From Deltaproteobacteria bacterium (GTDB lineage Bacteria; SAR324; NAC60-12), in NCBI GenBank assembly GCA_002683785.1, contig NYUB01000026.1:1-32322 (forward strand): a DNA stretch of 32,322 nt. The letters are read 5' to 3'. Positions 1 through 32,322 of this stretch are shown here, piece after piece. Numbering within the stretch: the first letter of the stretch is position 1; the number at the start of each line of letters is the position of its first letter. Position numbers and translations under genes: made by a program. Under the pieces are notes generated by a model that was given only the letters and a program-made list of their open reading frames with translations, did no database searches and was not told the origin of the DNA.

Positions 1-739
1 CAGATTTTTCATGAACTGGATCACCGTAATATAGATTGTCAAAGTGAACTAAGGTTTTCTGCTTTTTATCAGAATAGGCGATAAAACCAATCCTCTGGAG
101 ATAAAATCCTAGCCAAAGCTTTATCGTTTCGAGTTCCTTGCCATTCACCCAAAGTGTTAAGTGATCATCATGAAAAATGATCATTAATTTATTAGGATTA
201 TTTCCTTGGAGGATGTATGGAGAAAAGGAATATTTTCCAGCTTCATTCAAAAAGGTGTTTTCTTTAAGGTAGTTTTTTACAAGTGCATAACGGCTCTCTG
301 ACGTGATCAAAAATTTAATTTTTTCTGTCTTACCCAGCAAAATGAGACCATGGCTACTGCGCTCAGCACCTGAAATCTTTTGGGCCTCCAGAGAAAAAAT
401 TTTAGCTGATCTATTAACCGGTTGAGTCACCCGATAGGCTGAAAATCCTGAGTTTTCCTTGAAATGAATAATATACTTACCATCCTTTATGCCTGCTGAT
501 GCTGAATCAGTTTCTTCCTGCCACCACTCTTTAGAAGGTGCGTCAAATGTTTCATTGAAGATAAAAAAAGGCTTTACAGGTTCCGTGTAAGAAGGAGAAA
601 AATCCTTTAAAACCAAAAAAGCAAAAATTCCAATAGGCAATGATATGAGCAAAATTGTGAGAGATCCTCTGCTTCTCGCCTTTATGACCAGCACTCCTGG
701 AGGACTGGGCTTTTGAATCTCAATCAGTTTAAAGCTCAT
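1..739 (-). CDS. Partial membrane-anchored protein (N-terminal TM helix plus a probable jelly-roll/LamG- or DUF1080-like beta domain); C-terminus off window
   Basis: Own translation of the minus strand from ATG at 739 stays open to the window edge: MSFKLIEIQKPSPPGVLVIKARSRGSLTILLISLPIGIFAFLVLKDFSPSYTEPVKPFFIFNETFDAPSKEWWQEE...LTLWVNGKELETIKLWLGFYLQRIGFIAYSDKKQKTLVHFDNLYYGDPVHEKS. Hydrophobic segment followed by a beta-rich region ending in HFDNLYYG. Absent from the ORF track because it has no stop in the window. Confidence 0.7.
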   Translation of the reverse strand, partial: MSFKLIEIQKPSPPGVLVIKARSRGSLTILLISLPIGIFAFLVLKDFSPSYTEPVKPFFIFNETFDAPSKEWWQEETDSASAGIKDGKYIIHFKENSGFSAYRVTQPVNRSAKIFSLEAQKISGAERSSHGLILLGKTEKIKFLITSESRYALVKNYLKENTFLNEAGKYSFSPYILQGNNPNKLMIIFHDDHLTLWVNGKELETIKLWLGFYLQRIGFIAYSDKKQKTLVHFDNLYYGDPVHEKS

Positions 740-870
740 GGAATTATTAATTAAGGTTCTTCAACTAGATAATGAGATCGAAATTAAACTTCACATAAAT
801 TTCTCTTTCTTTCCATATACTGTTATAGGGATCTCTCCTTAAGTTTCATCCCTGAATCAATCCTGAGAAA

Positions 871-1632
871 TCAGTCTTTAACTAAATTTTTTAGCAGGGC
901 GCCAATCCGTTCCATCGAAAGGGGGAAGACGATGGTGTTGCTCTTGTCCGAAGCGATTTCAGTGAGCGTCTGCAGATAACGCAATTGCATCGCCTCAGGC
1001 TGTTTGGCAAGGGTCTGAGCAGATTCCAGGAGCTTGCTAGAAGCCTGTAATTCTCCTTCGGCATGGATGACTTTGGCCCGTCTTTCGCGCTCGGCTTCCG
1101 CCTGCTTGGCAATGGCACGTACCATACTTTCATCGAGATCGACCTGTTTCATTTCCACATGAGTCACTTTGATCCCCCATCCGTCGGTCTGATTGTCAAG
1201 GATGGCCTGGATGTTGGTGCTCAGTTTTTCCCGCTCTGCGAGCATATCGTCGAGTTCATGCTGGCCGAGGACTGAGCGCAGAGTGGTTTGTGCAAGCTGG
1301 CTGGTGGCTTCATAGTAATCCTCGACTTGGATGATCGCACGCTCCGGGTCAACCACCCGGAAGTAGAGCACCGCATTGACTTTGACCGAAACATTGTCAC
1401 GGGAAATGACGTCCTGGGTGGGTACGTCCAGCACCATCGTGCGCAGATCGACCCGCAACATCTGCTGCAGACCAGGGATGACGATGATCAGCCCAGGACC
1501 TTTGACACCCCAGAAACGACCGAGCATGAAAATGACTCCACGTTCATATTCGCGGAGGATTTTGATCATCGACACGAGCAGCATGACGATGACGACCAGT
1601 GGGATGATTACAGAAAGAGAATCGAAAATCAT
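871..1632 (-). CDS. Slipin / stomatin-like SPFH (band 7) domain protein
   Basis: N-terminal TM helix, [62 protein letters not shown] are SPFH/slipin hallmarks; adjacent to nfeD. Confidence 0.95.
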
Positions 1633-2996
1633 GGTTCCTCGTTAGATAGGTTTAGCGGGTTAACATTTAACAGAAGTCCCTGGACTGAGACGATTATGAC
1701 TGTCTGATTCTGGACCAGGGGAACAGGGCTGGAGGCTTTCCAGATTTCTCCGCGAATCCGGACATGACCGTTGCCCTCGAAATCAGCGACCACGGTAGCT
1801 TCTGATCCGATGAGGTATTCCCTTCCGCTCACCAACGGACGCTTTCTGGACTGGAAAAGAGCCCCCAGCACGAAGGCAAAGAAGGCCAAGTTCATCAGGG
1901 TCAGAACGCCAACGAGCCATGGTGATAATCCAAAACCCGGAGCATCCGTGTCCATCAGAATGATCGAACCTGACACAAAGGCAGCGGCACCTCCAATGCC
2001 GAGAGCTCCAAAACTGGGAACAAACGCTTCAGCAATCATCAATGCCATGCCGAGCACGATCAGTGCAAGCCCGGCATAATTCACCGGAAGCACCTGAAAA
2101 GCATAAAGTGCCAGCAAAAGTGAAATGGCACCAGCAATACCAGGAATCAACGTACCAGGATTGGCAAATTCGAAAATCAGTCCGTAGATCCCAATGAGCA
2201 TCAGGAAATAGGCCACGTTCGGATTGGTCAGGATGCCCAATAATTCAGTACGCCAGTCGGCTTCGTAGTGCTCCAGGACCAGACCAGCTGTCTTTAGTAT
2301 CTGTTTCTGATCAAAAAAAAGGACCTCCTTTCCTTCAAGTTTCTGAAGCAGTTCCGGGAGTTGCCCCGCCATCAGGTCGATCACGCCATGTTTTAGGGCC
2401 TCCTCTGCGGAAAGGCTGGTTCCTTCACGTACAGCCTGTTCTGCCCATTCCGCGTTCCTTCCCCGCAGTTGGGCCAGGCTGCGCAGGTAAGCCGCGGCAT
2501 CATTGACCAGCTTGCGCTCCATCGAGGATGCCGGTTTTGCAGGCGAGGTTTTGGAATCATCCGCATTTTCCGGTTCTGGGCCGGACGGGGTCGGAAGCGG
2601 TAGTCCTCCCAGTTGAACCGGGGTGGCCGCACCAAGATTGGTGCCTGGTGCCATGGCTGCAATATGACAGGCATAGAGGATATAAGTACCTGCACTGGCT
2701 GCCCGGGAACCACTAGGCCCGACAAATCCTGCCACGGGCATGGGCGAAGTCAGGATAAGCTGGATGATGTCACGCATCGCCGAATCCAGTCCGCCAGGAG
2801 TATCAAGCTGCAAAATCACCATTTTTGCACCCTGTAAATTGGCCCGTTTCAGCCCGCGGGAAACATAATCCAAGGTTGCAGGTCCAATCGCACCTTCTAC
2901 TTTCAACACCATGGCGCTGGAAGCATGAACAGTACTCGGACTTGCTAACCATAGCCCCAAAATCATTTGAAAGACCAGAATCCGGTACACGATCAT
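1629..2996 (-). CDS. nfeD: NfeD family membrane-bound serine protease (ClpP-class)
   Basis: Signal peptide, [33 protein letters not shown], several TM helices, C-terminal NfeD OB-fold-like domain; overlaps the slipin gene by 4 nt. Confidence 0.93.
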
Positions 2997-3205
2997 CCTC
3001 TTTCAAAAAAATGGATCTTAGATCAAACCTAAACCAAAGTTTGTTTTTAAGCAATTTGGAAACGGTCGATTTAAAATAAAGATTTCTTGAAATCGGATCC
3101 CACCAGTCTTTTTGTAGAAATCATCGTTGGTCTGGACAGAACTTGAGCTCAGTCATCCGAATGGATAAGCTGGAATGCTTTTAAATAGTCATCCATGGTT
3201 TTACG

Positions 3206-3928
3206 ATGAAAGAGTTCCATCCTGAAGGCCCCCAACAACTGGAGGTGAAACATTTCTTTGAAGGATTAAGGAAGTATGCTGCAACCATCCCCGAAAAGCG
3301 TTATCCGCATCAAAACCGATTTATAGCCCTTTTACATCTGCTCTGCGACAGCGTTTCCAAATTGACCCGTAAACGGATGGAGGTCGAATCACAATCAGCG
3401 GTCTGCGGAAATGGATGCGATGCCTGTTGCTACTTTGCTGAAATCACCTCCAGCCGAACCGAGTTTGATGAAATAAGGCATTACCTCCATTCAAATATGG
3501 CTGCTGATGCCTGTTCCAAATTGGACCGGCAATGGTTTGTCCAGGAAAACGAACATTCTTCTGCGGTTCAGCCCTGCCCTTTTCTTTTGCAGGATCAGGG
3601 TTGTTGTTCGATCTATCCGGTACGGCCTTTGGGCTGCCGGCTTCTGCTGTCATCCCGAAAATGTTCGAAGGAGGATGAAAGTTCTGGAGCCTTTGATTCC
3701 TGCCAAGAATGGTCCCGACTGGGTTGGAAAGAAATGCCTTTGCGTCCGGATACCCTGATGAAAGCGCTTGAAAGCCAGCGGTGTGGTAAGGATTTTTTTG
3801 AACCGGGAAAACTGTATGATGAGGAGAAGGTCGATCTTAAAGCTTTCACTCACCAGGAACTAAGGGGTATGCTGAAGCAGGTCCAATCAACTCAAACTGC
3901 GGAAGCCCCCATGTGTCTCCAGAAATAA
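3206..3928 (+). CDS. YkgJ-like cysteine-cluster protein
   Basis: CGNGCDACCYFAEIT and CPFLLQDQGCCSIYPVRPLGCR motifs typical of the YkgJ/CxxCxxCC family. Confidence 0.85.
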   Translation: MKEFHPEGPQQLEVKHFFEGLRKYAATIPEKRYPHQNRFIALLHLLCDSVSKLTRKRMEVESQSAVCGNGCDACCYFAEITSSRTEFDEIRHYLHSNMAADACSKLDRQWFVQENEHSSAVQPCPFLLQDQGCCSIYPVRPLGCRLLLSSRKCSKEDESSGAFDSCQEWSRLGWKEMPLRPDTLMKALESQRCGKDFFEPGKLYDEEKVDLKAFTHQELRGMLKQVQSTQTAEAPMCLQK

Positions 3929-3948
3929 GTGGTGCCCCCATCCATCCC

Positions 3949-4563
3949 ATGAAGCATCCCCTCATCATCGGTTTAACCGGAGGAATTGGCAGCGGCAAGA
4001 GTACTGTGGCCAGGATGCTGGAAAAACGAGGCTATCCGGTGATCGACGCCGATCTGCTTGGACACCGGGTGCTGGAATCTTCCCATCCTGGGTTCAGGGA
4101 AGTGTTGGAGGCTTTTGGAAAAGGGATTTTGGACCAAAGCGGGCGGATCAGCCGGCCTAAGTTGGGATTGCTTGTATTTCAGGACCCTCAAAAACTGGAA
4201 ACACTGAACAGCATTTCTCATCCTCACATTGCCAGGATGATTGAAAAAGAATCCCTCAGACTGGCAGAAGAGCGCTCTGTAGAAATCATCTTTCTAGAAG
4301 CAGCGCTTCTGATTGAAACCGGCTGGCAGCGTAAATGCCACCAGGTATGGATTGTCAATTCGGATGAAGAAAGAATTTTAGAACGCCTGGCCCTGCGAAA
4401 TGGATCAAGCCCTGAAGAGGCAAAGCAGAGGATTTCTTCTCAACTCTCTCCTGGAAAACGCCTTCCTCATGCCGATTTTATCCTGGAAAACAACGGAACT
4501 CCAAAAGAACTTGAAGAACGGCTTGAGCAGGCTCTAGAAAGCCTTCAGGAGAAGGCAGAATAA
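3949..4563 (+). CDS. coaE: Dephospho-CoA kinase
   Basis: MKHPLIIGLTGGIGSGKSTVARMLEKRGYPVIDADLLGHRV: P-loop and IDAD motif. ATG at 3949 preferred over the track's 3913, which adds a non-family extension overlapping the previous gene. Confidence 0.95.
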   Translation: MKHPLIIGLTGGIGSGKSTVARMLEKRGYPVIDADLLGHRVLESSHPGFREVLEAFGKGILDQSGRISRPKLGLLVFQDPQKLETLNSISHPHIARMIEKESLRLAEERSVEIIFLEAALLIETGWQRKCHQVWIVNSDEERILERLALRNGSSPEEAKQRISSQLSPGKRLPHADFILENNGTPKELEERLEQALESLQEKAE

Positions 4564-4567
4564 AATC

Positions 4568-4583
4568 CATTCAAATTTGAATG
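4568..4583. repeat. 16-bp perfect palindrome CATTCAAATTTGAATG in the coaE/sulP convergent intergenic gap
   Basis: Sequence equals its own reverse complement. Confidence 0.6.
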
Positions 4584-4615
4584 CATAAAATAAGGTTCCC
4601 TTCCTAGCCCGCAGT

Positions 4616-6424
4616 TCAAACTGAGCCAGGATTCAATTTTTGATTTTTTGGGTTTTCAATTGTCTCCTCCAAATCCTGCTGAAGAGGATTGAACTGGGAA
4701 CATTCACTGAACACCCTTTTGCTGCATACCCTGCATTTGGTGTGGTCTACTCTTGACACAATTGCACCTATCGTTTCTTTTTTGGAACGGAAGAAGTTTT
4801 TTTCAAACAAGTCTTCTTCGAATCCATTTCGCAACATGGTTGACTTGACGGTATCCTTGATGCGGTAGAAAAATAAATCTCCCCCCAAGGAGCGGTATTT
4901 TTTCAGGATACGTGACAAAAATTCAGCTCCTGCGACATCCAGAAAATTGATGCCCGTGCAAATCAGAAGCAGGTGTTTCTGTGAAGGTTGATCATTAAGA
5001 AATTTTCTCAGTTGTTCCTCAACATGTTCGACTGCGCCAAAAAACAGGGAGCCATCGATGCGGATAATTTTCAATTGAGGACATTCTGGTAAATCTGGAT
5101 TGCTACTGAACTGTCGGGTGGGATGTGAAGGGTCAGGCATCCTACTACGAATTTCAGGATGGGAGGTCCGTGAAAGATAAACAAAGAGGGAGACCATGAC
5201 TCCAAGTAGGATTGCAAATTCCAGAGACAGGGTGAGGGTGGAAAGGAAGGTTACCGCCAGTACCATGAATTCAGATCGACTCATTTTCCAGATCTGAAGA
5301 ATCTGCTGAAAATCGATCAACCCCCAGGCTACCAGAAACAGAATTCCTGCCATTGCAGCGTTTGGCAAATAGTTCGCATAGGGTGCGGCAACCATGACAA
5401 TGCCCACCAGCAGACCTCCCGCAAAAATCGCGGCAAGAGGCGTTCTTGCCCCAGAAAGATAATTGACGATACTACGGTTGAAAGAACCTGTGGCGACATA
5501 AGAAGAAAAGAAACTGCCGACAATATTTGAGAGTCCCTGACCAATGAATTCCTGGTTTCCATCAAAATGCTGCCCTGAACGTACTGCTATAGAACGGGCA
5601 ATCGAAACTGCTTCGGTTAATGCCAGTAAGGTGGTAGCCACCACTGCCGGAGCCAGTTTCTCGAGGACTTCCAGGTCCAAATTTGGATAACTTAGCGAGG
5701 GCAGTTCGCTCGGCAGTGCACCAACCGTGATGATTCCGGTGACTTCCGGCCCATAGTAATGATTCAACCCGATGCTGACCAGACTTCCTGCCAGCATGGC
5801 AACTATCATGTATGGCACTCGCGGAAGAAAATGCAGACAGAGGATTCCCGAAACCACCGTGCTTAAACCGATGAGGGTGACGTAGGGATTGATCTCTCCA
5901 AAATTCAGCACAAACTGCTCCAGGGTCTGATGAATTTTCAGACCCCTGGAGATTTCAATCCCGAAAAAATGACTGAGCTGGTTCGAGGCGATCAACAAGG
6001 CTGCCCCTGAAGTGAAACCGATCACGACTGAATGGGAAATGAAATTCACCAGAATGCCGAACTTCATCAATCCCATCAGAAACTGCATCAATCCAACCAG
6101 AAAAGTTAGGGTGATGGCCAGTTCTACGTAATTCAGGGATCCGGGTTCGGCCAGAGCACTCAGTGATGCAAACAGAACCAGAGAGGCAGCGGTGGTGGGG
6201 CCTGAAACCAGATGCCAGGAAGAACCGAATAATGCTGCCACTGCGGCGGGGACCATGGCCGTATAGAGGCCATACTGAGGGGGCATGCCGGCAATCACCG
6301 CAAAGGCTACTCCCTGCGGCAAAACCACGATTGCACCAGTCAATCCGGCTATTAGATCACGCTGAAAGTTGCTCCAGGTCAGTCTGGAACGCCATTCCAA
6401 AAATGGGAAAAACCGATGCCACAT
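4616..6424 (-). CDS. SulP family inorganic anion transporter with STAS domain
   Basis: LIAGLTGAIVVLPQGVAFAVIAGMPPQYGLYTAMVPAAVAALFGSS, multiple TM helices, C-terminal STAS domain, CRVCSKRVFSEC tail. Confidence 0.95.
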   Translation of the reverse strand: MWHRFFPFLEWRSRLTWSNFQRDLIAGLTGAIVVLPQGVAFAVIAGMPPQYGLYTAMVPAAVAALFGSSWHLVSGPTTAASLVLFASLSALAEPGSLNYVELAITLTFLVGLMQFLMGLMKFGILVNFISHSVVIGFTSGAALLIASNQLSHFFGIEISRGLKIHQTLEQFVLNFGEINPYVTLIGLSTVVSGILCLHFLPRVPYMIVAMLAGSLVSIGLNHYYGPEVTGIITVGALPSELPSLSYPNLDLEVLEKLAPAVVATTLLALTEAVSIARSIAVRSGQHFDGNQEFIGQGLSNIVGSFFSSYVATGSFNRSIVNYLSGARTPLAAIFAGGLLVGIVMVAAPYANYLPNAAMAGILFLVAWGLIDFQQILQIWKMSRSEFMVLAVTFLSTLTLSLEFAILLGVMVSLFVYLSRTSHPEIRSRMPDPSHPTRQFSSNPDLPECPQLKIIRIDGSLFFGAVEHVEEQLRKFLNDQPSQKHLLLICTGINFLDVAGAEFLSRILKKYRSLGGDLFFYRIKDTVKSTMLRNGFEEDLFEKNFFRSKKETIGAIVSRVDHTKCRVCSKRVFSECSQFNPLQQDLEETIENPKNQKLNPGSV

Positions 6425-6612
6425 TGCTGTTAAATCTGCATAAGATTATATCTTCAAAAAGTATTTTTTCTTCATCAAAAATTTCTCTGGAAACTCCACC
6501 AAGATTGAGACATCTTCTGAATTCTTTTAACCCAACCAGGTTACCAGATTAGAAAAGATTCCCTTGTCTATTTTAACTACTCGAAAAGGATAAGAAGAAA
6601 AGCGAGGAAATG

Positions 6613-6658
6613 CGGATGACTCTTTCATCCGGGGTGTTGGCCGTGCCCTGTTGACGGC
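6613..6658 (-). promoter_or_regulatory. Two adjacent hairpins in the putative 5' leader of the SulP gene
   Basis: CGGATGA-CTCTT-TCATCCG (6613-6631, 7-bp perfect stem) and GCCGT-N9-ACGGC (6640-6658, 5-bp stem), about 190-235 nt upstream of the SulP start on the minus strand. Confidence 0.3.
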
Positions 6659-7105
6659 TTCAAAATGATTTAACCTTTGGGGATTCAGCTTGGATCTGAC
6701 GGGTCTAAGAGATCTATGGCCTGATCAGCACAGTCCGATTCAGCAAAGGCTACTGCTGATTGGAAACAATCCCAACATTTTGTAAAAGTGATAATCAGTT
6801 TCTTCAGTTGATTCACAATCGCTAACCGGGTGTGAGTGTCTTTGCAAAAACAATCTTGATGATATGCAAGAGATCTCAATCTCCATCAAAATCATTTTTA
6901 TCCTCGTTAATATCTAAGAACTAATGTACGTAAATATACTTAATTTACAAGCATAAAGTGGGTTTTGTCTTAAATTGACTGCTTGGTGCTTTTATCTTTT
7001 TTTGTTATGGTTGATGAATATTGAAAACTACAGATCTCTTTGCCTGAAGCTCTTGGGAGCTTAAGAAATCTAATCAAGCTTCCTTAACACAATGAACCTC
7101 TAAAG

Positions 7106-8077
7106 ATGAAACGTCCACTGCATCTGATTTTGGACAGCCATTTAAATCCCGGAGTTTCACTTTTCTGGTGGAAGCATGGACTGCGGGTGATGGAGCAGTT
7201 GGTACCTAACGAATTTGCCAATACCAGCAGCCGCCAGTCTTTAGAAAAACTGATGGAGCAATCGGTCTGGTCCGGTTGGAAAAAAGTCATTCTGATCGGA
7301 ACAAATTCCTCGATCCAACGAGGGTTCAATGTGCTGATGCAGGCCAATGAGGCATGTAGGAACAGCCTGGAGGTAGGTTTCTGGCCGTTGAAATGGAGTG
7401 AGTTGCCATTGCAGATGATACCCCAAATTTCACAATTGGGATCGATCCTCCAAGTTTTCAAGGCAGGACACACGCTTCCGATGGACGTGATCAAACTTCA
7501 ATATCTGACACCAGAACTGGAAACGAGTTATTTCTGGAACGGGTTGAAAATCAAAAGCCGTAACACGGAAGCAGACACCCATTTCTATTTGGATGAATTG
7601 GACCTTCAGGAGGGAGGCGGTTTTGATTGTAGGATTGCCTTCCAGGATGATGAACTCAGTTCCCTGATGATGATTCCAGACAAACCTGGAAAGGCACTGC
7701 AAATGAGAGTCTATTTTAGCCCACGGAAGCAGGGCACATCAACAAGCACAGAACGACAATGGTTCCCACTACGAAATCAAGCAGAAGTGTTGATTGGATC
7801 AGGTCGGCAGTTAGAAATTGAAGGCAACTGGGCCAACCTGGAACTGAATGATCCGGAAGTCCGTGAACCAATTCAGTCGATCCATCTGGAAATCATTCGC
7901 CGGGCACTTCCTTTGATCATACCTGCCATCCCCATTCGCAACCGAGAAACCCTGAAATCCAAATTGTTTCAACTGGAACCACGTGGAACAGTTGCGACAC
8001 AACGTCAAAATGCTTTTAAACGTAAGGGCAATCAAGTTGGATTTCAAGATCGCAAACCTGGAACACCTGGTTCCTGA
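7106..8077 (+). CDS. Diacylglycerol kinase/YegS-like protein with degenerate catalytic motifs
   Basis: GTNSSIQRGFNVLM aligns without gaps to the GGDGTLNEVVNGLM pattern; GFWPLKWSELPLQ to GIIPLGTGNDFAR; QVFKAGHTLPMDVIKLQYLTPELETSYFWNGLKIK to the downstream DAGK region (I.aG.t..iD.......yF.n...iG). Confidence 0.6.
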   Translation: MKRPLHLILDSHLNPGVSLFWWKHGLRVMEQLVPNEFANTSSRQSLEKLMEQSVWSGWKKVILIGTNSSIQRGFNVLMQANEACRNSLEVGFWPLKWSELPLQMIPQISQLGSILQVFKAGHTLPMDVIKLQYLTPELETSYFWNGLKIKSRNTEADTHFYLDELDLQEGGGFDCRIAFQDDELSSLMMIPDKPGKALQMRVYFSPRKQGTSTSTERQWFPLRNQAEVLIGSGRQLEIEGNWANLELNDPEVREPIQSIHLEIIRRALPLIIPAIPIRNRETLKSKLFQLEPRGTVATQRQNAFKRKGNQVGFQDRKPGTPGS

Positions 8078-8118
8078 ATCTTTGCTGCTTGTTGGATAAT
8101 TTGAAGAGAGGGACCTTT

Positions 8119-8144
8119 AGGCTTCAGGGGTTCTGAAGCCTTTT
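8119..8144 (+). terminator. Rho-independent terminator
   Basis: AGGCTTCAG-GGGTT-CTGAAGCCT perfect 9-bp stem followed by TTT, in the convergent gap after the DAGK-like gene. Confidence 0.8.
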
Positions 8145-8163
8145 CGGGGATTTATGTGTTGGA

Positions 8164-8643
8164 TTACGAAGGCTGCTTTTCCAGTTTTTTTTCTGTATTT
8201 TCAGGAGCTTCTTCTTTTCTGGAAAAACTTTTCAGCTTCGTATCAACAGCATTGATCCAGGAAGGCATGATTTTCTTGATTTCTTCCTTGCTGGTGGTCA
8301 CGCATTGCCCCTCGACGATGCCGCCCTCGTGAATGATGAGGGCCCCTGGAAGATTGGTGAGGTTGCCTTGGATTCTGCCTTGAGAAAGAACTTCCATGCG
8401 TGCGGAGGCATAAAGATCTCCTTTGACTTGGCCGTTTACTTTGATCGTGGCTGCCTTGATGGTGGCTTCAATCTTTGCGGTGGGTCCAATCACGACTTCT
8501 GATTCACATTCAATATTGCCTTTCAACTCACCATCCATCCAGATTGGTTTTTTACCGATGATTTTGCCATCGATCTTCATACCTCCGCCAAGATAAGTCG
8601 GAGCACTTCCTTTAGTTTCAGTCACATTTTTTTTCCCAAACAA
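8164..8643 (-). CDS. Bactofilin (polymer-forming cytoskeletal protein)
   Basis: Repetitive beta-helical core: GKIIGKKPIWMDGELKGNIECESEVVIGPTAKIEATIKAATIKVNGQVKGDLYASARMEVLSQGRIQGNL. Confidence 0.92.
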   Translation of the reverse strand: MFGKKNVTETKGSAPTYLGGGMKIDGKIIGKKPIWMDGELKGNIECESEVVIGPTAKIEATIKAATIKVNGQVKGDLYASARMEVLSQGRIQGNLTNLPGALIIHEGGIVEGQCVTTSKEEIKKIMPSWINAVDTKLKSFSRKEEAPENTEKKLEKQPS

Positions 8644-8915
8644 GAATCACTCCGGAGAATTTTTTTTGTGTTTTCACATCCCAGTGAGGAGACACAATCT
8701 TAGGGTTTTGAAGGAAAAAGGAGCAAGGCATTTGTAATGTCACAAACTCTTCTGATTAACTCCTGGGACTCAATGTTGAGCTTAATGCAAAGTCATAACC
8801 TAAAAGAGCTTGTCAAACAGGATGCGAATCAATATTTTTTACATGCCGCAAATAAAGCGTCAACAAAAGAAGCAAAACTGAAAATCCTCCTGACCTTTCC
8901 GTCACCGATACCGGA

Positions 8916-10355
8916 ATGGCAAAAAACATAACACCCCGTAAGGAAAACTATTCCCAGTGGTATCTGGATGTGATTGCCGCTGGAAAGCTTGCAGATTATG
9001 CTCCAGTCAAAGGGTGCATGGTCATTCGACCCAGCGGATTCGCCATCTGGGAAGCCATGCAGGCACGTCTTGACCGGATGTTCAAGGAAACCGGACACGT
9101 CAACGCCTACTTTCCGTTGTTGATTCCTAAACATTTCATGGAAAAGGAGGCAGAACACGTCGAAGGCTTCAGCCCTGAATGCGCCGTCGTTACTCACGGT
9201 GGAGGCAAAGAACTGGAAGAACCACTGATGATCAGGCCAACATCAGAAACAGTCATCGGCCACATGTATTCTCAATGGATTCAGAGCTACCGTGATCTTC
9301 CGGTCCTGATCAACCAGTGGTGCAATGTCTTTCGCTGGGAGATGCGTACCCGATTGTTTTTGAGAACCTCCGAATTCCTCTGGCAGGAAGGGCATACGGC
9401 CCATGAAACCCAGGAAGAAGCCCAGGAGGAAACCATGCGGATGTTGGAAATTTACCGTCGTTTCCAAGAAGAAGACCTTGCTATTCCCGTAATTCCGGGG
9501 CTCAAGACTGAATCAGAAAAATTTCCAGGAGCGATTGCAACTTACTGCATCGAGGCAATGATGCAGGATGGCAAGGCACTGCAGGCGGGTACTTCTCATA
9601 ACTTAGGACAGAATTTTGCCAAAGCCTTTGACATCACTTTTTTAGACCGAAACAATGAACAGTCCCATGCTTGGACCACGAGTTGGGGGGTTACGACTCG
9701 GATGATCGGCGCATTGATCATGACTCACGGAGATGATGATGGTCTCATCCTTCCACCACGTATTGCTCCGGTGCAGGTAGTGATCATCCCAATTTTCACC
9801 AATGATCAGGAGAAGTCTGAAACAAAGGCATTTGCCGAAGCGGTTGCAGAACGACTTCGAAGCCGGCTGGACAGCTTGAAAGTGGTCATTGATCAAAGGG
9901 ATGACCTGCGTCCCGCAGAGAAATTTTTTCACTGGCTTCAGCAGGGAATCCCGGTTCGGATCGAAGTTGGTCCCAGGGATGTGGCCAAACAATCCGGTAT
10001 GGTTGCACGAAGGGACATGCGGGAAAAAAATCCAGTCCAACTCGAAGAGATTACTCCCCATGTTTGTGAACTGTTAGAAAAGATACAGGAAAATCTTTAT
10101 CAGCGTGCTCTAGAATTTAGAAAGCAGAACACTCGGCGGGCAAATAACTATGATGAATTCCGGGAAATACTGAAAGAAGAGGGTGGATTTGTAATGGCCC
10201 ACTGGAATGGTACTTCGGAAGTGGAAGCCCAAATAAAAACGGATACCAAAGCTACCATCCGTTGTATTCCCCTCGATCCTGACCCCTCCCCAGGGAAGTG
10301 CATGGTTACAGGAGAAGCTTCCGAAAGGGAAGTGGTCTTTGCCGTGGCCTATTGA
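8916..10355 (+). CDS. proS: Proline--tRNA ligase, short (archaeal/eukaryal-type) form
   Basis: [67 protein letters not shown]; 479 aa with a C-terminal zinc-domain-like end. Confidence 0.95.
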
Positions 10356-10379
10356 ACTTTAAGAGGATTTTGATGAAAG

Positions 10380-10425
10380 CCAACTCCTTGTTCATCATAA
10401 AACCAACTCCCCGTTCATCATAAAT
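10380..10425. repeat. Two tandem 23-bp direct repeats (one difference cluster) just upstream of the PRPP-synthetase-like gene
   Basis: CCAACTCCTTGTTCATCATAAAA and CCAACTCCCCGTTCATCATAAAT, then CCAACATG at the start codon. Confidence 0.8.
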
Positions 10426-10430
10426 CCAAC

Positions 10431-11660
10431 ATGAGTGATCATCTCGTTGTATCGAACGTCAGTGATGCTTCATTCGCCATAGGTGTCGCACATGCCTGTC
10501 TGCAACCCTTCGACATCGCAGACACGGTCTCTTTGAAATCTTTTGTCAACAGCGAATTCTGCCCTCGATTCATGCAGGATGATGTCAATGAACTGAATCT
10601 TGGACATGGGCTGGAAGGCAAATCAGTTTACATTGTGTCAACTCATTCCCCCCATCTATCCAGGAATGAACTGGCGATGCGAAACTTTCTGATCGCTTCC
10701 GCAGCAAAAGAAAATGGAGCAAAATTCGTGGCCTTGGTGGAACCGGATCTCTATTATTCCGCCCAGGATCGTGGTCCCAGAACGCTGGACCACCCTCAGG
10801 TGACGGATTTTTCATCCAGGGAAAAGTTTGTTGGCCAACCCTGTTCTTCAGAGCTCTATGCAAGGCTGTTGAAAAAATCAGGAGTCGATGCGGTGATGAC
10901 CGTGCATAATCATAAACCTGAGGTAATGAAGGGAATTTATGAAAAGGTTTATGGTCCACCTGAAGAAAATCAATTGCCGCCTTTCATCAATCTTGACATC
11001 TCACCCATCATCGCCAATTACATCCTCCGTTCTGGTCTGGTGAGACTATGGAACTATGGAGAACATGTTGGTTTTGTTGCCCCAGATGACGGGGCGGTGG
11101 AATTTGTTCAACGGGTGAGAGAATTTACCGGACTTCATAATTCGGCATTGGTGACTTTCAAAAAGAAGCGTATTGGTCAACGCGAAGTCAATCTGGATCT
11201 GAATGAAGAAGTGGAAATATTGAAAAACCGGGATGTATTCATTTTGGATGACATGGTGCGTACTGGAGGGACTCTTGCAGCAAACATTAGCGCTTTGGCA
11301 GAATCGGAACGCTGCCGGCCGGCAAACATGTTTTTTTACTGTACTCATACCTACATTTCCCCGGAAGCGCGGGAAAACCTGAACTCGCCCTTTCTCAATC
11401 AGTTTATCACCACCAATACCATTTCGAGTGTTCTCAACCGGGATGACCAAGGACGCTTGAGGAAAAAATTTGTCGTGCTTAAGATCGAACGCTGGATAGG
11501 CCATGCCATTCGACAGTGTTTGGAGTATGGACAAAAACCAGAAAACATTTATGATCCCTCCTATGTTCCGGAAGCTGACAGTTTTTATGAAATTGATCTT
11601 TCCAGTAAAAACCCCCTACATAGCCAGTCACGATACGAACAGTACGAACTGACCATTTGA
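10431..11660 (+). CDS. Divergent ribose-phosphate pyrophosphokinase-like protein
   Basis: DVFILDDMVRTGGTL matches the PRPP-binding loop (vDDiidTGgTl); PDLYYSAQDRGPR matches the PRS PY..YARQDR region; unusually long (409 aa). Confidence 0.8.
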   Translation: MSDHLVVSNVSDASFAIGVAHACLQPFDIADTVSLKSFVNSEFCPRFMQDDVNELNLGHGLEGKSVYIVSTHSPHLSRNELAMRNFLIASAAKENGAKFVALVEPDLYYSAQDRGPRTLDHPQVTDFSSREKFVGQPCSSELYARLLKKSGVDAVMTVHNHKPEVMKGIYEKVYGPPEENQLPPFINLDISPIIANYILRSGLVRLWNYGEHVGFVAPDDGAVEFVQRVREFTGLHNSALVTFKKKRIGQREVNLDLNEEVEILKNRDVFILDDMVRTGGTLAANISALAESERCRPANMFFYCTHTYISPEARENLNSPFLNQFITTNTISSVLNRDDQGRLRKKFVVLKIERWIGHAIRQCLEYGQKPENIYDPSYVPEADSFYEIDLSSKNPLHSQSRYEQYELTI

Positions 11661-11666
11661 TGTTTA

Positions 11667-11684
11667 CATAGGGCCGACCCTATG
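11667..11684. terminator. Hairpin after the PRPP-synthetase-like gene (possible terminator without poly-U)
   Basis: CATAGGG-CCGA-CCCTATG perfect 7-bp stem. Confidence 0.35.
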
Positions 11685-11743
11685 CTCAGCAGCAATAAAT
11701 GTGATCCAGTCATTAATGCATCCAACTCATTCAAAGATCCATA

Positions 11744-13132
11744 ATGGGATCAAAAGCTGAAAATATACTGATCCTCGGGATTGGGGGAGTGGGGATGCAC
11801 CTGGCCCGGAGGTTATTGCATGAAGGGGCTTCCGTGACAGTGATCGAAAACGATCCAAAATTAGTCCATGAAGCAGCAGAGACGATGGATGCTCGGGTGA
11901 TCCAGGGCAATTCGATGCGTCTCAGCAGTTGGACAGCAGCTGAAGCAGAAAGCATGGAACTGATGATCGCCGCAACCAATGACGATGCAACCAATATGCT
12001 CTCTGCACTGATAGCAGACCGTTTCGGTATCCCCCGCAAGATCGTTCGGGTGCGTTCTCTCGATTTTGAGCCAGGAAGTGTTCTGCCTCCGGAAGAACTG
12101 AAAATTGATCTGATGGTTCATCCTGAGGAACTCTTGGCTCAAGAAATCTTTCGTCTGGTTAAACGTGCAGCATGCAATGATCTGATTGATATTGGAAACG
12201 GGTGGATGCAAGTGTTGGCTTTACGTGTTGACGAGCAATCCCCGCTGGTTTTCAAGTCACCAAAGGAACTTTCGACGATCCACGACCAATACCATTTTCG
12301 GGTCGTTGCTCTGGCTCGTGGGATTTCAACCATCATTCCCCAGGCAGATGAAACCATACGTCCTCAGGATCAAGTTTTTATTCTCGCCCATCGGGATGAC
12401 ATGGAGCAACTGATGAAACAGATGCGCATCCAAGACCGGGGAATCAGTCGGATGATGATCCTAGGTGGAGGACTTGTCGGACAGCGTGTGGCTCAGTTAC
12501 TGGAAAAAGAAATTGAGATCACCCTGATTGAAAATAATCATGATCGTGCAGAAGAACTTGCTGCAAATTTGGAGAAAACGCAGGTCATCGAAGGGGATGG
12601 AACTGATGCCAATGTTCTTGTGATGGCCGGTATGGATCGGATGGAAAGTTTTGTCGCAACTACTGGAGATAACGAAACGAACATTATCACCTGTTTACTG
12701 GCAAAACATTTGATGAATCGTGGAAACCGTGAAGTCCAAGGAGCTCAAGGGAAAACAATAGCCCTTGTGGATAAAGAGGATCACCTTGTGCTGTCCTCGA
12801 CCATTGGCTTGGATGTGGTTCTGAATTCCAAAATTTCTGCAGCAAATGAAATCCTGAAATTCATTCGCAGGAGTGAATTGCTTTCAGTGGCACATCTTCA
12901 TGGGGTTGATGCAGAAGTGGTCGAAGTGGTTGCATCTCCAGGTTCCGAGATAACGAAGAAACCTTTAAAAAAACTTGCTTCCTATCTGAAAAAATACGAA
13001 ATCATAATAGGTGGAATTCATCAAAATGGGAATTGGGAAATAGCTGTTGGCGCAAGTGAAGTCCAACCCGGATCCAGAGTGGTCTTGGTTTGTTCCTCAC
13101 GCAATCTTCGAAATATTCACAAACTATTTTAA
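11744..13132 (+). CDS. trkA: Trk system potassium uptake protein TrkA-like
   Basis: Two RCK_N-like Rossmann domains (ILGIGGVGMHLARRLLHEGASVTVIENDP; ILGGGLVGQRVAQLLEKEIEITLIENN) with RCK_C-like regions. Confidence 0.92.
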   Translation: MGSKAENILILGIGGVGMHLARRLLHEGASVTVIENDPKLVHEAAETMDARVIQGNSMRLSSWTAAEAESMELMIAATNDDATNMLSALIADRFGIPRKIVRVRSLDFEPGSVLPPEELKIDLMVHPEELLAQEIFRLVKRAACNDLIDIGNGWMQVLALRVDEQSPLVFKSPKELSTIHDQYHFRVVALARGISTIIPQADETIRPQDQVFILAHRDDMEQLMKQMRIQDRGISRMMILGGGLVGQRVAQLLEKEIEITLIENNHDRAEELAANLEKTQVIEGDGTDANVLVMAGMDRMESFVATTGDNETNIITCLLAKHLMNRGNREVQGAQGKTIALVDKEDHLVLSSTIGLDVVLNSKISAANEILKFIRRSELLSVAHLHGVDAEVVEVVASPGSEITKKPLKKLASYLKKYEIIIGGIHQNGNWEIAVGASEVQPGSRVVLVCSSRNLRNIHKLF

Positions 13133-13235
13133 GTTTCCAAAACGGGTTTTCTTCAAAAATTGAAACATGTTGGGTATCCTCCCGAAAAGATCATCTAAAT
13201 CTCCTTCATGGATCAGCAATTTTTTCAGGTCTTGT

Positions 13236-13601
13236 TTTATGGTCAGTGGCAGACCTTTTATTTATAAAAAACAATATAAAATTTATTTTTTATTTGGAAT
13301 CATTGTTCATGCCAGTGCTTGCTCCATACCAATAAGGGAATATGAATTCCCGGAGCAATCCTTCCTTGAGCAACGGAGAATGTGTCAACAGGTTTCCTCT
13401 CGAAAATCGAAACAATATATGGTTGTGGATCGGAAAGTTCTCCCTATGAAAAAAGATGAAATCATGGCGCCAATTCAAAATACCGAAAGTGATTTGCAGC
13501 AAGGAGTTTATTATTGTGGAATTTTTCAAGCACGAAATTATAGCTGTTCCCCTTATCAGACACGCAGATTGGATGGTAAGGAATGTAGATTTCAAAGATA
13601 A
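13236..13601 (+). CDS. Hypothetical small protein, possible lipoprotein
   Basis: From ATG 13236: MVSGRPFIYKKQYKIYFLFGIIVHASACSIPIREYEF...; basic start, hydrophobic stretch, ASAC lipobox-like site. AT-rich region with no recognised homologue. Confidence 0.35.
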   Translation, partial: FMVSGRPFIYKKQYKIYFLFGIIVHASACSIPIREYEFPEQSFLEQRRMCQQVSSRKSKQYMVVDRKVLPMKKDEIMAPIQNTESDLQQGVYYCGIFQARNYSCSPYQTRRLDGKECRFQR

Positions 13602-13726
13602 TATAAAAAATCATGCTGTAATGATGTTTTTTTAAAATTTAAATTTTATAAAATTGACTACGGAGTAAAAATTAGCTCAAATCACTTATAAAATTCGGTT
13701 TTTTTGAAAAAATATTGAAATAAGGG

Positions 13727-13755
13727 TTGACAAAATTTACCCCAGCACGTAATGA
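13727..13755 (+). promoter_or_regulatory. Candidate sigma70-type promoter upstream of ftsA
   Basis: TTGACA, 17-nt spacer, weak -10 TAATGA in a strongly AT-rich region. Confidence 0.3.
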
Positions 13756-13905
13756 TTACTAATAATTTTCAATTCGGCGCATGAAATCTTAATGTTCCGA
13801 AACGAGTTTTACATGGATGTAGGACAAAAAACCCTTCCAATTTAGTTACTTCAACTGCACAAAATCCCTTTTTGGGACGGGAGAATTCCCCAGTGAGGAG
13901 CATGG

Positions 13906-15147
13906 ATGCCGTCACGCACAAAATACAATAACCTTACCGTTGGACTCGATATCGGGACGACCAAGATCTGTGCGATCGCGGTAGAGAGTGACAGCAAAGA
14001 AACTTTAAATGTTGTAGGAGTCGGCACAGCGAAATCTGAGGGATTGCGCAAGGGAGTGGTCGTCAACATTGAAAAGACGGTGAAGTCGATCAAGAAAGCT
14101 GTTGAAGAATGTGAACTGATGTGCGGTGAACAAATCAACAGTGTCTATGCCGGTATTGCCGGGCATCATATACGGGGACAGAACAGCCGGGGTATGGTTA
14201 CGGTGTATCACAACCGTACCGTCACTGAGGAAGACATAAGAAGGGTCATTGATGCAGCTCAGGTCTTGATCCCCAATGATCGTGAAGTCCTCCATATTTT
14301 ACCTTCAGAATTCATTGTTGACGATCAGGACGGGGTACAGAATCCTTTGGGAATGGCCGCAGCAAGACTGGAGGTGAATGTCCACATCGTAACCGGTTCC
14401 GTTACATCCGCACAAAACATCATAAAATGCTGTAACCAGGCAGGATTGGATGTCGAAGACATTGTCCTGGAGCCACTTGCTTCCAGCCAGGCTGTCCTCA
14501 GCCCCGATGAACAGGAAGTCGGGGTGGTTTTGGTCGATATTGGAGGAGGCACCACCGACATCACCATTTATTCAGAGGGAAGCATCGTCCACACTGCCGT
14601 ACTTGCGTTGGGTGGAAATCATCTGACTCATGATATTGCCATCGGTCTGGGCACACCACTTCAAGAGGCTGAGGAAATCAAACACAGCAATGGCATAGCG
14701 CTTTCGGAAATGACAGATGAGAGTGAGATGATCGCCGTTCCTAGTGTTGGAGGAAGAAACAACCGTCAGATGAAAAAAATGGTCCTTGCAGGAATCATTG
14801 AAGACCGCTTCCGAGAAATTTTTGAACTGATTGGACGTGAAATCGAAAAAACCCATTATCATAAACTGATGGCCTCCGGGGTGGTCATCACCGGAGGATC
14901 CTGCATCATGCCTGGAGTGGACCAGTTGGCCCATCAAGTATTAAATATGCCGGTCCGTGTAGGATTTCCAGAACATATTTCAGGTTTGAAAGAACTGATC
15001 TATTCCCCTAAATATGCCACTAGTGTTGGACTGGTTCGCTACGGAATCACGAGTAATCAGGGCAAACTGAATTTTGTCGGAGACGAAACCAACCTTTTTC
15101 ACAAGGTTTCCAGAAGGATGAAAGACTGGATGCAGGATTTTTTCTAG
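13906..15147 (+). CDS. ftsA: Cell division protein FtsA
   Basis: VGLDIGTTKICAIAVE, VVLVDIGGGTTDITIY, VVITGGSCIMPGV; C-terminal amphipathic RRMKDWMQDFF; directly upstream of ftsZ. Confidence 0.97.
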   Translation: MPSRTKYNNLTVGLDIGTTKICAIAVESDSKETLNVVGVGTAKSEGLRKGVVVNIEKTVKSIKKAVEECELMCGEQINSVYAGIAGHHIRGQNSRGMVTVYHNRTVTEEDIRRVIDAAQVLIPNDREVLHILPSEFIVDDQDGVQNPLGMAAARLEVNVHIVTGSVTSAQNIIKCCNQAGLDVEDIVLEPLASSQAVLSPDEQEVGVVLVDIGGGTTDITIYSEGSIVHTAVLALGGNHLTHDIAIGLGTPLQEAEEIKHSNGIALSEMTDESEMIAVPSVGGRNNRQMKKMVLAGIIEDRFREIFELIGREIEKTHYHKLMASGVVITGGSCIMPGVDQLAHQVLNMPVRVGFPEHISGLKELIYSPKYATSVGLVRYGITSNQGKLNFVGDETNLFHKVSRRMKDWMQDFF

Positions 15148-15272
15148 GAATCATCAGACTTAAAGATGAAAAAGAAGACAAAAATGGAACTGTTTAATGG
15201 ATTTTCAAACAAACACAATCACCGCACTAAATGGAAGCGGATAACTCCAATCTTTCGGAAGGAGGAAGCAGG

Positions 15273-16892
15273 ATGCTGAATTTTTCAAACATTCAAACGG
15301 TGAGTGATGACACTCCGAACATTAAGGTGATTGGAGTTGGAGGTGGTGGAGGGAACGCCATCAATCGGATGATCGAACTGGATGTCAGAGGAGTTGAATT
15401 CATCAGCGCCAATACTGATCTTCAGGATCTTCGTAAATCAAATGCATCTCTCAAACTCCAACTTGGGGCCGATTCCACTCGTGGGCTCGGGGCCGGTGCA
15501 AAGCCGGAAATCGGCCAAACTGCTGCCCTTGAAAGTATAGATCAGGTTCGGGATACCATTCAGGGTGCGGATATGGTTTTCATTACTGCAGGTATGGGTG
15601 GAGGCACCGGGACCGGTGGAGCACCAGTCATTGCCAAGGCCGCCCGGGAAGCACAAGCCCTGACAGTTGGAGTGGTGACGATGCCCTTTGGATTTGAAGC
15701 AAGACGAAGACGCAAGGCTGCAGAGGAAGGAATTGAAGAACTTCGAAAAAACGTTGATACCCTGATTGTGATTCCTAATGACAACCTGCTCGGTGTGATA
15801 GACAAACGTACTCCGATGATTGAAGCTTTCGGCTATGCGGATGACGTACTTCGTCAAGGAATCCAGGGGATTTCCGATCTCATTACCAGAGACGGTATGG
15901 TGAACCTGGATTTTGCCGATGTTCGGACTGTGATGGAAGATCAGGGAAAAGCAGTGATGGGCACGGGCGTGGCTTCCGGAGAAAACCGGGCAAGGACTGC
16001 AGCCGAACATGCGATCCATAGCCCACTCCTGAGTGACAGCAAAATTGACGGTGCCAGGGGGATCCTGATTAACGTTGTTGGAAGCGAAACGATGACTCTA
16101 CACGAAGTTACGGAAGCGTCCAATTATATCCAGGAACAGGGGCACGAAGATGCCATCATCATCTGGGGTGCCTCAATTAACTCAGAACTGGAAGACCAGA
16201 TCATGATCACTGTCATTGCTACCGGTTTTGAGGAGCGTGAAGCAGATTCTCCACGAACTGATTCATTCTCAAGGGATAAAGCTATTTCATTTTCTGAAAC
16301 CCAAAATTCAGAACCCAATAGCACTGCAATGGATCTTCCAAAAGAGATTCCAGCAGTAGCACAAACTTCAACCAATGCTCCGGCGTACCTTTCGCTGGCC
16401 GAAGCGTCGGCGGCAAGTATTTCCACGGAACGATGGGATCATTTCTCAGAAGCAAAGACTGAAACCACAGAAATGGAAGAAACGACGTCTCACAGCAACG
16501 AAACAGTCGTGGCAGAAGAAGAGGAAGCAGATTTGCCATCCACTGATTCTTCATGGGCGCATTCAGAAAGCAATAATTCTTTGAGAGACGATGACCCAGA
16601 GGAGGAAACAGGAGATTTCAGTTCATCATCTGAGGGTGATCAAAATAAGGGATTCGAATCTGATTCTTGGAAGCCTGCATTTGTCGCAAGTACATCAACA
16701 GAAAACAACCCATCTGAAGTATCTATTGATGACTCTGTGGAAGCTCTCTCCATGCATTCAAAAACAAACTATGATTCGGAATCTGTTCCGGAAGAAGGTC
16801 CTTTTTTCCCGGAATGGGCAGACAAACGTAACGATCCTGAATTCAAACAAAATCTCGACATCCCTGCATTTATCAGACGTCGGGAAGCATAG
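15273..16892 (+). CDS. ftsZ: Cell division protein FtsZ
   Basis: [36 protein letters not shown] tubulin-like motifs, C-terminal [11 protein letters not shown] peptide. ATG 15273 follows a GGAAGGAGGAAG ribosome-binding site; the track starts at 15231. Confidence 0.97.
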
Positions 16893-16966
16893 AGAACGAG
16901 TTACTGAAAACCCGCATTTCTCTTCAGCTCAAGGCTCATGGAAAGGATTAAAAAACAAGGCTTACT

Positions 16967-17827
16967 TTAACTCACCAAACGTAAACCTGCATTCTCGACA
17001 GGTTCCTCCTTTTCCTGAAGTTCGTACCATGATTTGAGGTTACCTTGGAAATCCTCATGGATGGTACAGTGAATTGGGCCTAGGTGTTCCAACTGGATCA
17101 GGGTGATCAGACGGATTTTAACCATTTCAAGCAGGGACATGAAAGTCAGAATCAACCAGGAACGTTGGTCAATGTTTTCAAAGAGATCCTCAAAAAGAAT
17201 CCTGGGTCTCTGGTTAAAGAGTTGAATCATCTGGTCGATGCGGTCCTCGATTCTTAAAGACTCTGTTTCTACCACATGTCGTGTAATCTTAGGTCGACGA
17301 GCCATGACCTGCTGAAACGCCTCCATGAGCGCAAATACAGAAACATCCTCGAATTCAGGATTTTTTTCGTTTTCATCTGAAACAAATTCCTCAGTTTCAG
17401 GTCGGGTGAAGATATCCCGCCAAAGTACATCCCTAGAACCAATCTCAAAGGCTGCGTCCTTGAATCGTTGATATTCCAACAGACGCATCCGCAGAATTTC
17501 TTCAGGATTCTCTACCTCCTCCTCATCGATTTCCTCGATCGGTTTTGGCAGTAGCTGACGAGACTTGATCAGGATCAGAGTTGCTGCAATTTCCAAAAAT
17601 TCCCCGGCAATATCCAAATTCACGGACTGCATCATTTCAAGATAGGAAAGGTAGGACGACGTCAGTTCAGAGAGCCGAACCTCGGCTATTGAAACTTCTT
17701 TTTTCCTGATCAGATGTAGAAGCAAATCAAGTGGACCCTCAAAAAGAGGGATTTTGATTTCCAGAGGATTTTCAGGATTGGGGAAGAGATTCAACGCATC
17801 CATGCGTGTTTCTGTGTGTTCCATCAC
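16967..17827 (-). CDS. scpA: Segregation and condensation protein A
   Basis: IKIPLFEGPLDLLLHLIRKKEVSIAEVRLSELTSSYLSYLEMMQSVNLDIAGEFLEIAATLILIKSRQLLP is the ScpA N-terminal signature. Confidence 0.95.
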   Translation of the reverse strand: MMEHTETRMDALNLFPNPENPLEIKIPLFEGPLDLLLHLIRKKEVSIAEVRLSELTSSYLSYLEMMQSVNLDIAGEFLEIAATLILIKSRQLLPKPIEEIDEEEVENPEEILRMRLLEYQRFKDAAFEIGSRDVLWRDIFTRPETEEFVSDENEKNPEFEDVSVFALMEAFQQVMARRPKITRHVVETESLRIEDRIDQMIQLFNQRPRILFEDLFENIDQRSWLILTFMSLLEMVKIRLITLIQLEHLGPIHCTIHEDFQGNLKSWYELQEKEEPVENAGLRLVS

Positions 17828-17842
17828 TTTTCTCAGTTGTGA

Positions 17843-20587
17843 TTAATCGGCTGGTTCCAGAGTCCCTTCCGGAATTTGATCTCCAATGCTCGAAGGTGGA
17901 GACAGATTTAGATCTTTGAGTACTTTTTCGGTAACATTGTTATCCGTTTTTAGTTCTTCGTATCGTGTTCGTGCTCTGGTAGTAACACGAATCAGGTCTT
18001 TCTGAGATCTGATAATTGTGGGTCGGATGAAAAGCAAGAGATTGGTTTTATTCACCGAACTCGACTTTGTACCAAACATCCAACCAATTAGGGGAAGATC
18101 CCCAAATCCTGGTATTTTGCTTTCTGAGCGATTGCGTTTTTCATCAATCAACCCCCCAAGCACCACGATTTCATCATTTCCTGCAACTACTGACGTTTTC
18201 AACTCACGTTTATACGTTGTTATAGCCTGCTGAGTCAATACACTTTCTGTAGAAACCTGACTGGATTCCTGACTGATTTGGAGTCTGATACTGTCTGCAC
18301 CACTAATTTGAGGTTTTATGGTAATTTTTGTACCGACGTCTTTGAATTCAAATTGGGTCGTTGTCAGTTGATTGGCATCTGTCACCGTTTTGGTACCAAT
18401 GGGTATATTTGAGGAAACATTAAGCAATGCCTCCTCATTATTCATCATTAATACCTGTGGATTGGCCAGAATGTTTACATCGGTGTCACCTTTGGATGCA
18501 TTGATGAATGCTCCAAAAGAATAGTAATCTTTTCCACCAATACTGATGGTATTTGCATTCAAATAACCAAGATTCGCTCCACCGGATGCTGCCGCAGCAG
18601 ATGCTGTATCAAAACTTCCTCCAGTTGGAAATCCTCCTGTGATAACACGATTGTTATTTGACGCTCCCGCAGCTTTCCAATTGATTCCAAAATCTAGGCT
18701 TTTTGAAAGAGTTACTTCCATCACTAGAGCCTCGACATAGACTTGCATTCTTGGAACATCCAGTTCTGCGATAATTCGGTCCAGCGTTTCGAATGTGTCT
18801 GCCGGAGCAAAAATCAGTAGAGTATTCGTAGCTTCATCTGAACTGATTTGAATGTCTGATCCAGAATTCGATGCTTTTTGCCCTTCTTGAACAGCTCCTG
18901 GCTTAGGTTCCTCATCCTTACGTGCAACCTCCGTGATCTTACCTGTAACTTCCTTCAAAAGCTGGGCCATGTCTTTGGCGACAGCATGTTTGAGCTGATA
19001 AAGTTTAAAGTTGCTTTGCACTTTGCCGCTTTCCTGGAAGATATCGAGTTGTTTGATCAACCCGATGATCCTTTCGATTTCCAGGCGGTCGGCGATGATT
19101 ATCAAAGCATTCAGCCTAGTTTCCTCAATGATTTTGATCGGGCTTCCAGGGGTCGCCTGGCCTTCTCCTTTGCCTGCAACAATCCGATCGGAAAATATCT
19201 TTGACAACAAGGGGGCCATGCGCTTAGCAGAAGTATATTCCAACTGCACCAGCCTCAGTTGCGTTTCTCCTGAAATCGATTGGGGCACATCCAGTTTGTT
19301 CACCAGAATGAGCACCCTTTCTGTTTCCATCCGATCTGCAATGATAATCAGTGCATTCAGCCGCGATTCTGGAATGATCTTGACCGGGCTCCCTGCAGCA
19401 GCCTTTCCTTCTCCTTTTCCAGCAACGATTCGATCTGAAAAGATTTTTGAAAGTAGTGGGGCGATGATCTTTGCCGAGGAATGTTTGAGGGGATGCAATT
19501 TAACCTGCATGTCTCCGCGTGGAATGTCCACTTGATTCACCAGTTCAATGATTTGAGACGTGGTCACCGGATTGGCAATGATGACCAGAGCATTCAACGG
19601 AGCAAAGGGAACGATGTTGATGGATGCAGTTTTAGGAAAAACAGTTGTGATCAGCGGAACAATTTTTCCTGGTTCGGTGTAGCGTAACTCGTGAATGGTG
19701 GTGCTGGCTCCCTCCACCGGTACATCAACCTCTTCAATGAAATTAATGATGGTATTGGTAACTTCTTGGGTGGCAATGATGAACAGGGCATTCAGCCTAT
19801 TTTCGATCAGAAGCTTGAACTGGTAGGGTTTCCCCTTCAGGGTCAGATTGGCAAACAATTCGGATACGGTTTTGTGGATTTCAGCAACATTGTTGTGAAG
19901 AACTCTGTGAAAGGTCACGGTCTTTTCCAGTCCCTCTGGAAGAGGAACATCCAGAGCGTCGATGATTTCCACGATGCGTTCAATGTTTGCAGCATCATCA
20001 ATCACGATCAACACATCCAGTGGTTCATAGACGAGCATCACCCCTGTTTTAGAAAAGATCGGCTGCAAGGCGGCTTGAATCCGTTTGAGATCACTATGCC
20101 GGACAGGAATCAGACGCATCACATAATTTCCTCCTGAAGCACCTACCCCTTCCTCATCCGTGCTGATAGGAAGCCTCTTAAATCGTGCTTCTGCTGCTGG
20201 AATGATTTCCACCACGTTGCTTCCCTCCCTTCGGACCATCGCAAGTCCTTGGGTTTTAAGGATTTTTTTAAAGAAGAAAAATGCATCTTCCGCAGTGACC
20301 TGAAAATTTGGTGGAGCAGTGATCGACATCTGTCCACGCAGGATCTGCTCCTGATACACAAAAACTGTGTTGGTCCGCATCGAGATGATCTTGATGAATT
20401 CCTTGAGAACCAGATTCTGAGGAAGATTGATGGTGACTTTATCTTTCTTCCCTGCTGCTTCTACGTGTTGGGGTGCTAAGGGAACGATCAGCAACAACAG
20501 AAGCAACCAGCCATGGAGGGGCAATGGCCATTTTACGGAAAGACACCGAGATATGTTCAAAACAAATATAAAAGGTTTGTTTAACAA
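17843..20587 (-). CDS. gspD: Type II secretion system secretin with expanded N-domain array
   Basis: Signal/TM region, N0 domain, about six N1-like repeats, secretin core with VPRMQVYVEALVMEVTLSKSLDFGINW and VVLGGLIDEKRNRSESKIPGFGDLPLIGWMFG. Confidence 0.92.
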   Translation of the reverse strand: MLNKPFIFVLNISRCLSVKWPLPLHGWLLLLLLIVPLAPQHVEAAGKKDKVTINLPQNLVLKEFIKIISMRTNTVFVYQEQILRGQMSITAPPNFQVTAEDAFFFFKKILKTQGLAMVRREGSNVVEIIPAAEARFKRLPISTDEEGVGASGGNYVMRLIPVRHSDLKRIQAALQPIFSKTGVMLVYEPLDVLIVIDDAANIERIVEIIDALDVPLPEGLEKTVTFHRVLHNNVAEIHKTVSELFANLTLKGKPYQFKLLIENRLNALFIIATQEVTNTIINFIEEVDVPVEGASTTIHELRYTEPGKIVPLITTVFPKTASINIVPFAPLNALVIIANPVTTSQIIELVNQVDIPRGDMQVKLHPLKHSSAKIIAPLLSKIFSDRIVAGKGEGKAAAGSPVKIIPESRLNALIIIADRMETERVLILVNKLDVPQSISGETQLRLVQLEYTSAKRMAPLLSKIFSDRIVAGKGEGQATPGSPIKIIEETRLNALIIIADRLEIERIIGLIKQLDIFQESGKVQSNFKLYQLKHAVAKDMAQLLKEVTGKITEVARKDEEPKPGAVQEGQKASNSGSDIQISSDEATNTLLIFAPADTFETLDRIIAELDVPRMQVYVEALVMEVTLSKSLDFGINWKAAGASNNNRVITGGFPTGGSFDTASAAAASGGANLGYLNANTISIGGKDYYSFGAFINASKGDTDVNILANPQVLMMNNEEALLNVSSNIPIGTKTVTDANQLTTTQFEFKDVGTKITIKPQISGADSIRLQISQESSQVSTESVLTQQAITTYKRELKTSVVAGNDEIVVLGGLIDEKRNRSESKIPGFGDLPLIGWMFGTKSSSVNKTNLLLFIRPTIIRSQKDLIRVTTRARTRYEELKTDNNVTEKVLKDLNLSPPSSIGDQIPEGTLEPAD
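19030..19500 (-). repeat. Two nearly duplicate N1-like domains within gspD (approximate bounds)
   Basis: APLLSKIFSDRIVAGKGEG appears identically in both units, followed by similar GSP[VI]KII.E[ST]RLNALIIIADR.E.ER. Confidence 0.9.
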
Positions 20588-20599
20588 GAGACCATCACT

Positions 20600-21415
20600 T
20601 CATGCAGATTGAAATTTCCACCGAGCCCAGGCCAAATCTTCGGAGGTCGTGATTTTCAAGTTTCCCGCCTCTCCCGGAACAGGATGGATTGATTTGCCGG
20701 TTTTTTCTAGTAGGGACGCATCATCCGTAACTTCCCAGTTTTCTTTTTGTGATTTTAATGATGCTTTCCAAAGATCCTCAAAGCGGAAACCCTGCGGAGT
20801 CTGTACGGCATAAAGCTCACTTCGGTCCAAAAGTTCACATGTTAAATCAGCTTCACTGAATGACCTCTGCCATGATTCCATGACCCCATTGGTTGCTCCT
20901 TCTCTAGGCAAGATTTTTCGCACCGTATCCTGAAGGGGGATGACTGGAACCGCCGAACCCTTTTCGCGGCAACCCTTAAGGACACGTTCAATCAGCTCTT
21001 CTGTACAGAATATCCTTGCTCCATCATGAATCAGAACCATATCAGGAGGTTCATCATTTTGATCGATTTGTTCCAGTGCTTTATGAACCGAATCCTGTCT
21101 TCTCTTCCCTCCTTCCACAAGAACCAATCCCTCCTGCTCCTGCAAAGGTTCGAGTACCGGTCGGTCTGAACTGGAAACTACAAGAAAAACAGTTCTGATT
21201 CCTGGAAATTGCCGGAAGGCTTTCAGTCCATATTCCAGAAGTGTCAGGCCTTTTGTTTCACTTGATATTCTCTCTGGAGAATTTTCAACAACCTCTTTTT
21301 CTTCCTGCAGATTCAACAATAGTTTGTTACGCCCCGCTCCCATGCGTTTCCCACTGCCGGCAGCGGCAATGACAACATCGACCGTAAACACCTTGCTGGA
21401 TCTCAAGGAACACAA
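20600..21415 (-). CDS. ispD: 2-C-methyl-D-erythritol 4-phosphate cytidylyltransferase
   Basis: VIAAAGSGKRMGAGRNKLLL, VLIHDGARIFCTEELI, YAVQTPQGFRF, TDDASLLEKTGKSIHPVPGEAGNLKITTSEDL. Confidence 0.95.
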   Translation of the reverse strand: MCSLRSSKVFTVDVVIAAAGSGKRMGAGRNKLLLNLQEEKEVVENSPERISSETKGLTLLEYGLKAFRQFPGIRTVFLVVSSSDRPVLEPLQEQEGLVLVEGGKRRQDSVHKALEQIDQNDEPPDMVLIHDGARIFCTEELIERVLKGCREKGSAVPVIPLQDTVRKILPREGATNGVMESWQRSFSEADLTCELLDRSELYAVQTPQGFRFEDLWKASLKSQKENWEVTDDASLLEKTGKSIHPVPGEAGNLKITTSEDLAWARWKFQSA

Positions 21416-21860
21416 AGTTTAAATTTTTCGAATAAGGAACCCTTTAGCAAATTCCCTGTTTTCCAAGTTCTTAACGAATCTGCTATCGTTTTCCAAGCCT
21501 GCTGATCCTTTGAGCATTGTTTCGATGTCGAAATGGGATCTATCTGTTTTTTTCCAAATACTCTTGCCTTCAAAAAGAAATCAACATAGATGAAAAGACT
21601 TAACAAAGTCCAGTTAAATCAATGCATTCTGCCGAAAATCATAGGAGTATTTTGGATAACAGGCTTGTCATTTAAATGCTTCAAATTAGACTGCGTATTT
21701 TAGGTTTAAATAAAATCGATTTCCAAAATAAGAATTTTTTAGGAGTGATTTCCTTTTCAAATTTGTAAAATCAGGATTGGTTTAAAAGCACCGTATCTGA
21801 ATTCTAATGGATTATGGGAATAATTTCTTTTCAGCAACTTTTTGAAACCAGCACCAGTAT

Positions 21861-22748
21861 TTGACAATGAGCAGTAAAACAGCATTCATCGGTTTGGGAG
21901 TGATGGGTTATCCCATGGCAGGGCATCTGAAAAAAGCAGGACATCAGGTAACTATATATAATAGAACAGCCTCCAAGGCTGAGCAATGGGTTCAGGAATA
22001 TGGAGGGATGAAAGCATCCACTCCAGCGGATGCCGCAAAAGAGGCCGATTTCGTCATGGCTTGTGTGGGGAATGATGATGATCTTCGTGAAATTACTTGT
22101 GGAACGAATGGAGCCTTTTCAGGAATGAGTCAAGGTTCGGTGTTCATTGACCATACCACTGTTTCCGCAAAGGTCACTCGGGAACTGTCTGAAAATGCTG
22201 CTGAACAGGGATTTTCATTTCTTGATGCACCCATTTCTGGAGGACAGGCGGGCGCAGAGAACGGGATGCTGACGGTCATGGTCGGAGGTGATCCAGCAGC
22301 CTTTGAACGGGCTCAACCCGTGATGGACGCCTACTCCAGAATGATCAAACTTCTCGGTCCATCCGGTTATGGGCAAATGACAAAGATGGTGAACCAGATC
22401 TGTATTGCAGGATTGGTCCAGGGTTTGTCGGAAGGAATCCACTTCGCAAAGGCCGTAGGGCTCGATGTGGAGGCTGTGATTGAAACGATTTCAAAAGGTG
22501 CCGCGCAATCTTGGCAGATGGAAAACCGTTACAAAACCATGAACGAAGGAGAATACAATCATGGGTTCGCGGTAGACTGGATGCGCAAGGATCTGGGCAT
22601 TACCCTGGAAGAAGCACGATCCAACGGAGCGCATCTTCCGGTGACCGCTTTGGTGGATCAGTTTTATTCTGAAATCCAGGCGATGGGAGGCAGACGCTGG
22701 GATACTTCCAGTCTGCTGGTCCGGTTGGAAGACCGCAGGGAAAAATAA
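21861..22748 (+). CDS. NAD(P)-dependent oxidoreductase, 3-hydroxyisobutyrate dehydrogenase family
   Basis: AFIGLGVMGYPMAGHLKKAGHQVTIYNRT, FLDAPISGGQAGAENGMLTVMVGG, GQMTKMVNQ. Confidence 0.93.
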   Translation: MTMSSKTAFIGLGVMGYPMAGHLKKAGHQVTIYNRTASKAEQWVQEYGGMKASTPADAAKEADFVMACVGNDDDLREITCGTNGAFSGMSQGSVFIDHTTVSAKVTRELSENAAEQGFSFLDAPISGGQAGAENGMLTVMVGGDPAAFERAQPVMDAYSRMIKLLGPSGYGQMTKMVNQICIAGLVQGLSEGIHFAKAVGLDVEAVIETISKGAAQSWQMENRYKTMNEGEYNHGFAVDWMRKDLGITLEEARSNGAHLPVTALVDQFYSEIQAMGGRRWDTSSLLVRLEDRREK

Positions 22749-22775
22749 AAACCCTCAAAAATAAGGAATCCTGGA

Positions 22776-24212
22776 TTGGAAGGAAAAGTTCTGATAGACG
22801 GAAAATGGCAAAATCCTGAATCTGGGGATTGCCTTTCTGTGACAGATCCCAGTGACGGAACAGAATTCTCGAAAATTGCTCGAGGCAAAGCCGAAGATGT
22901 GGAAAAAGCAGTCAAATCTGCTCAAGCGGCTTTAGACGGAGAGTGGGGCCGGATGATCCCTGTGGAACGGGGAAGGCTTCTCCACGCATTGGGCCAGCAG
23001 ATTTTGGAACATGAAGAGGAACTGGCAGAGCTCGAATCGAGGGATGTCGGCAAACCTCTACGCCAGTCACGGATTGATGTCCGGGCCTGTGCCAGATATT
23101 TCGAGTTTTATGCCGGAGCAGTGGACAAGATCCATGGTCAGACCATTCCCTACCTCGAAGGTTATACCGTTCTTACCCTGAGGGAGCCACATGGAGTGAC
23201 AGGACATATCATCCCTTGGAATTATCCGATGCAGATCATTGGACGTACCATCGGCGGGGCCCTGACCATGGGCAATGCCTGCGTGCTCAAACCGGGTGAA
23301 GAAGCTTCCCTGACATCCTTGAAAATCGGAGAATTGAGCCAAAAAGCAGGATTTCCTGCAGGGGTCTTCAACATCGTTCCGGGTTTGGGTGAAGAAGCCG
23401 GTGAAGCCCTTTTAAAAAACCCAGGGGTGGACCACTATTCTTTTACCGGTTCCACGGAGATCGGGATAAAGGTCCAGAAGGAAGCAGCACAGCGTGCAGT
23501 ACCCGTCACCCTGGAATTGGGAGGAAAATCCCCCCAGTTGGTTTTTGCCGATGCTGATCTGGAAAAAGCCCTCCCCTTTCTGGTCAATGCAGCCATTCAG
23601 AATGCAGGGCAAACGTGTTCCGCCGCAACCCGGGTGCTCATTGAAAAACCAGTTTTCGAGGAACTCTCTGAAAAACTGGCCAAGGCCATCAAAGCGCTTC
23701 GTGCTGGTCCCGCATTACACGATCTCGAATGCGGTCCTTTGATCAGCAAAACTCAGAAAGAAAGGGTGGAGGGATTTCTTCAGAGAGCTCGTCAGGATGG
23801 GATTGAATTCCTTGCGGAAGGAAGCATCGTCGAAGATGCGCCTGAAGGAGGGAACTATCTGGCCCCCTGCATGGTCGGAAGTGTGCCCCCCCGACACAGT
23901 CTGGCCCAGGAAGAAGTGTTTGGACCACTTCTGGTCACCATGCCTTTCGAAGGAGAGGAGGAAGCCATTGAACTCGCGAACAGCACGGTTTACGGTTTGG
24001 TCTCAGGGGTCTGGGCCCGGGATGGAGGTCGTCAACTGAGGGTTGCCAAGAGACTTAAATCCGGTCAGGTCTTCATCAACAATTACGGTGCCGGAGGAGG
24101 GGTAGAGCTTCCCTTCGGAGGAGTTAAATTAAGCGGGCACGGACGTGAAAAAGGGTTCGAAGCACTTTATGGTTTTTCAGTCACGAAAACCATAGCCATT
24201 CATCATGGATGA
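22776..24212 (+). CDS. Aldehyde dehydrogenase family protein (TTG start)
   Basis: GHIIPWNYPMQIIGRTIGGALTMGNACVLKPGEE, FTGSTEIG, VTLELGGKSPQLVFADADLE, NAGQTCSAATR. Confidence 0.95.
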   Translation: MEGKVLIDGKWQNPESGDCLSVTDPSDGTEFSKIARGKAEDVEKAVKSAQAALDGEWGRMIPVERGRLLHALGQQILEHEEELAELESRDVGKPLRQSRIDVRACARYFEFYAGAVDKIHGQTIPYLEGYTVLTLREPHGVTGHIIPWNYPMQIIGRTIGGALTMGNACVLKPGEEASLTSLKIGELSQKAGFPAGVFNIVPGLGEEAGEALLKNPGVDHYSFTGSTEIGIKVQKEAAQRAVPVTLELGGKSPQLVFADADLEKALPFLVNAAIQNAGQTCSAATRVLIEKPVFEELSEKLAKAIKALRAGPALHDLECGPLISKTQKERVEGFLQRARQDGIEFLAEGSIVEDAPEGGNYLAPCMVGSVPPRHSLAQEEVFGPLLVTMPFEGEEEAIELANSTVYGLVSGVWARDGGRQLRVAKRLKSGQVFINNYGAGGGVELPFGGVKLSGHGREKGFEALYGFSVTKTIAIHHG

Positions 24213-24961
24213 ACATGAGACTCAAAGATAAAACAGCAATTGTCACCGGTGCCGGGTCAGGTTTTGGTCGGGGCATCGCAACCCGGTTTGCCCTTGAGGG
24301 TGCAAGAGTGGGAGTCATTGACATCAATCATGATTCCGCTGTGCAGGTGGCAAATGAAATTGGAGAATCCGCATTTGCCATGGAAGCGGATGTCAGCAGC
24401 GATGAAGATGTTTCTCAGATGGTTCAGCAGAGTTTGTATCGTTTCGGAAAATTAGACATTCTGGTGAATAATGCTGGGACAACTCATCGTAACCGTCCGA
24501 TGACTGAGGTAACCGAGGAAGAGTACGAACGTATTTTTTCGGTCAACGTCAAATCAGTTTTTCTGAGTGCAAGACATGTGGTTCCGTTGATGAAAAAACA
24601 GGGTTACGGGGTGATCCTGAATGTGGCCTCGACTGCCGGAGTCAGACCCCGGCCAGGGCTGGTCTGGTATAATACATCCAAAGGCGCAATGATGACCGCA
24701 ACGAAAGCGATGGCCATTGAATTGGCTCCGGATAAAATCCGTGTCAATGCCATCAATCCAGTGGCCGGTGAAACGGGGATGCTTCACCTTTTTATGGGAG
24801 AAGATACTCCCGAAAAACGTGCACAGTTTATCTCAACCATTCCCTTGGGGAGACTCAGCCTTCCTAAAGACATGGCAAATGCGGCACTTTTTCTTTGTTC
24901 GGAGGAAGCAGAAATGATTACGGGTCTTTGTATGGAAGTCGATGGAGGTCGCTGTATTTAA
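24209..24961 (+). CDS. SDR family oxidoreductase
   Basis: AIVTGAGSGFGRGIATRFALEGARVGVIDI, LVNNAG, YNTSKGA; overlaps the ALDH stop by 4 nt (in-frame ATG at 24215 is an alternative start). Confidence 0.95.
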   Translation: MNMRLKDKTAIVTGAGSGFGRGIATRFALEGARVGVIDINHDSAVQVANEIGESAFAMEADVSSDEDVSQMVQQSLYRFGKLDILVNNAGTTHRNRPMTEVTEEEYERIFSVNVKSVFLSARHVVPLMKKQGYGVILNVASTAGVRPRPGLVWYNTSKGAMMTATKAMAIELAPDKIRVNAINPVAGETGMLHLFMGEDTPEKRAQFISTIPLGRLSLPKDMANAALFLCSEEAEMITGLCMEVDGGRCI

Positions 24962-25006
24962 TAACAATCCAATTATTACTAATTTTTTGCGTAAATGGGT
25001 TAAAGA

Positions 25007-25447
25007 ATGATTGATAAAAAACTGATTGGTTATGAGTTTAAAACTGTGACCTTACCTGTGGAAGAAGGTCGATTGCGTTTTGTTGCTAAGGCGATTGGAG
25101 AAAAGAATCCTATCTACAGTGATCTTAAAGCGGCTAAGTCAGCAGGTCATCCTACCCTGCCAGCGCCACCGACTTTTGTATTCATGCTAGAAGTTGATGC
25201 AGTGGATCTTCAGGATTTGGTCCAACTGTTTGGTTGTAACTTGGGACAACTCCTCCATGGTGAACAAGGTTTTGTCTACCATGCTGCAGTTTATGCCGGA
25301 GACAGAATTAGCGTTAAAAAAAAGGTGGTGGACATTTATGACAAGAAAAACGGCAAGCTTGAATTCATCCTCACCAAAAATGATTTCATCAATCAGGACG
25401 GGGTCAAAGTTGCAGAAACAACAACTAACTACGTCATCAGGAATTGA
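25007..25447 (+). CDS. MaoC N-terminal-type (FAS1-like) dehydratase
   Basis: YEFKTVTLPVEEGRLRFVAKAIGEKNPIYSDLKAAKSAGHPTLPAPPTFVFML, HGEQGFVYHAAVYAGDRIS. Confidence 0.88.
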   Translation: MIDKKLIGYEFKTVTLPVEEGRLRFVAKAIGEKNPIYSDLKAAKSAGHPTLPAPPTFVFMLEVDAVDLQDLVQLFGCNLGQLLHGEQGFVYHAAVYAGDRISVKKKVVDIYDKKNGKLEFILTKNDFINQDGVKVAETTTNYVIRN

Positions 25448-25456
25448 AAGGGATTC

Positions 25457-25873
25457 ATGTCAAAACCATCTTATGCATCTGTTCAGGTTGGGGACGAAAT
25501 TCCATCACTTTCCACCGAACCGATTACCCGTCATACTCTGGCTCTCTATTGTGGGGCTTCTGGAGATCACAATCCCATCCATGTAGACATTGATTATGCT
25601 AAGGAATCGGGACTGGATGATGTGATCGCTCATGGGATGCTTTCAATGGCCTACCTCGGCAGACTGGTCACCAACTGGGTTTCTCAGGAATCTGTTCGGG
25701 AACTAAAAACCCGATTCACCGCGATGACCCTCGTGGGTGATACCGTCACCTGTCGTGGAAAAATTACGGAAAAATTCACTGAATCCGGAGAAAACCGTGT
25801 CCGCCTGGAACTCACCGCTGAAACCCCACGAGAACAGTCCCTGGTTGGTGAGGCCGTCATTGCACTGGATTGA
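25457..25873 (+). CDS. MaoC family dehydratase / (R)-hydratase
   Basis: YCGASGDHNPIHVDIDYAKESGLDDVIAHGMLSMAYLGRL hydratase-2 motif. Confidence 0.92.
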   Translation: MSKPSYASVQVGDEIPSLSTEPITRHTLALYCGASGDHNPIHVDIDYAKESGLDDVIAHGMLSMAYLGRLVTNWVSQESVRELKTRFTAMTLVGDTVTCRGKITEKFTESGENRVRLELTAETPREQSLVGEAVIALD

Positions 25874-25876
25874 ACG

Positions 25877-27082
25877 ATGGCCGGACCCCTGGCCAGCCTG
25901 AAGGTTCTTGATTTTACCACCCTCCTTCCGGGGCCATTTGCCAGCATGATTTTGGCAGATCTTGGCGCCTCGGTGCTTCGTGTCGAGGCTCCTGGCCGTC
26001 CAGATCTGGTCCGCGAAATGAGGCAACGTGCTGGTTCCGTTTCCGCAGCACATGCCACCGTCAACCGTTCCAAAAGATGCATCTCCCTTGATCTCAAAGT
26101 TCCGGATTCCCTCCAGTTGGTGGATCAATTGCTGGAGAGTCATGACATTTTGCTGGAACAGTTCCGCCCCGGAGTCATGCAACGACTGGGACTTGGTTAT
26201 GAACAACTACAAGTTGAACATCCCAAATTGATCTACTGCTCCCTTACCGGTTATGGCCAAACAGGCCCTTACCGGGATCGAGCCGGACATGATATCAACT
26301 ACCTCGCACTTTCAGGCTTAAGTGAAACCAGCCGCAGAAAAGATTCCGGACCTGTTCCTTTTGGATTCCAACTGGCCGATATCGCAGGAGGATCTTATCA
26401 CATGGCCATGGCAGTCCTGGCTGCTGTCATACACCGTCAGCAGACCGGAGAAGGGCAGCACATTGATTTGAGCATGACCGATGCTGTTTTCAGCATGCAT
26501 GCTTTGGCAGGAGCCGAATGGCTCAGTGGTGCCGAAGAACCTTCAGCAGAAAACGGAATGTTGAATGGAGGAACGCTATATGATTATTATGAAACCCTGG
26601 ATGGGCGTTGGATTTCGGTCGGAAGCCTAGAACCTGTTTTCCTGAAACGGCTTTGTCTCCAGATGGGAATCCCTGAAGAGCAGAACAGCCACCTGGATGA
26701 TGCGAAATCACAGAACAGACTCAAAGAAAAATTACGTGCAGGTTTCAAAAGAAAATATTTCCAGGAATGGGTAGAAATTTTCCAAATGTTGGATGCCTGT
26801 GTGGAACCGGTACTCACAATGTCTGAAGCAGCAAATCACCCACAACTTCAGGAGCGCGGGATGATCAAAAAGGTGCCAAATGAAGAAGGAGACCTCATTC
26901 TACAAATCTCCTCCCCTTTTCGTTTTTCAAAGACTCCTGTGAATTCTGGATTTTCCGGTCAAATCCCGGGAGCCGACACCTTGTCCACCCTCAGGGAACT
27001 GGGATGGGAAGATGAGAGAATCAAAGCATTTCTTGAAACTGGTGCCTGCGGAGTAGGTTTTAGAGGGGATAGTAATAATTGA
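25877..27082 (+). CDS. CaiB/BaiF family (type III) CoA-transferase
   Basis: VLDFTTLLPGPFASMILADLGASVLRVEAPGRPDLVREM, NRSKRCISLDLKVPD, YCSLTGYGQTGPYRDRAGHDINYLALSG. Confidence 0.95.
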   Translation: MAGPLASLKVLDFTTLLPGPFASMILADLGASVLRVEAPGRPDLVREMRQRAGSVSAAHATVNRSKRCISLDLKVPDSLQLVDQLLESHDILLEQFRPGVMQRLGLGYEQLQVEHPKLIYCSLTGYGQTGPYRDRAGHDINYLALSGLSETSRRKDSGPVPFGFQLADIAGGSYHMAMAVLAAVIHRQQTGEGQHIDLSMTDAVFSMHALAGAEWLSGAEEPSAENGMLNGGTLYDYYETLDGRWISVGSLEPVFLKRLCLQMGIPEEQNSHLDDAKSQNRLKEKLRAGFKRKYFQEWVEIFQMLDACVEPVLTMSEAANHPQLQERGMIKKVPNEEGDLILQISSPFRFSKTPVNSGFSGQIPGADTLSTLRELGWEDERIKAFLETGACGVGFRGDSNN

Positions 27083-27857
27083 GAAAGAGAGTTTGAATCT
27101 GACTGTTTTTCAACATCGGATTGCTTTCGGAACGGCTCAGAGGAAGATGCCAACTTTGTGAAATTCGAAGAGACAGCATTAGATTCCTAGTCGCAAAATA
27201 CACTCCTCCCAGATTGAGTTGGATTGCAGTTTCAGAATGAACCCCAGATGAACTGCCTGAACCCACAAATCCGGTACGACTGCTCTGCAGGCCCACGCCA
27301 AGCTGTCCGTGAAGGTCTCTCATCAATCTGGGATACCATGAAAACAACAAGGTATTTTGGATGCTTTCCAGTCTGGTCCCAGAGTCATTCTGGAAGCTGA
27401 GTGTTTTTCCGGTATCGATGATGGAAACCTGTCTTTCGTATTCGTAAGTCAGTTTCTCTTGTAGTAACCCAATCTGGAATCCTATTCCGTTAAGATCTGG
27501 TTGGTTGCTGACCACCTCAGTTCCATTCCCGAGCGTAAATCGGAGGTGACGAAAACCGACTCCAAAAAAAACCCCTTGCCATCTCAGTCCGCTGCCCTGC
27601 TTTAAGAATGATGGTTCACGGTAGGCACGGCGGGTTTCCACAAGACTGGATTCGGTTTTTAAAGACGTGGAAGATTTTTCTGTTTGAGCCAAAATTTTAT
27701 GAGGACTTCCCAAAAGTACCTGAATCATCAAAAGGCTTAATAAAATAATTTTGCATTCCAATTTGGAAAGCCCTGACTGGTAAATCTCCTTCAATACATA
27801 AATTATTTTTTGTTTGGGTAAAACAAGATTCATTACGATTCTTTCTAGTGTCATCAT
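27060..27857 (-). CDS. Predicted outer-membrane beta-barrel protein, translationally coupled to lptD
   Basis: Hydrophobic leader ending near PHKILAQTEK, alternating beta segments (GVFFGVGFRHLRFTLGNG, NLMLSLRISQSW), C-terminal LNYYYPL. Start overlaps the lptD stop; 3' end overlaps the CaiB gene by 23 nt. Confidence 0.65.
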   Translation of the reverse strand: MMTLERIVMNLVLPKQKIIYVLKEIYQSGLSKLECKIILLSLLMIQVLLGSPHKILAQTEKSSTSLKTESSLVETRRAYREPSFLKQGSGLRWQGVFFGVGFRHLRFTLGNGTEVVSNQPDLNGIGFQIGLLQEKLTYEYERQVSIIDTGKTLSFQNDSGTRLESIQNTLLFSWYPRLMRDLHGQLGVGLQSSRTGFVGSGSSSGVHSETAIQLNLGGVYFATRNLMLSLRISQSWHLPLSRSESNPMLKNSQIQTLFLNYYYPL

Positions 27858-30454
27858 CTCGCGAGTATTTTGTGCAGAGGCTGTTCAGGAAGGTCTGCTC
27901 CACCGAGCTTGAAGGTCAGTAAAAGGCTGCGCTCTACATATTCCTCTTTTTTACCGGAACTGGTGACGGTTTTATCTCTCGATTCATTCAAATTTAAGCC
28001 AATATCCCAGCAATTCGGCCGGTAATCGATATTGGCACTTGCCGAACTGAGCCGCCGCCGGAAAGCAGAACTTTCTGCATCAAGATCAACGGTTCCGGCA
28101 TAACCCAGGGCTAGCCTGTCACTGAATTCCACTGTCTGACCGAACCCGAAGGTCTTTCCTGCAGATACCGAAGTTCCATAAGGATCTTCATAAGCGGCCT
28201 CGTTCTCTCTAAAACTGACCATTGCTTTATTGTAGGCACTGACCCCGACCTCAACGTTGGCAGAGAATTCAAGAATCCGTCTCTTCAAATGATCATAACG
28301 ATTAAAATAACTCAGTGAGAGCTGAGGGCCAGGATGAATTCTGACATCGGTTCTCAGTGGCAGCAGGGGTTTTCCAGCGGGAGTTTCGTTACCTTTTGGT
28401 GCAGGTCCCTTAGATTGAAAATCGGGATCTTGCTTCAGCAAATCGTAATGCTGAATCAAATTCAGACTCGCTAGTGTCCAGGCAGGCCCTTCACGGCTGG
28501 GACGTTCTGTGATTCGTGATCCCGGGAGAACAACTCCTTTTTCAGCAAATGACATCAATTCATCACGTTCCTGGGAAGGAAGCTTTCTTCCAAGAACCTC
28601 TTCCAAGGCTTCCAACAGATCCATTTCAGAAGGATAGACCCTGTCTTTCAGCACTTCCAGACGCTGGACCAACTGCGGCCCAAAGCGAGAGTGCCTGAGA
28701 CGATTCAGTGAACGTCCCGTCAGGACAGCAGGCTTTTCCATATAACGACGTTTTGCTAAAAGGGTGTTCTCTATTCTGAGGGTTGCGAGTCTCCGGGTTG
28801 AAATAAGACTGCCAAAAGGGATTCCTGAAGCCGATGTCTGCTCTACATCCTCGATGTAATCATATTGAAGGCGCGGCACAATCTGATGTTTGAGACGGGT
28901 AAAAATTCCTCTTTCCCGGACAAACTGGCGAGAAATCGTCGTGTTCAGTTCCGCCTGAGCTTCATTGATTTCGAACCCGTATTCGTCTTCTGATGCAGGT
29001 CGAGTCGTACTCCAGACCTGGTATCGGGAAAAACGCCTGCCAATGCCTAGACTTCCTTTGGCAAAGCTGGTGGCTGGGAAATAATATTTGATTCGTGGTG
29101 TTGTCGTTGCACCAATCCCGTTCCACCCTTTTTCCCGGAAGTAACGGATCAGGCTGCCTGAGGCGTTCGCAGAGGCCGATTGGGAACCGGATTTCCAGAA
29201 AACTCGAGCATATTGAAAACTCAAAGCTGGAAGCTGTTGGACAGTGGTCTGATCATCGGTTTGACGATTGAGGAGGGCTTCCTCCAAATATTTTTCATGC
29301 TTTGAGACAGAAAGCGTAACGCTCCCTTTTTCAAATTGTCGATTCACTGAGCCGCTAAATTTTTGAGCTGTCAGACTAGGGTTTTGGTTTCGTTCATACT
29401 CTTTTTCAAACTGTCCGTCGCTGTAATTCAAGCTGCTGACAATCAACCGGCTTCTTTCGTCAAGCCGTTGGTTATGGTTGTAAACCAGTTTATAACGTTC
29501 AGGGCGCAAGTCCTTTTCGGAGATACTGTTTGCAGCAAGACTGCCGGCTTCCTTCTCAGGGTCACGTGGATCTCTCTCGAAATACCTTCGGAACTGTAGT
29601 TGACCGAACATTCCTTCCTCGAAGGCATATTGATATTCTGCATGCAGTCCATAGCCTCTCTTTTCTACCCACTCATACTGGAAGGTTAAATCATGCTCTT
29701 TATCAAAAGCCCAAAAGTAAGGGATTCCAATCCGGTAACCAAGGTCGAATTTTTCAGCGTTACTCGTATCCTGTCCAAACCCGGGTGCCAGAAAACCTGA
29801 CTTGCGGCTGCTCGTGGTGGGCCAGGCCAGGAAAGGAAAATAAAATACCGGGATCCCTTTGATCTTTAAAATGGTGTGTTCACTGGAACCAAAATTTTCA
29901 TGTCTATAATCAACCTGGTTTCCACTAATTTCCCAGAAAGGTTTTTTAGGGTTACAGGTGGTAAAACTGCACTCATTCAAAACAAAGTGACTTTCTCCCA
30001 GCCATTGCACTTCATCTGCAGTCATATAGGCTCGGTTTTCAGAGTCGTACATGATGGCGTTGTAAAAAACACCGGTTCTGGTTTCCAAATCCATCTCCAG
30101 ACGGTCCATAACCGCCAACAAATTTTCACGTTTGAAACGAACATATCCTTCAGCAATGGCAGTGTTCTGTTCTGGATCCAGCCGGATTTCAGTCCCCTCC
30201 AAGGTCATGTCTTCCCAGGTGATCAAGGCGTCATGGTAGATAAAATCTCCGGATTCAGGGTCATGCACATAACTGAGTGTTTCGATATTTACCGGGCTTT
30301 TCGCATAGACAGGACAACTGAAAAAGATCCATAGAAATACCTGGATTAAGGCGAAGGCCATACCCCAGGAGTTTGGAATCCGGATCTTAAGACTTCCTGA
30401 AGGAAAGAGTTTTGTATAAAACTTCACGAATTCTGGTTTTGAGTTTGAAAGCAC
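27854..30454 (-). CDS. lptD: LPS-assembly protein LptD
   Basis: OstA-like N-domain (ITWEDMTLEGTEIRLDPEQNTAIAEGYVRF), FVLNECSFTTCNPKKPFWEI, FYFPFLAWPTTSSRKSGFLAPGFG, long beta-barrel with YRPNCWDIGLNL near the C-terminus. Confidence 0.93.
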   Translation of the reverse strand: MLSNSKPEFVKFYTKLFPSGSLKIRIPNSWGMAFALIQVFLWIFFSCPVYAKSPVNIETLSYVHDPESGDFIYHDALITWEDMTLEGTEIRLDPEQNTAIAEGYVRFKRENLLAVMDRLEMDLETRTGVFYNAIMYDSENRAYMTADEVQWLGESHFVLNECSFTTCNPKKPFWEISGNQVDYRHENFGSSEHTILKIKGIPVFYFPFLAWPTTSSRKSGFLAPGFGQDTSNAEKFDLGYRIGIPYFWAFDKEHDLTFQYEWVEKRGYGLHAEYQYAFEEGMFGQLQFRRYFERDPRDPEKEAGSLAANSISEKDLRPERYKLVYNHNQRLDERSRLIVSSLNYSDGQFEKEYERNQNPSLTAQKFSGSVNRQFEKGSVTLSVSKHEKYLEEALLNRQTDDQTTVQQLPALSFQYARVFWKSGSQSASANASGSLIRYFREKGWNGIGATTTPRIKYYFPATSFAKGSLGIGRRFSRYQVWSTTRPASEDEYGFEINEAQAELNTTISRQFVRERGIFTRLKHQIVPRLQYDYIEDVEQTSASGIPFGSLISTRRLATLRIENTLLAKRRYMEKPAVLTGRSLNRLRHSRFGPQLVQRLEVLKDRVYPSEMDLLEALEEVLGRKLPSQERDELMSFAEKGVVLPGSRITERPSREGPAWTLASLNLIQHYDLLKQDPDFQSKGPAPKGNETPAGKPLLPLRTDVRIHPGPQLSLSYFNRYDHLKRRILEFSANVEVGVSAYNKAMVSFRENEAAYEDPYGTSVSAGKTFGFGQTVEFSDRLALGYAGTVDLDAESSAFRRRLSSASANIDYRPNCWDIGLNLNESRDKTVTSSGKKEEYVERSLLLTFKLGGADLPEQPLHKILAR

Positions 30455-30555
30455 CTCAACTTCAAATTGACTGAGGTCTGAAACGGGTGGGTTTAACTGT
30501 GGACATGAAAGAATATTTAAAAACAGCCTGTTCGGAAGTGCAATCTATTTGCCCT

Positions 30556-30573
30556 TAAGCCTTGTAAGGCTTA
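30556..30573. promoter_or_regulatory. Inverted repeat in the lptD / SNase-like divergent intergenic region
   Basis: TAAGCCTT-GT-AAGGCTTA: perfect 8-bp arms with 2-nt centre. Confidence 0.4.
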
Positions 30574-30649
30574 GAAGATCACATGGATTTTGCATGGAAA
30601 TGATTCTAATTTGAGATCTACTACCAAGCCACTCAGCAAAGTGAGTTTT

Positions 30650-31306
30650 ATGAAAAAAAATTACATGGCTTTTCCCAACAAGCTCTATTCGGTCAGCCTA
30701 TTAATGATGCTTTTGCTTTTAGTACCAAACGCCTGGGCGCAAGAGGACAGCTTTTTCAACACGGAAAGCATTCGCAGCCAACTTTTCAACCGTATGAAAG
30801 ACCGTAAAGAGAAAAAAAACGCACGGAAGATCAACCTTACCATCCTGCATGGTGTTTTCGGCAGGATGACCGATCCGGAAAGTATTTGGGTGAGAATCGA
30901 TAGCCGGACCGAATTTCGAAAATGGACCTATAAGTTGTCCAAACAAAGCCTTAATTTGCCCCGTCAGGAAATCCGGGTCTGGCTCAAATATGTCTCACCA
31001 AGTCAATCCGTCAGTTTCGGGAAGGAATACAATACCTGGTTCAAAAAAAAGGTCGTCTTTGAGATGGGAAAGATTTTTTACAACCGGAACGTTCGTGTCG
31101 ATTATGATTATTCAGAAAAACTCTACAGGATGGAAGGAACGGTTTGGTCTGGAGATACCAACCTCAATCTTTGGATGATCCGTAATGGCTGGTCGTATTA
31201 CCTACTTCCCGATGAACAACCAGTAGAGCATGAAGAATTGATTGCAGCAGAAAAAGAGGCTCGCCAAAAACAAGTTGGGCTTTGGAAAGCGGAATTGCAA
31301 CAGTAA
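30650..31306 (+). CDS. Secreted SNase/thermonuclease-fold protein, probably catalytically inactive
   Basis: Signal peptide MKKNYMAFPNKLYSVSLLMMLLLLVPNAWAQ; RVDYDYSEKLYRMEGTVWSGDTNLNLWMIRNGWSYYLLPDEQPVEHEELIAAEKEARQKQVGLWK matches the SNase C-terminal half. ATG 30650 preferred over 30590. Confidence 0.75.
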   Translation: MKKNYMAFPNKLYSVSLLMMLLLLVPNAWAQEDSFFNTESIRSQLFNRMKDRKEKKNARKINLTILHGVFGRMTDPESIWVRIDSRTEFRKWTYKLSKQSLNLPRQEIRVWLKYVSPSQSVSFGKEYNTWFKKKVVFEMGKIFYNRNVRVDYDYSEKLYRMEGTVWSGDTNLNLWMIRNGWSYYLLPDEQPVEHEELIAAEKEARQKQVGLWKAELQQ

Positions 31307-31338
31307 ACAATATTACCAAGGATCATTGAATCCTTTGT

Positions 31339-31394
31339 GATTCAATTCCGATTCAATTCCGATTCAATTCCTCAATTCCTCAATTCCTCAATTC
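31339..31394. repeat. Short tandem repeat (GATTCAATTCC)x3 followed by (TCAATTCC)x2-TCAATTC
   Basis: Direct reading of the sequence; the stop codon of the minus-strand selenoprotein lies inside it. Confidence 0.95.
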
Positions 31395-32243
31395 TTTGTC
31401 GTGTCGTTCAATAAAGGGTAATCCTTCCTCCATTTCTTCAAATCGGTCTCTTTTCCAGCGAAAAGGGCTGTCCACGATGGTTCCTGGTTCTTTTACGGTT
31501 TCCAGTAGTTTCAAACTTTCCATCACAATCCTCCTTTGTTGAGCAGAACGGAAAGGTTCACCAAGAGCATGGCCATAGGGGTATCGGAGGTGGTAGGCCC
31601 TCGGAGGATTGACTGAGGAACAGATTTTAATGCTGATGCACAGACTGACTGTGGAGATGCCCCGGCTTTCGATTTCACGTTGGACCAGACCGACCGTCTG
31701 ATTGCAAAGGCCTCAGGAGGGAACAAGCAGGGCAATATCAGCCTGCATTTGCTGGACTTTGTCAGCCGCAGCAACAGAAGTTTTCTGGACCAATGTTTCA
31801 ATCAACGTTCCATCGATGTGTCCCATGAAGGAAATGAACTGATCCGTAAGGGAACCCATTTTTCCTTCGTTGACAAGTTCCTGCATTACCTGCCATGGAA
31901 AAACAAGGTTAAGGTCTTGATCGGCATCACGATGGTCGTAATAATCATGAGTAATCATCAATTCCTCCGGCTTCGCCTGGCTTGAAATCATTCGGAAACT
32001 CGGATCACCATTGGAATCGGTCATGTCAAAGGGAGTATCATTTTTTTGATGGACTCCTCCGGTTGTTACCAAAACCAGCCTGCACTCTTCAAGCGGTTTC
32101 CCCAAGGGAGTCCAAGGGACCTGATCGTTCTGAACGGCCTGGTATTTCCTTTGCCATGATTCCTTGACGAGATCCATTTTGAACAACGCCAGTCCAAGAC
32201 GGTTTTTTAAACGCTTTACGAAAGGATGAACGTGCAGATTCAC
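31380..32243 (-). CDS. Glycine/sarcosine/betaine reductase selenoprotein B-like protein with in-frame UGA (Sec) at 31713-31715
   Basis: 176 codons (GTG start; PWTPLGKPLEECRLVLVTTGGVHQKNDTPFDMTDSNGDPSFR, ITHDYYDHRDADQDLNLVFPWQVMQELVNEGKMGSLTDQFISFMGHIDG, ADIALLVPS) then TGA, then 110 codons in the same frame: GLCNQTVGLVQREIESRGISTVCLSISIKICSSVNPPRAYHLRYPYGHALGEPFRSAQQRRIVMESLKLLETVKEPGTIVDSPFRWKRDRFEEMEEGLPFIERHDKELRN, then TGA at 31380-31382. The ORF track reports only the pre-UGA part. Confidence 0.85.
31684..31698 (-). promoter_or_regulatory. Candidate bacterial SECIS element (apical hairpin)
   Basis: mRNA after UGA: GGCCUUUGCAAUCAGAC-GGUCG-GUCUGGU. Perfect 5-bp stem (7 bp including U-G and A-U extension), loop with GGUC, loop starting 17 nt after the UGA. 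Confidence 0.75.
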
Positions 32244-32322
32244 GAAAGGCTTCTTCGTTTAAATGAATCGATTCAGCAAGCCTCAGAAAAAGCGCAACGC
32301 AGTTTGGATGAAATACGGCTGG
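32226..32322 (+). CDS. Partial N-terminus of a plus-strand protein running off the window
   Basis: Open frame MNVQIHERLLRLNESIQQASEKAQRSLDEIRL with coiled-coil character; AAAGGA sits 5 nt before an in-frame GTG at 32232. Overlaps the proposed selenoprotein start head-to-head. Confidence 0.3.
   Translation, partial: MNVQIHERLLRLNESIQQASEKAQRSLDEIRL

Follow-up and report, generated by a model that had tools for sequence, protein, structure and literature searches.

A PrdB-like selenoprotein gene with an in-frame UGA in a SAR324 genome and its possible role in reductive cleavage

The minus-strand gene near the end of the window (the whole stretch of 32,322 nucleotides that was analysed) is, on comparison of its sequence, almost certainly a selenoprotein gene, in which the UGA at 31715-31713 is read as selenocysteine. 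The reading favoured here is that its product acts as a stand-alone PrdB-type selenoprotein performing the reductive cleavage of a small substrate, and we put the probability of this statement as a whole at roughly 0.6.

The reading frame opens with a GTG at 32243, continues for 176 codons to the TGA at 31715-31713, and then remains open for another 110 codons to a TGA at 31382-31380 (Table 1), reproducing the arrangement described in a first-pass annotation of this DNA. With the base composition of the window, 110 codons would stay open by chance in about 0.25% of cases; above this figure, the main evidence that points to a real read-through gene is homology. TGA is otherwise a normal stop here, with no general reassignment: it closes 12 of 24 other main genes of the window that were checked. 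The start is probably GTG 32243, because no other start codon lies ahead of the conserved N-terminal helix region and a relative of the same genus has TTG at the equivalent position. Automatic gene calling gives an ORF of 176 residues ending at the UGA; gene callers cut the selenoprotein at this codon and the active-site half is lost. The last codons and the stop are covered by two perfect tandem arrays that overlap (31339-31394; periods 11 and 8); in the same-genus genome G001, the sequence following the stop is free of them.

Table 1. Features of the selenoprotein locus and its neighbours in the window.
Feature	Position	Strand	Remarks
PrdB-like selenoprotein gene (predicted)	31380..32243	minus	GTG start; 287 residues; U177; end TGA 31382-31380
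Predicted selenocysteine codon (UGA), residue 177	31713..31715	minus	Same-column TGA in 31/31 orthologous loci; Cys in G060
UGLC (UxxC) redox motif	31704..31715	minus	Resolving Cys180 at 31706-31704; U177 and C180 invariant in 22-row alignment
Bacterial SECIS-like hairpin	31684..31702	minus	7-bp stem; 5-nt loop GGUCG; covariation; fits PMC13188914 Fig. 2
Start of yggS-like gene (PF01168)	32226..32322	plus	Divergent, runs past window end; neighbour, candidate partner status not implied
SNase-domain gene	30590..31306	plus	Convergent; neighbour, candidate partner status not implied

The first-pass annotation had placed the UGA at the selenocysteine position of its family, within a UxxC motif, and this is borne out by the single TGA column of the 31 orthologous loci, all from the window's own group, and by the distant bacterial homologue G060, which has Cys at the Sec site (VPACVVCHE). 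The orthologues follow the motif [PS]-U-G-x-C-[NH]-Q-[TS]-V-G-L, with A or S noted before U. A homologue search over 98 genomes gave a match in 50, and a phylum-wide profile search returned 68 matches, 67 of them with an in-frame TGA; the lone match lacking it (G026) ends short of the Sec site, at profile position 143. The window's own genome, an assembly of 3.64 Mb in 173 contigs that is 87% complete, contains three PrdB-like genes with one in-frame TGA apiece. A comparison of two species of the genus gives a dN/dS of 0.10 before the UGA and 0.105 after it, with an identity of 82% upstream and 81% downstream; the part after the UGA is therefore translated and under equal constraint by purifying selection.

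Just downstream of the UGA lies a hairpin whose stem begins 10 nt and whose loop starts 17 nt after this codon. The bacterial SECIS model describes a loop of 3-9 nt with G in the first two positions, a stem of 4-16 bp, a spacing of 16-37 nt, and an energy <= -7.5 kcal/mol (PMC13188914), and the hairpin agrees with it in all of these (loop GGUCG, 7 bp, 17 nt, -8.6 kcal/mol). In a set of 25 distinct sequences, pairing holds in 98.3% of cells, compensatory changes on both sides of the pair occur in 3 of the 7 stem pairs, and sliding the stem partners out of register abolishes the signal of pairing and covariation. The folding energy is no better than that of shuffled sequences (z 0.36) and not unusual for the composition, so the case for a SECIS element rests on conservation and covariation. 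An Rfam search gave no match at the hairpin. The loop of the SECIS element of E. coli fdhF is similar.

The selenocysteine machinery, to which the first-pass annotation had tied its reading by way of selA, selB, selC, and selD, was found in the window's genome for selA (526 bits), selB (362 bits), and a tRNA-Sec with anticodon UCA (62.6 bits), with no selD above the cut-off in this 87%-complete assembly. Of the 49 genomes of the group that were searched, 42 have a selD above the cut-off, itself almost always containing an in-frame TGA, and the copy in G001 is interrupted by the end of its contig; the absence of selD here is most likely due to an assembly gap. Weak tRNA-Sec hits (L007-L010) were rejected as ordinary tRNAs by ARAGORN, and weaker selB hits were rejected as below the cut-off.

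The protein matches the Pfam GRDB family (PF07355) with 43.5 bits over residues 24-146, above the gathering score of 22 bits, and its U177 and C180 columns are invariant in the alignment, in line with the comparison to PF07355-type proteins that had been proposed for it. Its best family model is PrdB (TIGR04483), with 156.5 bits over residues 43-265, spanning the UGA and covering model positions 19-236 of 238; this score is below the equivalog cut-off of 300 bits. The glycine-reductase models give 55-65 bits, and the GrdB model TIGR01917 (cut-off 602 bits) gives 57.3 bits, over model positions 187-429 only. The protein lacks the N-terminal half of GrdB and also its UxxCxxC motif, reading UGLCNQTV where the true GrdB of G087 has UGTCTRCG. 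With the NCBIfam models, PrdB-like members score 70-175 bits for PrdB, all below 300, against 685 for GrdB in the case of the G087 protein. In the tree, where some long branches occur and several deep forks lack resolution, and by their motifs, the window's clade (UGxC) stands apart from two further clades present in the same genome, on C132 (UPNC) and C30 (UPVC), and from the true GrdB (UGTCxxC) of G040 and G087. Because of these scores, the tree, and the motifs, the gene is best regarded as a PrdB-like homologue, neither a certified PrdB nor a GrdB; the earlier description as GrdB-like needs correcting, the protein being closer to PrdB (156 vs 57 bits). PDB sequence searches gave no relevant relative, one returning only a phosphate-loop protein (E 0.03), and a structure predicted from two sequences was poor (pLDDT 43.8) and so lends no independent support.

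Among the homologues, the one at L124 (G050:C14, 5234-5926) carries the motif UPLD and misses the second Cys of UxxC. The C132 paralogue of the window's genome (L078, G000:C132, 4330-6770) is a frame of 412 residues whose long C-terminal region is unassigned, and it lies directly downstream of genes for an ABC-3 metal-type transporter permease and an ABC ATPase. Frames of 697 and 763 residues in G031 and G035 were rejected as fusions, since they look like spurious upstream open frame.

The PrdB of D-proline reductase and the window protein share a single catalytic domain of similar size, a UxxC motif, and a full-length match to TIGR04483, with Sec at position 152 of 242 in C. sticklandii PrdB (PMC3091704) and 177 of 287 here. 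They differ in that the window protein reaches only about half of the cut-off, no PrdA was found in its genome, and no prd operon surrounds it. With selenoprotein B of glycine, sarcosine, and betaine reductase (GrdB/GrdF/GrdH; TIGR01917, NF040794, NF040795), it shares the catalytic C-terminal domain and a similarly placed Sec (PF07355); it differs in having no N-terminal half, a UxxC instead of a UxxCxxC, scores far under the cut-offs, and no GrdE or GrdA found in the genome. Homologues of PrdB with Sec in a UxxC motif have been on record from marine metagenomes since 2005 and are among the most abundant marine selenoproteins in the published surveys, ranking third in abundance among the known families of the Sargasso Sea set with 42 genes (PMC1088965) and counting 235 genes as 'proline reductase PrdB' in the Global Ocean Sampling data (PMC2398784). 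Going by these descriptions (pfam07355, UxxC, Sec), the window gene would count there. It is thus a member of an already catalogued Sec-PrdB-like family as these reports describe it, and not a new kind of selenoprotein. A literature search for PrdB together with SAR324 gave no match. Less clear in the literature consulted is the occurrence of such PrdB genes without PrdA, which was looked at here in 49 mostly incomplete genomes.

The first-pass annotation had suggested an orphan from the window alone; searches of these 49 genomes support this with respect to GrdA and GrdE/PrdA. The window's genome (G000) has no match to PF09338 (GrdE family), found once among the 49, in G040, a genome that has a true GrdB as well; G000 has no GrdA (PF04723), likewise found in one of the 49. 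PrdA (TIGR04480) was found in none of the 49, G000 included, a negative without a true positive control, since in a later search this model reached only a GrdE-like frame beside the GrdB gene of G087. Partner genes, like selD, could sit in gaps, because the assembly is 87% complete.

In D-proline reductase, the pyruvoyl group of PrdA binds the substrate and the PrdB selenolate attacks the alpha carbon; a Cys then resolves the selenoether, leaving a selenide-sulfide for PrdC to reduce (PMC3091704). A comparable reductive-cleavage mechanism for the window protein, proposed by analogy, has about even odds. By comparison, the UGA is decoded as selenocysteine, with the hairpin just behind it, so that a PrdB/GrdB catalytic domain carries a UxxC centre; the U177 selenolate may attack an activated carbon-heteroatom bond of a small substrate, C180 would resolve the selenoether to a selenenylsulfide, and a thioredoxin-like donor could reduce the latter. 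The whole would correspond to the PrdB half-reaction without a pyruvoyl partner, carried out by a stand-alone selenol/thiol reductase, and as no such partner was found, the substrate is probably something other than an amine bound in the manner of the D-proline and glycine reductases. Aligned by eye, THDYYDHRDADQDLNLVFPWQ of the window protein runs free of gaps against the substrate-side stretch of true GrdB, AHGGYDPVYANEDPNRVLPVD, in the conserved HGGYD...LP region of GrdB, and H99, Y101, H104, D106, D110, and P116 are invariant or nearly so in the 22-row alignment. This shared stretch and its conserved H/Y/D residues point to a retained catalytic pocket, not a bare thiol-exchange motif.

The main rival to reductive cleavage is that the orphan domain works as a thiol-dependent peroxidase or general disulfide reductase, with the UxxC serving redox protection. 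In its favour, UxxC motifs are common in thiol redox chemistry, the searches gave no pyruvoyl partner, and a reference cited in PMC3091704 is titled for a peroxidase activity of GrdB; against it, residues far from the UxxC are strongly conserved, among them the H/Y/D stretch found in GrdB too, which speaks for a specific substrate site and leaves this explanation rather unlikely. That the protein is instead the PrdB subunit of an ordinary D-proline reductase, with prdA in an assembly gap or too diverged to detect, would suit the full-length match to the PrdB model and the 87% completeness of the genome; it is improbable given a score of half the equivalog cut-off (156.5 vs 300) and the partner searches, in which PF09338 appeared only in G040 and TIGR04480, lacking a proper PrdA positive control, in none of the 49 genomes. 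A true stop at the TGA, through a pseudogene, an assembly error, or two separate proteins, agrees with the automatically called 176-residue ORF and would be very surprising: dozens of genomes with separate assemblies share this TGA, the sequences before and after it are under equal selection (dN/dS ~0.10), the hairpin is conserved, and Sec machinery is present. The first-pass annotation had likewise considered a pseudogene or sequencing error unlikely.

Beyond the reductive cleavage proposed for this one protein, the phylum may hold several paralogue clades of partner-free PrdB-like selenoenzymes reducing substrates other than D-proline or glycine, an extension that we advance tentatively, at slightly less than even odds. 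If true, some of the 'proline reductase PrdB' that is so abundant in marine data would be misnamed. Surveys count such proteins as proline reductase; the missing pyruvoyl partner suggests a different reaction.

The starts of the selenoprotein gene and the divergent yggS-like gene overlap by 18 bp (32226-32243), both here and in G001. The neighbours yggS, the SNase-domain gene, and lptD recur in part of the family and differ in other genera; they are therefore weak evidence of function, and their conservation looks like general synteny. Elsewhere in the window, plus-strand genes at 21861-27082 for a 3-hydroxyisobutyrate-type dehydrogenase, an aldehyde dehydrogenase, an SDR, two MaoC-like proteins, and a CoA-transferase III form a likely catabolic operon.
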